From contig JAFRIE010000014.1 of assembly GCA_017432885.1 (NCBI GenBank), positions 1 to 64,000 on the forward strand: DNA of 64,000 nt, read 5' to 3'. The notes beneath the pieces were generated by a model. It worked only from the letters and a program-made list of their open reading frames with translations. It made no database searches and had not been told where the DNA came from. The DNA is from Erysipelotrichaceae bacterium. GTDB taxonomy: Bacteria > Bacillota_I > Bacilli_A > Erysipelotrichales > Erysipelotrichaceae. The position numbers and the translations under genes were made by a program. Positions 1-64,000 of this stretch are shown in pieces (the stretch's first letter is position 1; each line of letters opens with the position of its first letter).

Positions 1-150
1 TCAGTAAAGGTGGTCCGGGAAATGGTCCGGATTTTTAAACTTTTATATGAGAATACATGACGATACATGCGAAAAAGTGGCGTTATAATACGTTATAATA
101 CGCTGTAAAGCTTAAAATCTCATCTGGCCGGAACCACCATTTAAAAGAAA
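1..150. other. Unassigned intergenic stretch with repeats at window edge
   Basis: No gene can be called here. The octamer TGGTCCGG occurs twice near the start (about 12-19 and 24-31). GGTGGTCCGG near 10-19 is an imperfect inverted match to CCGGAACCACC near 128-138. A 10-bp unit CGTTATAATA is tandemly repeated at 81-100. An open frame from base 1 ends at a TGA at 58-60, but it is too short to identify. This could be the end of an integrated element or ordinary intergenic sequence; neither can be shown from this window. Confidence 0.4.
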
Positions 151-172
151 AAGCCTGGTAACAGGCTTTTTT
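151..172 (-). terminator. Rho-independent terminator after divIB
   Basis: Inverted repeat AAGCCTG / CAGGCTT with a 4-base loop and a T-run on both sides. It sits just after the divIB stop codon, so it probably ends the murG-murB-divIB transcript, and it could also act in the other direction. Confidence 0.8.
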
Positions 173-174
173 GT

Positions 175-996
175 TTATTCCTCTTCTTCCGTTTCCTCTT
201 CCGCTATTTCTGTTTCTTCTATCTCCTCCCACGGGCAGGCAGATGTATACGCGTTACCGGATATGTCTTCGAAATAATAACACCCTTCCCCGGAACTGGC
301 ATGGCTGGATCTCATATCGAAGTAGTGATTCAGGATCTTCAGGCCATAAGGAGAAGTAAAGATGTAGTTTCCGTCTCTCATGATCAGTTCCAGATTCTGG
401 TATTTCAGCTGTGGAAAGAAATGAATCTCCGAAATCTCGTTTATGATCTTGTAGTCACAGTCTTTCAGATTTTTTTCAATCAGGATGACATCTTCGATCG
501 TGCATCCCTCCAGAAACGGAACTTTGGAGATCAGATAAAGATTGTCGTTGTTCAACGGAATCCTTTCATCGTTCTCCAGGACCAGTACATAGGATCCGTT
601 TTCATACATATAGGCGATAGCCTTCTTCTCTACTACACTGATCTGAACAAGACGATGATCCAGTTTGCTGACCTTACAATCGGCGATCAGAGGATCTTCT
701 TTTAGTTTCTTTTCAACAGAAAAAGGAAGAACAGGCAAAAATCGATTTTCTGTACTTAAGGAACTCCTTGCAAGGATGTCTTCTTCACTCAAATAATGAT
801 TTCCTACTACAGTGATTCGGTAAATCCTGGATACATCGGAAACAAAATATAAAACGCCAATTATTACAAGTGATAGAACAATACTTAAAAGAAAACAGAC
901 GTTTCGGATTTTCTGATTTTTATCGGTAATCTTTTTATTTTTCCAGATATGAAAAAGAACATTCTTATCCAGCAGGTTTTTCTTTTCGTTCAGCAA
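175..996 (-). CDS. divIB: Cell division protein DivIB/FtsQ
   Basis: Bitopic membrane protein of the divisome, which in the family bridges FtsL/DivIC and peptidoglycan synthesis. The 273-aa product has a basic cytoplasmic N-terminus, one transmembrane helix at about residues 32-52, then a POTRA-like segment beginning 'RIYRITVVGNHYLS', followed by the beta domain. The C-terminal tail is strikingly acidic (runs of Glu in the last 20 residues). The start is a TTG that overlaps the murB stop by 7 bases, so it is probably translationally coupled. No nearby ATG is available. Last gene of murG-murB-divIB, a dcw-type order in Firmicutes; ftsA and ftsZ are not in the window. Confidence 0.88.
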   Translation of the reverse strand: MLNEKKNLLDKNVLFHIWKNKKITDKNQKIRNVCFLLSIVLSLVIIGVLYFVSDVSRIYRITVVGNHYLSEEDILARSSLSTENRFLPVLPFSVEKKLKEDPLIADCKVSKLDHRLVQISVVEKKAIAYMYENGSYVLVLENDERIPLNNDNLYLISKVPFLEGCTIEDVILIEKNLKDCDYKIINEISEIHFFPQLKYQNLELIMRDGNYIFTSPYGLKILNHYFDMRSSHASSGEGCYYFEDISGNAYTSACPWEEIEETEIAEEETEEEE

Positions 997-1877
997 TTGA
1001 ATTTCTCGACTTCCATGATCAGTCTGATCCCGTACTTTTCTTTAACCTTGTCCTGGATCTGACAGGCGATCGCCAGATAATCTTCCGCTGTGCCGTTTCC
1101 ATTGTTGACGATAAAATTGGAATGCTTCCTTGATACGCTGACATCATTTACCGCAAAGCCGCGGTAACCGATCCCGTCAATGAGTTTCCAGGCAAAACCG
1201 TCATCCGGATTCCGGAAACAGGAACCGGCGCTTGGTTTATCCAGAGGCTGGGTATTCTTCCGGCGTTCCAGACGGTCCTTCATCAGTTCTTCAATTTCTT
1301 TTGGATCTTTTCTTTCCAGTTTCAGTCTGGCTGCAACGATGATCCAGCGCGGATGATCGTGGAAGATCGAATGGCGGTAAGAAAAACGCAGTTCGTCGTT
1401 GTTCATCCAGATCAGTTCATCGTCTTTCAGTACCAGCACTTCCTTGATAATATCCGACATGGAACTTCTGTAGGCACCGGCATTCATGTAGACCAGACCG
1501 CCGATGCAGCCGGGGATCCCGGAAGCGAATTCCAGACAGCTAAGACCCTGCTTTGCCAGAAGCTGTGCCAGCATCGGGGCAGAAACTCCGGCTTCTACAT
1601 ATAGTTCATCGTTGTTTATTTCATAGGAATTCAGTTTCTTTAGGCTGATAACAACACCGTTGTAGTCCGATTCTCCGCATACCAGATTTGAGCCGTTGCC
1701 GATGACTTTAAAAATGATCCGATTGCTTTTAAGATAGGCAATGATTACTTTCAGATCTTCGGCTGTTTCAGGCATAACAAAATGCCGGATGTATCCGCCC
1801 ATCTTTAAGGTCGTCAGATCTTTGAAATATCGATCATCATGGTATTCGCCGTGACTCTTTAAAAATGTTTCTAACAT
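990..1877 (-). CDS. murB: UDP-N-acetylenolpyruvoylglucosamine reductase
   Basis: FAD-dependent reductase making UDP-MurNAc from the enolpyruvyl intermediate in cytoplasmic peptidoglycan precursor synthesis. The 295-aa protein has the FAD-binding region with 'GNGSNLV' and 'ASGIPGCIGG', the Ser of 'SAGSCFRNP' in the reductase site, and a C-terminal 'GIRLIMEVE' with the catalytic Glu region. Length fits the shorter type II MurB. It overlaps murG by 7 bases upstream and divIB by 7 downstream, indicating one coupled operon. Confidence 0.95.
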   Translation of the reverse strand: MLETFLKSHGEYHDDRYFKDLTTLKMGGYIRHFVMPETAEDLKVIIAYLKSNRIIFKVIGNGSNLVCGESDYNGVVISLKKLNSYEINNDELYVEAGVSAPMLAQLLAKQGLSCLEFASGIPGCIGGLVYMNAGAYRSSMSDIIKEVLVLKDDELIWMNNDELRFSYRHSIFHDHPRWIIVAARLKLERKDPKEIEELMKDRLERRKNTQPLDKPSAGSCFRNPDDGFAWKLIDGIGYRGFAVNDVSVSRKHSNFIVNNGNGTAEDYLAIACQIQDKVKEKYGIRLIMEVEKFNC

Positions 1878-2932
1878 AGTTTTTCAATCGCCTTGATCAT
1901 GTCATCCAGGACGTTGGGATTACCCAGCTTCAAGGCGTTCTCTTTCAGTTCGTTTAATCTGTTCCTGTCATTTATCATACTATTGACAGTTTCATTAAGC
2001 AATTGCGGACTTAAATCTTTTTCTTCAATCAGTACTGCGGCATTTTTGTCCGCAAGCGCCTTGGCGTTGTAGAACTGATGATTGTTTGGCACAAACGGCG
2101 AAGGGATCAGGATCGCCGGCATACCTATGGCACAGATTTCCGCGATCGTCGTAGCCCCTGCCCTGCAGATTAGCAGATCGCTGTTTTTCATCACGTTGAT
2201 CCCGTCAATCCTTTCAAGCACCTTCAGATAATCACTGTCTTCAACTTTATTTCTAACCGAATCATAATGAGAAGCTCCGGTCGCATAAATGATCTGATAA
2301 GAACCGTCCGTTCGTTCGAAGTAATCCAGCAGGATCTTGTTGACGCTTGCTGAACCCAATGAACCCATAAAAATGACAACTGTCTTTTTATCCGGATTCA
2401 GAGCCAGATCTTTGATGACTTGCGGATTTTCCTTAATCTGGTAGGCTTTCGAAGACTGAGGATTCCCCAGGATCTCCAGATTCGGGTTGGAGAACTGTTT
2501 CCGGTTTTCTTCATAGGAACCGATGATCAGATCAACTTTCTTGTCCAGCAGACGGTTGGCTCTTCCGACAAACGAGTTTTGTTCATGGATGATCGTCTTC
2601 AGTTTCAGTTTCACCGCTGCTTCCATAACCGGGATCGAGATGTAGTTTCCAAAACCGATCGCACAGTCGTAGCCCTTTAAGATTTTCAGGCATTTTCTGT
2701 ATCCTTTATAAATTGAGAAAAGACTCTTACATTTCTGCAAGATCCCTCCTCTGGTCGTAACAACATCCAGTCCGATATACGGGAATCCTTTCTCCGGGAT
2801 CAGATCCTTTTCCATCCGGTCGTTAGAACCGATAAAGGTGATCTCGTGTCCCCTTTTCTGCAGTGCTTCCGCCAGAGTCAAGGCAGGATAGATGTGTCCT
2901 CCTGTCCCTCCGGCTACGATCGCTATTTTCAT
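1871..2932 (-). CDS. murG: Undecaprenyl-PP-MurNAc-pentapeptide GlcNAc transferase
   Basis: Peripheral membrane GT28 glycosyltransferase that converts lipid I to lipid II. The 353-aa product shows the N-terminal 'GGTGGH' loop, 'HEQNSFVGRANR', and the C-terminal UDP-GlcNAc site with 'RAGATTIAEI' and 'NHQFYNAKAL'. First gene of murG-murB-divIB. A TAGAAT hexamer lies 8 bases before the ATG (2941-2946 on the minus strand) with only a GAGATGGA stretch between, so it may also start near its own transcription start. Read-through from the gene upstream is equally possible. Confidence 0.95.
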   Translation of the reverse strand: MKIAIVAGGTGGHIYPALTLAEALQKRGHEITFIGSNDRMEKDLIPEKGFPYIGLDVVTTRGGILQKCKSLFSIYKGYRKCLKILKGYDCAIGFGNYISIPVMEAAVKLKLKTIIHEQNSFVGRANRLLDKKVDLIIGSYEENRKQFSNPNLEILGNPQSSKAYQIKENPQVIKDLALNPDKKTVVIFMGSLGSASVNKILLDYFERTDGSYQIIYATGASHYDSVRNKVEDSDYLKVLERIDGINVMKNSDLLICRAGATTIAEICAIGMPAILIPSPFVPNNHQFYNAKALADKNAAVLIEEKDLSPQLLNETVNSMINDRNRLNELKENALKLGNPNVLDDMIKAIEKLC

Positions 2933-2967
2933 TCCATCTCATTCTACCATGAAATAAAAAAAGGTGA

Positions 2968-3195
2968 CTAGACCTGTGCACCTTCTTCTGGTTCAAAATG
3001 GATTCGGATCTTCTCGCTTAGATATCTCGTGAAGAACGGATCAATCACCAGCAATAGGATCAGATAGAAAATCAGATGGGATCGATAAGAAGTTCCAAAG
3101 AAATCAGCCAACGGACCAAATAGAAAGATCTCTACGCTGGCTAAAGACAGATAGATCCCCATGCAAAGAGCCATATATTTAATAAAATAAATCAT
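2968..3195 (-). CDS. Small membrane protein co-transcribed with SOS-type repressor
   Basis: I do not recognise this 75-aa protein. It has two or three hydrophobic segments (about residues 3-30 and 40-55) and a charged C-terminal tail 'EKIRIHFEPEEGAQV', so it should sit in the cytoplasmic membrane. Its ATG overlaps the TGA of the upstream XRE/S24 repressor (ATGA), so translation is coupled and expression should follow the repressor. Small membrane proteins in other SOS regulons include division inhibitors. A role here is only a guess from context, although murG and divIB are next door. Confidence 0.7.
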   Translation of the reverse strand: MIYFIKYMALCMGIYLSLASVEIFLFGPLADFFGTSYRSHLIFYLILLLVIDPFFTRYLSEKIRIHFEPEEGAQV

Positions 3196-3785
3196 CCGAA
3201 CAACACCTTGCTGTGAAGAACTTTTCCAAGTATTCTGACTTCTTCCGGTTTAAAACGGCGGTCCGGATAATCCGGATTGGCTGCCTTCAATGTCAGGGAA
3301 TTCTTGCCGAACAGAACTGTTTTGATCGTAACCTCGTTATTGTCAAGCAGAAATACTCCAATATCTTTATTTTCAAGATAATCCTGCTTTCTGACAAAAA
3401 CAATGTCGCCTTCACCAATCCTAAGGCCGATCATCGAGTCTCCTTTCACTTTCAGATAAAAATACTCTCCCGGGCCATACTCGTCATTATTACAGTACTC
3501 ATAACCGTAGATATCCTCATTCGCATACATATCATAGCCCGCCTTGACTTCGCCAAGGATCGGAATAGGAGTCTGATCCCTGCGAATGTCCAGATTCAGC
3601 AGATGATCGACATCGACATTAAACAGATCGGCAATCTTGTTTAAAGTCGAAACGCGAGGAAACGCTGAACCGTCCTCCCATTTCTGGACCGTCGTAAAAG
3701 ACTTGTAGCCAAGCTTTTCCGCAAGTTCATCCTGTGTCATTTTAGAAGTCCTGCGAAGAAAACGCAGATTCTCTTTAAATTCCAT
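3192..3785 (-). CDS. XRE/S24 self-cleaving repressor (HdiR/LexA-like)
   Basis: DNA-damage-type repressor. The 197-aa protein has an N-terminal XRE helix-turn-helix (about 8-62, 'MTQDELAEKLGYKSFTTVQKWEDG') and a C-terminal S24 peptidase domain. Visible catalytic elements are Ser117 in 'VKGDSM', Lys155 in 'EVTIK', and an Ala82-Gly83 scissile bond in 'GEVKAG'. This architecture matches Lactococcus HdiR rather than classical LexA, which has a winged helix. The gene is divergent from a Y-family polymerase. The two 19-bp operators between them (3821-3839, 3849-3867) lie on the -35 of its own promoter and on the dinB promoter, so it should repress both directions until RecA-stimulated self-cleavage. 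Its ATG has an SD (AAAGAGGG). Confidence 0.88.
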   Translation of the reverse strand: MEFKENLRFLRRTSKMTQDELAEKLGYKSFTTVQKWEDGSAFPRVSTLNKIADLFNVDVDHLLNLDIRRDQTPIPILGEVKAGYDMYANEDIYGYEYCNNDEYGPGEYFYLKVKGDSMIGLRIGEGDIVFVRKQDYLENKDIGVFLLDNNEVTIKTVLFGKNSLTLKAANPDYPDRRFKPEEVRILGKVLHSKVLFG

Positions 3786-3808
3786 TCTTTCCCTCTTTCT
3801 TTAGATTA

Positions 3809-3837
3809 ATTATAGAAGAAACTTGATTTTTCTTCAA
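3809..3837 (-). promoter_or_regulatory. Promoter of the XRE/S24 repressor operon
   Basis: Minus-strand TTGAAG (3832-3837), 17-base spacer, TATAAT (3809-3814). The first operator (3821-3839) covers the -35 and most of the spacer, consistent with autorepression. Confidence 0.75.
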
Positions 3838-3839
3838 GT
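3821..3839. promoter_or_regulatory. SOS-type operator 1
   Basis: Perfect inverted repeat ACTTGA-N7-TCAAGT. The same half-sites and spacing recur 28 bp away. It overlaps the -35 of the repressor promoter. Confidence 0.85.
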
Positions 3840-3844
3840 AAGGA

Positions 3845-3872
3845 TTGTACTTGATTCTATTTCAAGTATAAT
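3845..3872 (+). promoter_or_regulatory. dinB promoter, leaderless type
   Basis: TTGTAC (3845-3850), 16-base spacer, TATAAT (3867-3872), then six bases to the dinB ATG. Transcription would start at or next to the A of ATG. Operator 2 fills the spacer. Confidence 0.75.
3849..3867. promoter_or_regulatory. SOS-type operator 2
   Basis: Second perfect ACTTGA-N7-TCAAGT site. It covers the -35/-10 spacer of the dinB promoter, so binding would block RNA polymerase. Confidence 0.85.
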
Positions 3873-3878
3873 AAAAGT

Positions 3879-5099
3879 ATGAAAAAAGTGATCCTTCATT
3901 GTGATCTGAACTGCTTTTTTGCCTCGGTAGAGATGCTGCATCATCCGGAATTAAGAAATATCCCAATGGCAGTTGCCGGAGATCCCGATCACCGGCACGG
4001 CATAATTCTGGCAAAGAATGTACCGGCAAAAAGAAAAGGCGTCAAAACGGCAGAGACGATCGGCGAAGCATTGAGAAAGTGTCCGGAACTGACTGTTCTA
4101 AAACCGGATTATGATTCCTATCTCTACTTCTCTGAAAAAGTCAGAGATCTTTATTACGAATATACCGATCGTATCGAACCTTTCGGAATCGATGAATGCT
4201 GGCTGGACATCAGTGCCAGCATCTCCTACTTCGGTTCCGTTGACAGAATCGTGAAGGAGCTTCTCTATCGGGTGAAAGAAGAAATCGGTCTTACCTTATC
4301 CATCGGTATCTCTTTTACCCGGGTCTATGCCAAACTGGGCTCTGATCTGGCAAAAGAAGATGCTTTCTGTTATATCGATTCATTGGATGATATCAAGGAT
4401 CTACCCGCAGCCTCCCTGCTTGGGGTCGGCTATCATACCGGAGAAAAGCTGAAAGCTTACGGTCTCTACACGATCGGCGATGTGGCAAAAAAGCCGCTTC
4501 CCTATCTGAAAGAGATATTAGGAAAATGGGGGGAATCTCTTTACTGTTATGTCAACGGATATGAATCCGCTCCAATTCCAAAATACAGGGAACAGATCGA
4601 AGAAGTAAAATCGGTCGGCAATTCTATGACTTCGATCCGTGATTTGCAGAATATGGAAGATTTCAAAATCGTTCTTTCCGTCTTATGTGACAGCGTTTCA
4701 GCAAGAGTCAGGGAAAAAAAGCTGTTCTTCCGTACCGTACATCTTCAGGTAAGAACAAAGAAGCTGGAAATCCGAACGATGCAGATGCGTCTGAAAGAAA
4801 ACAGCGATCTAGGTAAGGATATCTTCAACTGTGCCGTAGCTTTATTTGAAAAGAACTGTGATTTCTCTGTTCCTTTCCGATCCATCGGTGTGTCCGTCAG
4901 TTCGCTCTCCTACCAGAAAGACGGTCTTCAGACCAGCCTGTTTGAAAAAGAAGGCTATTCTTTGAAACAGAAGAAAGAAGAAACAGCCATCGATACGATC
5001 CGAAAACGTTTCGGCCGTTTTTCCGTATCATCCTTGCGGGTTCTGGAAGATTCCGGTCTGTCTTCTTTTATTCCCCGCAACGATAAGGAGAACGTATGA
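3879..5099 (+). CDS. dinB: Y-family DNA polymerase (DinB/UmuC type)
   Basis: Error-prone translesion polymerase. The 406-aa protein has the palm motif 'HCDLNCFFASVE' with catalytic Asp9 and the aromatic steric gate, the second metal site 'GIDECWLD' with Asp105 and Glu106, an HhH segment near 'LLGVGYHTGEKLKAYGL', and a little-finger domain from about residue 240. It diverges from the S24 repressor and carries operator 2 on its promoter, so it is very likely damage-inducible. There is no Shine-Dalgarno, and TATAAT ends six bases before the ATG. It overlaps the next small gene by 4 bases (ATGA). Whether it is Pol IV or a UvrX/Pol V-like enzyme cannot be settled by eye. Confidence 0.92.
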   Translation: MKKVILHCDLNCFFASVEMLHHPELRNIPMAVAGDPDHRHGIILAKNVPAKRKGVKTAETIGEALRKCPELTVLKPDYDSYLYFSEKVRDLYYEYTDRIEPFGIDECWLDISASISYFGSVDRIVKELLYRVKEEIGLTLSIGISFTRVYAKLGSDLAKEDAFCYIDSLDDIKDLPAASLLGVGYHTGEKLKAYGLYTIGDVAKKPLPYLKEILGKWGESLYCYVNGYESAPIPKYREQIEEVKSVGNSMTSIRDLQNMEDFKIVLSVLCDSVSARVREKKLFFRTVHLQVRTKKLEIRTMQMRLKENSDLGKDIFNCAVALFEKNCDFSVPFRSIGVSVSSLSYQKDGLQTSLFEKEGYSLKQKKEETAIDTIRKRFGRFSVSSLRVLEDSGLSSFIPRNDKENV

Positions 5100-5332
5100 G
5101 TATCCGTTATGTCGATGTGATCTGCCGTTTCAGCAAAGACGGCATCATCAAGCCTCTTTATCTGATCTGGGAACAGAATCAGAAAATCCCAATCATTAAA
5201 GTGACGGAAGTCTGTCCAAGATCTTCTCTTCAAGCAGGATATACAGGTTTGCGCTATACCTGCATTTTTGAAGGAAACCGTATACGCCACCTTTTTTATG
5301 ACAGGGGCAAATGGTACGTAGAAACAAGGTGA
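5096..5332 (+). CDS. Small protein coupled to Y-family polymerase
   Basis: A 78-aa soluble protein of unknown function. It resembles a family of about 80-aa proteins that I recall in gut Firmicutes next to Y-family polymerases. Shared features are an N-terminal beta strand, 'DG.I.PLYLIWE', a central 'LQAGYTGLRYTC' and a C-terminal 'KWYVE'. That recollection has not been checked against a database. The ATG overlaps the dinB stop (ATGA), so it is translationally coupled and under the same SOS operator. The pattern suggests a compact, mostly beta protein, possibly a polymerase accessory factor. Confidence 0.75.
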   Translation: MSIRYVDVICRFSKDGIIKPLYLIWEQNQKIPIIKVTEVCPRSSLQAGYTGLRYTCIFEGNRIRHLFYDRGKWYVETR

Positions 5333-5365
5333 GCGTGTTATAATCTCATCAAAGAGGTAAACACA

Positions 5366-6283
5366 ATGAACGAACTGTATGATGTCATTATAATCGGGGC
5401 AGGTCCTGCCGGCCTTACGGCAGCAATATATGCTTCCAGAGCCAACCTGAAAACACTGGTTTTTGAAGCTGAAGTAAATGGCGGAAAACTTTCTAAGACC
5501 CACATGGTTGAAAACTATCCGGGAATCGCTTCGATCTCCGGCTTGGAACTTGCTATGCAGCTAAGCGAACACGGACAGAAATTCGGTGCAACACTGATGA
5601 GCGGAACAGTTGAAAAAGTCCTTGAAGATGGTGACCATAAAACAGTCCTGTTAACAAATGGACAGGAATATCATACGAAAACCGTCGTTGTCGCAACCGG
5701 AACCAAGGAAAGGATCCTGGATGTCCCGCATGCAAAAGAATTCACCGGAAGAGGTGTTTCCTACTGTGCCGTATGTGACGGGTTCTTCTACCGGAATAAA
5801 AAAGTCGTCGTTATCGGTGGAGGAAATTCTGCGCTGGAAGAAGCTCTGTATCTTGCTTCTCTGGCATCGGAAGTCACGATCATCATCCGCAGAGACGTCT
5901 TCAGAGCCGAGGCAAGCGTTGTCGACAAGGTTCGTTCCAACGAAAAGATCCGGATCATCACCAGACATGTTCCGGAACAGCTGGTCATTGAAGAAGATCG
6001 TATCAAAGGTCTGATGATCAGAAACGTCGATAACAATGAAATGCAGCTTATTGCGTGTAACGGCATCTTCCCGTATATCGGAGCCGATCCATGTACCTCG
6101 TTCCTGGATCCTTCCATTCTCGATCCAAACGGCTACATGATCGTAAATCCGGACATGTCTACTTCAATAGCGGGAATCTACGGTGCAGGAGACTGTGTCG
6201 TCAAAGACCTGCGGCAGATCGTGACCGCCTGTAACGACGGAGCGATTGCTGCCAGCAGCATCACGAAATATCTAAAAAAATAA
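5366..6283 (+). CDS. trxB: Thioredoxin reductase
   Basis: FAD/NADPH flavoenzyme that reduces thioredoxin. The 305-aa protein has the N-terminal FAD motif 'GAGPAGLTAAIYASR', the redox-active pair in 'CAVCDG', the NADPH-binding 'GGGNSALEEA' and the C-terminal 'GIYGAGDC'. Length is standard for low-molecular-weight TrxB. It has its own promoter with TATAAT at 5339-5344 and an SD (AAAGAGGT) 7-8 bases before the ATG, unlike the leaderless genes in this window. It ends at a bidirectional terminator shared with efp. Confidence 0.96.
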   Translation: MNELYDVIIIGAGPAGLTAAIYASRANLKTLVFEAEVNGGKLSKTHMVENYPGIASISGLELAMQLSEHGQKFGATLMSGTVEKVLEDGDHKTVLLTNGQEYHTKTVVVATGTKERILDVPHAKEFTGRGVSYCAVCDGFFYRNKKVVVIGGGNSALEEALYLASLASEVTIIIRRDVFRAEASVVDKVRSNEKIRIITRHVPEQLVIEEDRIKGLMIRNVDNNEMQLIACNGIFPYIGADPCTSFLDPSILDPNGYMIVNPDMSTSIAGIYGAGDCVVKDLRQIVTACNDGAIAASSITKYLKK

Positions 6284-6306
6284 AAGCAGGATCTCTCCTG
6301 CTTTTT
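6283..6306. terminator. Bidirectional terminator between trxB and efp
   Basis: AAAGCAGGA / TCCTGCTTT stem (6283-6291, 6296-6304) with loop TCTC and T-runs on both strands between two convergent genes. Confidence 0.88.
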
Positions 6307-6311
6307 CTTCA

Positions 6312-6869
6312 TTATGCTCTGCCTGCGTATTTTCCATCGGCCGTTGATACAGTGATCCTTTCACCCTGTTCGATAAACAGCGGAACTTTTACCTGCAGGC
6401 CGGTTTCCGTTACGGCATTCTTTAAGGCACTGGTAGCAGTATTTCCTTTGACTGCCTGCTCACATTCTGTCAGTTCCATATCAACCTTGTCCGGAAGCTG
6501 AACGCCCAGAACTTCGCCTTCATACATCATTATATTGACATCCAGATTTGGAATCAGGAAATTGGCTTCCCATTCCAGTCTGTCTTTTGGTATCTCTAGC
6601 TGTTCATATGTTTCAGAGTCCATAAATACTTCGCTGTCACCCGAATCATACAGAAACTGCATCTGTCTCTTGTCGATGCTGGCTTCGCCCACCTGGTCTG
6701 AACCGATGAAGGAAAGCTCCTTGACAACGCCGGTTCGAGGGACTTTCACCTTGACCTTTACCTTCATCTTCGCCATTGCCGTTTTGTTCAGCTGAATATC
6801 GATACACTGATATAATTCATTCTCCCAGGTAAAACACTGGCCCGGTTTAATCTCTGTACAGTTTAACAT
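6312..6869 (-). CDS. efp: Elongation factor P, variant lacking the modifiable lysine
   Basis: Three-domain (KOW/OB/OB) translation factor that rescues ribosomes stalled at polyproline. The 185-aa length and the C-terminal 'VKGNTATSALKNAVTETGLQVKVPLFI' are typical. The start used is the ATG at 6869, which has an SD (AGAGGT) 8 bases upstream and gives the normal N-terminus 'MLNCTEIKPGQ'; the longer frame upstream is not needed. The domain I loop is unusual. Where most EF-Ps have PGKG with the modified Lys, this one reads 'NKTAMAKMKVKVKVKV', placing Met at position 32. It therefore should not be a substrate for the usual Lys32/34 modification, although Lys29 and Lys34 flank the tip. It follows the comG operon closely. 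Confidence 0.93.
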   Translation of the reverse strand: MLNCTEIKPGQCFTWENELYQCIDIQLNKTAMAKMKVKVKVKVPRTGVVKELSFIGSDQVGEASIDKRQMQFLYDSGDSEVFMDSETYEQLEIPKDRLEWEANFLIPNLDVNIMMYEGEVLGVQLPDKVDMELTECEQAVKGNTATSALKNAVTETGLQVKVPLFIEQGERITVSTADGKYAGRA

Positions 6870-6905
6870 AATACTTACCTCTGTTTTCTTCAACAGCATT
6901 ATACC

Positions 6906-7256
6906 TCATTGCCGGAACAAATAGAAATCTACGATCTGCTTCTCGTAAACATATATTTCCAGCCTATATCCTTCGTAATACAGCTCATAGACGCCATTGT
7001 CACCATAGACACGCACATAGATCCCGTTTACATGGAAATCCTCCAGCTGTTTTCCCTGCATCAGCGCACATTTGACATGGCTGATCACCGCCGCTTCTTT
7101 GGCAAAAGTCTTCTCGTTCTCTCTTAGATTCCAATAAACGCCGTCTGCAGCTGAAATATAATCACTCTTCATGCTGATCATCATCACGATCAGACACATC
7201 GCAGAAAGAAAAAGCGTCGAAATAAATCCCTTTTTCGCTGACAATGACCTGTTCAT
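6906..7256 (-). CDS. ComGG-position pseudopilin-like protein
   Basis: Last gene of the comG cluster, 116 aa from the ATG at 7256 ('MNRSLSAKKGFISTLFLS'). The frame stays open to 7325, but that would overlap the previous gene even further. After 'KKGF' comes a single hydrophobic helix of about 20 residues and then a polar domain, as in ComGG, which is poorly conserved between species. Function is inferred from position: ComGG belongs to the competence pseudopilus. The overlap with the preceding gene is about 95 bases, so the exact start is uncertain; no strong SD is visible. Confidence 0.6.
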   Translation of the reverse strand: MNRSLSAKKGFISTLFLSAMCLIVMMISMKSDYISAADGVYWNLRENEKTFAKEAAVISHVKCALMQGKQLEDFHVNGIYVRVYGDNGVYELYYEGYRLEIYVYEKQIVDFYLFRQ

Positions 7257-7605
7257 ATTCTTTATTCTTCTTAACATAAACCACATAGATGCATCCGTTT
7301 TTCTTTTCGAAATACATACTGTCAATATCGTTCAGATAAATCTGCGTACCCGGCTGCAACAGAAGCATGCCGTTGACCTGTGACAGTCGAAAAGAATCGT
7401 TCTTATATCGAAAAGTCAGAACATTCCGGGAATAGCGCAGATCATAGCTTATCAGCATCTGTTCTCTGAGCTGACTGATCGCAATTTCATCGTTGATCTG
7501 ATCATAGTCAAACTCCATTTCGGCAACATAACGGAAAGCCAACAGAAACAACGGAAGTAAAACGACAGTTATGATCAGACCGATCAGATTACGAATCAGA
7601 TTCAT
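7162..7605 (-). CDS. ComGF-like competence pseudopilus protein
   Basis: 147-aa protein with one N-terminal membrane helix (about 4-25) and a C-terminal domain resembling ComGF. The resemblance is in the helix 'ISQLREQMLISYDL', then short beta strands 'VLTFRYKNDSFRLSQVNGMLLLQPGT' and 'VVYVKKNKEYEQVIV'. It sits in the ComGF position after a prepilin-like ComGE and overlaps it by 17 bases. Assignment is by order and general pattern, not strong motifs. Confidence 0.65.
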   Translation of the reverse strand: MNLIRNLIGLIITVVLLPLFLLAFRYVAEMEFDYDQINDEIAISQLREQMLISYDLRYSRNVLTFRYKNDSFRLSQVNGMLLLQPGTQIYLNDIDSMYFEKKNGCIYVVYVKKNKEYEQVIVSEKGIYFDAFSFCDVSDRDDDQHEE

Positions 7606-7807
7606 CGGTCTGACACGCCTCGCAGTCCGGTAGCTGATTCAGTATATGTTCATAGGTCTCGTTCGTCCTCTTTTGAAACTGTTTATATCCTTGGGCATAT
7701 TTATCGATCGCCTGATAGATCGAGAAACAGAACAAACAGATACTTGCGACGATAAACACCGAAAGCAGGCTGTCTACCAGCAGAAAGCCTCTATTCCAGC
7801 GATGCAT
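7589..7807 (-). CDS. ComGE-like minor pseudopilin
   Basis: 72-aa protein with a type IV prepilin-like N-terminus 'RGFLLVDSLLSVFIV', where ComC-type peptidase would cut between Gly and Phe. Position 5 after the cleavage site is Asp instead of the usual Glu. A hydrophobic helix follows, then a short charged tail with two Cys ('CEAC'). Gene order (GC, GD, this, GF) fits ComGE. It overlaps its neighbours by 17 bases on each side. Confidence 0.65.
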   Translation of the reverse strand: MHRWNRGFLLVDSLLSVFIVASICLFCFSIYQAIDKYAQGYKQFQKRTNETYEHILNQLPDCEACQTDESDS

Positions 7808-8093
7808 ACCCGTTTCCTAAATGAACGATGACCTGATGTCTTAAGAAGTCGATCGTCCTGCCCTGATTAACGTGACCCATTGAATTAAAACTCACGCCTT
7901 TTTCGTAATTTACAGCCTTTCTGTCCCGCATCGCTTCCGACTGCTTCTGGACATATTCGTTCAGATAACTGTAGTAACTAAGATCTGTTTTAGAGACATT
8001 CCCTGCAGAGATCAGTGCCATTGCCGTTATGATGCAAAGACCCGCCAGGATCTCGACCATTGTAAAACCCTTAGTTGCTGACACAGTGACCAT
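7791..8093 (-). CDS. ComGD-like minor pseudopilin
   Basis: 100-aa prepilin-like protein from the ATG at 8093 ('MVTVSATKGFTMVEIL'). The prepilin motif is 'KGFTMVEILAGLCIITAMALIS', with Glu at position 5. The frame extends to 8168, but the upstream part runs through comGC and would displace the prepilin leader. It overlaps comGC by 23 bases. Role inferred: minor subunit of the competence pseudopilus. Confidence 0.72.
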   Translation of the reverse strand: MVTVSATKGFTMVEILAGLCIITAMALISAGNVSKTDLSYYSYLNEYVQKQSEAMRDRKAVNYEKGVSFNSMGHVNQGRTIDFLRHQVIVHLGNGYASLE

Positions 8094-8364
8094 CCACGAT
8101 TGAAAGAACTGCTCCGTTCGAACACTTTGTCTGGGAGCTGTCCAGATAGCCTCCGTTAACCAGATCATTAATCGAAGAAGGCATTGTACCGTAATCCAGT
8201 TTAAACTGGGCGATCGAAGAGTCGACGACCTTGCATAAAGCTGAACAGGCCTTGGCGTCCACGGAAGAAATGACTTTTGTCACGTTTGGAATGCTCAGAA
8301 GCAAAAGAATCGAAACGATGATCACTACGACCACCATTTCCAGTAAAGTAAAACCTTTTCTCAA
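8071..8364 (-). CDS. comGC: Major competence pseudopilin ComGC
   Basis: 97-aa major pseudopilin. The start chosen is TTG at 8364, which has a strong SD (AAAGGAGG) 7 bases upstream and puts the prepilin motif 'LRKGFTLLEM' at the N-terminus. The longer frame to 8454 lies inside comGB and is an artefact. After cleavage at Gly-Phe the mature protein has the hydrophobic helix 'VVVVIIVSILLLLSIP' and four Cys, two of which could form the intramolecular disulphide known for ComGC. Required in the family for DNA uptake across the wall. Confidence 0.88.
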   Translation of the reverse strand: MRKGFTLLEMVVVVIIVSILLLLSIPNVTKVISSVDAKACSALCKVVDSSIAQFKLDYGTMPSSINDLVNGGYLDSSQTKCSNGAVLSIVDGHCVSN

Positions 8365-8377
8365 AATAAAACCTCCT

Positions 8378-9385
8378 TTAAAACATACTGATCGCCTGCA
8401 TCGGCATAAACAGGACCTGATAGATGAAAATAATGATCGCCGCAATAAAGGCATAAGTAGACAGCTGTATCGTCACGGTATAGCGTTTCATCCGCTGTCT
8501 GATCTTTTTCTTGGCCAGAGAGATGTAGGATGAAATGATCTGTGAGAAATCGTTCGTATAGTTGCCGATCTTTATGAATCTGGACAAAGATGAATCATAG
8601 TATTTCTTATGCATCGCTTCTTTCATCGTTTCTCCTTCCATAAGACTTTCATCCAGATGAAAAGCCAGAAAAGAAATTACCGGACGGTTTTTCATGTCTT
8701 TTAAAATGGCGATCGCTTCTTTGCTTTTATATCCGTGTTCGATGCAGATCAGCAGCAGCGACATAAATTCTTCCGAGTAATAGACGCTCATCAAAGAGTT
8801 GGGAAAGTGTTCCGATAGAAACAGATACAGCAGAACAATACGTCTAGGCTGTATAAAGTAGATGACAGCCAGCGTACCTGCCAGAATCAGATAGTAAACC
8901 GTTCGGATCACGATTCGGAATAACACCCGGATATCCTGATAAAGAGCGATATCTGCATCAAAAGAAATAATCAACTTGAAGATCGTATCGATTCCGTACA
9001 GATCAAACAGATACAAGGCAGAGATCGTAATAAACAACAGGATGCAGGGATAGGCGATTGATGAAAACAATCCGCCACGGTTCTCCTGCTGCTCCTCGTA
9101 GACCCTTAATGAAATCGACAGAGCATCACTGAATGACAGATGCCCCAGCAGTGTCGTCATACAGGATCGGATGGGAGAAGGAAGATAGTCCTTGATGATG
9201 TTTTCAATCAGAAAACCCTGATCCAGCTGTCTAGTGATCTCTTCAAAGATCTTTCTGTTTTTTCTGTTTTTCAGCAGGTCCATGCTCTGTTTCAAAGGCA
9301 GGTTTGTTTTCAATAATCTGCTTAGATAAGCCAGATCCTCTACCGGAAGACGACTCTCAGTAAACAGTTTCTTCAAAGATCCCAT
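8378..9385 (-). CDS. comGB: Competence platform protein ComGB
   Basis: Polytopic inner-membrane platform protein of the GspF/PilC family, 335 aa from the ATG at 9385 ('MGSLKKLFTESRLPVEDLAYLSRLL'). This start has an AAGGGG SD and overlaps comGA by 29 bases. Two T2SSF repeats are visible, each ending in hydrophobic helices (about 130-200 and the C-terminal 'IQLSTYAFIAAIIIFIYQVLF'). It partners the ATPase ComGA to assemble the pseudopilus. Confidence 0.88.
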   Translation of the reverse strand: MGSLKKLFTESRLPVEDLAYLSRLLKTNLPLKQSMDLLKNRKNRKIFEEITRQLDQGFLIENIIKDYLPSPIRSCMTTLLGHLSFSDALSISLRVYEEQQENRGGLFSSIAYPCILLFITISALYLFDLYGIDTIFKLIISFDADIALYQDIRVLFRIVIRTVYYLILAGTLAVIYFIQPRRIVLLYLFLSEHFPNSLMSVYYSEEFMSLLLICIEHGYKSKEAIAILKDMKNRPVISFLAFHLDESLMEGETMKEAMHKKYYDSSLSRFIKIGNYTNDFSQIISSYISLAKKKIRQRMKRYTVTIQLSTYAFIAAIIIFIYQVLFMPMQAISMF

Positions 9386-10319
9386 AACGGATACCCCTTT
9401 GTATCTGCTGTTCCACACCGACGAAGGAATCCGAATTTCTTTTATGTTCCCGATAGTATTCGATCTCCTTTTGATCCATGATCTCATAAATAACGATCTT
9501 CTCCCTGGTTCTTTTATCCGTCAACATTCTCTGGTTTGAAACGCAGATCAGATTCTCATATAAATGTTCCTCATTTACGCCTAGCTCGGTCATCCTGGAA
9601 ATACAGGAAGAAGCCCTGGATGTGTGAATTGTTGAAAGAACCAGATGTCCCGTATTGGCAGCCGTTACCGCCATTCTGGCTGCCGCTTCTTCCCTGATCT
9701 CGCCGATCATAATGATATCCGGATCATGGCGCAGGATCTGCCGGACTCCAGCCGCATAATCGAAGCCCAGCGCTTCGTTAACAGAGAGCTGAATAAAATC
9801 GTCGTTGTATACTTCGATCGGGTCTTCGATCGTGTAGATCTTCCTGCTTTTAACGCTTTTTAGCAGCGAATACAACGTCGTTGTCTTGCCGGAACCTGTT
9901 GGTCCGGAAAAGAGGATAAGACCGCAGGTACGGCTTAAAAGTGACTTAAAATAGGCATTCTGTGCATTGATATGCGATAAAGAATCTGCATCTACTTTTA
10001 ATCTTGAATTCAGTATTCGCAAGACTCCATTGGAGTAGTTCAACTTGTTGATCAAAGCAAAGCGCAACGACAGAAGCGTACCGTCTACTTCCATCTCAAA
10101 CTGTCCGGTCTGAGGTGTCAGAATGTTTCCGACATCCAGATTCGCCAGATACTGCAGATAACGCAAAAGACGATAATCCTCGAATTTCCCTTTTACTTTG
10201 TAACAAAGTCCATCTACCCTCATTTCAATGACTGTCTCCTGATAACGCTGTAGAAAATGGATATCTGTAGCGTTGTATTTCAGAGCCAGACGTAATAAAG
10301 CCAGCAGTCTTCCTTCCAT
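9357..10319 (-). CDS. comGA: Competence assembly ATPase ComGA
   Basis: Cytoplasmic GspE/PilB-type ATPase that powers pseudopilus assembly for DNA uptake. The 320-aa protein has Walker A 'FSGPTGSGKTTTLYSLL', an Asp box, Walker B 'DPDIIMIGEIREEAAAR' and 'TGHLVLSTIHTSRA'. It is short, lacking the N1 domain, as is usual for ComGA. First gene of comGA-GB-GC-GD-GE-GF-GG, all overlapping. SD is AGAGGAAAAG. I could not recognise a ComK or ComX-type box in the 45 bases upstream. Confidence 0.93.
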   Translation of the reverse strand: MEGRLLALLRLALKYNATDIHFLQRYQETVIEMRVDGLCYKVKGKFEDYRLLRYLQYLANLDVGNILTPQTGQFEMEVDGTLLSLRFALINKLNYSNGVLRILNSRLKVDADSLSHINAQNAYFKSLLSRTCGLILFSGPTGSGKTTTLYSLLKSVKSRKIYTIEDPIEVYNDDFIQLSVNEALGFDYAAGVRQILRHDPDIIMIGEIREEAAARMAVTAANTGHLVLSTIHTSRASSCISRMTELGVNEEHLYENLICVSNQRMLTDKRTREKIVIYEIMDQKEIEYYREHKRNSDSFVGVEQQIQRGIRYGIFEETVY

Positions 10320-10366
10320 CTTTTCCTCTATAACATCATTCCCGGAAAAACCGAAGAATCCTAAAT

Positions 10367-10397
10367 AAAAAACTCATTTTCTAAGAAATGAGTTTTT
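10367..10397 (-). terminator. Terminator after the metallo-beta-lactamase gene
   Basis: Stem AACTCATTT (10371-10379) / AAATGAGTT (10386-10394) flanked by A- and T-runs, just past the stop of the hydrolase gene. It separates that gene from comGA. Confidence 0.82.
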
Positions 10398-10401
10398 AAT
10401 T

Positions 10402-10998
10402 CTAATTCAGGAAGAAGTTGCTGGCCAATTCGTAAGATAATTTCGTAGGAAAATCATGGCCGGGATAGATATCATAATCTTTCTGAAACTGCTTAAAAAT
10501 CTGCAGGGACTGTTTCATTTCCCTGTCGTTTCCGCCTTCCAGATCCGTTCTGCCAATCGAACCTTTGAACAGAGTATCACCGGTAAAGATGCAGTCATCA
10601 AACACATAGATGACAGAACCTCTGGTATGTCCCGGGGTAAAAATGACTTCAAAAGTGAATGGTCCGATCTGCATTTTTCCTTCTTTCAGATGTTCGACAG
10701 GACAACTGAGATAGGATACCAGGCCGAAAGATAAGCCGCTGCGTTTTTCTCTGGCCATTGTTTCATCCGCCTCATGAAGATAGACAGGACAGTGATATTT
10801 CTGATAAAGGCCGTCTACCGCCTTGATATGGTCGAAGTGGCCATGGGTCAGAAGGATCGCTTCCGGTCTCTTCTCTCCAAGAATGGATATGATCTTTTCT
10901 ACCTTGGAAGCAGGATCAATCAGAAGGATCTTGTTTTCTTCTTCCAGCAGATAGGTATTGGTCTGCAACGGGCCAAGAATGAATGTCTGAACTTCCAT
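10402..10998 (-). CDS. Metallo-beta-lactamase-fold hydrolase (glyoxalase II-like, YqgX type)
   Basis: 198-aa protein of the metallo-beta-lactamase superfamily. It has the zinc motif 'THGHFDHI', a later 'TPGHTRGSVIY', 'FTGDTLF' with the bridging Asp, and a C-terminal 'YPGHDF'. It resembles B. subtilis YqgX, which also lies just upstream of comGA, so the neighbourhood is conserved. Likely activity is hydrolysis of S-lactoylglutathione-like or bacillithiol thioesters; the true substrate is unknown. The ATG at 10998 is used because the in-frame TTG two codons upstream adds nothing. No SD is visible. Confidence 0.82.
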   Translation of the reverse strand: MEVQTFILGPLQTNTYLLEEENKILLIDPASKVEKIISILGEKRPEAILLTHGHFDHIKAVDGLYQKYHCPVYLHEADETMAREKRSGLSFGLVSYLSCPVEHLKEGKMQIGPFTFEVIFTPGHTRGSVIYVFDDCIFTGDTLFKGSIGRTDLEGGNDREMKQSLQIFKQFQKDYDIYPGHDFPTKLSYELASNFFLN

Positions 10999-11002
10999 AA
11001 AC

Positions 11003-11027
11003 AAAAAACAGGCTTAAGCCTATTTTT
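11003..11027 (-). terminator. Terminator after rpmG
   Basis: AGGC-TTAA-GCCT hairpin followed on the minus strand by a T6 run, overlapping the rpmG stop codon. It lies immediately before the hydrolase ATG, so read-through or another promoter must feed that gene. Confidence 0.6.
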
Positions 11028-11172
11028 TCTCCTTATGAACAGTCATCTTATTGCACTTAGGACAAAATTTCTTGATTTCCATTTTTTCCGGATGTTTCTT
11101 CTTGTTTCTTGAACCGAAGTATGTTTCTTCACCACATTCAGAACACTTGAATGTTACAAAATCTCTTGGCAT
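11020..11172 (-). CDS. rpmG: Ribosomal protein L33 (zinc-ribbon form)
   Basis: A 50-aa gene. The product begins 'MPRDFVTFKCSECGEETYF' and continues through 'CPKCNKMTVHKEKK'. The two CxxC pairs make it the zinc-binding (C+) type of L33, a large-subunit protein. SD is GGAGGG, about 8 bases before the ATG. Its promoter is just upstream (TAGAAT at 11201-11206). Confidence 0.93.
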   Translation of the reverse strand: MPRDFVTFKCSECGEETYFGSRNKKKHPEKMEIKKFCPKCNKMTVHKEKK

Positions 11173-11200
11173 TTATAGTTCCCTCCATTTACGCTTAATT

Positions 11201-11230
11201 ATTCTAACATAGGTTATATTTCAATTTCAA
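11201..11230 (-). promoter_or_regulatory. rpmG promoter
   Basis: Minus-strand TAGAAT (11201-11206) with an extended TG one base upstream and TTGAAA about 18 bases further upstream. Confidence 0.65.
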
Positions 11231-11255
11231 TCATTTTAGATAATGGAAAAATCTT

Positions 11256-12260
11256 CTAAAACAGTTTCTGGCTGTAGGTCACATTCAGGTGTTTATAAGC
11301 CTTTTCTGTAACGACTCTGCCTCTGGCGGTACGGTTGATAAAACCGATCTGCAACAGATAAGGTTCATTGACATCTTCCAGGGTCACTGTTTCTTCTCCG
11401 ATGGCACTGGCGATCGCATCGACACCTACCGGACCTCCGTGGAAGCGTTCAATGATCCCTCTCAGATAGCGGATATCCACATCGTCCAGTCCCAGAGAGT
11501 CGACTTTCAGTTTTTCCAGTGCCGTTCTGGCGATTTCGATATCGATGATGCCGTCATTTCTGACTTGAGCGAAATCCCGGACTCTTCGAAACAGCCTGTT
11601 GGCAATTCTCGGGGTTCCTCTTGATCTTTTGGCGATCTCGATAACCGCATCTTCTTCGATCGTGCTGTCGAATACCCTTGCCGTTCTCCGTACGATCTGT
11701 GCCAGTTCATCTTGGGAGTAGTAGTTGAGTTTTGAGGTAATGCCGAAACGGTCTCTTAACGGAGAGGAGATGGCACCCGCTCTGGTGGTGGCTCCGATCA
11801 GGGTGAACGGAGGGAGTTCCAGACGGATCGATTTGGATGTTTCGTCCTTCCCTACGACGATATCGATATAGAAGTCTTCCATGGCGGAATACAGAACTTC
11901 CTCGACGATCTTCGGCAGGCGATGGATCTCATCGATAAACAGAACATCCCCAACCTGCAGAGAAGAGAGAATGGCGGCCAGATCCCCGGTCTTTTCGATA
12001 CTTGGACCGGTCGTTGTCTTGATGTTGGTGCCCATCTCATTGGCCAGGATATAGGCCATGGTCGTCTTGCCCAGTCCCGGAGGACCGTACAGTAAAACAT
12101 GATCCAATGCCTCATCACGCATCTTTGCGGCTTTGATAAAGACTTCCAGATTCTCCTTCAGATCGGTCTGACCCACATATTCACTTAAATACTGGGGTCT
12201 CAGACTCGCTTCGTCGTCATCCTTCTGTCTGTCTACTGATAATACTTTTTCTTCTTCCAT
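11256..12260 (-). CDS. ruvB: Holliday junction branch-migration helicase RuvB
   Basis: Hexameric AAA+ motor that works with RuvA to drive branch migration. The 334-aa protein shows Walker A '[15 protein letters not shown]', Walker B 'LFIDEIHR', sensor '[21 protein letters not shown]' and a C-terminal winged helix with '[12 protein letters not shown]'. It follows ruvA by 4 bases in the same operon. No RuvC is expected in this lineage, where RecU usually resolves junctions. Confidence 0.97.
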
Positions 12261-12264
12261 ACTT

Positions 12265-12819
12265 TTACTTTATGAGCATTGTCAGAGCTTTCTTGATCAG
12301 CTCATCGGTTGAACCTTCTTCTTTTTCCAGTTTTCTTAATACCGGCTTGATCTCGGCAGGTTTATAGCCGAACTGTTTCAGCGCATCGTTAACGTCGTTG
12401 AGTTTTTCGTTGTCAATGACTTCTGACTCCACCAGTTTTCCTTTCAGATCCAGAATGATCTGGGAAGCCGTTTTCTTGCCTACGCCCGGGAGCCGACGCA
12501 TGAAGTCGACATCTCCGGTTTCGATTGCAGAGATGATCGCATCGACAGAAGAACCCGAAAGGATCCCGGAAGCGATCTTCGGGCCAAGCCCCTTGACGGA
12601 AATCAGCTTGGTGAACAGATCGTATTCCTGTAGGGAAAGGAAACCGTAAAGAGAGATCTCGTCTTCCCGGACGTTCTGGTAGGTATAGATCGTCATTTCT
12701 TTGCCGACTTTCAAGGCTTCCGGATGATAGAAACTGATCCGATATCCTATGCCGTTGACATCGATCAGCACATAATCCAGGCCAAATACATGAACAGTGC
12801 CTCTTACAAAACCAATCAT
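12265..12819 (-). CDS. ruvA: Holliday junction DNA-binding protein RuvA
   Basis: Tetrameric junction-binding subunit of RuvAB. The 184-aa protein has an N-terminal OB fold, two HhH motifs ('[16 protein letters not shown]' and '[20 protein letters not shown]') and a C-terminal RuvB-binding domain. Its ATG has no SD; TATAAT lies exactly six bases upstream, so the mRNA is probably leaderless. It starts after the obg terminator, hence a separate transcription unit. I see no ACTTGA-N7-TCAAGT SOS operator here. Confidence 0.96.
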
Positions 12820-12825
12820 ATCTCA

Positions 12826-12831
12826 ATTATA
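12826..12831 (-). promoter_or_regulatory. ruvAB promoter -10, leaderless type
   Basis: Minus-strand TATAAT, six bases before the ruvA ATG. A TG dinucleotide directly precedes it; no convincing -35. Confidence 0.65.
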
Positions 12832-12847
12832 CATCACAATAAATAAA

Positions 12848-12870
12848 AGAAAGCCGGTTTTGCCGGCTTA
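12848..12870 (-). terminator. Terminator after obg
   Basis: AAGCCGG / CCGGCTT hairpin (12851-12857, 12863-12869) followed on the minus strand by a T-rich stretch, six bases past the obg stop. Confidence 0.82.
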
Positions 12871-12875
12871 ACATA

Positions 12876-14150
12876 CTATTCTTCATCCGAGAAATCGAAA
12901 CTGTAGTCTTCGATGAAGACCTGGTCTCCGTTCTGACATCCCTTTTCTCTTAAAGCCTCATCCAGATTCATTCTGGTCAGGGCACGGGAGAAACGCATGA
13001 CGGAGTCGTCATTCTTGAAATCGGTATTCAGGAAAAGTCTTCTGATTCTCTCTCCTTCGACTCTCCAGATGCCGTTTCCTTCGTTGAAGATCTCAAATGG
13101 TTTCTCTTCTTCATAAGTATAAATGATCTTCTTGTCCGTCTTGTTCGGATCGTAAAGCGGGAACGGCGGGAGCTCTTTCAACATCTGTGCCGCTTTGTAT
13201 AACACAGGCTTAAGACCTTCATTGATCAGTGTCATCGTTTCATAGACCTCCAGTTCCGGATAGTTTTCCTTGAACCGTTTCAGGTTCTCTTCCGCATTGT
13301 CCAGATCCATCTTGTTGGCAATGACGATCTGCGGACGTTCGATGAGATTGTCCGGATACTGCCTGAGTTCTTCATTGATGACCTCGTAGTCGTGGATCGG
13401 GTCTTCTCTGCCCATATCCAGTACATGGAGAATCAGCCGGCATCTTTCGATATGTTTCAGGAATTCGTGTCCAAGACCCTTTCCCTGCGATGCACCTTCA
13501 ATGAGGCCCGGAAGGTCGGCCATGACAAAGGAGGTATCTGCGATCTTGACCATGCCAAGCTGGGGCTTAAGCGTCGTAAAAGGATAGTCAGCGATCTCCG
13601 GTCTGGCATTGGATACAACAGACAAAAGAGTCGACTTGCCTACGGAAGGAAGCCCTACCAATCCGACATCCGCCAGCAGTTTCAGTTCAACCAGAACATT
13701 TCTTTCCTGACCCGGCGTTCCCAGAGTCGCGTGGTCTGGGGCGGAGTTTCTCGACGACTTGAAGTGATAATTCCCTTTTCCGCCTTTTCCGCCCTGGCAG
13801 ATGACTTCTTCCGATTCCAGGGTATTCAGATCGGCCACGATCTCGTCGCTGTCCAGATCCTTCACAATGGTTCCCAGAGGGACTTTAACGATGATGTCGT
13901 CTCTGGATGCCCCGAACATGTTATTGGTCTTGCCGTTTTCGCCGTCTTCCGCCCGGATCATCTTGTTGAAACGCAGATCCAGCAGTGTCGACTTGTTGGT
14001 ATCGACCTTGAAAACGATCGAACCGCCGTCTCCCCCGTCTCCTCCGGAAGGACCGCCAAGAGGATTATACTTTTCACGCTTAAAAGCGACAATTCCGTTG
14101 CCGCCATTTCCTGCCTTAAGTTTTAGTTTTACTTTATCAATAAACTGCAT
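12876..14150 (-). CDS. obg: Obg/CgtA GTPase
   Basis: Essential ribosome-associated GTPase. The 424-aa protein has the glycine-rich Obg fold (1-157, many GG pairs such as 'GGPSGGDGGDGG'). A G domain follows with 'GLPSVGKSTLL', 'ADLPGLIEGA' and 'NKMD', then the C-terminal OCT domain (about 345-424). It lies downstream of rplU-prp-rpmA, the common bacterial order, but a terminator-like hairpin separates it from rpmA. No SD precedes the ATG, so expression may depend on read-through or on an unrecognised promoter. Confidence 0.97.
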   Translation of the reverse strand: MQFIDKVKLKLKAGNGGNGIVAFKREKYNPLGGPSGGDGGDGGSIVFKVDTNKSTLLDLRFNKMIRAEDGENGKTNNMFGASRDDIIVKVPLGTIVKDLDSDEIVADLNTLESEEVICQGGKGGKGNYHFKSSRNSAPDHATLGTPGQERNVLVELKLLADVGLVGLPSVGKSTLLSVVSNARPEIADYPFTTLKPQLGMVKIADTSFVMADLPGLIEGASQGKGLGHEFLKHIERCRLILHVLDMGREDPIHDYEVINEELRQYPDNLIERPQIVIANKMDLDNAEENLKRFKENYPELEVYETMTLINEGLKPVLYKAAQMLKELPPFPLYDPNKTDKKIIYTYEEEKPFEIFNEGNGIWRVEGERIRRLFLNTDFKNDDSVMRFSRALTRMNLDEALREKGCQNGDQVFIEDYSFDFSDEE

Positions 14151-14154
14151 AGGA

Positions 14155-14178
14155 ATAAAAAAGCCCCATAGGGGCTAT
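14155..14178 (-). terminator. Terminator or attenuator between rpmA and obg
   Basis: AGCCCC-ATA-GGGGCT hairpin followed on the minus strand by a T6 run, between rpmA and obg. Probably a partial terminator that lowers obg relative to the ribosomal proteins. Confidence 0.78.
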
Positions 14179-14190
14179 AAAGATCACGGA

Positions 14191-14475
14191 TTAAGCTGCC
14201 GGATAGACAGAGACCTTGGTCTTCTTCTTGCCGAGGTGTTCATACTTGACAACACCGTCGATCAGACAGAATAAAGTATCGTCTCCACCCTTTTTGACAT
14301 TTGTACCGGGATGAATCTTAGTGCCTCTCTGGCGGTAGATAATAGAGCCGGCTGTGGCAAACTGACCGTCTGCCAGCTTCGCGCCTAAACGCTTGGATTC
14401 GGAATCACGACCGTTCTTGGTCGAGCCAACACCTTTTTTAGAAGCGAAGAACTGAATATCTAATACATATTTCAT
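14191..14475 (-). CDS. rpmA: Ribosomal protein L27 with cleavable N-terminus
   Basis: 94-aa bL27. The N-terminal extension '[11 protein letters not shown]' precedes the mature start '[20 protein letters not shown]'. That extension matches the Firmicute motif cut by the protease Prp, which is encoded directly upstream. Without cleavage the extension would reach into the peptidyl transferase centre. SD is AAGGAAG. Confidence 0.96.
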
Positions 14476-14481
14476 GTGTGT

Positions 14482-14787
14482 CTACTTCCTTTCTACTTTA
14501 ATGAAGTTTCCATAGGATTCTTCAATCGTTTTCAGCTGGATGATTACCAGTTCGAAGTAATTCTGAACCGTACCGGAACCGGAATGATCCTTGACTGTAA
14601 TACGATTTTCGTTCTGTTTGATTTCAACGTTTTCCTGAAGTTCATCCAGGGCATTCATGAAACCAAACAGGATCGAACTGACCGAAGCGCAGATCAGATC
14701 CTTACCATATTCACCATATTCCGCATGTCCTGCGACATCCAGTGACAGGTAAGTTCCATCTTTTACTTCGTATACTGCTTTGATCAT
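14482..14787 (-). CDS. prp: Ribosomal-processing cysteine protease Prp
   Basis: 101-aa cysteine protease that removes the N-terminal extension of L27. Catalytic His and Cys are visible in 'AGHAEYGEYGKDLICASVS' (His22, Cys34). It lies between rplU and rpmA, the canonical position, and its ATG overlaps the rplU stop (TAATG). Confidence 0.95.
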   Translation of the reverse strand: MIKAVYEVKDGTYLSLDVAGHAEYGEYGKDLICASVSSILFGFMNALDELQENVEIKQNENRITVKDHSGSGTVQNYFELVIIQLKTIEESYGNFIKVERK

Positions 14788-15095
14788 TAGCCGATCTTTT
14801 CAACAGTCAGTTTGGTGTATGGCTGACGATGACCCTGCTTACGTCTGGTAGAACCTTTTTTCGGCCTGTACTTGAAGATGATGATCTTCTTTTCCTTGCC
14901 CTGTTTTTCTACCTTGCAGGTAACTTTGGCACCTTCTACATACGGAGTACCTAAAGTCAGACCATTGTTTTCGACTGCAACAACCTTATCGAAAGTATAC
15001 TTCTTGCCTTCTTCGACATCCAGTTTCTCAACAAAGATCGTCTGGCCTTCTTCGACTTTTAGCTGCTTGCCGCCGGTTTCAATAATTGCGTACAT
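14787..15095 (-). CDS. rplU: Ribosomal protein L21
   Basis: 102-aa bL21 of the large subunit. It starts '[18 protein letters not shown]' and ends with the rRNA-binding '[23 protein letters not shown]'. First gene of rplU-prp-rpmA, with a strong SD (AAGGAGG) and a structured leader of about 100 bases upstream. Confidence 0.97.
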
Positions 15096-15200
15096 TTTAA
15101 ACCTCCTTAATTTAGATTCAGACTCGCCATGAAGGTGGTTGGAAACACTTGAAACCTTTTCTGAGCGGTTATAATCCCCTCTAAGGAGGGACTACAACGT
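15096..15200 (-). ncRNA. Structured 5' leader of rplU (probable L21 leader)
   Basis: The roughly 100-base minus-strand leader contains a CCCTC-CTTA-GAGGG hairpin near its start and a conserved-looking GGCGAGTCTGA segment shortly before the SD. Firmicute rplU genes commonly carry an autoregulatory L21 leader in this position. I identify it by position and general shape, not by a covariance model. Confidence 0.55.
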
Positions 15201-15204
15201 AAAT

Positions 15205-15233
15205 ATCATAACAAATCTGAAAATCAATTTCAA
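15205..15233 (-). promoter_or_regulatory. rplU-prp-rpmA promoter
   Basis: Minus-strand TTGAAA (15228-15233), 17-base spacer, TATGAT (15205-15210). The start point would lie near 15198. Confidence 0.75.
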
Positions 15234-15247
15234 TATAAATATTTTTA

Positions 15248-15877
15248 TTATAGTTCTTTATTCAGATAGATTTTTCTGGAGATCCGGTAAGATACGTACA
15301 GCATTGCGATTGTGATCAAAGCGGCCAGATAGATGCCGTACTTCTCCAGGAAGAGGATCAGGGATTCCGGGATCCGGGTCTGAAAGAAAGTTCCTAAAAA
15401 AATGACGATTCCGGAAATGCCGAAACTGACAATAAACAGGGCGATCCTCCCTTTTTCATAACCGAACTTGAAGATGATCGGAAAAAGGATGGAAATCAGC
15501 AGCAGCATCGCTCCTGTGATACCTGCCAGTATCGACAATGAATCCATTAGATTTCCTTCGTGTTTTATGCTTCCGATAAGGAAAGAAAGAAGCAAAGAGA
15601 AAAAGCATGAAACTACTGATAGAACGATAACTGTCACATATTTCCCCTTGACATAGTTTTCCCTTCCTTGAGGCAGAACTGCACCGTAACCGTGCCAGCT
15701 GTTGAAATCGTCATAGCTGAAAGAGGTGAGAAACATCATCAGCAGCATGAAAGGAATAAACAGCGTATAGTCCTGCCCGCCTAGAATACTCATTCCCAGA
15801 TAAAGCACCAGGACGATGTAGAACAGCCTGCGGTTGTTCAGCATCAGATACAAATCTTTCTTAATCATTCCCAGCAT
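15248..15877 (-). CDS. ABC-2-type transporter permease
   Basis: 209-aa integral membrane protein with about six helices and the ABC-2 look ('MIKKDLYLMLNNRRLF' N-terminus, 'DDFNSWHGYGAVLPQGRENYVKGKY' cytoplasmic loop). It overlaps the upstream ATPase gene and is part of a GntR-ATPase-permease operon of the YtrA type, which in Bacillus responds to cell-wall-active antibiotics. The substrate here is unknown. An internal ATG three codons in is an alternative start. Confidence 0.82.
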   Translation of the reverse strand: MLGMIKKDLYLMLNNRRLFYIVLVLYLGMSILGGQDYTLFIPFMLLMMFLTSFSYDDFNSWHGYGAVLPQGRENYVKGKYVTVIVLSVVSCFFSLLLSFLIGSIKHEGNLMDSLSILAGITGAMLLLISILFPIIFKFGYEKGRIALFIVSFGISGIVIFLGTFFQTRIPESLILFLEKYGIYLAALITIAMLYVSYRISRKIYLNKEL

Positions 15878-16730
15878 TTGTTTTTTCTCCTTTCACCATG
15901 ATCAGCATCAGATCCTCAAGCGTGATCTTGTCAATGATGCAGTTTTCGTATTTTTTCCTGCAGACAGTGACATCATTCACCAGTACATCATATTCATAAC
16001 GGTTTCTCTTGAATGCCAGCATGTCTCTCTTTTCCACTTTGTTAAAATCTTCTTCACCGCAGCGCATGATCCCGTAATTGTCAAAAATCTCGTTTCTTTC
16101 TTTATTCAGGATCAGCTTGCCTTTGTCGATAAAGACGATCTGATCGGCGATATGCTCAAGATCGCTGGTGATATGGGTTGACAGCAGTATTGTGTGTTCC
16201 TCGTCTTGAATGAAATCCAGAAACAGATCCAGTACTTCGTTTCTGACGATCGGATCCAGACCGCTGGTCGGTTCATCCAGGATCAGCAGTTTCGGATGAT
16301 GGGACAGAGCCGTGGCGATCTCCACTTTCTTTCTCATGCCCTTGGACATTGTCTTTAGGATTTGATCTCTTTTTATGGAAAAGGAATCCAGATAACGGTT
16401 AAAGAGTTCCGAATCCCAGTTGCCGTATACATCTTTCAGAATCGAATCGATGTTTCCGGGGTTCAGGATCTCCGGAAAAAAACTGTTATCCAGAACGATG
16501 CCGATCTCTTCCTTAACGGATTCAACATCTTTCCCCATGACGCAGATATTTCCATTATCCTTGTTTACCACATTCAGGATCGTCTTGATCAAAGTTGTCT
16601 TTCCGGCGCCGTTCTCGCCAATCAGACCGACGATGATTCCCTGCGGGATGTTAAGAGAAATTTCTCCTAAAGTAAAACCCGGATAGCTTTTTCTAAGATT
16701 TTTTATTTCAATCGCATCCTTCATTTTCAT
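15861..16730 (-). CDS. ABC transporter ATP-binding protein
   Basis: 289-aa ATPase with Walker A 'GENGAGKTTLIKTIL', signature 'TMSKGMRKKVEIA', Walker B 'LLILDEPTSGLDP' and the switch His in 'LLSTHITSDLEHI'. A C-terminal domain of about 80 residues follows. It pairs with the downstream permease and the upstream GntR regulator. The ATG at 16724 has a better SD distance (AGAGG plus 8) than the first ATG. Confidence 0.9.
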   Translation of the reverse strand: MKMKDAIEIKNLRKSYPGFTLGEISLNIPQGIIVGLIGENGAGKTTLIKTILNVVNKDNGNICVMGKDVESVKEEIGIVLDNSFFPEILNPGNIDSILKDVYGNWDSELFNRYLDSFSIKRDQILKTMSKGMRKKVEIATALSHHPKLLILDEPTSGLDPIVRNEVLDLFLDFIQDEEHTILLSTHITSDLEHIADQIVFIDKGKLILNKERNEIFDNYGIMRCGEEDFNKVEKRDMLAFKRNRYEYDVLVNDVTVCRKKYENCIIDKITLEDLMLIMVKGEKTNAGND

Positions 16731-17100
16731 TACCTCTATACATCAGTTCAAAGACATCCAGAATCTCTTTCTTGTCAATATCGAAACGCTCTGCAATCTG
16801 CAGTATCTTGGAGAGATATGCTTCAATATCTTTCTGCGCTTTTTCCTTCGCCAGCTGGGTATTTTTTGGCGCCACATAGCTGCCCTTCCCCTGCCTGGAA
16901 ATGATATAGCCTTCCTGTTCCAGTTCGTCGTAGGCTTTCTTGATCGTCATGACACTGATTTTGATATCCTGTGCCAGATTCCTGATCGAGGGGATCGCTT
17001 CATCTTCTTTCAGATCCCCGTTCATGATCTGTTCAATGATACATTTCTTGATCTGCTGATAGATTGGAACAGAACTGCTGTTACTGATGATCATCTTCAT
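16708..17100 (-). CDS. GntR-family regulator, YtrA subfamily
   Basis: 130-aa regulator with an N-terminal winged helix ('QQIKKCIIEQIMNGDLKEDEAIPSIRNLAQDIKISVMTIKKAYDELEQEGYI') and a short C-terminal helical dimerisation segment, the size of YtrA-type GntR proteins. First gene of the ABC operon. Its promoter is filled with a 10-bp tandem repeat that is probably its own operator, so it is likely an autorepressor released by cell-envelope stress. Confidence 0.88.
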   Translation of the reverse strand: MKMIISNSSSVPIYQQIKKCIIEQIMNGDLKEDEAIPSIRNLAQDIKISVMTIKKAYDELEQEGYIISRQGKGSYVAPKNTQLAKEKAQKDIEAYLSKILQIAERFDIDKKEILDVFELMYRGNENEGCD

Positions 17101-17109
17101 ATCCCGGAC

Positions 17110-17152
17110 CTCTTATGTATAACAGTATATAACAGTATATAACACCTGTCAA
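17110..17152 (-). promoter_or_regulatory. Promoter and tandem-repeat operator of the GntR-ABC operon
   Basis: Minus-strand TTGACA (17147-17152), 17-base spacer, TATACT (17124-17129). The spacer and -10 consist of GTTATATACT repeated in tandem, with a third partial copy. The TATATA-N4-TATATA dyad inside it is a plausible site for the GntR protein. Confidence 0.75.
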
Positions 17153-17165
17153 TAAATCATTAAAC

Positions 17166-17195
17166 TTGACAGCACAAGATATTTTAAGGTAGATT
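17166..17195 (+). promoter_or_regulatory. Promoter of the T-box/trp transporter transcript
   Basis: TTGACA (17166-17171), 18-base spacer, TAGATT (17190-17195). It is back to back with the GntR promoter; the two -35 hexamers are 13 bases apart. Confidence 0.6.
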
Positions 17196-17201
17196 TGAAT
17201 A

Positions 17202-17470
17202 AACCGATGAGAAAGAGTAAGTAAGTCCTGCTGACATGCTTATAGAGAGCCGGCATATGGTGCAAGCCGGTAACATGCACAGAACCGAATGGACTTTCAA
17301 GGGCGAACAGAAACGGGTTTTCCGGAGTATGCAAGACGGGACGGTCCGCCGTGAAAAGGATCAGCATATGTCAGTATGCGTTGAGGTGGATATCTTGAGA
17401 TATCAAGCCAGGTGGCACCGCAGGAAATGATTACATCCTGTCCTAGCATTGTTTAGGGCAGGATTTTTTT
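17202..17470 (+). ncRNA. T-box leader, probable tryptophan specificity
   Basis: A T-box riboswitch. It contains an AGAGAGCCGG segment with its GGTGCAAGCCGG partner, the specifier region GAATGGAC (UGG codon at 17290-17292), the T-box AGGTGGCACCGC (17410-17421) and a terminator. It would sense uncharged tRNA-Trp and permit read-through into the transporter operon. The UGG specifier is read by eye from the sequence context and agrees with the trpXYZ-like genes downstream. The stem I fold has not been computed. Confidence 0.9.
17435..17470 (+). terminator. T-box regulated terminator
   Basis: ATCCTG...CCTA pairs with TAGG...CAGGAT, followed by T7. The 5' arm competes with the antiterminator formed by the T-box sequence. 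Confidence 0.88.
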
Positions 17471-17490
17471 ATCCAGAAGGAGGAAACAGT

Positions 17491-17541
17491 ATGAACAGGC
17501 GATGGCGTAACAAAGATAAGATCTGTCATTTAAATCATTAG
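17491..17541 (+). CDS. 16-codon leader ORF between T-box and transporter genes
   Basis: Tiny ORF MNRRWRNKDKICHLNH with a perfect SD (AAGGAGG, 7-base spacer). It ends 15 bases before the trpX ATG, which has its own SD. It contains one Trp codon and a run of Arg codons. It could be a leader peptide that tunes transporter translation, or simply a small product. Too short to test by homology. Confidence 0.45.
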   Translation: MNRRWRNKDKICHLNH

Positions 17542-17556
17542 AAAAGGAGAAAAAGA

Positions 17557-18582
17557 ATGAAAAGAATAATTAGAATGATGCTTGTTTGTTTTCTGATTCT
17601 AGGAATATCCGGATGTGCTCAAAAGAAAGAAGAAAGCGGTGTAACGGTCTATGATATAGGGATCTGCAACTACGTGGATGACGCTTCACTGAATCAGATC
17701 GTAGATAATATCCGGAATCAGCTGGATGTTTTAGGCAAAGAGAACGGCATAGAATTCCGTATCGATTATCAGAACTGCAATGCCGATGCCGGAATCATGA
17801 ATCAGATCATCAGCGACTTTATTGCAGAAGACAAGGATCTGATGGTGGCAATTGCCACTCCGGTCGCCATGGGAATGCAGGCGGCTACAGAAGAAAAGAA
17901 GATCCCGGTTGTTTTTGCAGCAGTCAGCGATCCGCTAGGTGCCGGTCTGGTTGAATCTTTGGATCTTCCGGGAGACAATCTTTCCGGAACCAGCGATTTT
18001 CTGGATACTTCTGCCGTCTTAAATCTGATCATGGCTCTTGATCCGGAAATCAAAAAAGTCGGTCTATTATACGATGCAGGACAGGATGCTTCTTCGCTGC
18101 CGATTGCTGATGCCAGGAAGATCTTCGCCGATCTAGGAATCGAAATTGTCGAAAAGACGGGAACCAATGTTTCTGAGATACAGCTGGCTGTACAGGCCTT
18201 GATTTCCGAAAAAGTCGAAGCTGTCTTTACACCGACGGATAATACGGTCATGGAAGCCCAGCTGACTATTTACGAAGATCTGATCGAAGCTGGTATTCCA
18301 CACTTCACAGGAGCCGATTCTTTTGCCTTAAACGGGGCATTCCTGGGTTACGGAGTCGATTATGCCAATCTGGGAAAAGAAACCGCAAACATGATATATG
18401 ACGTTCTGGCAAAGGGTGAAAACATCTCCTCCATGCCTGTCAAGACTTTCGACAACGGCACTGCAACAATCAATGCCGAGACTTGCTCGTTGCTGGGTTA
18501 CGACTATGATGAAATCAGTGCACGCTTTGCTCCGTTTTGTACCAAGGTACAGCCGATCCTGACGGCCGAGAGTTTTGATTAA
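17557..18582 (+). CDS. trpX: ABC transporter substrate-binding lipoprotein (TrpX-like)
   Basis: 341-aa lipoprotein: signal peptide with lipobox 'ILGISGC' (Cys20), then an ABC_sub_bind fold with 'PVVFAAVSDPLGAGLV', 'KKVGLLYDAGQDAS' and 'EAVFTPTDNTVM'. Firmicute proteins of this family encoded under Trp T-boxes are predicted tryptophan importers (TrpXYZ). The T-box upstream supports tryptophan or a precursor as substrate. SD AAAGGAGA. It overlaps the permease gene by 8 bases. Confidence 0.85.
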   Translation: MKRIIRMMLVCFLILGISGCAQKKEESGVTVYDIGICNYVDDASLNQIVDNIRNQLDVLGKENGIEFRIDYQNCNADAGIMNQIISDFIAEDKDLMVAIATPVAMGMQAATEEKKIPVVFAAVSDPLGAGLVESLDLPGDNLSGTSDFLDTSAVLNLIMALDPEIKKVGLLYDAGQDASSLPIADARKIFADLGIEIVEKTGTNVSEIQLAVQALISEKVEAVFTPTDNTVMEAQLTIYEDLIEAGIPHFTGADSFALNGAFLGYGVDYANLGKETANMIYDVLAKGENISSMPVKTFDNGTATINAETCSLLGYDYDEISARFAPFCTKVQPILTAESFD

Positions 18583-19495
18583 AATGTCCGGGATCCTGTT
18601 TACTGCCCTGGAATTGGGACTGATCAACGCGATCTGCGTACTTGCCTTGTTCCTAAGCTATCAGATGCTGAATATCTGTGATCTGTCAACGGATGGTTGC
18701 TTCACTTTCGGAGCCTGTGTCGGTGCTGTTACTGCCCTATCCGGCCATCCGTATCTTTCCATACCGGCTGCCATGCTGGCGGGAGCCTTATCCGGTATCA
18801 CGGTCTCCTTCCTGCAGTGGAAGATGGGAATCGATTCTCTGCTTGCGGGCATTATCGTCAATACGGCTTTATACTCTATAAATATAGCTGTCATGGGTAA
18901 TGCTTCTTTAGTGAATCTGAACAAGGCTGAAACTGTTTTTACACTCTTTAGAGATGCATTAAGGAATTCTTTCCTTTCATCTTATTACCGGATCATCGTT
19001 ATTCTGCTGTTTGTTACGGTAATCGTCTTATTTTTGAACTGGTTTCTGAAAACCAAACTGGGCCTGGCAATCAGAGCTACCGGCAGCAATCGGATCATGG
19101 TAGCTTCCAGTTCTGTTGATGCAGATAAAATGACAATGATCGCCCTGGCGGTTTCCGGAAGCATATGTGCCTTGTCCGGATGTCTTTTGGCACAGTATCA
19201 AAAGTCGGCAAACATCGACATCGGTTCGGGAATCTTAACGATTGCTCTGGCCTCCTTACTGATCGGCAGGATCTTCTACCGTCACGACAGCTCTATGGTT
19301 ATCAAGATCTGTGCATCCGTTTTTGGTTCTTTCATTTTCCGGATCATATACGCCTTGTCTTTAAGACTAAACATGCCGGCCTTTATGTTAAAACTGATTT
19401 CCAGTCTGATTGTAGCTCTGGCCATCAGTTTTCCTTATCTGTACCGCAAATATCAGGAAAACAGGCACATGCGCAAGGAGGAAGGAAGATGTTAA
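18575..19495 (+). CDS. trpY: ABC transporter permease (TrpY-like)
   Basis: 306-aa BPD_transp_2/LivH-type permease with about eight transmembrane helices, for example 'GLINAICVLALFLSYQMLNICDLSTDG' and 'LGLAIRATGSN', which precedes the coupling loop. The start overlaps the trpX stop and the end overlaps the ATPase gene by 7 bases, giving a tightly coupled operon of binding protein, permease and ATPase. Confidence 0.85.
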   Translation: MIKMSGILFTALELGLINAICVLALFLSYQMLNICDLSTDGCFTFGACVGAVTALSGHPYLSIPAAMLAGALSGITVSFLQWKMGIDSLLAGIIVNTALYSINIAVMGNASLVNLNKAETVFTLFRDALRNSFLSSYYRIIVILLFVTVIVLFLNWFLKTKLGLAIRATGSNRIMVASSSVDADKMTMIALAVSGSICALSGCLLAQYQKSANIDIGSGILTIALASLLIGRIFYRHDSSMVIKICASVFGSFIFRIIYALSLRLNMPAFMLKLISSLIVALAISFPYLYRKYQENRHMRKEEGRC

Positions 19496-20277
19496 AAATT
19501 GAAAGAATATCCAAGACTTTTGATCCCAACTCTATTAACGCCAAAAAAGCACTGGATGATCTCTCACTGAATGCCCAGGACGGAGACTTTATTACGATCA
19601 TCGGGGCAAACGGTGCCGGAAAGTCTACATTGTTTAATGCGATCGGCGGTTCGTTCTTTGTGGATTCCGGAAGAATTGTACTGGATGATCAGGATATCAC
19701 TTATGTCAAAAGCAATCTTCGCGCCAAGAAAATCGGTCACTTGTTTCAGGATCCTTTAAGTTCAACTGCTCCGGATATGAGCATTATTGAAAACCTCGCT
19801 CTGGCAGGCATGAACAAGGGCCTGTTCTCCAGGATCAGCACAAATGACCGTACTTATTTTCAGCAGAAACTGAAAGAACTGGGAATGGATCTGGAACAGC
19901 GCATGGATACCCCGGTCCGGCTGCTTTCCGGCGGGCAGAGACAGGCATTGGGACTTCTTATGGCTACCGTCAACAAGCCGCAGCTACTGCTTCTGGATGA
20001 GCACACGGCTGCATTGGATCCCGGAAGCGCTGAAAAAGTGATGGAACTGACTTCTAGAGTAGTTGAAGAAAACCACATAACCTGTCTGATGATTACCCAT
20101 GATATGAAAAAAGCGATCGAGTATGGAAATAAGATCGTAATGATGGACCAGGGAAAGATCATTCAGACGATCGATAAGAACAGACAGAAAGATATTACAG
20201 TCGAAAACCTGATTCGTTCTTTCCGAACAAATCAAGGAAAAGATCTGGTAAACGACAGGATGCTGCTGGGATTATAA
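19489..20277 (+). CDS. trpZ: ABC transporter ATP-binding protein (TrpZ-like)
   Basis: 262-aa ATPase from the ATG at 19489, chosen for its SD (AAGGAGG) and the N-terminus 'MLKIERISKTFD'. The frame is open much further upstream but only inside the permease gene. Motifs: Walker A 'GANGAGKSTLFNAIG', signature 'LLSGGQRQALGLL', Walker B 'LLLLDEHTAALDP' and 'MITHDMKKAI'. Note DEHTAALDP, with His instead of Pro, as in the LivF/LivG-like group. Last gene before a strong terminator. Confidence 0.87.
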   Translation: MLKIERISKTFDPNSINAKKALDDLSLNAQDGDFITIIGANGAGKSTLFNAIGGSFFVDSGRIVLDDQDITYVKSNLRAKKIGHLFQDPLSSTAPDMSIIENLALAGMNKGLFSRISTNDRTYFQQKLKELGMDLEQRMDTPVRLLSGGQRQALGLLMATVNKPQLLLLDEHTAALDPGSAEKVMELTSRVVEENHITCLMITHDMKKAIEYGNKIVMMDQGKIIQTIDKNRQKDITVENLIRSFRTNQGKDLVNDRMLLGL

Positions 20278-20287
20278 ACAAATATAA

Positions 20288-20316
20288 ATAAAACGGTCAG
20301 ATGACCGTTTTATTTT
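20288..20316. terminator. Bidirectional terminator, trpZ / trmN
   Basis: AAACGGTCA / TGACCGTTT arms within a longer A/T-flanked palindrome between convergent genes, overlapping the stop codon of the methyltransferase gene. Confidence 0.85.
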
Positions 20317-20975
20317 AGATTGACATATTCACCCCTGCTGATTAGAACCGGCTCGTAAACTTTCAGTTTCGACATTTTGCCGATCTTCAGTTTCAGCAGG
20401 ATACGCAAGGCGTGTCTGGAATGAATATCATGGACATACTGCATCTTCATGATCTTTAGATGATACTGTTTACACATCTCATACAGTTCAGGAAAACGGT
20501 CCGCCTGATAGATCAGATAAACTGTTCCATTGTTTTTAAGAAGTCTTCGGAAAGACCGGAAAAGTTCTTCCAGAGGCAGCATTTCTTCAAACATTGCCTC
20601 CCTGAAATAAGTGTCTTCTGTAACGTTGTTCATCTCAAAAAACGGAGGGTTGCAGACAATGGCATCGACTGGATCAATTTCGAGATCCTGGACTTTTTGA
20701 TGATAAAGATAGTACTGATCTGTATATTTCTTCAGATTCTCATCCGCCAGTTTCAAGGCATCCTCATGGATCTCGACACCATGCAGTTCTTTTGCTCCTT
20801 TCTTATGAGCATACAAAAGAAGCGCTCCGGTGTTGGTTCCGATATCCAAGACACTCTTTCCGATCAGAGGATCTAGAAACATGCCCAGGCAGACCGTATC
20901 GGTATTGACCTTGTAGCGTTCTTCATTCTGAATAAAATCGTAGTCGATATATTTTAATGAATCAGTCTTGTTCAT
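20310..20975 (-). CDS. tRNA1(Val) adenine-N6 methyltransferase-like protein (TrmN6 family)
   Basis: 221-aa SAM-dependent methyltransferase from the ATG at 20975 (SD AAGGAC 4 bases upstream). Motif I is 'VLDIGTNTGALLLYAHKKGA' and the N6-adenine motif is 'NPPFF', preceded by 'VDAIVC'. The N-terminal 'GMFLDP' resembles the 'LLADF' region of YfiC/TrmN6. Probably methylates adenine in tRNA. It overlaps the upstream histidine kinase gene by 14 bases, so it is the last gene of that operon. Confidence 0.82.
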   Translation of the reverse strand: MNKTDSLKYIDYDFIQNEERYKVNTDTVCLGMFLDPLIGKSVLDIGTNTGALLLYAHKKGAKELHGVEIHEDALKLADENLKKYTDQYYLYHQKVQDLEIDPVDAIVCNPPFFEMNNVTEDTYFREAMFEEMLPLEELFRSFRRLLKNNGTVYLIYQADRFPELYEMCKQYHLKIMKMQYVHDIHSRHALRILLKLKIGKMSKLKVYEPVLISRGEYVNLK

Positions 20976-22416
20976 CGTAGTCCTTAGAAAGTTCAAACCA
21001 GAAAGTAGATCCTTCGTTCAGCACAGATGCTACGCCGTATCTGGCCTTATGCACTTCCAGAATCGCCTTGGCGATCGCCAGACCCAGACCGGTTGAATTG
21101 ACGGAACGGTTGAAGTTTTTGTCTACTTTGTAATATCTGTCCCAGATATAAGGCAGAGCCTCCTCGGATATGCCGTTGCCGTGGTCGATGACTTCCACTT
21201 TGACTTTTTCTTCATCCGCATGTTCCCGGATGATGATCGTTGAATCATCATCGGAATATTTCAGAGCATTGGAAAGGAAGTTATAGATAACTTGAGAGAT
21301 TTTAGTCTCATCTGCATAGACGACACAGTCGTCCAGATCCAGAACAAGATTGACATTTTTCTCGTGAATCGCCTGGGAAAGCAGCAGAACAACCTTGTTG
21401 ATACATTCTTTCAGGTCAAAATTATCCCGGTTAAGTTCTATTACGCCAGATTGCAGTTTTGACAGTTCCGACATATCCGTTGCCAGTTTATCCAGATATT
21501 CCGTCTCTTTGATAATGACATCCAGATGTTCATTTCTTTTTACCGGATTCTCTCCGGAAATGTCTTTAATCATTTCCGCGTAAGCCTTGATCATCGTCAG
21601 TGGCGTCTTGATATCATGGGAAACATTGGCGACCAGATCTTTTCTCAAATCATTGACTTTCGAAAGCTTATTGGTAGCGTCGTCCAGTGTGGAAGCCAGG
21701 TCGTTGATTTCCGAAAAGGAATCCGTCTTGAATTCTACGCCATAATCTCCCTGTGCCAGTTTGTTTGCTTCATTTTTCATTTTGACGATCGGCTGGGAGA
21801 TCCTTCTGGCAAGGAATACAGCCAGAACCAGGGCGATCAGAATGACAATTACGGCGATGTAGAAATACTGGTTCATGATGAAATCAATATAGGATTCAAC
21901 TGGTTCCAGCGGCGTATTCAGGATCAGGTAATAGTTGACCAGATTGGTCCGGATCAGTTTGCCATACAGCAGCATTTCAGCTCCGGTGTACTGTGAATTG
22001 ACGATAGCGGAAAGAGGGCTCTCGTGTTTTATTATCTCGATAAACTTTAAAGGGTCCTGATTAATAATGTAGGTCTGTTCCCCCACCGTAACCTGTTTAT
22101 CCAGCATGCACAGCTGGCCTAATGAATCAGGCGGATAATAGATACTCTTTCCGTTTTCATTATAGATGATGGCACAGACGTTGTTGCCGATGATGGTCCT
22201 GCCTACCGATTCGATGTCTTTTTCTGTTACATCGGATTTCAACAGAAGTCCTTCAATCGTATCTGAAATGACATCAATGGTCCTGATGCGGTCATTCCGG
22301 TAATACGGCTTGATTAAAACAACCAGCAGGAAACCCAGCAGAAGCATGATCGATAATGAAAAACCCAGAAAATAAAGCCAGGTTGAAAAACTGATCCCTT
22401 TGAAATTAAACTTCAA
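20962..22416 (-). CDS. Membrane sensor histidine kinase
   Basis: 484-aa kinase with two transmembrane helices (about 12-34 and 183-205) enclosing an extracytoplasmic sensor of about 150 residues. A HAMP domain follows ('ARRISQPIVKMKNEANKLAQGDYG'), then HisKA with the phospho-acceptor His in 'VANVSHDIKTPLTMIKAYAE', and HATPase_c with the N-box 'NFLSNALKYSDD' and G-boxes 'DHGNGIS', 'GLGLAIAK'. It pairs with the OmpR-type regulator just upstream and overlaps it by 11 bases. The stimulus is unknown. Confidence 0.93.
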   Translation of the reverse strand: MKFNFKGISFSTWLYFLGFSLSIMLLLGFLLVVLIKPYYRNDRIRTIDVISDTIEGLLLKSDVTEKDIESVGRTIIGNNVCAIIYNENGKSIYYPPDSLGQLCMLDKQVTVGEQTYIINQDPLKFIEIIKHESPLSAIVNSQYTGAEMLLYGKLIRTNLVNYYLILNTPLEPVESYIDFIMNQYFYIAVIVILIALVLAVFLARRISQPIVKMKNEANKLAQGDYGVEFKTDSFSEINDLASTLDDATNKLSKVNDLRKDLVANVSHDIKTPLTMIKAYAEMIKDISGENPVKRNEHLDVIIKETEYLDKLATDMSELSKLQSGVIELNRDNFDLKECINKVVLLLSQAIHEKNVNLVLDLDDCVVYADETKISQVIYNFLSNALKYSDDDSTIIIREHADEEKVKVEVIDHGNGISEEALPYIWDRYYKVDKNFNRSVNSTGLGLAIAKAILEVHKARYGVASVLNEGSTFWFELSKDYDEQD

Positions 22417-23065
22417 ACTTATACCCCACGCCTCTTACGGTCACGATATATTTCGCATAAGAACCAAGATCTTTTCTGAGCATTTTGATATGTGTATCGA
22501 TCGTCCGATCATCTTCATAAAAGTCAGTTTCCCATACGGCAGAAAGCAGTTTTTCTCTTCCTAAAGCAATGTTTTTATTCTGGACCATATAGATCAGAAG
22601 ATCCAGTTCTTTCGGCGTCAAGGTGAGTTTCTGTCCGTCTGCACTCACGCTTCTGCCGTCAACATCGATCAGCAATCCCTCGAAGGCATACTGACTATTG
22701 GTGTGAACGTGATAACGGTCACAGACCGCCTTGATCCTGGCCATCAGTTCTTTCGGCGAAAAAGGCTTGGTGACGTAATCATCTACACCCAGATCAAACG
22801 AGAAAAGCTTGTCCTCTTCTTCCTGCCTTGCCGATAGCATGATCACCGGGATGTTCTGTATGGCCTTGATCTTTTTGCATGCGGAAAAACCGTCCAGTTC
22901 CGGCATCATGATGTCCAGGATCACACAGTCATAGCTGTTTCCTTGTACCATCTCCACAGCATCTTTGCCGTTGCTGGCCTGGTCGCATTCATAACCGCTG
23001 GCTGCGGCATATTCCGATACAACTTCTCTTATTTTTACTTCATCGTCAACGATCAGGATCTTCAT
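22406..23065 (-). CDS. OmpR/PhoB-family response regulator
   Basis: 219-aa regulator. The receiver domain has the acidic pair 'DDE', phospho-acceptor Asp in 'VILDIMMPELDG' and the Lys of 'VTKPFSPKEL'. The C-terminal winged helix has 'LTLTPKELDLLIYMVQN' and 'VRGVGYKFEV'. SD TAGGAGG. It lies 11 bases downstream of dnaE and is followed by its kinase, so it may be co-transcribed with dnaE. Confidence 0.94.
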   Translation of the reverse strand: MKILIVDDEVKIREVVSEYAAASGYECDQASNGKDAVEMVQGNSYDCVILDIMMPELDGFSACKKIKAIQNIPVIMLSARQEEEDKLFSFDLGVDDYVTKPFSPKELMARIKAVCDRYHVHTNSQYAFEGLLIDVDGRSVSADGQKLTLTPKELDLLIYMVQNKNIALGREKLLSAVWETDFYEDDRTIDTHIKMLRKDLGSYAKYIVTVRGVGYKFEV

Positions 23066-23076
23066 AAATGTTCCTC

Positions 23077-26000
23077 CTATAATATTCTCATGTTTCTGAC
23101 CAGACAGGAAGCTTCCTTTTCGATCCGGCCTTCAAAATAGACGTATTTCCCCTTTACCAGCTGCGAACCATACTGTTCGTACAGCTTCGGCATGACCGCC
23201 AGAGAAAGTTCTCCCTTGTCGTCTACCAGATCGACAAAAGCCATCATGTCACCCTTTCTGGTCCGAAGTGACTTGACTCTCTTGATCAAACCAAAGCCTT
23301 TGACCGTTCCGATCTGTCCGGACAGCTGGTAGAGGCTATCTGTACGGATATTATTTTTCTTCTTGACATCGGCGACCGGATTGAAACTGAAATAGAAACC
23401 AAGCACATTCTTCTCGTTTTCCGCCAGAATCATGTTGTCGTCTTTCAGCTGTTCGATGATTGGGGTATCATCAAAATCGTTCATTAATGATACTTCCCCT
23501 CTGTGGGCATTGGCATATAAAATAACGTTGCTTAAGGCATTGATCATCGTATGACGGGAATAGCCGAAACCGTCGAAAGCTCCGGCATAGATCAGATTTT
23601 CCAGAACGTTTTTTTCAACACCGTTCAGAGTCAGCCTTTTTACCGCATCGATGTAATCTTTAAACGGACCCTTTTCTCTTTCTTCCATGATCTTTGCTGC
23701 AGAAATTGATCCGACATCCTTGCAGATACCAAAAGGCATAACGATTGCCTGATCCTTGATCTGGTAGGTCGATCCTGATTCATTCAGCGAGATCCCTTTC
23801 ACTTTCTGTTTGATGTTAAGACACTCTGCAATATAGTCATAGGTCTTGGATTGTGAACCGATCACTCCATTTAACAGGGCTTTATAAAAATACAAAGGAT
23901 AGTTGGCTTTCAGATAAGCCAGCTGATAGGCGACCATGGCATAGGCGATGGAATGGGCTTTGCCGAAGCCGTAGTTCGCAAACTCAAGAATGAGTTCATA
24001 GACTTTCTCGGAAAGCTGTCTGTCATAACCCTTTTTCAGACATCCGTCAATAAAGTCCGGATACAGTTTTTCCAGTTCACTCAGTTTCTTCTTGGACATG
24101 GCCTTCCTTAGAATATCGGCCTTGCCGTAAGTAAAACCGGCCATCACTCTGGCGATGTTAATGATCTGTTCCTGATAGACAATGATGCCATAAGTTTCTT
24201 CCAGGATCGGTTTCAGATTCGGATGCAGATATACGACTCTCTCCGGATGAGAACGGTTTTCCAGAAAGATCGGAATATTCTTCATCGGGCCCGGTCGGAA
24301 CAGGGCGATCGCTACGGCGATCTCTTCAAAACTAACCGGTTTCATCTTACGGATCAGATTGCGCATGCCGGAAGACTCCAACTGGAAAACGCCCGAAACA
24401 TTGACATCACGAATCAGTTCAAAAGTCTTTGAATCATCAAGAGGGATCTCTTTCAGATTAAAATCTTCATTTTTCTGAATATCTTCTGTAATCTCGGCAA
24501 TGATTCCCAGGTTTCTGAGACCGAGAAAGTCCATCTTGATCAATCCAAGTTCTTCCAGATGTTCCATTGTATACTGGGTCGAATAGATGTCGTCTTCGAT
24601 CCTGATTACCGGCACAACTTCGTCCAATGCTTTTCTGGACATGACGATGCCTGCCGCATGGGTCGACTCATGACGCGGGAAGAATTCCAGTTTTCTGGCA
24701 ATCTGATACAGTTTTCGGTATCGCTGTTCCGATTCGATCTTCTGTTTAAACAAAGGCAATGTCGCATAAGCCTTATCCAGATCCATATTAACGACATTCG
24801 GGATCAGCTTGCAGATGCCGTCGATCTCTCTGGAAGGATAATCCAGGACTCTGCCGACATCCCGCAGGACTTGCTTGGCTTTTAGGGTGCCGTAAGTGAT
24901 GATGTGCCCGACGTGTTCAATACCGTAGCGGTCTCTGACATAGCGGATCACTTCATCTCTGCGGTCATCCGGAAAATCGGTATCGATATCCGGCATAGAG
25001 ATGCGTTCCGGATTGAGAAAACGTTCAAACAGAAGGCCGTATTTCAAGGGATCGATATCTGTAATGCCAAGACAGTAGGAAACCAAAGATCCGGCAGCGC
25101 TTCCCCTGCCCGGTCCGACCAGAATATTCTGTTTCTTGGCATAGAGGATAAAGTCGTAGACGATCAGGAAGTAATCCTCGAAATGCATCTTCAGAATGAC
25201 ACCCAGTTCATAATCCAATCTTTTCTGATAGGCTTCGGGAACGTCGTTTTTCAGTCTTCTTTTCAGACCTTCCCGGCACAGGGCTACCAGATATTCCTTG
25301 GAAGGAATCCCCTTTTTGTTTTCATACAGCGGCAGAGAGGTTTCAAAAGCCATCCCGACTCGACAGTCTTCCGCAAAAAGATCGGTATTGATCAGTTCCT
25401 CCCGTTCATACAGAGAATCGTATTCGTGACTGTCTAAAAGATATCTTCCACTCTCCAGCACTGTCGTATCGTTCTGATAGATCTTTTTATCCCGGATACA
25501 TTTCAGTATTTCATAATCCTCGCAGTCGTCCCTTTCCAGATAATAGGTCCTGTTTAAGGCGATCATCGGGATCCTGTTTCTTTTCAGTACTTCCTTTATC
25601 TTTCTGTCCCGGTTCGCATTGATGGCAATATCGTGGTCCATCAGTCCTACGGTATAGTTCCCGAACAGCATTCTTTGTCTATCGGTCATTTCCTGCAGGT
25701 CCAGATCCCGGTCAGCCGCATAAGTCAAAGGCATATCGTCGGAAAGCAGAACAAGATTACAGTCTTCACGGTATCGGTTCAGAAGATCGATAGAAACAGT
25801 TTTATCGTCCTGTGTACAGATATGACTGGAAAGCTTCATCAGATTGCTGAAACCTGTATCGTTTCTGGCATACAGGACCACAACATGTGTCCGGTCTTCA
25901 ACTCTCAGTTCAAATTCCAGACCATAGATTGGATGGATCCCGGCTTTTTTACAGGCCTTCTTGAAAGACATGGCTCCGGCCAGCACATTCCGGTCGACCA

Positions 26001-26109
26001 GACCCAGATGGGTATATCCGTATTTCCTGCCATAAGAAACGATTCCATCGATCGTGCACATGGAAGAAAGCAGACTGTAGACACTACGGATATACAACGG
26101 ACAACTCAT
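23077..26109 (-). CDS. dnaE: DNA polymerase III alpha subunit DnaE (short type)
   Basis: Replicative-family polymerase, 1010 aa from the ATG at 26109. Catalytic Asp motif 'MPDIDTDFPDDRR', fingers 'GPGRGSAAGSLVSYCLGITDIDPLKYGLLFERFLNPER', then HhH and a C-terminal OB fold ('GQIGTVKGFGLIKRVKSLRTRKGDMMAFVDLVDDKGELSLAVMP'). It is the DnaE3/DnaE-short type that works beside PolC in Firmicutes. The PHP domain is degenerate: the usual His-x-His is 'YIR' in 'LYIRSVYSLLSS', so no metal-dependent proofreading is expected. The frame is open to 26142, but TATAAT six bases before 26109 sets the start and implies a leaderless mRNA. Confidence 0.96.
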   Translation of the reverse strand: MSCPLYIRSVYSLLSSMCTIDGIVSYGRKYGYTHLGLVDRNVLAGAMSFKKACKKAGIHPIYGLEFELRVEDRTHVVVLYARNDTGFSNLMKLSSHICTQDDKTVSIDLLNRYREDCNLVLLSDDMPLTYAADRDLDLQEMTDRQRMLFGNYTVGLMDHDIAINANRDRKIKEVLKRNRIPMIALNRTYYLERDDCEDYEILKCIRDKKIYQNDTTVLESGRYLLDSHEYDSLYEREELINTDLFAEDCRVGMAFETSLPLYENKKGIPSKEYLVALCREGLKRRLKNDVPEAYQKRLDYELGVILKMHFEDYFLIVYDFILYAKKQNILVGPGRGSAAGSLVSYCLGITDIDPLKYGLLFERFLNPERISMPDIDTDFPDDRRDEVIRYVRDRYGIEHVGHIITYGTLKAKQVLRDVGRVLDYPSREIDGICKLIPNVVNMDLDKAYATLPLFKQKIESEQRYRKLYQIARKLEFFPRHESTHAAGIVMSRKALDEVVPVIRIEDDIYSTQYTMEHLEELGLIKMDFLGLRNLGIIAEITEDIQKNEDFNLKEIPLDDSKTFELIRDVNVSGVFQLESSGMRNLIRKMKPVSFEEIAVAIALFRPGPMKNIPIFLENRSHPERVVYLHPNLKPILEETYGIIVYQEQIINIARVMAGFTYGKADILRKAMSKKKLSELEKLYPDFIDGCLKKGYDRQLSEKVYELILEFANYGFGKAHSIAYAMVAYQLAYLKANYPLYFYKALLNGVIGSQSKTYDYIAECLNIKQKVKGISLNESGSTYQIKDQAIVMPFGICKDVGSISAAKIMEEREKGPFKDYIDAVKRLTLNGVEKNVLENLIYAGAFDGFGYSRHTMINALSNVILYANAHRGEVSLMNDFDDTPIIEQLKDDNMILAENEKNVLGFYFSFNPVADVKKKNNIRTDSLYQLSGQIGTVKGFGLIKRVKSLRTRKGDMMAFVDLVDDKGELSLAVMPKLYEQYGSQLVKGKYVYFEGRIEKEASCLVRNMRIL

Positions 26110-26115
26110 ATTTCT

Positions 26116-26144
26116 ATTATACTTGATTGTCATCTGAATCATAA
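26116..26144 (-). promoter_or_regulatory. dnaE promoter, leaderless type
   Basis: Minus-strand TATAAT (26116-26121) exactly six bases before the dnaE ATG; TTATGA 17 bases further upstream. It overlaps the divergent copA promoter. Confidence 0.72.
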
Positions 26145-26155
26145 AATGATAGAAT
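26127..26155 (+). promoter_or_regulatory. copA promoter
   Basis: TTGTCA (26127-26132), 17-base spacer, TAGAAT (26150-26155). The start point is near 26162, inside the CsoR-type operator. Confidence 0.72.
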
Positions 26156-26159
26156 GAAA

Positions 26160-26178
26160 ATACACCCTGGGGGGGTAT
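26160..26178. promoter_or_regulatory. CsoR-type operator
   Basis: G-rich pseudo-palindrome ATACACCC-TG-GGGGGGTAT immediately after the copA -10, as in CsoR-regulated copper operons. The G7 run also lies about 7 bases before the copA ATG and could act as its ribosome-binding site. Confidence 0.78.
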
Positions 26179-26182
26179 ATGT

Positions 26183-28522
26183 ATGGAAAAGACTTACGAA
26201 GTAAAAGGAATGACCTGCGTCATCTGTAAAGGAAACGTGGAAAGAGCGTTGAAGAATACACCTGGCGTTTTGGAATGCAAGATCAACCTGCTGGAAAATG
26301 AAGCCAGCGTCCGTTTCGATGAAACACGGACAAATGAAGAAATCATGGCGAAAGCCGTAAAGAATGCCGGTTATGAACTGGTAATCCGGAAAAACGGGGA
26401 AATCGATCTAGATAAAATCAAGATGATCATCTCCTGTGTTCTGGTTGCGGTCCTGATGTATTTCTCCATGGGACACATGTTTGGACTGCATGTCCCTTCC
26501 TATGGGAATTACATACAGCTGCTTCTTTCTACCCTTATCATTCTGCTGAACTTCCATCATTACCGTTCAGGTTTTCTTGCACTGTTTCACTTAAGACCGA
26601 ACATGGATTCCCTGGTTTCCATCTCCTCTTTCGTATCCTATCTGTATTCTCTTTATGTCCTTCTTTCCATGAAACATTCTTACCACCTGTATTTTGAAAC
26701 GGCAGCCATGGTTCCCGTTATTGTGTCGATCGGTAAATATATTGAAGGCAGTAACAAAAAGAAAGCCGCCAAAACGATCCGCGGCCTGGCTACACTTATA
26801 CCGATGCAGGCAAACCTGGTAAAGGACAATGAAGTAACAGTCATTCCGATCGATGATCTGAAAAAGGACGATATAGTGGTAGTCCGGCCGGGAGAATCGA
26901 TTCCGCAGGATGGCATTATCATTGCCGGCTCTTCTTCGATCGACGAATCCATGATCACAGGTGAATCCCTGCCGCAAAACAAGACGGTTAATGACGAAGT
27001 GATCGGCGGTACCGTCAACAGTAATGCTGAAATTCAGATCAGGATCACCAAGAACAGTTCCCAGACTACCCTTTCCAAGATCATCTCTTTAACCAAGCAG
27101 GCGACGATGTCTAAAATTCCGGTAGAAAAGTTTGCGGATACAATATCGAACTATTTTGTCTTCGGTGTAATGGGTATTTCTCTGCTTACATTCATTCTCT
27201 GGATGATACTCGACAAGGATCTGGAAAAAGCCCTAAACTTCGCCATGTCAGTTCTGGTGATCAGCTGCCCGTGCGCGCTTGGACTGGCAACGCCTGCCGC
27301 TGTCATGGTGGCTACAGGAAATGCCGCCAGAAACGGTGTACTGATCAAAAACCCGGAGATCCTGGAGGTAGCAGGAAAACTGAAGTATGTCATTCTGGAC
27401 AAAACCGGAACATTAACCAAAAACAAGCTTGAAATCATCGATCTGAAAGAATATGACAGTTCTTTCCTGAATGTTCTTTCCTCTCTGGAAAAGCATTCTT
27501 CCCATCCGATTGCCAAAGCCATTATAGAACGTTATCCGGACGGCAATCTGAATTTCGATGACTTTGAACAGATCTCTGCTGAAGGACTTCTTGCCCATAT
27601 CGGAAAAGGCAGCTACTATGCCGGAAACCTGAAACTGCTAAGCCGTTTTACGGATCAGATCCCGGAAGAGATCGCCTATGCCAGGAAAAACAATTATTCC
27701 TTCATCTGTGTCGGAAGAAATGATAGAATATTAGGTATCGTCTATCTCGCCGATGTGCTGAAAGACAGTTCGATCATGGCGATCGCTTCTCTGTACAAAC
27801 GGGGCATTACCCCGATCATGTGTACCGGAGATAATGAAATCACGGCAGCGAACATCGCCAGAAAGTTAAAAATAAAGGATTATCTTTCTTCCGTTACACC
27901 ACAGGATAAAAACAAGCTCGTCAGCGAGAAGAAAGAAATAGGAAAAACCGCCATGGTCGGAGATGGCGTCAATGATGCGATCGCTCTCTCGGCGGCTGAT
28001 GTCTCTTTCTCGGTTGCCAACGGTACAGATATCGCCTATGCGACCAGTGACGTCGTACTGATGACTAACAGTATCCTGGATGTTTCCTTTATGGTCGATC
28101 TGGCCAGAAAGACGATGTCCATTATTAAACAGAATCTCTTTTGGGCCCTGTTTTACAATGCCCTGTTTATTCCGCTCGCTGCCGGAGTTTTCTATAAAAC
28201 GCTGAATCTGTCATTGAATCCGATGATCGGAGCACTGACGATGTCAGTCAGTTCCATATTCGTGCTGACAAATGCACTTAGAATAAATTCAGTTAAAAAG
28301 GAGGAAATTAGGAAGATGAACAAAACCGTACTTATTGAAGGCATGATGTGCATGCACTGTGTCGCCCATGTTGAGGAAGCGCTAAAGAACCTGGGAGCCG
28401 ATGTTAAGGTCTCTCTGGAAGAAGGCAAGGCTTATCTGGAAGACACGGCATTAAGCGATGAACAGATCAGGGAAGCCGTTACCGATGCCGGCTATACCGT
28501 AACCGGAATTCTCAATGAGTAA
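26183..28522 (+). CDS. copA: Copper-exporting P1B ATPase with fused C-terminal CopZ domain
   Basis: 779-aa copper exporter. An N-terminal HMA domain (1-70) has the metal site CVIC (Cys12, Cys15). The P1B core has CPC (362-364) in the membrane, the phosphorylation Asp406 in 'DKTGTLT', 'SSHPIAKAI' in the N-domain and '[10 protein letters not shown]'. After the last helix, a linker 'VKKEEIRK' leads into a second HMA domain (712-779, '[15 protein letters not shown]', Cys723 and Cys726) that looks like a complete CopZ. An in-frame ATG at 28316 with AAGGAGG upstream could start that domain independently. The gene overlaps csoR by 8 bases. The CVIC site would suit Cu(I). Confidence 0.95.
28298..28318 (+). 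promoter_or_regulatory. Internal ribosome-binding site and in-frame ATG for the CopZ domain
   Basis: AAGGAGG (28298-28304) lies 11 bases before an ATG (28316-28318) that is in frame with copA and exactly at the first residue of the C-terminal HMA domain. A second purine patch AGGAAG directly abuts the ATG. If used, it gives a 68-aa free CopZ. Confidence 0.6.
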
Positions 28523-28772
28523 GGACCACGAACAGGTCAAGAAGTTTCTTACCATTGCCAAAGGGCAGCTGGAAGGCATCATCAAGATGATCGATGAAGA
28601 CCGCTACTGTCTGGATATTTCCGACCAACTCATGGCAACAAGAGCTTTACTGAAAAAAACGAATAACCTGATTCTGAAGAATCACATCGATAGTTGTGTC
28701 AAAACGGCAATAAAGAACGGCGATGAGCAGAAGATCGATGAAGTTATAAAAGCCCTGGAGAAGCAGATCTAG
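28515..28772 (+). CDS. csoR: Copper-sensing repressor CsoR
   Basis: 85-aa all-helical repressor of the CsoR/FrmR family. The Cu(I) triad Cys32-His57-Cys61 is present ('DRYCLD', 'KNHIDSC'), together with the N-terminal '[25 protein letters not shown]'. Copper binding releases it from the G-rich operator in front of copA. The ATG overlaps the copA stop, so regulator and pump are co-expressed. Confidence 0.94.
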
Positions 28773-28784
28773 GGTTTTATATAC

Positions 28785-28790
28785 TATAAT
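28785..28790 (+). promoter_or_regulatory. ispG promoter -10, leaderless type
   Basis: TATAAT exactly six bases before the ispG ATG; no Shine-Dalgarno and no clear -35. Confidence 0.65.
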
Positions 28791-28796
28791 AGACAT

Positions 28797-29831
28797 ATGA
28801 ACAGATTAGAAACCAGGCCGATCCGCGTTGGTGATGTACAGATCGGCGGACAGAATAGAGTCATCATTCAATCGATGACCAACACCAAAACCAAAGACGT
28901 TGCTGCGACTGTCAATCAGATCCGGCGACTGGAAGAAGCAGGCTGTGAAATCATCCGGGTCGCCATTCTTGACAAAGAAGACGCTCTGGCTGTTAAACAG
29001 ATCAAGGAACAGATTCACATTCCGCTCGTCAGTGATATTCACTTTAATCCCGACTTCGCGATACAGGCCATTCTTTCCGGAACCGACAAGATCCGGCTGA
29101 ATCCCGGCAATATCGAAGACGAAGACAAGATCAAAGAAATTGTAGAGCTATGTAAAGAAAAAGGGATTCCCATCCGCATCGGTATCAATGCCGGCAGTCT
29201 GAACAGGAAATATACCCATTCCGAAGAAGCGATGATCGAATCCGCAAAGGACCATCTGCGCATCCTGGAAGCTCTGGATTTCCACGATATCTGTCTGTCT
29301 TTCAAGTCTTCCGATCCACTGGAGTGTATCAAAGCCTACCGTCTGGCGGCCGATACTTTTCCATATCCATTGCATCTTGGCGTGACGGAAGCCGGAGGAC
29401 TGCTTAACAGTACAATCAAATCTTCTCTGGCTTTAGGAAACCTGTTATTAGACGGTATCGGCGATACGATCCGGATCTCTATTTCCGATGATCCGGTGGA
29501 AGAAGTCAGAGTGGCCAGAAAGCTGTTAAGAGCCTGCGGTCTGAAAAAGGATGTTGCCAATCTGATCTCCTGTCCTACCTGCGGCAGGCTGCAGTACGAT
29601 ATGCTTCCGATCGTAAAGGAGATGGAAGCCTATCTGGAAAACGTAGACAAGAACATCAATGTTGCGATCATGGGCTGTCCGGTCAATGGACCGCAGGAAG
29701 CATCTAGAGCCGATATCGGTGTAGCCGGAGGGAAGGAAAGCGCGATCCTGTTCCGGAAAGGACAGATCGTAAGAACGATAGCACAGGATCAGATCATAAA
29801 AACGCTAAAAGAAGAAATCGAAAAACTGTAA
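28797..29831 (+). CDS. ispG: 4-hydroxy-3-methylbut-2-enyl diphosphate synthase IspG (GcpE)
   Basis: Iron-sulfur enzyme of the non-mevalonate isoprenoid pathway. The 344-aa protein has the TIM-barrel start 'RPIRVGDVQIGG' and 'SDIHFNPDFA'. The C-terminal 4Fe-4S Cys are in 'SCPTCGR' and 'GCPVNGPQEA'. It supplies precursors for undecaprenyl phosphate used by MurG elsewhere in the window. The mRNA is probably leaderless. Confidence 0.97.
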   Translation: MNRLETRPIRVGDVQIGGQNRVIIQSMTNTKTKDVAATVNQIRRLEEAGCEIIRVAILDKEDALAVKQIKEQIHIPLVSDIHFNPDFAIQAILSGTDKIRLNPGNIEDEDKIKEIVELCKEKGIPIRIGINAGSLNRKYTHSEEAMIESAKDHLRILEALDFHDICLSFKSSDPLECIKAYRLAADTFPYPLHLGVTEAGGLLNSTIKSSLALGNLLLDGIGDTIRISISDDPVEEVRVARKLLRACGLKKDVANLISCPTCGRLQYDMLPIVKEMEAYLENVDKNINVAIMGCPVNGPQEASRADIGVAGGKESAILFRKGQIVRTIAQDQIIKTLKEEIEKL

Positions 29832-29858
29832 AAAAGCCTACTGCAGTAGACTTTTCTT
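29832..29858. terminator. Terminator between ispG and a convergent membrane-protein gene
   Basis: CTACTGCAGTAG palindrome inside AAAAG...CTTTT arms, between convergent genes. It overlaps the end of the minus-strand gene. Confidence 0.65.
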
Positions 29859-30368
29859 CTGCCTGTTTATATTCATTTGAAACAGACAGGTTTTATAAAT
29901 AACGCAGCAGGCTGTCGGAATCAGATAAGGCAGAAAGATGAAAGTGTCCATCAGATAGAGATTTGTCTTGCCAAAGAGCGTATAGAGCCGTGAAGGAAGT
30001 ATCGCTATCAGTGATGTCAATATGATCATACTGACCAGAAGAACAATCAGTACTGCCCGGATCAGTCTGACTCGAAAAAGATATAAATACTCGTTTACGA
30101 CTGCCGTATTGAAACAGACGGCCGCAAGAAAGAAATAGGATCCGGAAAAGTAGAACGGAATCTTTGTAGAGTTCAACGCCAGCAGAATCGGACAGAACGA
30201 AAGTACACCGACGGCAATCACACGCCACGGATCAGCCTCACTCTTCACCAGCAGCAGTATGATTCCCGCCAGAAAGCCTATTGCAGTCGCAAACAGACCG
30301 TATCCGTTTAGAAACATGCACCAGGCAAATATCATCGTCCAGTAATCGCAGATCAGTATTTTTTTCAT
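29838..30368 (-). CDS. Multi-pass membrane protein divergent from WYL regulator
   Basis: I do not recognise this 176-aa protein. It has about five or six transmembrane helices with short loops and a basic C-terminus ('NINRQKKSLLQ'). The start at 30368 follows a GGAGG SD; an upstream ATG in the same frame is less likely. It is transcribed divergently from a WYL-domain regulator, and a palindromic operator sits between them, so it is the likely target of that regulator. Confidence 0.72.
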   Translation of the reverse strand: MKKILICDYWTMIFAWCMFLNGYGLFATAIGFLAGIILLLVKSEADPWRVIAVGVLSFCPILLALNSTKIPFYFSGSYFFLAAVCFNTAVVNEYLYLFRVRLIRAVLIVLLVSMIILTSLIAILPSRLYTLFGKTNLYLMDTFIFLPYLIPTACCVIYKTCLFQMNINRQKKSLLQ

Positions 30369-30412
30369 CTTCCTGCCTCCTGATTTAATCATAGAGAAAA
30401 TGATGATTCATA

Positions 30413-30441
30413 TTGTCCAAATATTCGGACAGATTTAAAAT
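30413..30441 (+). promoter_or_regulatory. Promoter of the WYL regulator, leaderless type
   Basis: TTGTCC (30413-30418), 17-base spacer, TAAAAT (30436-30441), then six bases to the ATG; no Shine-Dalgarno. Confidence 0.75.
30414..30431. promoter_or_regulatory. Palindromic operator between WYL regulator and membrane protein
   Basis: TGTCC-AAATATTC-GGACA, an 18-bp near-perfect palindrome with AATATT at its centre. It overlaps the -35 of the WYL gene promoter, consistent with autoregulation. Confidence 0.65.
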
Positions 30442-30447
30442 ATAGAC

Positions 30448-31368
30448 ATGAACAAGAAAAGACTGCTGAAACTGCTGGAGATCTTCAGAAGACGTTCCGA
30501 TATGGATCATAGATTGTCTTTAAACGAGATCGTATCCTTGTTGGAAGAAGAAGGAATCACGGTTGCTAACCGGAAGACACTTTACGATGATATTAAAGAG
30601 CTTTCTGAAACTGTCGGAGAGATTGAATACAACAACGGCTATTATTTGAATGAAGCCCCTTTTTCCCTCTCGGAAATCAAGATCATCATCGATTCCTTAA
30701 ACTCCCTGAAGAATCTGGACGAGAAGTTTCTGAATGATCTGAAAGAAAAGCTGTACGCTTTTATTTCGGTATATGAAAGTGATTTTCTAAAACAGCTGGA
30801 ATACTGCGGAAAACACACGGACAAAAGGTTTCTGAATCGTCTTGAAGATTCATTGTATGCCATCAGAAACGGAAAAACGCTGCAGGTGAAAAGAAAAAAC
30901 AAGGACGAAGAAGAGATCAGCCCTGTCTTCCTTTACCGGCAGAACGACTATTACTATCTCTATTATCATTATCCGGATAAAGACAAGATTTATCACATGC
31001 GTTTTGACAACATTGTCTCTACCCGTTTAAGTGAATGCCCAAATTCTCTATCCATTCCGAAAAACAGGATCATCGATCATATCAGAGAAAGTACGAATGC
31101 CTTTTATTCCGGGAAGACACAGACGGTCAAAGCAGAGATCGTAACAGACTCTGAATCCCTTAGAAACAGGCTGCAGGATGATTTTCCGAATATTGTCTTT
31201 ACAAAAACCGGTTTTTCCTTAAAAGCCAGTATCAGTGACGTTTTCTTCTCAAAACTGGCAGCCTACGGTGACCAAATAAAAATCAGCGATAGAAACATCG
31301 CCGATCCGTATATTGCATATTTAAATAAAATCGTTATTCGTAATAGCCGGGAGAATAGAAATAGCTGA
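30448..31368 (+). CDS. WYL-domain transcriptional regulator
   Basis: 306-aa regulator. An N-terminal DeoR/HTH_11-type helix-turn-helix (about 5-60, 'LSLNEIVSLLEEEGITVANRKTLYDDIKEL') is followed by a WYL ligand-binding domain (about 140-215, 'LYRQNDYYYLYYHYPDKDKIYHMRFDNI') and a C-terminal WCX-like extension. WYL proteins often sense nucleic acids or nucleotides; the ligand here is unknown. The 3' end overlaps the convergent pgdA gene by 35 bases with no terminator, so the two transcripts are antisense to each other there. Confidence 0.88.
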   Translation: MNKKRLLKLLEIFRRRSDMDHRLSLNEIVSLLEEEGITVANRKTLYDDIKELSETVGEIEYNNGYYLNEAPFSLSEIKIIIDSLNSLKNLDEKFLNDLKEKLYAFISVYESDFLKQLEYCGKHTDKRFLNRLEDSLYAIRNGKTLQVKRKNKDEEEISPVFLYRQNDYYYLYYHYPDKDKIYHMRFDNIVSTRLSECPNSLSIPKNRIIDHIRESTNAFYSGKTQTVKAEIVTDSESLRNRLQDDFPNIVFTKTGFSLKASISDVFFSKLAAYGDQIKISDRNIADPYIAYLNKIVIRNSRENRNS

Positions 31369-32623
31369 TTGAAGCAGGATCAATACCGTAATATGTCAGC
31401 ATGTCGCATACACTGACAAGCTGGCATCCCCTGTTGACCAGTTCCGGAACGATTTTTTCCAGTGCCTCTGCCGTTTCAAAATAGATATCATGAAAAAGGA
31501 TAATATCTCCGGATTCATAGTCATAGCCAAGGACTCTGTCACAGATCGACTGTACATCCCGGGAATACCAGTCTTCAGAGTCTACATCCCACAGGATAGC
31601 CGGTAACGGCTGGGCAGCAAGGACATCATCGTTGAATTCTCCTCCTACCGGACGATAGGTCTTTACTTCATAGTCCATCATTTTATCCATAAAACGGATT
31701 GGACCTTCGATCTCTTCACGGATCTCGTCATAAGTAGAAAGATCTCTCAGGCTGGAAGGATGATTCTGCGTATGAGAACCGTATTCGTTGCCTTGATTGA
31801 TGGAATTCCGTAAAAACATATAGACCTGATGATCCGCCCAGATATCCCGGTTTTCCAGGTTGTATCCGACGACGTAAAAAGTGGCTGATGCATCATATCG
31901 GTATAACAGGTCGACGATCTGTTCGCTGCTGGTGTTCTTTTTTTCTGACCAGAAATACGGTCCGTCATCGAAAGTAAGACAGATAATCGGATGTTCCGGA
32001 TCGGGATCAAGATAAACCGGTTTCCGATAGAGTTCCTGCGGATAACCGAAATCCATATTCAGGGCTTTCTGCAGATATCTTAACGGTACGGATACATCGA
32101 GGTCAAATTCCGAAAAACGGCAGATCAAAGACTCTTCCTTAAGCTCATATGTGACTTTGGAGAAGTCCAGCCGATCGGCTGTTAGGGAACTTAAGTATTC
32201 CGCGTTGTAGTATAGCTCGGGTTTTTCCTTCTTTATCGAATAGCGCAGATAGTCGGCCGCAATCTTTTTTCCTTCCTGTGAAAGATCGTCTATGATCAGT
32301 GACTGATACTGTTTATCGGTAAAATACTTTCGATCCTTGCCATAGCTAACCATATAATAGTCGCCGAAAGGAATCAGTGTATAGTCGTAGATCCTGTCGT
32401 CTTTAACGCCTTTGCATAGATTCTTCGCTTCGCTGTAACCGGTCTTGCTGTCGGGATAGAAGACCAGACAATGGCGTGTTCTGTATGTCTTGGCATCTTC
32501 GTGTATCGATTTCTTGCCGATAAAGCTGAAATTTACCGTCATCAAAAAAAAGACGGCACAAAGAAGCAGAAAAAGAATGACACAATTTAATATCTGGCGG
32601 TACTGTTTCAAGATCTTCTTCAT
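31334..32623 (-). CDS. Membrane-anchored polysaccharide deacetylase (PgdA-like)
   Basis: 429-aa protein with an N-terminal membrane anchor (about 12-35), an extracytoplasmic domain of about 150 residues, and a NodB deacetylase domain from about residue 215. Motifs visible are 'CLTFDDGP' (catalytic and metal Asp), the metal His pair in 'SHTQNHPSS', 'YRPVGGEFN', 'LWDVDSEDW' and 'ILFHDIY'. It probably N-deacetylates peptidoglycan and so raises lysozyme resistance. The start at 32623 is preferred because TATAAT lies 7 bases upstream; the ATG at 32632 overlaps that hexamer. Confidence 0.87.
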   Translation of the reverse strand: MKKILKQYRQILNCVILFLLLCAVFFLMTVNFSFIGKKSIHEDAKTYRTRHCLVFYPDSKTGYSEAKNLCKGVKDDRIYDYTLIPFGDYYMVSYGKDRKYFTDKQYQSLIIDDLSQEGKKIAADYLRYSIKKEKPELYYNAEYLSSLTADRLDFSKVTYELKEESLICRFSEFDLDVSVPLRYLQKALNMDFGYPQELYRKPVYLDPDPEHPIICLTFDDGPYFWSEKKNTSSEQIVDLLYRYDASATFYVVGYNLENRDIWADHQVYMFLRNSINQGNEYGSHTQNHPSSLRDLSTYDEIREEIEGPIRFMDKMMDYEVKTYRPVGGEFNDDVLAAQPLPAILWDVDSEDWYSRDVQSICDRVLGYDYESGDIILFHDIYFETAEALEKIVPELVNRGCQLVSVCDMLTYYGIDPASISYFYSPGYYE

Positions 32624-32630
32624 CGATTCC

Positions 32631-32636
32631 ATTATA
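32631..32636 (-). promoter_or_regulatory. Possible leaderless promoter -10 of pgdA-like gene
   Basis: Minus-strand TATAAT seven bases before the ATG at 32623, at the very end of the upstream permease gene. It may add an independent start to operon read-through. Confidence 0.5.
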
Positions 32637-32638
32637 AA

Positions 32639-33400
32639 CTAATTCAGGTCTGTTTTGTGGCGGATCATGCTACCGGAAAAATCGATCGCCAGCATGATCA
32701 CTACCGCGATCAAAGAATAAGCAAAGATCGGAATCATGTTGGTTGGATCGGCACTTCTGGATGCGGCGATCACGCTTCCCAGACCGGGATTGGCAGATCC
32801 GGTAATGACTTCCGCCATAATTTCGATCTTGAAACTGAGAGAAAAACTCGATGTCATGGCAACAATGATATAAGGAAAGGCCAGAGGCAGTCTGATTTTT
32901 AGATTTTCTTTAAGAAAGCCGGCTCCGTCAAGTCTCACGGCATTGAGAATGCTTTGAGGTGTATTCCTGATGCCTCCCGCTATTCCTTCATAGAGGATCG
33001 GGAAACAGATCAGGATCACCATCATCATAGGAGCCTTTTTAAAGCCGACCAGAACAATAAAAAAATAGATCAGTGAAGCAGTAGGAACTGCTCTTAACGT
33101 TGTGATCAAAGGGCTTAATAGTCTCTCAAAGAAGGGTGAATTCCCGGATATAATCCCTAACAATAAAGCTGCAGCGAAAGAGAGCAGATAACCGCCAAGC
33201 ATTCTTGAAAAAGTCGCACCAAGGCATCTGTATGTATAACTTTTTCCCATAAGACCCAAGGCATACCGGACTGTCTGAAAAGGTCCGGGAAAAACCATGA
33301 CTTCTTCATGTGTCATACCGGCAAAAAGCTGCCATACACATAGCAGCAGCACAATGCCGTAGAAATAAGTTCTATACTGATCAGCGGTAAATCTCTTCAC
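32639..33400 (-). CDS. ABC transporter permease (SsuC/TauC/ThiX type)
   Basis: 253-aa BPD_transp_1 permease with about six helices and the EAA-like loop 'LDGAGFLKENLKIRLPLAFPYI'. It overlaps the upstream substrate-binding lipoprotein gene by 20 bases. No ATPase gene lies in this operon, so the transporter must borrow one from elsewhere. The family imports sulfonates, taurine, nitrate or thiamine precursors; the substrate here is undetermined. Confidence 0.88.
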   Translation of the reverse strand: MKRFTADQYRTYFYGIVLLLCVWQLFAGMTHEEVMVFPGPFQTVRYALGLMGKSYTYRCLGATFSRMLGGYLLSFAAALLLGIISGNSPFFERLLSPLITTLRAVPTASLIYFFIVLVGFKKAPMMMVILICFPILYEGIAGGIRNTPQSILNAVRLDGAGFLKENLKIRLPLAFPYIIVAMTSSFSLSFKIEIMAEVITGSANPGLGSVIAASRSADPTNMIPIFAYSLIAVVIMLAIDFSGSMIRHKTDLN

Positions 33401-34340
33401 TTGTTCCTTCTATGCCCATAAGTTGTAGGAAAGCTTCGATATCCTGCTGTATGTCTTTCGCTCTCTTGAAACCCAGGCCCATGGCATTGATACCTAAAGC
33501 GTTCTTCTGCTGAAAGACTGCTTTTACGACATTGATGTTCGGCAGACCGAACTGCGTTGTAAATTCATCTCCTTCGTAAACGTTGAGTGCACTGAAAATC
33601 CTTTCCGGATCTTCAATACCGGCATTGATGGATTGTTCCAGAGCATACAGGAACATCTCAGCCGTAGTATCGGGAACACTGTTCTTAATGAATACGGCAG
33701 CCTGAATAATATCCTTGCCGGACTTGTTTTTGTAGGCTTCCTGAATATCGACGGCAACAGAGGCGTTTTCATTCTGTTTCAATGCCGCAAACATGGCGGG
33801 CTGGGCCAGAAAGACATAGTCGACAGGATTGCCTTCCAGATCGACACCTTTCATCAGACAGGCAGCAGCCTGCTGGGCATCCGCAACATAAACAATCCCT
33901 TCATCATAGTCGGAACCATAGAGATAATGAAAGATCCTGCCTGGAAGCATATTTTCATTGCCGAACAGCACGATCTTGTCATCGTTGTCCATCGTATCGT
34001 TTTCATCGTTTCCGCTGGCACCGATATACAGGTTCCCGAAGGTAACAATAGCCGCAAGTCTGTAATCTGCGCCGTTGCCGATGGCTTTTACACCACTGGT
34101 AATGTCGACCGTTATGACATCAGGAGACTCCTCCCCCGTCCATAAAGCACCGATCGCATCGGCTGCGACTCTGGTATAGTTCTCATTGGCGATCCAGTCG
34201 TAAAAAGCCAGAACGGGAGCGCCCTTCGGTGTAACGACCGTCAGTGTATTAGGATCATAGTTTTCCATTTCTTCGTTTTTCGTTGTACCGCAACCGCACA
34301 ACGTCAGTAGAATCAATAATATTACGCATATTTTTTTCAT
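33381..34340 (-). CDS. ABC transporter substrate-binding lipoprotein (NMT1/SsuA-like)
   Basis: 319-aa lipoprotein: signal peptide with lipobox ending 'LCGC' (Cys17), followed by a type II periplasmic-binding fold ('VVTPKGAPVLAFYDWI', 'DVITVDITSGVKAIGNGADYRLAAIVTFGNLYIG', 'DYVFLAQPAMFAAL'). It pairs with the downstream SsuC-like permease. SD is GAGG. Its -10 (TATAAT at 34363-34368, minus strand) places a CRP-like site near -41.5, a class II activator position, so the adjacent Crp/Fnr protein probably activates it. Confidence 0.85.
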   Translation of the reverse strand: MKKICVILLILLTLCGCGTTKNEEMENYDPNTLTVVTPKGAPVLAFYDWIANENYTRVAADAIGALWTGEESPDVITVDITSGVKAIGNGADYRLAAIVTFGNLYIGASGNDENDTMDNDDKIVLFGNENMLPGRIFHYLYGSDYDEGIVYVADAQQAAACLMKGVDLEGNPVDYVFLAQPAMFAALKQNENASVAVDIQEAYKNKSGKDIIQAAVFIKNSVPDTTAEMFLYALEQSINAGIEDPERIFSALNVYEGDEFTTQFGLPNINVVKAVFQQKNALGINAMGLGFKRAKDIQQDIEAFLQLMGIEGTSEEIYR

Positions 34341-34362
34341 TTTCTTTCAACCTCGCGTATAA

Positions 34363-34368
34363 ATTATA
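34363..34368 (-). promoter_or_regulatory. -10 of the substrate-binding protein operon
   Basis: Minus-strand TATAAT with a poor -35, which is typical of activator-dependent promoters. The CRP-like palindrome centre is about 41.5 bases from the expected start point. Confidence 0.6.
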
Positions 34369-34374
34369 TATAAT
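34369..34374 (+). promoter_or_regulatory. -10 of the Crp/Fnr gene
   Basis: TATAAT on the plus strand; the start point would be near 34381, just before the CRP-like site. Confidence 0.5.
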
Positions 34375-34389
34375 AAAGAAAAGAAAGAA

Positions 34390-34405
34390 TGTGATTCAGA
34401 TCACG
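34390..34405. promoter_or_regulatory. CRP-like operator
   Basis: TGTGA-TTCAGA-TCACG, containing the perfect dyad GTGAT-N4-ATCAC. It lies just upstream of the Crp/Fnr gene start codon and upstream of the divergent ABC operon promoter. Confidence 0.75.
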
Positions 34406-34409
34406 AAAT

Positions 34410-34991
34410 ATGAATATCATTGAGAAGCTTGATACGAATGAAAAGAAACGATTAAGAGAAAAGAAACTCACCAGAGGAGAGACTTTGTTCTATGAAGATG
34501 AGAGATGTGATTGTATCGGGATCATCCTTTCTGGAAGCGTACAGATCGTTTCCTTTCTTCCGGACGGGAAACAGATTCTCTATAATTCCCTAAACAAGGG
34601 AGAGATATTCGGGAATAATCTCATCTTCTCTTCAGAACCTTTCTATAAAGGGAATATCGTGGCGAAAGAGAATTCCGTTATTGCTTTGCTTAGAAGAGAT
34701 GATTTGCTGCTGATTCTGGAAACAAACAAGGAATTCTTGCTGGAGTATCTGAAGATACAGTCCAACTTTTCAAAAGAACTCAACAGTCGGATCAGACTCC
34801 TTTCACTTGAAAGTGCAGAAGAACGTTTTCTATACTACATGCATATCCACAAAAACCGGGTCGCATACCATTCGATTTCCGACCTGGCAAGACAGCTGTA
34901 TTTAGAAAGAGAGACCCTTTCAAGGCTATTAAGCAGATTCCTGAAAGAAAAACGCATAATTCGTCATGACAAAACCATAAGACTGATATAA
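34410..34991 (+). CDS. Crp/Fnr-family transcriptional regulator
   Basis: 193-aa regulator. The N-terminal cyclic-nucleotide-binding-like beta barrel (about 15-115, 'GETLFYEDERCDCIGIILSGSVQIVSFLPDGKQILYNSLNKGEIFGNN') is followed by a long dimer helix and a C-terminal HTH ('SISDLARQLYLERETLSRLLSRFLKEKRII'). It lacks the Cys set of FNR, so an oxygen-sensing Fe-S cluster is not expected; the effector is unknown. The CRP-like palindrome 4 bases before its ATG implies negative autoregulation, while the divergent ABC operon is probably activated. Confidence 0.9.
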   Translation: MNIIEKLDTNEKKRLREKKLTRGETLFYEDERCDCIGIILSGSVQIVSFLPDGKQILYNSLNKGEIFGNNLIFSSEPFYKGNIVAKENSVIALLRRDDLLLILETNKEFLLEYLKIQSNFSKELNSRIRLLSLESAEERFLYYMHIHKNRVAYHSISDLARQLYLERETLSRLLSRFLKEKRIIRHDKTIRLI

Positions 34992-35017
34992 TATTTATTA
35001 ATAAAGAGGTAGTAAAG

Positions 35018-36058
35018 ATGTATTCATTCGCAAACGACTATTCCGAAGGAGCATGTCCAAAAGTACTGGATGCTCTGGTTAAGACCAACTATACGCAATC
35101 CGAAGGTTACGGTCTGGATGTTTATTGCAGAAAAGCGGCAGAGACAATTAAAGCCAAGCTTCATCATCAGGATGTAGATGTTCATTTTGTAACGGGTGGA
35201 ACGCCTTGCAATGTTCTGGCGATCAGTCTATTGAAATCCTATGAGGCTGTCATTTGCGCCGAAACAGGACATATCAACGTTCATGAAACGGGAGCCGTGG
35301 AGGCGACCGGGCATAAGATCCTTCCGGTAAAATCTTCAGATGGAAAGATTACGCCTGCCGGGATCAGAAGAATTGTCTTTTCTCATACGGATGAACACAT
35401 GGTAAAACCGAAAATGGTTTTCCTTTCTAACGCGACAGAACTGGGAACGATCTACTCCAAGGAAGAACTGACAGCCATTTATCGGACATGCAAAGAGTTG
35501 GGTCTTTATCTTTATCTGGACGGAGCCAGACTGGGAAACGCTTTGACAGCCGTAGACAATGATCTGACATTCAAAGACATTGCCGATAATACAGACCTCT
35601 TCTATATCGGCGGAACAAAGAACGGCGCATTGCTGGGAGAAGCGATGGTCATCCGTCATCCGGATCTGAAGGCGGAATTCCGTTATCTGCTGAAACAGCG
35701 CTGTTCCATGCTGGCAAAAGCGAAGATCATCGGCGTTCAGTTTCAGGCTTTGCTGGAAGACGACACGTATCTGAAAAACGCCAAAAACGCCAATGTTATG
35801 GCTCAGGCTCTGAAATACGCTTTCCAGCAGCTCGGCATTAAAATGTACATCGACTCCCCTACCAATCAGATCTTCCCGGTACTGGATAATCGTGTACTGG
35901 AGAAAATCAAAGAAAAGTATAAAGTGACCGAATGGGGTAAGTATGATAAAAACAACACAGTCGTAAGATTTGTCTGCTCCTGGGCAACCAAGAAAGACCG
36001 CGTCAAAGACTTCTACAAGGATCTGGTCATCATTCTTAACGAATTCAAAAAAGTATAA
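35018..36058 (+). CDS. Low-specificity threonine aldolase family enzyme
   Basis: 346-aa PLP-dependent lyase of the beta-eliminating/threonine aldolase group that cleaves L-threonine or L-allo-threonine to glycine and acetaldehyde. Visible: 'FVTGGTPCNVLAIS' near the cofactor, 'LYLDGARLGNAL' with the PLP-Asp, and the Schiff-base Lys in 'YIGGTKNGALLGEA'. SD is AGAGGTAG. It stands alone between the Crp gene and a strong terminator. Together with tdh-kbl it gives this organism two threonine-to-glycine routes. Confidence 0.9.
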   Translation: MYSFANDYSEGACPKVLDALVKTNYTQSEGYGLDVYCRKAAETIKAKLHHQDVDVHFVTGGTPCNVLAISLLKSYEAVICAETGHINVHETGAVEATGHKILPVKSSDGKITPAGIRRIVFSHTDEHMVKPKMVFLSNATELGTIYSKEELTAIYRTCKELGLYLYLDGARLGNALTAVDNDLTFKDIADNTDLFYIGGTKNGALLGEAMVIRHPDLKAEFRYLLKQRCSMLAKAKIIGVQFQALLEDDTYLKNAKNANVMAQALKYAFQQLGIKMYIDSPTNQIFPVLDNRVLEKIKEKYKVTEWGKYDKNNTVVRFVCSWATKKDRVKDFYKDLVIILNEFKKV

Positions 36059-36081
36059 AAGCACTGCATATGCAGTGCTTT
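36058..36081. terminator. Bidirectional terminator
   Basis: Perfect AAAGCACTGCA-TA-TGCAGTGCTTT palindrome between convergent genes, overlapping the stop codon region of both. Confidence 0.85.
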
Positions 36082-37057
36082 ATTTTAGTTGGAATGAGAT
36101 GCTTCCCTTTCCGTCCCGATATTCTACTCTGGCATAGGCGCCGTTGATCAGCGTCATTCGCGGGCTGGTATGACCGATGTCCATTTTGCAGATATGCGGG
36201 ATTTTTCCCAGAGCTCTGTCTGCGGCCTTGATATAGTCCAGTTTCGGATCATCGATGCGCGGGAAAGCAACTCTGCCGATCAGTACGCCTCTGCAGTATT
36301 TAAACCATCCGGCGTTCTTATATTGCAGTAAAGTCAGATAAAAATCATAGGCCGACATGCTGAAGATATCAAAATACCAGATAATGCCGTCATCCTTATG
36401 ACGCTCCAGAAAGGCATTCGTATCATCCAAAGAAGTCCCGATCAGTTTTTCAATACATTCGATACAGCCGCCGATCAGCCTTCCTTCGATCTTCATATCG
36501 TTTTTGGCAATCCAACGGACCTTTTCGTAATGTCTGACCTCATCGATTTCATTGAGAAAACTGATATATCGATTATAGGAGTTCTGTTTCACGACATTCC
36601 CTTTCAGATAACGGAAAAAAGTATTCTGAGCACGGTCTGTTTTCCGGATAAATCCGGCTCCGTTAAACCCATACAGTGTCGCAATATCCAGTTTGGTCGT
36701 TACCGTAAAAAGAATATTGGTAGGATCAGACATACCGGCAATCCACTTGGGATTCTTTTGAAACCTGTCAAAATCCACATACGGCATCATTTCCAGCATG
36801 TAATCTCCGCCTGCCGCACATAAAACAGCAGATACTTCCGGATCACAGATCAGCTCCTCCATTTCTTTTGCTCTTTGCTTTGCGGAAGCGCTTCTGTCAT
36901 TGTCTTTTCTTACTGATTTTGTTTCTCGGATCCGATATCCGTTCTGCCTGATCACTTGATTGGATTCTTCCAGTTCATCCAGCTTATGGCCGACACCCTT
37001 GCTGGGGGCACAGATACCGATCAGATCGTTTTCTTTTAGAAATTCAGGATATATCAT
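36080..37057 (-). CDS. S66 peptidase (LD-carboxypeptidase/MccF-like)
   Basis: 325-aa serine peptidase of family S66. The nucleophile Ser sits in 'IAGMSDPTNILF', the catalytic His in 'CKMDIGHTSPRMTLINGA', with the N-terminal 'LKENDLIGICAPSKGV'. Members trim tetrapeptides from peptidoglycan (LdcA) or hydrolyse microcin-type conjugates (MccF). The YSD-type substitution and domain size look more MccF-like, but specificity is unknown. The ATG at 37057 lies six bases after TATATT and there is no SD, so the transcript is probably leaderless. Confidence 0.85.
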   Translation of the reverse strand: MIYPEFLKENDLIGICAPSKGVGHKLDELEESNQVIRQNGYRIRETKSVRKDNDRSASAKQRAKEMEELICDPEVSAVLCAAGGDYMLEMMPYVDFDRFQKNPKWIAGMSDPTNILFTVTTKLDIATLYGFNGAGFIRKTDRAQNTFFRYLKGNVVKQNSYNRYISFLNEIDEVRHYEKVRWIAKNDMKIEGRLIGGCIECIEKLIGTSLDDTNAFLERHKDDGIIWYFDIFSMSAYDFYLTLLQYKNAGWFKYCRGVLIGRVAFPRIDDPKLDYIKAADRALGKIPHICKMDIGHTSPRMTLINGAYARVEYRDGKGSISFQLK

Positions 37058-37063
37058 AATCAA

Positions 37064-37092
37064 AATATACTAAAAGGTACCAATTAAGTCAA
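37064..37092 (-). promoter_or_regulatory. S66 peptidase promoter, leaderless type
   Basis: Minus-strand TTGACT (37087-37092), 17-base spacer, TATATT (37064-37069), six bases to ATG. The spacer contains GGTACC. Confidence 0.78.
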
Positions 37093-37117
37093 AAACACTT
37101 TGCAAGTGGTACCGATT
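37076..37117. repeat. Paired GGTACCRATT elements in divergent promoters
   Basis: GGTACCAATT (37076-37085) and GGTACCGATT (37108-37117), 32 bp apart. The first lies in the -35/-10 spacer of the S66 peptidase promoter, the second in the spacer of the cspA promoter. Probably operators for one regulator. Confidence 0.55.
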
Positions 37118-37128
37118 TGTTCTAAAAT
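37100..37128 (+). promoter_or_regulatory. cspA promoter
   Basis: TTGCAA (37100-37105), 17-base spacer, TAAAAT (37123-37128). It gives a leader of about 31 bases, much shorter than the long thermosensing leader of E. coli cspA. Confidence 0.78.
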
Positions 37129-37165
37129 GAAATTGCATATAGTTTTTTGCTAGTAAAGGGGAATT

Positions 37166-37363
37166 ATGACAGGTAAAGTTAAGTGGTTTAATGCCGCTAA
37201 AGGTTATGGCTTTATCACAGGTGATGATGGAGTTGAAGTATTTGTTCATTTCTCAGCAATTCTTGTTGATGGCTATAAATCATTAGACGAAGGTCAGGCT
37301 GTCGAATACGAAGTAAAAGACGGTGAAAAAGGCCCTCAGGCATATGATGTCAAGAAGATTTAA
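37166..37363 (+). CDS. cspA: Cold-shock domain protein
   Basis: 65-aa single-stranded nucleic acid-binding protein (RNA chaperone). RNP1 is 'KGYGFIT' and RNP2 is 'VFVHFSAI'; it starts '[17 protein letters not shown]' and matches the CSD fold over its full length. SD is AAGGGGAA. Monocistronic, ending at a strong terminator. Confidence 0.96.
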
Positions 37364-37388
37364 TTAAATCGTTTAATTAGACCGGAAT

Positions 37389-37412
37389 AGAACTCAAAAG
37401 AGTTCTTTTTTC
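37389..37412 (+). terminator. cspA terminator
   Basis: AGAACTC-AAAA-GAGTTCT hairpin followed by T6. Confidence 0.9.
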
Positions 37413-37421
37413 ATTCATAAG

Positions 37422-37447
37422 AAAAGCGGCATTTTATGCCGCTTTTT
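37422..37447 (-). terminator. clpB terminator
   Basis: GCGGCAT / ATGCCGC stem inside A4/T5 flanks, just past the clpB stop codon. Confidence 0.88.
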
Positions 37448-37460
37448 CTGTAAACCGTTA

Positions 37461-40013
37461 TTATTGTCTGTTTACCGTATAGTTGCCGTTATTGTCCAGA
37501 TCCACGACGATGTCTTTCGCATCGTAGTTTTCCAGCAGATACTTGGCTACCAGTGATTCTATCGCCCTCTGGATGTGACGTTTCATCGGTCTTGCGCCGT
37601 ATGTTTCATCGAATCCGAGTTCTATGATCTTGTTCATGGCTTTCTGCGTGACTGATAGACTGATATCCGATTCAGCCAGTCTCTTCTTGAGAATGTTCAG
37701 GAACTTCTCGGCGACCTTTTCGATCATGTCCTTATCCAGCGGATTGAATATGATGATCTCGTCGATACGGTTGATGAACTCCGGCTTGAATGTCATCTTG
37801 ACGAGTTCTTCGTACTGCTTTGTCTTCTTTTCCTGATCTTTCTCGAATGCGTACTCGCTTCCCAGGTTGGACGTCATAATGATGATCGTATTTTTGAAGT
37901 CTACAGTTACACCCTTAGAATCCGTGATCCTTCCATCGTCCAGAATCTGCAGAAGAATATTGAAGACATCCGGATGGGCTTTTTCGATCTCATCCAGCAG
38001 GACAATAGAATATGGTTTTCTTCGAACGGCTTCAGTAAGCTGGCCGCCTTCTTCATAACCGACATATCCGGGAGGAGCCCCGATCAGTCTGGATACAGAA
38101 AACTTCTCCATGTATTCAGACATGTCAATGCGGACGATCTTCGATTCATCGTCAAAGAGCTGTTCTGCCAGGGCTTTTGCTACTTCGGTTTTTCCGACCC
38201 CTGTAGGCCCTAAAAAGAGGAATGAACCGATTGGTCGATTCGTATCGGAAACCTGCGCCTTGGACCTTAAAATCGCATCAGAAACCAGTTCCAGAGCCTG
38301 ATCTTGTCCCACAACACGCAGGGACAGTTTCTCTTTCAGTTTCAGCAGCTTTTCTCTCTCTGAAGACATCAGTTTCGAAACATCGATATGGGTCCATTTG
38401 GCAACTACTTTGGCAATGGACTGTTCGTCGACGACTTCCGACAGCATTCTTCCTTCCTTTTCCCTCTCGCTGAGTTCATTGAGCTGTTTTTCGAAAGCGG
38501 GAATCGTTTCATACTGCAGTTTTGATGCTTTTTCATAGTCGGCACTGTTCTGGGCGTCGGACATTTCCAGTTTTGCTCTTTCCAGTTTTTCCTTAAGCTG
38601 TTTCACCTGCTGCAAGTCTTCTTTTTCTTTCTGCCATCTGGCATCCAGAAGATTCTTTTTTTCTTTCAAAGATTCCAGATCCTTTTCCAGTTCTTCCAGC
38701 CTTCTGGTCGCCTTTTCATCCGTCTCTTTCTTTAAAGAAATCTTTTCGATCTCCAGAGTATCGATCTTACGGCTTAGTTCATCCAGTTCTGCCGGTTTAG
38801 AATCCATCTCTACTCTAGTAGATGCACAGGCTTCATCGATCAGGTCGATCGCCTTGTCCGGAAGAAAACGGTCTGAGATATAGCGGTTCGACAATGTCGC
38901 TGCCGCTATGATGGCATCATCCTTGATCTTGACGCCATGATGGGCTTCAAAACGATCCTTCAGTCCTCTCAAAATCGAGATCGTATCTTCTACGGTCGGT
39001 TCATCGATGCTGACTTTCTGGAATCTTCTCTCTAGAGCGGAATCCTTTTCGATGTACTTGCGGTATTCGTCAAAAGTGGTTGCACCGATACACCGCAGTT
39101 CACCCCTTGCCAACATCGGTTTTAACAGATTGGCCGCATCCATCGCTCCTTCCGTTTTACCTGCACCGACAAGATTATGGATCTCATCAATGAACAGAAT
39201 GATCTTTCCGTCCGCATCCTGTATCTGCTTCAGTACAGCCTTTAAACGTTCCTCAAATTCACCTCTGTATTTTGCCCCTGCAATCAGGGAACCCATATCC
39301 AGTTCGATCAGGTCTTTGTCTTTTAAGCCCAGCGGAACATCGTTATTGAAAATACGCCAGGCCAGGCCTTCTACGATCGCTGTCTTGCCTACACCAGGCT
39401 CACCGATCAGGACCGGGTTGTTTTTGGTTTTTCTTGAGAGTATTTCTATCACTCTACGGATCTCTTCGTCCCTGCCGATGACCGGATCGATCTTGCCGTT
39501 TCGGACATCATCCACAAGGTTTCTTCCATATTTCTTTAACGGATTCAGATTGTTTTCATCTTCCTGATTGTTGATCATTGTACCACCCCTTTCCAGGCTG
39601 TATTTATCTTCTATATCATTTCTGGTAAAACCGCAGTATTTTCTAAGTTCCTCACAGACCGAAGACTGATTGTACAGTAAAGCAATAAACAGATCGAACA
39701 TGGAAATGTACTTGTCTTTTCTCTGTTTTGACTTCTGCAGAGCTTCGTTATAGGAATTGGCAACATAGCGGTTTACCATCGGGTTTTCTGTTGTGTCAGA
39801 GGAAGGGAGCCTCTTCAGATAAGTATCATTGATGCTGACCAGACGGTTTACATCAGTGTGGAAACCGTTCAGCAGATCGGTAATGTCCCTTTCCTGCAGG
39901 AAAGCTGCAAGCAAGTGTTCGCTGCAAAGTTCAGGATTGGCATTTTCTTTACAGATACTTAAGGCTTTCATCAGAATGTCCTGCAGTTTTTCCGTCATTA
40001 ATTCAGGATTCAT
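37461..40013 (-). CDS. clpB: Disaggregase ClpB
   Basis: Hexameric AAA+ chaperone that works with DnaK/DnaJ/GrpE to dissolve aggregates. The 850-aa protein has an N-terminal double Clp repeat (1-145) and NBD1 with Walker A '[14 protein letters not shown]'. The coiled-coil M domain (about 400-520) is rich in E/K/L. NBD2 has '[14 protein letters not shown]' and the C-terminal '[22 protein letters not shown]'. There is no ClpP-binding loop, as expected for ClpB. It has its own CIRCE-bearing upstream region, separate from hrcA-dnaJ. Confidence 0.96.
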
Positions 40014-40026
40014 CTATATACCTCCT

Positions 40027-40053
40027 TTAGCACTTATTATTTATGAGTGCTAA
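40027..40053. promoter_or_regulatory. CIRCE element upstream of clpB
   Basis: TTAGCACTT-N9-GAGTGCTAA, one mismatch from the canonical HrcA site. It sits immediately before the clpB SD, so HrcA controls clpB here. Confidence 0.92.
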
Positions 40054-40066
40054 TGATAACGTATTA

Positions 40067-40093
40067 TTTAAGTAGGAGCCAGTCCTACTTAAA
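40067..40093 (-). other. Perfect 11-bp hairpin between dnaJ and clpB
   Basis: TTTAAGTAGGA-GCCAG-TCCTACTTAAA overlaps the dnaJ stop codon and has no T-run on the minus strand. It may attenuate or protect the dnaJ message end rather than terminate efficiently. Confidence 0.5.
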
Positions 40094-41218
40094 GTTTTTC
40101 TTAAATCTGTCAAATACAGTTTCTTTTTTCCGGTTTGCCAGTTTCTCATAGAGTTCTTTTTCTTCCCGGTTCAGTTTCTTGGGGATCTCTACCTGCACAT
40201 CGACAATCTGATCGCCCATGTTTCCGCTTCTAAGGTCCTTGATTCCGTATCCTCGTAAACGAAGCTGCTGACCGGGCTGTGTGCCGGCCGGTATGGTCAG
40301 TTCCACATCGCCATGTGCGGTTGGCACATCAACTGTCGTTCCCAAAGTTGCATCTACAGCTGAAATTGGGACGGTTATGTGAATGTTGTTTCCATCTCTG
40401 CGGAAATGTTTATGCGGTCTGACCCGGATCTCGATATACAGATCTCCGTTTGGTCCGCCGTTACTTCCTCTTTCCCCATATCCGGACAGCCTGACTTGCT
40501 GACCGGAATTGATTCCTGCCGGAATAGATACTTCAACTTGTTCTTTTACAGTATTGTAACCTTCACCTCCGCAGTGCGGACAGATTTTCTTGATTCGTTT
40601 TCCGCTGCCGCGGCAATCCGGGCAGGCCGTCTGCTGTTGAATCACACCGAACGGTGTCCTGGACTGTCGAACCACCCGTCCTGTACCTCTGCAGGTGGAA
40701 CACGTCTCAATATCGGATCTGCTGGCAGCACCTGTACCGTCACAGTAGCTGCATTTTTTTTCTACTGATATATTGACCAGTTTATCAACGCCGTGAACGG
40801 CATCCAGGAAATCGATATCCATGGACATGTATCGGTTTTCGCCTTTCATCGGGCTGGTTCTTCTGGAACTGCTTCCGCCGAAGTTGAAACCGGAGAATCC
40901 CGATCCCATTCCTCCCATAAAGCTCGAGAAGATGTCACCGAGATCATCCATGTTCATACCGCCAAAGCCTCCGGAGAAGTCCTGTGAGAATCCATCCATG
41001 CCGGCATGACCAAACTGATCATAAGTGGCTTTTTTCTGTGGGTCCGACAGGACTTCGTAGGCTTCGTTTATTTCTTTGAATTTTGTTTCCGCGTCAGGTG
41101 CTTTGTTTATATCAGGGTGATACTGTTTTGCCAACTTACGGTAGGCTTTTTTAATATCATCCGCACTGGCGTTTTTTGATAAGCCTAAAACCTCATAATA
41201 ATCGCGTTTGTCGGCCAT
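40085..41218 (-). CDS. dnaJ: Chaperone DnaJ
   Basis: Hsp40 co-chaperone that delivers substrates to DnaK and stimulates its ATPase. The 377-aa protein has a J domain with the HPD motif ('QYHPDI'), a Gly/Phe region (about 72-115), four zinc motifs ('CSYCDGTG', 'CSTCRGTG', 'CPDCRGSG', 'CPHCGGEG') and C-terminal substrate domains. It follows dnaK in the HrcA-controlled operon. SD is AGGGAGG. Confidence 0.97.
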
Positions 41219-41252
41219 GATACCTCCCTTCTATTTCTTGTGGTTTCTCTTA

Positions 41253-43656
<2,404 letters not shown>

Positions 43657-43667
43657 CTTCTTCCTTT

Positions 43668-44690
43668 CTAGTGGAACATATCTTCAATTTCCTTGCAGAT
43701 GAAATCCAGGAGATTGACGACTCTACTGTATTCCATCCTTCTAGGTCCCACGACCATCAGTCTGGCATTTTCGTTCGGATTGTCCGATAGACGGATCTCG
43801 CTGGAAACGATCGCAATGTCATCTTTCCATACCAGTTCCGTGCCTTTCGGTGTAATGGCTACGACATCGTTGTTTCCGGTCTGTTTATCAACCAGACTTC
43901 TAAAGAGTCTGGAATCATCAAAGAACTTGGTAAGTTCTTTCAGTTTTTCGATATCGGCGTATTCCGGCTGATACATCATGTTGGTTGTACCGTCGAAATA
44001 CAGCGTTTCGGAAGCAAACTTGACGAAGGCGCCGGCAAAAGCGTTGTACAGCATTTCAAAGCGCTGTACGGACTTGGTCAGGATCGGCTTCAGAGATTCC
44101 AGTTTCTCCGGCAGATCGTGAATCGGCGTACCTCTTAGCCTGTCATTGAGAATATCAGTACAGGTCTGAATATCTTCGATCGGAACTTCATCCTGAAAGT
44201 TGAAAGTCTTGTTTTCGGTATAACCGGTGTTGCTGATGAAGACGCAGACAGCCGTTTTTGGATCGATCTGGAAGACTTTAATGTGTTCCAGGGTCTGGTT
44301 CTTGGCGTCAGGTCCCAGCATTCCGCTGGCAAGATTGGTCATTTCTGAAACGATCTTGCAGGATTCTTTGATCGCATCTTCGATGTTGGCGGAACGGCGG
44401 TCAAAGATATTCGACAGAGCATATTTTACTTCATCGTCCATGTCCTTCTTCAACAGGTGTTCGCAATAATACTGATAGCCTTTGTTGGAAGGAATACGTC
44501 CTGCGGAAGTATGCGGTTTTTCCAGATAGCCCATCGATTCCAGAGCGGCCATATCATTTCGGATCGTTGCACTGGAATAAGGCAGATCATACTTATCAAC
44601 CAGCGTTTTAGAACCGACAGGTTCCGCCGTTGATACGAATTCATCCACAATGGCTCTAAGAATTTCGACCATTCTCTGTGTCAATGCCAT
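43668..44690 (-). CDS. hrcA: Heat-inducible repressor HrcA
   Basis: 340-aa repressor of class I heat-shock genes. N-terminal winged helix ('LRAIVDEFVSTAEPVGSKTLVDKYDLPYSSATIRNDMAALESMGYL'), then a GAF-like domain. It binds CIRCE and its activity is maintained by GroE in the family. SD is AAAGGAGG. Two CIRCE sites in its own promoter provide autoregulation of hrcA-grpE-dnaK-dnaJ. Confidence 0.97.
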   Translation of the reverse strand: MALTQRMVEILRAIVDEFVSTAEPVGSKTLVDKYDLPYSSATIRNDMAALESMGYLEKPHTSAGRIPSNKGYQYYCEHLLKKDMDDEVKYALSNIFDRRSANIEDAIKESCKIVSEMTNLASGMLGPDAKNQTLEHIKVFQIDPKTAVCVFISNTGYTENKTFNFQDEVPIEDIQTCTDILNDRLRGTPIHDLPEKLESLKPILTKSVQRFEMLYNAFAGAFVKFASETLYFDGTTNMMYQPEYADIEKLKELTKFFDDSRLFRSLVDKQTGNNDVVAITPKGTELVWKDDIAIVSSEIRLSDNPNENARLMVVGPRRMEYSRVVNLLDFICKEIEDMFH

Positions 44691-44703
44691 TCGACCACCT
44701 CCT

Positions 44704-44730
44704 TTAGCACTCTTAACTTTCTATTGCTAA
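44704..44730. promoter_or_regulatory. CIRCE element 1 upstream of hrcA (degenerate)
   Basis: TTAGCACTC-N9-TATTGCTAA. The left arm is perfect and the right arm has two mismatches. It touches the -10 of the hrcA promoter. Confidence 0.8.
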
Positions 44731-44757
44731 TATACAACATTAAATTGGCACTGTCAA
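44729..44757 (-). promoter_or_regulatory. hrcA operon promoter
   Basis: Minus-strand TTGACA (44752-44757), 17-base spacer, TATATT (44729-44734). CIRCE elements lie across both hexamers. Confidence 0.88.
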
Positions 44758-44771
44758 CAGGTAAGTGCTAA
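44745..44771. promoter_or_regulatory. CIRCE element 2 upstream of hrcA
   Basis: TTGGCACTG-N9-AAGTGCTAA, covering the -35. Mismatches are few and symmetrical in position. Confidence 0.82.
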
Positions 44772-44789
44772 TTTAAGGGAATTGAAAAA

Positions 44790-44815
44790 CATCTATTTAT
44801 ATGCCCGAATAGATG
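44790..44815. other. Inverted repeat upstream of hrcA promoter
   Basis: CATCTATT (44790-44797) and AATAGATG (44808-44815) with a 10-base loop, between the coaD terminator and the hrcA promoter. No function recognised. Confidence 0.4.
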
Positions 44816-44832
44816 CCTATGAACTCTCCAAT

Positions 44833-44855
44833 AAAAAAATAGCCGTAAGGCTATT
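44833..44855 (-). terminator. coaD terminator
   Basis: AATAGCC-GTAA-GGCTATT hairpin with a T7 run on the minus strand, overlapping the coaD stop codon. Confidence 0.85.
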
Positions 44856-45330
44856 GATAAAGTTTCTCTGAAACTTCCTTCATGATAGTTTCAGGGATAT
44901 AAGAACGGATATCTCCTTTGAATGCCGCGATCTCTTTGGCAATTGAAGAAGACAAGAAGGACAGTTCCGGTCTGGCAACCATGAAGACTGTTTCTATGTC
45001 TTCGTTCAGTTGCATGTTGGCAGTTGCCAGAGCAAGTTCCGATTCATAATCCGAAACGGCCCTGATTCCTCTGACAATGATTTTACAGTTAAGATCTTTT
45101 GCCAGATTTACGGTTAATCCCTCTCCTATTACGACTGTGACATTCTCCAGATCAGAAACACATTTCTCGATCATTTCTTTTCTCTCTTCTTTCGAAAAGG
45201 TACACTTTTTGTTTCTGTTTTCCATGACCGCAATAATCAGATGGTCATAAATCCTTGCGGCTCTTTTGATGACATCCAGATGTCCTACGGTAATCGGATC
45301 AAATGTTCCGGGATAGATCGCTTTAATCAT
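44851..45330 (-). CDS. coaD: Phosphopantetheine adenylyltransferase
   Basis: Penultimate step of coenzyme A synthesis (4'-phosphopantetheine plus ATP to dephospho-CoA). 159 aa from the ATG at 45330 ('MIKAIYPGTFDPITVGHLDVI', SD AAAGGAAG). It has the nucleotidyltransferase T/HxGH motif and 'LSSSIAKEIAAF' near the C-terminus. It overlaps rsmD by 8 bases; rsmD-coaD is a conserved pair. Confidence 0.95.
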   Translation of the reverse strand: MIKAIYPGTFDPITVGHLDVIKRAARIYDHLIIAVMENRNKKCTFSKEERKEMIEKCVSDLENVTVVIGEGLTVNLAKDLNCKIIVRGIRAVSDYESELALATANMQLNEDIETVFMVARPELSFLSSSIAKEIAAFKGDIRSYIPETIMKEVSEKLYQ

Positions 45331-45874
45331 TTTTTTCTTCCTTTCGATAATACAAAAGCTTGCTAATGCCATATCTTTTTTCTTTAAACTTTACAAAACC
45401 CGGATAAAAATCATCCAGATCCGTGTTTTTTCTCACTTCCAGTATCATTATACCTTTTTCTTTTAAGAGTCCATACGCTTTCACGTAAGAGAAGATCTCT
45501 TCATATTCCGCGAAGGCATACGGCGGATCGCAGTAAATATAGTCAAAAACCCGGCCGGTCATTTCTCTGAGACAGTTCTTATAGTCCAGATTAAGAACCA
45601 TTCTGTTTTCTTTGACTTTCATTAAATTGCTTTTAATTACTTTTACAGCTTCCCTGTTGATATCATTAAACACTACTTCTGCCGCGCCTCTGGATAATGC
45701 TTCCAGTCCGATTGCACCGGATCCGGCAAAAAGATCAAGAAAACACGTATCTGAAAAGATGGCAATGCTGGAAAACAGAGCTTCTTTTACCATATCTCTT
45801 GTCGGTCGGGTGATTTCTTCTCCGGCAAGCGTATTAATCGGCGTTCTCTTGTATTTTCCCGCGATGATCCTCAT
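45323..45874 (-). CDS. rsmD: 16S rRNA (guanine966-N2)-methyltransferase RsmD
   Basis: 183-aa SAM methyltransferase of the 30S assembly pathway. N-terminus 'MRIIAGKYKRTPI', motif I 'LDLFAGSGAIGLEALSRGA', catalytic 'CDPPYAF'. SD is AAGGAAAT inside the end of ftsW; it overlaps ftsW by 41 bases and coaD by 8. Confidence 0.94.
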   Translation of the reverse strand: MRIIAGKYKRTPINTLAGEEITRPTRDMVKEALFSSIAIFSDTCFLDLFAGSGAIGLEALSRGAAEVVFNDINREAVKVIKSNLMKVKENRMVLNLDYKNCLREMTGRVFDYIYCDPPYAFAEYEEIFSYVKAYGLLKEKGIMILEVRKNTDLDDFYPGFVKFKEKRYGISKLLYYRKEEKND

Positions 45875-47024
45875 TGTTGATTTCCTTGCTTTTTTCTATT
45901 TCATTCTGGGCAATCCCTAAAGCCGCCAGTGCGGCAAGCAGCGATGATCCGCCTGAACTGATCAGCAGGATCGGTACTCCCGTCAAAGGAATCAGTCCGC
46001 TTACACCTCCGACATTAAGAATGAAATGTATGATAAAGTATATCGAAACGCCAAGCAGCACCATTCTGCTAAAGTTATCTTTGCTGTGTATCGAGACAGA
46101 AATGATTGGAAAAAGCATCAATCCGTATACGATGATAAAACCGATAAAACCGGCAGCACCCAGCTCTTCGACAATTACCGGCAAAATAAAGTCGTTGGAT
46201 GGGTTCGGGAAATTCATGTATTTGTGAATCGAATTGCCGTATCCAAGACCGAACCATCCCCCGTTGGCAAAACTGACCAGAGACATGATCAGATGATAAC
46301 CGTTATCATACTGGTAGAGGAATGGATCGGCGGCAGCCAGGAATCTTCCTACCATATAGTTGTCTGCGTGTTTCTTTAACAGTTCTGTAACCGGTTCGCT
46401 CATGGCCAGCAAAGCCAAAGCCAAGCCCAGCAGAATCAGGCCTGTCAAAAGCAGCTGACAAAGACGTAGCTGTTTATAGCCCGGAACCAGGGTAATGCAG
46501 TAGCAGATCACAAACAGAACGACTGCTGAACCGAAATCGTGCTGATAAACAGCGATGACGAGGAAATAGACGGCAGCCGCTATGGCATATCTCTTCAGTT
46601 CATCAAGATTCTCATCCTGACGATCCTTGCTTAACAGTTTGGCGGCAAACACGATCATGAACACTTTTGCGAATTCAGAAGGCTGTACTGTAATGTTTGA
46701 TGTAATATCGATCCATCCGTAGGCTCCGTTTCTCCCGCCAAACAGACGGCATGCCAGTAAGGCCAGCAGAATCAGGCCGTAAACGAACCAGTAAATATAA
46801 ATGGAAAAACGGCGGTACGGAAAATGCATCAGGATGAAATATGCCGTAAGTCCCAAAAGCGTAAATACAGCCTGTTTGACCATGATCGATGTTAAATAGG
46901 AGGTGTCTCCTGCAGAATTGCCCATTTCTGCGGAGGCAATCATCAGAAAACCGAAAACAGCCAGTATTGCTACGGCGATCGATATTCTGATATCGCCCAG
47001 TAAAAATCTGATTTTCTTTTGCAC
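45834..47024 (-). CDS. ftsW: SEDS peptidoglycan polymerase FtsW/RodA
   Basis: 396-aa SEDS glycosyltransferase with ten membrane helices, polymerising lipid II at the septum or side wall. Family signatures are 'TVQPSEFAKVFMI', 'HDFGSAVVLF' and 'GVSGLIPLTGVPILLISSGGSS'. It could be FtsW or RodA; the SEDS family does not separate them by motif alone. The start is GTG at 47024, six bases downstream of TAAAAT and without SD, so the mRNA is probably leaderless with a GTG start. It is displaced from the murG-divIB cluster at the other end of the window. Confidence 0.9.
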   Translation of the reverse strand: MQKKIRFLLGDIRISIAVAILAVFGFLMIASAEMGNSAGDTSYLTSIMVKQAVFTLLGLTAYFILMHFPYRRFSIYIYWFVYGLILLALLACRLFGGRNGAYGWIDITSNITVQPSEFAKVFMIVFAAKLLSKDRQDENLDELKRYAIAAAVYFLVIAVYQHDFGSAVVLFVICYCITLVPGYKQLRLCQLLLTGLILLGLALALLAMSEPVTELLKKHADNYMVGRFLAAADPFLYQYDNGYHLIMSLVSFANGGWFGLGYGNSIHKYMNFPNPSNDFILPVIVEELGAAGFIGFIIVYGLMLFPIISVSIHSKDNFSRMVLLGVSIYFIIHFILNVGGVSGLIPLTGVPILLISSGGSSLLAALAALGIAQNEIEKSKEINNEDHRGKIQENAD

Positions 47025-47030
47025 AAACCC

Positions 47031-47036
47031 ATTTTA
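47031..47036 (-). promoter_or_regulatory. ftsW promoter -10, leaderless GTG type
   Basis: Minus-strand TAAAAT exactly six bases before the ftsW GTG. It is back to back with the def -10, 15 bases away. Confidence 0.65.
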
Positions 47037-47051
47037 GCATAATTGTGGTAT

Positions 47052-47057
47052 TATAAT
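47052..47057 (+). promoter_or_regulatory. def promoter -10, leaderless type
   Basis: TATAAT exactly six bases before the def ATG; no Shine-Dalgarno. The -35 region overlaps the divergent ftsW promoter. Confidence 0.68.
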
Positions 47058-47063
47058 ATTGTT

Positions 47064-47624
47064 ATGCTGATTAACAACGATACAATAATCAAGGACAACG
47101 ACCCTTTGATTCGGGAAAAATCAATTGATGTTTCTTTGCCGCTGTGTGCCGAAGATAAAGAGACGCTTTTGCAGATGCTGAAATACGTCGACGATTCTAC
47201 GGTCCCGGAAATTGCCGAGAAAGAAAACCTCAGGCCTGCCGTAGGGATCAGCGCAATACAGATCGGCATTCCAAAGAAAATGACGGCAATTATCCTGAAA
47301 GATGAAGAAGGCAAGAAGCTGTGTGAATACGCACTGGTTAATCCTAAGATCGTTTCCAATTCCGTTGAACAGACTTATCTGGAATCAGGAGAAGGATGTT
47401 TATCGGTAGCAGAGGATCATGAAGGTTATGTCTATCGTTCTGCCAGAGTGAAAGTAAAGGCTTATGACGCCTTACAGGAAAAGGATATTGAGATCAAGGC
47501 GCAGGGCTATCTGGCTGTCGTTCTTCAGCATGAACTGGACCATTTTAAAGGGATCCTTTTCTATGACCGTATCAACAAAGCGAATCCGTTCCATAAGGAT
47601 CCGGACGCTCAGGCCATTGAATAA
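47064..47624 (+). CDS. def: Peptide deformylase
   Basis: Metal-dependent enzyme that removes the N-formyl group from nascent proteins. 186 aa from the ATG at 47064. Three signature motifs: 'GISAIQIG', 'EGCLSV' and 'QHELDH', giving the Cys-His-His metal site and catalytic Glu. The insertions make it type 2, the Firmicute form. The frame opens seven codons earlier but the promoter position favours 47064. Confidence 0.95.
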   Translation: MLINNDTIIKDNDPLIREKSIDVSLPLCAEDKETLLQMLKYVDDSTVPEIAEKENLRPAVGISAIQIGIPKKMTAIILKDEEGKKLCEYALVNPKIVSNSVEQTYLESGEGCLSVAEDHEGYVYRSARVKVKAYDALQEKDIEIKAQGYLAVVLQHELDHFKGILFYDRINKANPFHKDPDAQAIE

Positions 47625-47645
47625 ATACAAGCATATGGAGGATAG

Positions 47646-49406
47646 ATGAATCTAACAAAACACTATTACAGCCCAAAAGCAAACGGTCCTTCTTTCGGAT
47701 ACAGCGGTAAAAACTATGATCCGCAAAAAGATACACTGGTTTATGCTCTTGGAGGACTGGGAGAAGTCGGTAAAAACATGTACTGTTTTGAACATGACGA
47801 TGAAATCATCGTCATTGATGCAGGCGTCAAATTTCCTGATGATGAACTGCTAGGTGTTGACTATGTTATACCCGACTATACACATTTAATTAAAAACAAA
47901 GATAAGGTTAAGGCGTTGATTATCACCCATGGACATGAGGATCATATCGGAGGAATTCCGTTTTTTCTGCTCGCCTGTCCGGTGAAGAAAATCTATGCGC
48001 CTCGATTCGCAAAGGCTCTGATTGAGAAAAAACTGCAGGAGAGAAGAAGGCCGGCATCGACGGAAGTTATCGAGATCAATGAGGATTCCGCCATACAGAC
48101 CAATCATTTCCGGATCGGTTTCTTTAACACGGTCCACTCGATCCCGGATTCATTAGGCGTTCTGATCAATACGCCAAATGGAAGAATCGTAGAAACAGGT
48201 GACTTTAAATTCGACCTGACTCCGGTCGGACAGAATTCAGATTATCAGAAAATGGCCTATATCGGTGCTGCAGGTGTTACATTGCTGATGTCCGATTCAA
48301 CCAATGCCGAAGTCGACGGTTTTTCTATTTCCGAAAAACAGGTTGCTTCTGCAATCAATGACATCATGAAAAAAACAACAGGCAGGATCCTGATCTCTAC
48401 ATTCGCATCAAACGTCAATCGTCTCGCTCAAATCATAAAGGCAGCCAAGAACTGCGGCAGAAAAGTCGTCGTATTCGGACGTTCTATGGAAAATGTCGTG
48501 GAGATCGGCCTACAGATGAAAACGATCGATGTTCCGGAAGATACTTTCCTTTCTCCGGAACTAGTCAATCAGTATGCTCCGGAGAAACTTTGCATCGTCT
48601 GTACCGGTTCGCAGGGAGAAGCTCTGGCTGCTTTAAGCAGGATCGCCAACGGATCTCACAAATACGTCAAAATCATTCCGGGAGATACCGTCGTATTTTC
48701 TTCCAGTGCCATCCCGGGCAATGCTTTGAATATCGGAGGAATTGTAAATCAGCTGATGCGGAATGGGGCCAGAGTTCTGGAAAACTCGGCATTATCGTCT
48801 TTACATACGACCGGGCACGCTTCAAAGGAAGAGCAGAAGCTGATGCTTCAGCTGATTAAGCCGAAGTATTTCATGCCGATGCATGGAGAATACAAGATGC
48901 TGAAGCTGCATGCCGATTCCGCAATCGAAACAGGTATTCCAAAAGAAAACTGTTTCATTTGTGCCAATGGCGATGCTCTTGTCTTACATGAAGGCGAAGT
49001 CTACCGTTCCAACACCAGAATCCAGACAGATGCCATTTATGTAGATGGTAACGATATTTCAGGCCTTTCTACTTCTGTATTAAAAGACCGAAAGATCCTT
49101 GCAGATAATGGCATGGTTGCCGTCGTCGTTTGTATCGATTCCCGGTCCAACAAGATCCTTTGCAAGCCGGGTATCGTTTCCCGCGGCTTTGTTTATCTGA
49201 AAGAATCGCAAACTCTGATTAAAGAAGCAGAAACACTGGTCTATGATGCCCTAAGAAATGCCATGAAACAGAAAGTGACTTTTGGTGATTTGAAAAACTG
49301 TATCCGGAATACACTGGAACCTTTCCTTTACGAAAAAACCAACCGAAACCCTATTGTTATACCGGTCATTCTGAATCATGTCGATGCAATGAAAAAAGAG
49401 AGCTAA
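47646..49406 (+). CDS. rnj: Ribonuclease J
   Basis: 586-aa metallo-beta-lactamase/beta-CASP nuclease with 5'-exo and endonuclease activity, central to Firmicute mRNA decay. Zinc motif 'THGHEDHIGG', later 'GDFKFDLTPVG', 'MSDSTNAE', beta-CASP 'TGSQGEALAAL' and 'MHGEYKMLKLHAD', then the C-terminal domain. SD is GGAGG, 5 bases before ATG. Downstream of def by 21 bases, probably co-transcribed. J1 versus J2 cannot be decided here. Confidence 0.95.
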   Translation: MNLTKHYYSPKANGPSFGYSGKNYDPQKDTLVYALGGLGEVGKNMYCFEHDDEIIVIDAGVKFPDDELLGVDYVIPDYTHLIKNKDKVKALIITHGHEDHIGGIPFFLLACPVKKIYAPRFAKALIEKKLQERRRPASTEVIEINEDSAIQTNHFRIGFFNTVHSIPDSLGVLINTPNGRIVETGDFKFDLTPVGQNSDYQKMAYIGAAGVTLLMSDSTNAEVDGFSISEKQVASAINDIMKKTTGRILISTFASNVNRLAQIIKAAKNCGRKVVVFGRSMENVVEIGLQMKTIDVPEDTFLSPELVNQYAPEKLCIVCTGSQGEALAALSRIANGSHKYVKIIPGDTVVFSSSAIPGNALNIGGIVNQLMRNGARVLENSALSSLHTTGHASKEEQKLMLQLIKPKYFMPMHGEYKMLKLHADSAIETGIPKENCFICANGDALVLHEGEVYRSNTRIQTDAIYVDGNDISGLSTSVLKDRKILADNGMVAVVVCIDSRSNKILCKPGIVSRGFVYLKESQTLIKEAETLVYDALRNAMKQKVTFGDLKNCIRNTLEPFLYEKTNRNPIVIPVILNHVDAMKKES

Positions 49407-49421
49407 ACAGCTCTCTTTTTT
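49394..49421. terminator. Bidirectional terminator, rnj / eno
   Basis: AAAAGAGAGCT / AGCTCTCTTTT stem with a T7 run, between convergent genes; overlaps the rnj stop codon. Confidence 0.9.
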
Positions 49422-49440
49422 TGTTTCCTCTTATTTCTGA

Positions 49441-51503
<2,063 letters not shown>

Positions 51504-51512
51504 GTCCGCTCC

Positions 51513-52733
51513 TTATTTTTCGTTAATGATATCAACGCCAGGCAGTCCGTTACCTTCCAGGAATTCCAGGGAAGCGCCGCCACCGGTAGATACGTGGCTA
51601 ACCTTATCGGCATAACCTAACTGTTTGATCGCTGCCGCAGAATCACCACCGCCAATGATGGTCGTACCTTCCGTTTCAGCCAGAGCCTTGGCAACTTCAT
51701 TTGTACCCTTAGCCAGTACTGGATTCTCAAAGACACCCATCGGACCATTCCAGACGACTGTCTTGGCTTCCTTAACTTTGTTAGCAAACAGTTCAGCAGT
51801 CTTTGGACCGATATCCAGACCCTGCTTATCAGCCGGGATCGCATCGACATCAACGACTTCTGTTTCAATTGGAGCATCGATCGGATCAGGGAAGCTGTCG
51901 GCTACGACGGTATCGACAGGGAGTAAAAGTTCCTTGCCGAGTTCCTTAGCTTTTTCCAGCATTTCCTTGCAGTAGTCAAGCTTTTCGTCATCAACCAGTG
52001 ATTCACCGATCTCTTTGCCCTGTGCCTTCAGGAATGTATAAGCCATGCCACCGCCAATAATCAATGTATCGCACTTCTCCAGCAGATTGCTGATGACTTT
52101 CAGTTTATCGGCAACCTTGGCACCGCCCAGAATACCAACAAACGGTCTAACCGGATTCTCAACGGCATCACCCAGGAACTTCAGTTCTTTTTCTACCAGG
52201 AAACCGGCAGCACTTGGCAAATGGGTAGGAATACCGACAGTAGATGCGTGCGCTCTGTGGACAGAACCAAAAGCGTCTTCTACGAACAGATCACCTAATG
52301 AAGCCCAGTATTTGCCCAGTTCTTCATCATTCTTGGATTCGCCTTTTTCGTATCTGGTGTTCTGCATCAGTACGACTTCGCCTTCCTTCATATTGTTGAT
52401 GGCATCTTCCAGTTCAACACCTTTTGTCGCATTGACGAAGATAACCTTGTTGTCAGGAAGGTATTCCTGCAGTTTCTTGGCAACGATAGCCATGTCATTT
52501 TTCTTTTTTGCAGCTTCGATCTCTTCTTCGCTCTTCTTATAATCGACTTTGCCAAGATGAGAAAGCAGAATGACTTTAGCCTTGTTTTCAAGTAAATATC
52601 GGATCGTCGGAAGTGCTGCGACCACTCTGTTGTCATCCGTGATCACATCTCCCTTATGAGGCACGTTAAAGTCTACTCTGACGATGACTTTTTTGCCCGC
52701 AACATCTAAATCTGTAACCAGCCTTTTAGCCAT
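51513..52733 (-). CDS. pgk: Phosphoglycerate kinase
   Basis: 406-aa glycolytic kinase forming ATP from 1,3-bisphosphoglycerate. '[13 protein letters not shown]', 'LLSHLGKVD', '[12 protein letters not shown]' and the C-terminal '[13 protein letters not shown]'. SD is TAGGAGG. Heads pgk-tpiA-eno; gapA and a phosphoglycerate mutase are not in this cluster. Confidence 0.98.
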
Positions 52734-52760
52734 AACAAAAATCCTCCTAAATACATCATC

Positions 52761-52766
52761 ATTATA
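52761..52766 (-). promoter_or_regulatory. pgk-tpiA-eno promoter, extended -10
   Basis: Minus-strand TG-T-TATAAT about 28 bases before the pgk ATG, with an SD-containing leader. Confidence 0.7.
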
Positions 52767-52781
52767 ACATTACTGCATATA

Positions 52782-52804
52782 AAAAGAAGGTCAATTTACC
52801 TTCC
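52782..52804 (-). terminator. Terminator overlapping the end of a 44-codon ORF
   Basis: GAAGGT-AAATTG-ACCTTC hairpin then T5 on the minus strand, just before the pgk promoter. Confidence 0.65.
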
Positions 52805-52925
52805 CTTTCACGTTTTCATCCTTTTTCTTCCGGCCTTTTTCTTCGATGCCGTATTCTTCACACTTCTGCGTATATTCTTTCTCCGCGGCATCCAGTTCGG
52901 CAAGGATCTCTTCTAAACTTCTCAT
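52791..52925 (-). CDS. 44-aa highly charged small protein
   Basis: Short ORF upstream of pgk. It begins 'MRSLEEILAELDAAEKEYT' and continues with a Lys/Glu-rich tail. The ATG has an SD (GAGG, 6-base gap), and a TAGAAT -10 candidate lies about 25 bases upstream. The sequence looks like a single charged helix or short coiled coil. It ends in its own terminator, which argues for a real gene. Function unknown. Confidence 0.55.
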   Translation of the reverse strand: MRSLEEILAELDAAEKEYTQKCEEYGIEEKGRKKKDENVKGKVN

Positions 52926-52965
52926 AATCTACCTCACAACATTTCCAATTCTAACACATTTTATT

Positions 52966-52971
52966 TAAAAT
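52966..52971 (+). promoter_or_regulatory. yigZ promoter -10, leaderless type
   Basis: TAAAAT exactly six bases before the yigZ ATG; no Shine-Dalgarno. Confidence 0.62.
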
Positions 52972-52977
52972 AGAGAT

Positions 52978-53574
52978 ATGTATTTGAAAGAAGAAACAAG
53001 CAATACGACAATCGTTGAAAAGTCCCGTTTCATCTGTTATCTGAAACATGTCACAACGGAAGAAGAATATAAGTCATATCTGACCTCAATCAGAAAAATG
53101 CACCACGATGCGACACATGTGTGTTCTGCTTTTGTCTGTGGCAGTATCCGCCGTTCCAGCGATGATGGCGAGCCCTCCGGTACGGCAGGAGTTCCTATTC
53201 TGAATGTTCTGGACAAGAAAGGTTTGGATGAGACCTGTGCCCTGGTTGTAAGATATTTCGGCGGAATTAAGCTGGGAACAGGAGGACTGATCCGGGCTTA
53301 TGGAAATGCAGTCAGCGAATGTCTGAAACAGGCAATGCTTGTAGAAGATCGGATCTATCCGAAATATGCATTGACTTTGAATTATGAAACAGCTAATAAA
53401 ATCGGCTATTATCTAAAAAACAGCACGATCCTGCTGGATACCGTCTATGATACGGACATTACCTATTATTTTGCTTTAGAAGATGAAAGACAACTGGAAA
53501 AAATCAAAGAATTCACCAGAGGGATAATTCCGGAAAAGATCGGTGAAGAATGTATTCAGAAAGTAGTAGAATAG
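52978..53574 (+). CDS. yigZ: YigZ/IMPACT-family protein
   Basis: 198-aa member of UPF0029. The N-terminal Impact domain has 'KSRFICYLKHV', 'HHDATHVCSAFVCG', 'SDDGEPSGTAGVPIL' and 'VVRYFGGIKLGTGGLIRAYG'; a small C-terminal DUF1949-type ferredoxin-like domain follows. The eukaryotic homologue IMPACT acts in GCN2 signalling; the bacterial role is unsettled. The start is set by the TAAAAT-six-base-ATG pattern. Confidence 0.92.
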   Translation: MYLKEETSNTTIVEKSRFICYLKHVTTEEEYKSYLTSIRKMHHDATHVCSAFVCGSIRRSSDDGEPSGTAGVPILNVLDKKGLDETCALVVRYFGGIKLGTGGLIRAYGNAVSECLKQAMLVEDRIYPKYALTLNYETANKIGYYLKNSTILLDTVYDTDITYYFALEDERQLEKIKEFTRGIIPEKIGEECIQKVVE

Positions 53575-53578
53575 AAGT

Positions 53579-53923
53579 ATGAAAACCGCAAATTACCTGA
53601 TAGGAATTCTAGATATTCTTCTGACTGCCGTCGTTCTGGGTACGGCGCTTGTTCTTCTGTTCCGGATAAAAAAGACAGTCAAGGCGATGGAATCGCTGTC
53701 CGGCAGTATCCAAATCATGAACACTGAGCTGAATGTCGTTAAACAGAAAACAGATAGAATCAAGGCGTCTGCGGATTCTTTCAAGTTTTTTACTTCCCTG
53801 TACATCATTCTGATTGTGATTAAGGAAACGCTAAAAAGCTGGAAATATGACAAATCGCTGCCCGGTTCGTTTGCCAGTGCCTATATGCGACATTCAAAAC
53901 AGATTAAAAAAATACGTATATAA
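53579..53923 (+). CDS. Small membrane protein downstream of yigZ
   Basis: 114-aa protein of unknown function. One clear N-terminal transmembrane helix (about 5-28), a coiled-coil-like middle ('AMESLSGSIQIMNTELNVVKQKTDRIKASADSF') and possibly a second hydrophobic stretch ('TSLYIILIVIKETL'). It starts 4 bases after the yigZ stop, so it is probably in the same operon. TAGAAT also happens to lie six bases before this ATG. It loosely resembles DUF948-type membrane proteins. Confidence 0.7.
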   Translation: MKTANYLIGILDILLTAVVLGTALVLLFRIKKTVKAMESLSGSIQIMNTELNVVKQKTDRIKASADSFKFFTSLYIILIVIKETLKSWKYDKSLPGSFASAYMRHSKQIKKIRI

Positions 53924-53950
53924 AAGGAGATCATCGGATCCCCTTTTCTT
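53922..53950. terminator. Bidirectional terminator before upp
   Basis: AAAAGG...GATC-ATCG-GATC...CCTTTT hairpin followed by a T-run, between convergent genes. Confidence 0.82.
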
Positions 53951-53953
53951 TTT

Positions 53954-54574
53954 TTACTTTGTACCGTAGATCCTGTCTCCGGCATCTCCCAGGCCAGGAA
54001 CAATATAGCCGATCTCATTGAGATGATCATCCAGGGCAGCCAGATACAGATCAACATCCGGGTGTGCTTCTGTGAACGCTTTTACGCCTTCCGGGGCACC
54101 TACCAGTGAAACCATACGGATTTTTTTGGCGCCTCTTTCTTTCACTTTGGTGACGGCAGCGATCGAACTGCCTCCCGTCGCCAGCATCGGATCCAATACC
54201 AGCACGACGCCATCTGAAAGTTCCTTCGGGAACTTGGCGAAGTATTCGACCGGTTCCAGCGTTTCTTCGTCTCGGTAAAGTCCCATGAAACCGATCTTGG
54301 CTGTAGGAACCAGATCCATGATTCCGTTGACCAGGCCCATTCCTGCCCGCAGGATCGGAACCAGAATGACTTCTCCGTCCATCATCTTTGTAGTGCACGG
54401 ACCCATCGGTGTCGTGATATGAACTTCCTTCATCGGCAGGTCTCTCAAGACCTCGTATGCCATCAGGGAAGCGATCTCGTCGAGGTTCTCTCTGAAATCC
54501 TTATGTCCGGTTTCTTCCATGCGCATCAGAGCGAGTTTATGGGTAATAAGCGGGTGATCAAATATCGTAACCAT
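53954..54574 (-). CDS. upp: Uracil phosphoribosyltransferase
   Basis: 206-aa salvage enzyme making UMP from uracil and PRPP. '[15 protein letters not shown]', the PRPP-binding motif '[18 protein letters not shown]' and the C-terminal uracil site '[17 protein letters not shown]'. SD AGGAGG; TATAAT at 54599-54604 on the minus strand. Single-gene transcript. Confidence 0.97.
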
Positions 54575-54698
54575 AATATCCTCCTGTTTTTCTTTTCTAT
54601 TATAACTGAATATCAGATTATTGAAAGGCCATTCGAAAGATTTCTTAAAAAAGTTTCGGATATCCCTTTCCGATGGAATGAATTATGCGTTTTCATAT

Positions 54699-54704
54699 TA
54701 TAAT
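54699..54704 (+). promoter_or_regulatory. tdh-kbl promoter -10
   Basis: TATAAT on the plus strand. The leader to the tdh ATG is about 37 bases and contains a GCTTTC-N6-GAAAGC hairpin. Confidence 0.55.
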
Positions 54705-54719
54705 AAAGGCAGGAGAATG

Positions 54720-54737
54720 CTTTCCGTTGTGAAAGCC
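54720..54737 (+). promoter_or_regulatory. Hairpin in the tdh leader
   Basis: GCTTTC / GAAAGC inverted repeat with a 6-base loop, ending about 12 bases before the tdh ATG. The tdh ATG lacks an SD; the only AGGAG lies upstream of this hairpin, so folding could control initiation. Confidence 0.45.
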
Positions 54738-54747
54738 GGATCAAATC

Positions 54748-55806
54748 ATGAAAGATAATCTAATGTGGGCTTTAGTGAAAGAAAAAGCTGAACCCGGCAT
54801 CTGGATGAAAAGAGTTCCGATACCGGAAGTAGGCTACAACGATGTCAAGATCAAGATACGTAAGACTGCCATCTGCGGTACGGATGTGCATATCTACAGC
54901 TGGAACCGCTGGGCACAGAAAACGATTCCTCTAGGACTGACGATCGGTCATGAATATGTCGGCGAGATCGTGGAAGTCGGCAAAAGTGTGGAAGGCTTTA
55001 AACCAGGTGATATCGTTTCCGGGGAAGGTCATATCACTTGTGGCAAATGTCGCAATTGTCTGGAAGGACACAAGGAAAACTGCAAGGATGCGAAAGGTGT
55101 GGGCGTCAATCGGAACGGCGCATTTGCGGAATACCTGGTCATTCCTGCCTCCAATGTCTGGCCAAGCAATCCCGACATTCCGGAAGAGATGTATGCGATT
55201 TTCGATCCGTTCGGTAACGCAACGCATACCGCGCTGACCTATGATGTGCTTGGTGAAGATGTACTGATTGCCGGAGCCGGACCGATTGGATGTATGGCGG
55301 CCGCCATCGTCAAGTTCAGGGGTGCCAGACATGTTGTAGTGACTGATTTTAACGAATACCGTCTGGACCTGGCAAAAAAGCTGGGTGCAACTAGACCGGT
55401 CAATCTGAACGAAGAAAAACTGGAGGATGTCATCCGTGAATTGGGCATGACGGAAGGCTTTGATGTCGGACTGGAAATGTCCGGATCACCCAAAGCTTTG
55501 AATCAGATGATCCGAAATATGAAGAACGGCGGCAATATCGCCTTACTGGGACTGCTTCCGGATAATACTGAGGCTGATTTGGAAGCCGTTATCTTTAAAG
55601 GATTGAACCTGAAAGGGATCTATGGACGGAAAGTCTGGGATACCTGGTATAAAATGTCCACGATGCTGCAGGCGGGGCTGGATATTTCAGATATCATCAC
55701 CCATCGTTTTGACATCAAAGACTTTCAGAAAGGGTTTGATGCAATGATTTCCGGAAAGTCAGGAAAAGTGATTCTTGACTGGAGCCGTATTAATGAAATG
55801 GAGTAA
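54748..55806 (+). CDS. tdh: L-threonine 3-dehydrogenase
   Basis: 352-aa zinc- and NAD-dependent medium-chain dehydrogenase oxidising threonine to 2-amino-3-ketobutyrate. Catalytic zinc Cys in '[12 protein letters not shown]' and 'GHEYVGEI', structural zinc '[15 protein letters not shown]', Rossmann '[15 protein letters not shown]'. An in-frame TGA upstream fixes the ATG. Followed 3 bases later by kbl. Confidence 0.95.
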
Positions 55807-55809
55807 ATC

Positions 55810-57006
55810 ATGAAGAAAGCAGAAGCATTAAGACAATACCGTAACACTGTTGAAGAGATAAAAGAAGCAGGTTTATTCAAGGGTGAAGCTCCTTTTGTAT
55901 CGGCACAAGGGGCTTATGTCATCATGGAAGACGGAAGAAAACTCCTCAACATGTGCGCAAACAATTATCTGGGACTGGCCGACTCCAGGGAACTGATCGA
56001 AGCGGCCAAAAAGACTTATGACGAAAAAGGTTACGGACTGGCTTCTGTCCGGTTCATCTGTGGAACGCAGGACATTCATAAACAGCTCGAAAGCAAGATT
56101 TCCGCCTTTTTAAAGACTGACGATACGATCCTCTATTCCTCTTGCTTTGATGCCAACGGAGGCCTTTTTGAAGCTCTGTTGGGAACAGAAGACGCGATCA
56201 TATCCGATGAATTGAATCACGCTTCCATTATTGATGGCGTCAGGCTGTGCAAAGCCAAGAGATATCGCTACCGCAACAACGACATGGATGATCTGGAAAA
56301 ACAATTGATACAGGCAGAAAAAGACGGAGCCAGAATCAAAATGATCGCTACCGATGGAGTCTTTTCAATGGATGGGATTATTGCCAATCTGAAAGGGATC
56401 TGTGAACTGGCGGACAAATACGAAGCCCTGGTCATGGTGGATGATTCCCATGCGGTTGGATTTATCGGTGAACACGGTAGAGGGAGTGTAGAATACAATG
56501 GCGTAGAAGACAGGGTCGATATCATAACCGGAACTTTGGGTAAAGCCTTAGGTGGAGCCAGCGGGGGCTATACTTCCGGAAGAAAGGAAATCATCGATCT
56601 TTTAAGGCAGAGAAGCAGACCATATCTATTTTCCAATACACTTGCCCCGGCTATTGTCGGTGCCAGCATCAGACTGTTTGATCTGCTGGAAAACAGCAGC
56701 GGTCCAAAGAAGCATCTGGAAGAACTGACAGCCTACTACCGAAGCAAACTGAAAGAAAACGGCTTTGATATCATTGAAAGTACGCATCCGATTGTTCCTG
56801 TCATGCTTTATGATGAAAACCTGGCCGGGGAATATGCCCGCAGAATGATGGAAAAAGGAGTCTATGTCGTCGCTTTCTCTTATCCGGTCGTACCAAAAGG
56901 AAAAGCCAGGATCAGGACTCAGCTCTCTGCTGCACATCAAAAGGAAGATATTGATTTTATCGTCAAATGTTTCAAAGAAGTCAGAGACGAAATCGAAAAA
57001 CACTAA
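55810..57006 (+). CDS. kbl: 2-amino-3-ketobutyrate CoA ligase
   Basis: 398-aa PLP enzyme that, with CoA, splits the Tdh product to glycine and acetyl-CoA. '[17 protein letters not shown]', '[14 protein letters not shown]', '[17 protein letters not shown]', and the PLP-Lys in '[15 protein letters not shown]'. SD GGAG, 6 bases before the ATG. tdh-kbl is the classical pair. Confidence 0.96.
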
Positions 57007-57028
57007 AGCTTTCTATATCAGAAAAAAT

Positions 57029-57053
57029 AAAAAGCGGAATGCTCCGCTTTTTA
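57029..57053. terminator. Bidirectional terminator, kbl / lgt-ppaX
   Basis: AAAGCGGA-ATGC-TCCGCTTT hairpin with A- and T-runs between convergent genes. Confidence 0.88.
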
Positions 57054-58514
57054 TTTTTCGTTCCAGGTATAAGCGATATCTTCCTGCAGGATCGGCAGCA
57101 GATCTTTCAGATCCTTGATGGAACGGTTGGCTGCAGCACTTAATTCCTCTACCCTGTTTGGATTGTTGACATAGGCTACTGTAAAGGCCCCGTAGTTCTT
57201 TCCGCAGCCGATATCCATCATCGAATCGCCGATCATGACACATTCCTTGTTCCAGCCGTTTTTCTCGATCATGTTGATGATCCCTTCCGGATCAGGCTTC
57301 AGATTCTTGACATCTGTCAATCCGCAAATGTCGTCAAAATATTCATCAAGACCAAACGGTTTAGAAACATCAATGATTCCATCGTTTGTCCGGGTCGAGA
57401 TGACACCGATATGATAGCCTTCTTCATGGAGCTGTTTCAGCACCTCTACAGCGTTTGGCATCGGCTGATTCAAAACCGGCGCCACTTCAAACTGTCTTTT
57501 ATGATAATCTTCATACAGCATATCGTAGTCAAGACCAGGGAAGTAGATCGGGAACAGGTCTTTTAAAGCAGGCCCAAGCACTTTCTGTTTTACTTCTTCG
57601 GTAAACAGCGAGACATCAGAGTATTTTTCAAACAAAGCCCTGTAACCTTCCTGGATAGCTTTAGATGTATCCACCAGAGTTCCGTCAAAATCAAACATCA
57701 GTGTCGGCTTTTCTTTTTTCAGATAACGGTTGAAGAAACCAAGATATCCCAGCAGACCGATTATCACAAAGAGTACGGAAGTCACTTGTGCCATCTTCAG
57801 ATTGCCCAGATACAGAGAATCCGTTCTTCTTCCCTCAATAAAGAAACGGATCACGCCATACCACATAAGATAAGCATAGGCAAGATCTCCTCTTTTGTTC
57901 TGATGTTTTCTTAATACAAAATGAATCAGATACCAGCCCAGCAGACACAGCATTGATTCATAGAAAAACAGTGGTTCATAGTAATGTCCGTTGATCAGCA
58001 TTCCTTCTTTCAGAAAAGAAAGAATACCATTGAAATAGGATTCCGCAACCTCTCCGCCGTGGCATTCTTTATTTACGAAATTGCCCCAGCGTCCGATTGC
58101 CTGCGCCAGCATCACATTCGGCAGGATCATATCTACAAACTTCATAAACGGATAGTGCTGACGTCTGGTATACCAGTAGGCAAACAGAGCTCCAAAAACA
58201 ATACCTCCCTGTATTGCCAGCCCTCCGTCCCAGATCCGGATGATTTCAAACGGTTTTGAAAAATAGTAGGAAAAATTATAAAAGACACAATACCAGAGCC
58301 TGGCTCCCATGACTCCTACCCATAGCGTATAGATAAACAGAGAATCATAGAAATCCATGGAAACATAACGGCTTTCTTTCATTTCTTTTCTTGATAGAAA
58401 GTATGCGAGAAGCGCACCGGTCATAATCAGTACGGCATACCAGCGGATATCAAAAGTTAATGGACCGATCTTAAACAAAACAAAGGTCTGAGCGTTTGGA
58501 AAAAACTGGATCAT
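57051..58514 (-). CDS. Lgt (prolipoprotein diacylglyceryl transferase) fused to PpaX-like HAD phosphatase
   Basis: 487-aa fusion. Residues 1 to about 262 are Lgt, with about seven membrane helices and the signature 'GRWGNFVNKECHGG'; this enzyme adds diacylglycerol to prolipoprotein Cys. Residues about 270-487 form a HAD phosphatase with nucleophile Asp275 in 'MFDFDGTLVD', 'VISTRTNDG', Lys in 'KNLKPDPEGI' and 'MIGDSMMDIGCG', resembling PpaX pyrophosphatase. In Bacillus hprK, lgt and ppaX are separate neighbouring genes; here the frame is continuous. The HAD part should face the cytoplasm after the last helix. ATG overlaps the hprK stop (ATGA). Confidence 0.92.
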   Translation of the reverse strand: MIQFFPNAQTFVLFKIGPLTFDIRWYAVLIMTGALLAYFLSRKEMKESRYVSMDFYDSLFIYTLWVGVMGARLWYCVFYNFSYYFSKPFEIIRIWDGGLAIQGGIVFGALFAYWYTRRQHYPFMKFVDMILPNVMLAQAIGRWGNFVNKECHGGEVAESYFNGILSFLKEGMLINGHYYEPLFFYESMLCLLGWYLIHFVLRKHQNKRGDLAYAYLMWYGVIRFFIEGRRTDSLYLGNLKMAQVTSVLFVIIGLLGYLGFFNRYLKKEKPTLMFDFDGTLVDTSKAIQEGYRALFEKYSDVSLFTEEVKQKVLGPALKDLFPIYFPGLDYDMLYEDYHKRQFEVAPVLNQPMPNAVEVLKQLHEEGYHIGVISTRTNDGIIDVSKPFGLDEYFDDICGLTDVKNLKPDPEGIINMIEKNGWNKECVMIGDSMMDIGCGKNYGAFTVAYVNNPNRVEELSAAANRSIKDLKDLLPILQEDIAYTWNEK

Positions 58515-59461
58515 CGTTCGATACCATTCCTTTCTATTTCTTCGCGATAAAGCTGTTTAAACGATTCATTGGAATCGAAACCAAGTTTCTGCAGCAGATA
58601 ATTGGAAACGGCAGCTTCAATGATTACAGACATTGACTTACCTTCGGTGATCGGTATCACCAGCATCGGTAACTCCAGACCAAGAACATTTATAGTCCTG
58701 GTCATCGGATTCAGTCTGTCAATATCAACGAATTCATTATATTTTTCCAGTCTGATCACAAAGTCCAGATTGCATCTGTTCAGAAAAGCGTTGGCACCAA
58801 ACATTCTGGTCACATCCACGATTCCGATACCTCTGATTTCCAGCATTCTTTTTAAGAGTTTCGGAGCCTGGCAGAGTATTCTGGTATGGATCCTGGTCAC
58901 ATCGATCCTGTCGTCTGCCACCAGCATGTGTCCGCGGTTGATCAGGTCTAACGCAAGTTCCGACTTACCTATCCCTGACTTGCCGGTAATCATGACTCCT
59001 TTTCCGTAAATATTCATCATGACGCCATACATACTGTCCGTAGGAGCCAGATTTTCCGACAGAAAGGTTACCAGGTCAACGATAAGCTGATATGTTTTGC
59101 CGTCATAATGCAGTACCGGAAAGTCTTTCTGTATCGCCAGATCGGTCAGAGAATCCATCGGAATGAAGCCTTCCGATAAGATAATACATGGCGTAAATGA
59201 ATCGGTAATGATCTCAAAACGCTGTCTTTGCGTATCATAATCCAGCTTGCTCATATATTCAAACTCTTTTGTGCCTAGTATTACGACTCTCTTAAGATCA
59301 TTGGATTCCAGATATCCCGACAGTTCAAGACCGGGTCTGTTGACATCCGGGGCAATCGCCCAGCGATTCAGCGATTCATCGCTGCCTGTCAGTTGTTTAA
59401 GATTAAACTCTTCTTTGATCTGTCTGACATATACCTTTTTATTCAGTTCCTCATTTGCCAT
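58511..59461 (-). CDS. hprK: HPr kinase/phosphorylase
   Basis: 316-aa bifunctional enzyme that phosphorylates and dephosphorylates Ser46 of HPr, coupling sugar status to catabolite control. N-terminal domain with 'RPGLELSGY', P-loop 'ITGKSGIGKSELALDLI' and the signature 'MLEIRGIGIVDVTRMFGA'. The dephosphorylation produces pyrophosphate, which the neighbouring PpaX-like domain may hydrolyse. Start at 59461 ('MANEELN'); it overlaps uvrA by 11 bases and lgt-ppaX by 4. Confidence 0.96.
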   Translation of the reverse strand: MANEELNKKVYVRQIKEEFNLKQLTGSDESLNRWAIAPDVNRPGLELSGYLESNDLKRVVILGTKEFEYMSKLDYDTQRQRFEIITDSFTPCIILSEGFIPMDSLTDLAIQKDFPVLHYDGKTYQLIVDLVTFLSENLAPTDSMYGVMMNIYGKGVMITGKSGIGKSELALDLINRGHMLVADDRIDVTRIHTRILCQAPKLLKRMLEIRGIGIVDVTRMFGANAFLNRCNLDFVIRLEKYNEFVDIDRLNPMTRTINVLGLELPMLVIPITEGKSMSVIIEAAVSNYLLQKLGFDSNESFKQLYREEIERNGIER

Positions 59462-62282
59462 GTTTATCACCTAACACTTTCCTTAAATATTCCCCTGTAT
59501 AGGATCTGTCGTTCTTCGCTACTTCTTCCGGCGTGCCGGTAACGATCACTTCTCCGCCTCTATCTCCGCCGTCCGGCCCCAGATCAATGATATAATCAGC
59601 ACACTTGATCACATCCAGATTGTGCTCGATCACGATTACCGTATCGCCATTATCAACGATCCTGTCAATGATCCGGATCAGTTTCAGTACATCATCCATA
59701 TGCAGCCCGGTCGTCGGTTCATCCAGAACAAACACTGTTTTACCGGTCGGTTTCTTCTGCAGCTCGGAAGCAAGCTTGACTCTTTGTGCTTCACCGCCGG
59801 ACAAAGTTGTAGCCGACTGCCCAAGTTCGATATATCCCAGGCCTACATCGTATAGCACCTGCAGTTTATCTTTGATCCTCTTGTGATTCTTAAAGAATTC
59901 CAAAGCCTCCTTGACTGACATCTTTAACACATCGTAGATATTTTTTCCTCTATATTTTACTTCCAGTGTCTCGGAATTGTAGCGTTTTCCATGACACTCC
60001 TCACATTCTACATAAACATCCGGGATAAACAGCATCGATATTCTCTTGACACCGTCACCCTGACAGGCTTCACATCTGCCTCCGGGAACATTAAAGGAGT
60101 ATCGGGATTTCGAATAGCCTCTTTCCATAGAATCAGGCGTCATCGCATAAAGATCTCTGATATCATCAAAAACGCCGGTATAAGTCGCCGGGTTGCTTCG
60201 AGGAGTACGTCCGATCGGATCTTGTGTGATATAAACGATCTTATCGACATTCTTTAAGCCTTCTACCTTATCCACTCTACCCGGTCTGATCCTGACTCTA
60301 TCCAGAGATTTCATGATCGATTTGGTTAATGTCTCGATTACCAGGGAAGACTTTCCCGATCCAGAAACACCGGTCACACAGATGAACTTGCCTAAAGGAA
60401 AACTGACATCGATGTTTTTAAGATTGTTTTCTTTCGCACCGATCAGTTTAATGCTTTTTCCATTTCCTTTTCGTCTTTTCTTAGGAACAGGAATCTCTTT
60501 TCGAAAAGAAAGATACTGCCCGGTAATGGATTTTTCATCCTTCAGGATCTCTTCCGGCGTACCGCAGAAAACGACTTCTCCGCCTTCTTTCCCTGCACCC
60601 GGACCGATATCAACAATGTAATCGGATGACAGCATCGTTTCGCCGTCGTGTTCTACGACGATTACTGTATTGTCCAGATCTCTCATTTTCTTTAGTGTAG
60701 CAATCAGTTTTGCATTATCCTTCTGGTGCAGACCGATAGAAGGCTCGTCCAGAACATAGAGCACTCCGGTCAGTGCGGAACCGATCTGAGTTGCCAGACG
60801 GATTCGCTGTGCTTCACCTCCGGAGAGTGTTCCTGCATTTCTGTCAAGTGTCAGATAATCCAGACCTACGTCTTTCAGAAAGCGCAGTCTGGCATTCAGT
60901 TCATTCAATAAAGTCCTGGCGATTTCGGCACGCATCGGATCCAGCTTCAGCATCTGCAAGAACTCATAGGCTTTTGTGATCGACATACAGGTCATTTCAT
61001 AAATATTCAAGCCACCGACCTTGACTGCCAGTACTTTTTCATTCAGCCTGGCTCCGTGGCATTTCTGGCATTCAGATTCAGTCATAAAAGAACCGTAGTA
61101 CTCTTTACCGAACTTTGACTGTGTCTCTTCAAATCTTCTTTCAATCAGCGTCTTTACTCCCTCAATATAGCCGACTTTGTTGTAGGTAGTACCGCCTGTA
61201 GAAGTAACGGAATAACGGATCTCTTCATCGGATCCGTAAAGGATGATCTCCATCTCCTTTTTGGTCATTTTGTTCAATGGCTTGGTTTCCGATATTCCGT
61301 AATGCTTCAAAAGAGTCGCAAAATTCTGCCACTCTAGATTGTTTGTTCCATAGATGTTTTTATAATAGCGGATCCCGCCTTCCGCAATTGATTTCGTCTT
61401 ATCCGGCATCAGATAATCCAAATCGACGGACATCGTTACACCAAGACCCTTACACTCTTCACAGGCCCCTAACGGACTGTTGAAAGAGAAAAGTCTCGGT
61501 TCCAGTCTTGGGACGGTAAAACCGCAGATCGGACAAGCCTGATGAGCCGAGAAAAGATCCCTGCGGTCACCATGTTTCACAACGCAGGTTCCATCCGTCA
61601 GTCTTAAAGCAGTCTCCAGCGAATCGTTCAGTCGTGTTTCGATTCCTTCTCTTTTGACGATGCGGTCGATCACAACATCGATTCCGTGACGTTTGTTTTT
61701 GTCCAGTTCTGGAACATTGTCAATATCGTACAGCTCATTATCGACGTAAAGCCGGATATAGCCGTCTTTTTTCAGTTTATCGAAAAGATCCTTGAATGTA
61801 CCTTTCTTGTTGTCAACGACATTCGCCAGGATCTCCATTCTTTCATTGTCCGGAAAAGTCATGATATTCCGAACCATGCCGCTGACGGTCATCGCCTCGA
61901 TCGGCATGTTATGATTCGGACAGTAGGCAATACCGCAACGGGCATAGAGAAGCCTGAGATAATCGTATATTTCTGTAATTGTCGCCACAGTAGACCGAGG
62001 GTTGTTCGAAGTTGTTTTCTGATCGATCGCGATTGCCGGAGAAAGACCTTCGATCACGTCGACATCCGGTTTATCTACACCTCCGAGAAACTGTCTGGCA
62101 TAGGAAGACAAGGATTCTACATACCTTCTCTGCCCTTCCGCGTAAATCGTATCAAATGCCAAAGAGGTTTTTCCTGATCCGGAAAGACCCGTCATGACGA
62201 TCATTTTATTTCTTGGCAGATCCAGATCGATGTTCTTCAGATTGTTGACTCTGGCCCCCCTGATGATGATTTTATCGTTCAT
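59451..62282 (-). CDS. uvrA: Excinuclease ABC subunit A
   Basis: 943-aa damage-recognition ATPase of nucleotide excision repair. Two ABC modules: 'TGLSGSGKTSLAFDT' with 'LSGGEAQRIRLATQIG', and 'TGVSGSGKSSLVIETL' with 'LSGGEAQRVKLASEL'. Zinc modules 'CPICGFTV...CEECKG' and 'CEACQGDG...CEECHGKRY'. No uvrB in the window. SD AAGGAAG. I see no ACTTGA-N7-TCAAGT SOS operator upstream, and it overlaps the preceding gene by 11 bases. Confidence 0.98.
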   Translation of the reverse strand: MNDKIIIRGARVNNLKNIDLDLPRNKMIVMTGLSGSGKTSLAFDTIYAEGQRRYVESLSSYARQFLGGVDKPDVDVIEGLSPAIAIDQKTTSNNPRSTVATITEIYDYLRLLYARCGIAYCPNHNMPIEAMTVSGMVRNIMTFPDNERMEILANVVDNKKGTFKDLFDKLKKDGYIRLYVDNELYDIDNVPELDKNKRHGIDVVIDRIVKREGIETRLNDSLETALRLTDGTCVVKHGDRRDLFSAHQACPICGFTVPRLEPRLFSFNSPLGACEECKGLGVTMSVDLDYLMPDKTKSIAEGGIRYYKNIYGTNNLEWQNFATLLKHYGISETKPLNKMTKKEMEIILYGSDEEIRYSVTSTGGTTYNKVGYIEGVKTLIERRFEETQSKFGKEYYGSFMTESECQKCHGARLNEKVLAVKVGGLNIYEMTCMSITKAYEFLQMLKLDPMRAEIARTLLNELNARLRFLKDVGLDYLTLDRNAGTLSGGEAQRIRLATQIGSALTGVLYVLDEPSIGLHQKDNAKLIATLKKMRDLDNTVIVVEHDGETMLSSDYIVDIGPGAGKEGGEVVFCGTPEEILKDEKSITGQYLSFRKEIPVPKKRRKGNGKSIKLIGAKENNLKNIDVSFPLGKFICVTGVSGSGKSSLVIETLTKSIMKSLDRVRIRPGRVDKVEGLKNVDKIVYITQDPIGRTPRSNPATYTGVFDDIRDLYAMTPDSMERGYSKSRYSFNVPGGRCEACQGDGVKRISMLFIPDVYVECEECHGKRYNSETLEVKYRGKNIYDVLKMSVKEALEFFKNHKRIKDKLQVLYDVGLGYIELGQSATTLSGGEAQRVKLASELQKKPTGKTVFVLDEPTTGLHMDDVLKLIRIIDRIVDNGDTVIVIEHNLDVIKCADYIIDLGPDGGDRGGEVIVTGTPEEVAKNDRSYTGEYLRKVLGDKHGK

Positions 62283-63081
62283 TTTCTTCTTCCTTATTTA
62301 TCCGGTGTTTGATTGCCCTCAACATATCATTCATTCTTCCTGCGTTTCTTCCGGTAAATCTTTTGATTCTGGATACCGAGATCCTGTATAGATCATTCAT
62401 CGAGGAAACGACTTTCTCTATTCTTGCTGAAATCAGCCTTTTTCGGGTTTCATCAATTTTATCTACGGCACCGTAGAATTTTTTGTCTAGGCCTTTGTTT
62501 TCATCCAGAATATTGCTGATGAGAGAATCCATATGTTCGTTGATAAAGCTATCCATGCTTTCGACTCTGTTCTCAAAACCGGTAAGAACGGAGACAGTCA
62601 AGGTAAGATCTAGGGTAAACAGAAAAGTAAGAAAGAGCGCCAGGCACTGACAGAGATTTTCGTTAAGCCCTTTCAATACAGGAAGCAGAACGGGATTGAT
62701 TAAATAAACGATGATCAATCCGGCAATGCCGAAACCGATGGAAGCAGGAAGACAGATCCTGCCGTTCAGGTTCATAGGCGCCTTGGAATAGTCCCACCAG
62801 TAGGCATGGAAGATCTTTTCAAGAAGGTAATGGACCACATATTCCAAAATAGCGGATGCTCCCATGGCAATGAGGAAAACCTGAAACGGTGTATGATTTT
62901 TCATGAAATAGGTGAACAGAATCGTGCCAAGCAATGCCCCTGCGCCATAGATCGGGATGGCAGGCCCGAACAGGAAACCCCTGTTATCCCACTTTCCCAG
63001 CCAGATCGTCATCGCAAAACATTCATAGATATAGCCTACGACGCTCATTATCGAAAAATAGATCACATATCTGTCTACCAT
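62272..63081 (-). CDS. CmpB-like (putative ABC transporter type IV) membrane protein
   Basis: 269-aa protein. The first about 180 residues hold several helices with family patterns 'GYIYECFAMTIWLGKWDNRGFLFGPAIPIYGAG' and 'EYVVHYLLEKIFHAYWWDYSKAPMNLNGRICL', as in PF06541. The rest is a helical cytoplasmic tail with many charged residues. Function unknown despite the family name; no partner ATPase is nearby. Start at 63081, overlapping the HD gene stop. Confidence 0.8.
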   Translation of the reverse strand: MVDRYVIYFSIMSVVGYIYECFAMTIWLGKWDNRGFLFGPAIPIYGAGALLGTILFTYFMKNHTPFQVFLIAMGASAILEYVVHYLLEKIFHAYWWDYSKAPMNLNGRICLPASIGFGIAGLIIVYLINPVLLPVLKGLNENLCQCLALFLTFLFTLDLTLTVSVLTGFENRVESMDSFINEHMDSLISNILDENKGLDKKFYGAVDKIDETRKRLISARIEKVVSSMNDLYRISVSRIKRFTGRNAGRMNDMLRAIKHRINKEEENER

Positions 63082-63542
63082 CTGAATACAGTCTCCTTTA
63101 AGGCGCAGATCTTGTCGGCAATACACACCAGAACAGATTCCTTATGCTTTGGTACGCTTCTCAGGGTAAGAGGCCACATGTGGCAGCGTATCGCTTCCTG
63201 CTGAACCTCATTGATCCCGAAGATCCTCATTGCATTTTCACAGGCCTTTCCCGGATGGGTATAACCGTGCATCTGAAAAATATTGACATTCAGTCTGGCA
63301 TCATGCCAGTCATAAAGATAGAAATCATGAAGCAGGGCGGAAACGATCAGGTCTTTTCTATCACTGCCGATATGGAAGCGCTGATCCAGCAGATAGGCGG
63401 TCTTTGCGACATTTATGCTGTGCTCAAGAACACTGATTTTTCCATGTGCACAGTATCCTTTCATCCTTTGAACATCCGGATGTTTCAGGTACTCTCTGAC
63501 AACATCGTTGAATTCCTTCTGCTGTTTTTCTGTCAGTTCCAT
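63075..63542 (-). CDS. HD-domain hydrolase
   Basis: 155-aa HD-superfamily metal hydrolase. 'HSINVAKTAYLLDQRF', then the HD pair in 'VSALLHDFYLYDWHD' and a later 'IRCHMWPLT' with metal His. Similar small HD proteins act on nucleotides or phosphate esters; the substrate is unknown. Start at 63542, where an extended -10 (TG-G-TATAAT) lies six bases upstream and there is no SD; the longer frame overlaps this promoter. First gene of an operon that seems to run through CmpB, uvrA, hprK and lgt-ppaX. Confidence 0.85.
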   Translation of the reverse strand: MELTEKQQKEFNDVVREYLKHPDVQRMKGYCAHGKISVLEHSINVAKTAYLLDQRFHIGSDRKDLIVSALLHDFYLYDWHDARLNVNIFQMHGYTHPGKACENAMRIFGINEVQQEAIRCHMWPLTLRSVPKHKESVLVCIADKICALKETVFRW

Positions 63543-63548
63543 GTTTCC

Positions 63549-63557
63549 ATTATACCA
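63549..63557 (-). promoter_or_regulatory. HD-uvrA-hprK-lgt operon promoter, leaderless extended -10
   Basis: Minus-strand TG-G-TATAAT with the hexamer at 63549-63554, six bases before the ATG. It is adjacent to the divergent traB promoter. Confidence 0.68.
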
Positions 63558-63588
63558 ATTATATCGCAACAGTCATACCTGTAAGATG

Positions 63589-63594
63589 TATAAT
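63589..63594 (+). promoter_or_regulatory. traB-family gene promoter -10, leaderless type
   Basis: TATAAT exactly six bases before the ATG at 63601; no Shine-Dalgarno. Confidence 0.65.
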
Positions 63595-63600
63595 AAAATC

Positions 63601-64000
63601 ATGCACGAAAATGTCGTAAAACTTGATTATAAAGGCAAAGAAATCTATCTGGTAAAGACTGCCCACGTGTCTAAGAATTCTGTTGAAGATGTTAAAGAAT
63701 GCATTGAAACGGTACAGCCGGATTCCATCTGCATCGAGCTGGACAGTCAGCGTTATGAAAAGCTGAAGCATCCCGACGACTGGCGCAATAGTGATATCGT
63801 CAAGATCATCAAGGAAAAACAGGTAGGTTTTCTTCTGGTTAATGTGATTCTTTCTTCTTTCCAGAAAAGAATTGCCAAATCGATGGATTCTTCTTCCGGA
63901 GCCGAGATGATGGAAGGCATTCGGCAGGCGGAAGAAAAGAGTATTCCGCTGGTTATGGCTGACCGGCCGATCAAGACCACCTTCTCAAGGATCTGGTATC
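63601..64000 (+). CDS. TraB/PrgY-family protein (partial, runs off window)
   Basis: Open frame from ATG to the window end, 133 codons seen. N-terminal 'EIYLVKTAHVSKNSVEDVKECI' with the family GTAHVS-type motif, then 'PDSICIELDSQRYEKL'. The TraB family includes PrgY pheromone-shutdown proteins and is related to Tiki-type metalloproteases. The C-terminal membrane segments expected for the family would lie beyond the window. TATAAT is six bases before the ATG. Confidence 0.85.
   Translation, partial: MHENVVKLDYKGKEIYLVKTAHVSKNSVEDVKECIETVQPDSICIELDSQRYEKLKHPDDWRNSDIVKIIKEKQVGFLLVNVILSSFQKRIAKSMDSSSGAEMMEGIRQAEEKSIPLVMADRPIKTTFSRIWY

Follow-up and report, generated by a model that had tools for sequence, protein, structure and literature searches.

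Locus and gene features

The window (the whole stretch of 64,000 nucleotides that was analysed) contains a copA gene followed by a csoR-type repressor gene, the start of which overlaps the copA stop (ATGAGTAA, 28515-28522). The features of this locus are as follows.

26183..28522, + strand: copA (779 aa; TIGR01511), encoding a predicted Cu(I) P1B-type ATPase that has one HMA at its N-terminus and a CopZ-like one fused to its C-terminus
26192..26377, + strand: N-terminal HMA domain, GMTCVIC (profile search, above the curated cut-off)
28283..28315, + strand: linker of 11 residues after the last membrane helix, housing the putative internal ribosome-binding site
28298..28304, + strand: internal Shine-Dalgarno (SD) sequence AAGGAGG, genus codons AAG GAG GAA; SD stretch AAGGAGGAA
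28316..28318, + strand: ATG coding for Met712, the internal start codon; the first Cys of the C-terminal HMA follows 11 codons later
28316..28522, + strand: CopZ-like HMA with the motif MxCxHC, predicted free product of 68 aa (NF047957 and NF033794, matches below cut-off)
28515..28772, + strand: csoR-type repressor gene (PF02583, 85.9 bits, cut-off 22.8)

The copA product matches the TIGR01511 profile for copper-translocating P-type ATPases with 549 bits (cut-off 397), and the CPC motif, the DKTGT phosphorylation site and GDGxND, signs of a P1B-1 Cu(I) ATPase, are all present in its translation. By profile and motifs the product is assigned to the P1B-1 Cu(I) ATPases (CopA), with predicted transport of Cu(I). 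Two HMA stretches were found by Pfam. The initial annotation had proposed that copA reads on past its last membrane helix into a second HMA domain; the profile matches and the single open frame, which runs on through the C-terminal HMA, bear this out. In the genome profile search the match of this second domain covers 28325-28498, above the curated cut-off; the domain scores 38.2 bits with the HMA profile (cut-off 24.8), and the CxxC in GMMCMHC is formed by Cys723 and Cys726. Both Cys positions had been placed correctly, as had the length of 68 aa, encoded by 28316-28519. Its assignment as an HMA is clear from the profile. With the CopZ equivalog profiles it scored 52.8 bits (NF047957, cut-off 85) and 50.9 bits (NF033794, cut-off 95), and it is therefore labelled CopZ-like and not filed as a CopZ member. 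MxCxHC is the motif of a CopZ2-like subgroup (PMC7558416).

Internal Shine-Dalgarno sequence and start codon

The linker and the first residue of the domain read V-K-K-E-E-I-R-K-M, in agreement with the K-K-E-E of the initial annotation. AAGGAGG (28298-28304) lies 11 nt upstream of the in-frame ATG (28316) that opens the C-terminal HMA, also as first described. The computed SD energy of this internal site is -11.5 kcal/mol, on a par with the -11.2 kcal/mol for the start of copA itself, and that of csoR has -3.5 kcal/mol; values of -8 kcal/mol or lower occur at only 29% of the 59 gene starts in the window. The RNA around the internal start shows no strong folding (z +1.49). No promoter above shuffles was found near the internal start, which gives no indication of a short transcript of its own.

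Occurrence and conservation of the signal

Fused CopA sequences were collected from Erysipelotrichaceae, a sister family, other families of the class, and Clostridia, giving 181 different sequences, of which 140 were retained after dereplication. Fusions of a C-terminal HMA are common in Erysipelotrichaceae and occur in a second family of the order and in others of the class, as well as in Clostridia (Blautia, Ruminococcus albus, Hornefia) and in one Spirochaetia MAG. With the fusion this frequent in Erysipelotrichaceae and relatives, a C-terminal HMA is not an unusual architecture here, as the initial annotation had held it to be; such a domain is also known from Archaeoglobus CopA (PMC7558416). 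Lack of conservation of the SD sequence and start codon in homologous fusions had been named beforehand as a ground for refutation, and the comparison did not refute the proposal. An in-frame start codon with an SD energy of -5.5 kcal/mol or lower was found at the border of the C-terminal HMA in 134 of the 140 dereplicated fusions, a count over related and therefore not independent sequences.

The start codon is ATG in 129 of these 134, GTG in three and TTG in two. Exchange among the three codons alters the residue and keeps the start, and was counted in favour of internal initiation. Relative to the first Cys the start lies at -11 codons in 99 fusions, at -12 in 13 and at -10 in 10, so that 122 starts are 10-12 codons ahead of that Cys, the position at which free CopZ proteins start. 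SD energies of -5.5 kcal/mol or lower were found at 95.7% of the 140 C-terminal HMA sites versus 12.6% of 1923 other in-frame ATGs of the same copA genes, and energies of -8 kcal/mol or lower at 77.9% versus 1.4%; the figures for the C-terminal HMA sites are for the best candidate start codon per sequence window, a slight bias in their favour, although usually there is one candidate. The SD core is AAGGAGG or AAGGAG in 89 of the 134. In most fusions 8-9 nt separate the SD from the start; some lineages, the window's genus among them, have 11 nt, a longer spacing than in most relatives. A minority of sites has a weaker SD (about -5 to -6 kcal/mol), among them L009 of the window's genus.

The linkers vary in length and sequence and cannot be aligned with one another, and the SD sequence is read in two frames across the fusions, as K-E-E or as K-G-E/K-G-G; it is therefore the nucleotides and not the residues that are conserved. 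In a tree of 105 ATPases (a quick tree with many weak forks) the signal-bearing fusions are scattered over diverged lineages.

Codon choice at the SD sequence

The seven codons upstream of the internal start were synonymously recoded according to the codon usage of each gene, in 200 simulations. The observed mean SD energy is -9.69 kcal/mol versus -6.10 after recoding (sd 0.23; lowest of the 200 simulations -6.80). Energies of -8 kcal/mol or lower occur at 81% of the start-bearing sites, versus 29% after synonymous recoding, with a simulation maximum of 39%. Within the window's genus (21 sequences) GAG accounts for 24% of all Glu codons. All of them have GAG as the Glu codon of the SD (21/21), compared with 1/19 for the Glu codon that follows; AAG serves as the Lys codon of the SD in 20/21, compared with 3/19 for the Lys codon before it. 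Given the kinship of the sequences, these counts are descriptive and do not represent independent trials. The internal SD sequence is maintained through codon choice in this genus.

Tandem and N-terminal HMA domains

Two or three HMAs follow the pump at the C-terminus of CopA in L145 (G014), L150 (G021), L132 (G051) and L063 (G318). Among proteins with such repeated domains, only the last HMA is preceded by the signal in L063, L132, L145, L150 and L165, and the whole tandem pair in L064 (G158), L164 (G524) and L167 (G305); an internal start at the latter position would give a double-HMA chaperone. The tandem C-terminal HMAs had been considered as exceptions to the pattern, which was ruled out by the signal sitting at the last HMA or before the pair. 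At second N-terminal HMAs the combination of ATG and SD was found in 0 of 14.

Lineages without the internal start

Genus g48 has fused C-terminal HMAs without SD or start codon. In the five g48 genomes examined (5/5) deoD is directly followed by a free copZ-like gene about 57 codons long (L318:1958-2131, L319, L320, L321, L322); the search of 14 other genomes showed no such gene. Its product matches CopZ-type profiles with 32 bits, below the cut-off, and is 33% identical to the domain in the window. In G589 this gene apparently has a GTG start. G221 likewise has a fused domain without start, and a separate copZ follows immediately. Of two further fusions without start, the one in L246 is followed closely by a separate HMA gene, of the ZIP-adjacent type, and none was seen in the locus of L256.

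Among the small HMAs read in the start-bearing genomes examined, only other kinds were recognised (ZntA-adjacent, ZIP-adjacent, FeoB-type). The two free HMAs of the window's own genome were considered as CopZ and rejected, one being adjacent to ZntA (DCANC) and the other to a ZIP-like transporter (CGMCEAH); this search covers an assembly that is about 73% complete, and a free copZ could lie elsewhere. The pattern of loss together with a free copZ, present in two lineages, would fit a requirement that each genome have one free CopZ.

The initial annotation had suggested comparing split copA and copZ with the fusion in related genomes, and both arrangements were found. In six relatives (L056, L066, L173, L178, L185, L207) a stop codon separates copA from copZ, and the SD and ATG occupy the position that they have in the fusions. 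This layout makes a stop-loss fusion the likely origin, and the fused gene probably arose by loss of the copA stop codon.

One gene, probably two products

A putative free CopZ made from the pump gene by internal initiation, as proposed in the initial annotation, is strongly supported by the comparison of sequences. The copA gene very probably encodes two proteins, a pump with a tethered chaperone and a free CopZ. Ribosomes starting at 26183 would produce the full copper pump, with the CopZ domain tethered at its C-terminus, while others would bind AAGGAGG at 28298 on the same mRNA and start at the ATG at 28316, giving a free CopZ-like Cu(I) chaperone of 68 aa. The free chaperone may pick up Cu(I) in the cytosol and deliver it to the pump, and perhaps also to the CsoR-type repressor encoded next to it.

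Four other explanations of the internal signal were weighed. In the first, the internal start is there chiefly to supply ribosomes to the overlapping csoR by translational coupling, with the small peptide as a by-product. The arrangement in the window suits this, as the start of csoR lies across the copA stop and its own SD is weak (-3.5 kcal/mol), and internal initiation may therefore also feed csoR translation. No CsoR-like motif follows in about 73 of 130 dereplicated start-bearing fusions, however, which makes coupling unlikely as the general reason, the motif test being crude (at least two evident CsoR genes were missed, and CsoR counts are lower bounds); several of the fusions without motif are followed by terminator-like sequence, and the inner tandem HMAs lack the signal. 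As the main function, coupling is considered very unlikely.

A second explanation sees in the signal a vestige of a copA-copZ operon, fused by stop loss, in which copZ's former ribosome-binding site and ATG persist without use. Split genes of the same layout do exist in the six relatives named above. Unused signals should decay, but this one is kept across diverged Bacillota ATPases, within linkers that cannot be aligned and by an SD-preserving choice of codons; where it has decayed, in g48 and G221, a separate copZ-like gene is present. We regard a disused relic as highly improbable.

Less probable again is that the SD-like sequence acts as an elongation pause and not as a start site, for example by giving the last membrane helix time to insert ahead of HMA synthesis. 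The position of the SD just after that helix in the window would agree with a pause, but the linkers differ widely in length, so that the distance to the helix is not kept while that to the start codon is, and neither the alternation of ATG, GTG and TTG nor the lack of signal at inner tandem domains is in line with it. Chance resemblance of Lys/Glu-rich linkers to an SD sequence is almost certainly wrong, for even though such linkers are rich in K and E and 29% of synonymous recodings still reach -8 kcal/mol, the observed 81% is far above the maximum of the simulations, and the genus uses GAG at the Glu of the SD and hardly ever at its neighbour.

Internal initiation of a free chaperone is thus the preferred reading. 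It is probable that copper pump genes encoding their own free chaperone in this manner, in some lineages as a double HMA, represent a widespread device of Bacillota with an origin separate from the frameshift of E. coli, in which the strength of the internal start may tune the ratio of free to tethered chaperone and the coupling to csoR.

Comparison with known systems

E. coli copA uses a programmed -1 frameshift to produce CopA(Z), so that both the pump and a small soluble HMA chaperone are made (Meydan 2017, Drees 2017; PMC5009743, PMC9548414). The E. coli system and the one proposed here are alike in deriving a pump and a small HMA copper chaperone from one copA gene. They differ in that the E. 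coli chaperone is the N-terminal HMA, released by a frameshift that ends translation early, whereas in the window the C-terminal HMA would be made, by in-frame internal initiation. The system in the window would be an independent solution, in which the chaperone comes from the other end of the gene.

The CopA of Archaeoglobus fulgidus has a C-terminal metal-binding site that was described as regulatory (PMC7558416); it resembles the window's protein in the extra metal-binding domain at the C-terminus of CopA, but A. fulgidus has a separate CopZ, unlike the fused chaperone domain found here. The split copA-copZ(-csoR) operons (L056, L173, L178) share the gene order and the SD and ATG before copZ, and differ in the stop between the two proteins, where the pump in the window reads through into the chaperone. 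Cas11 is made from an internal start within cas8 (PMC11899642). It resembles the proposed system in that an in-frame internal start gives a small product from the C-terminal part alongside the full-length protein; the proteins and their function are unrelated. The case shows that this mode exists in prokaryotes.

No earlier report of a copper chaperone made by internal initiation was found in the literature searched, a search that most subscription papers lay outside. The production of pump and chaperone from one copA is already known from E. coli; for the present combination no earlier report was found. If the proposal is true, at least two bacterial lineages have found different translational routes to the same end, a copper chaperone obtained from the pump gene, which would suggest a benefit in having chaperone and pump in one gene as such. 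It would also mean that many gut Bacillota encode a small copper protein overlooked by annotation, and that a free chaperone becomes directly testable in genomes seemingly without copZ. An SD/ATG signature at a domain border would be a general means to uncover hidden second products.

Other small HMA proteins

Two other kinds of HMA protein were observed. An HMA protein with a GMMCGMCEAHI-like motif overlaps or precedes a gene for a ZIP-like transporter in L036 (2684-2935, - strand), L333 and L334; a similar HMA is present in L335, where the ZIP-like neighbour was not seen. Short proteins that combine a single membrane helix and a Cys-rich patch with an HMA at the C-terminus are encoded at L328:1301-1690 (- strand; G243) and L331:852-1244 (+ strand; G126), apparently beside FeoB-type iron transporter genes.
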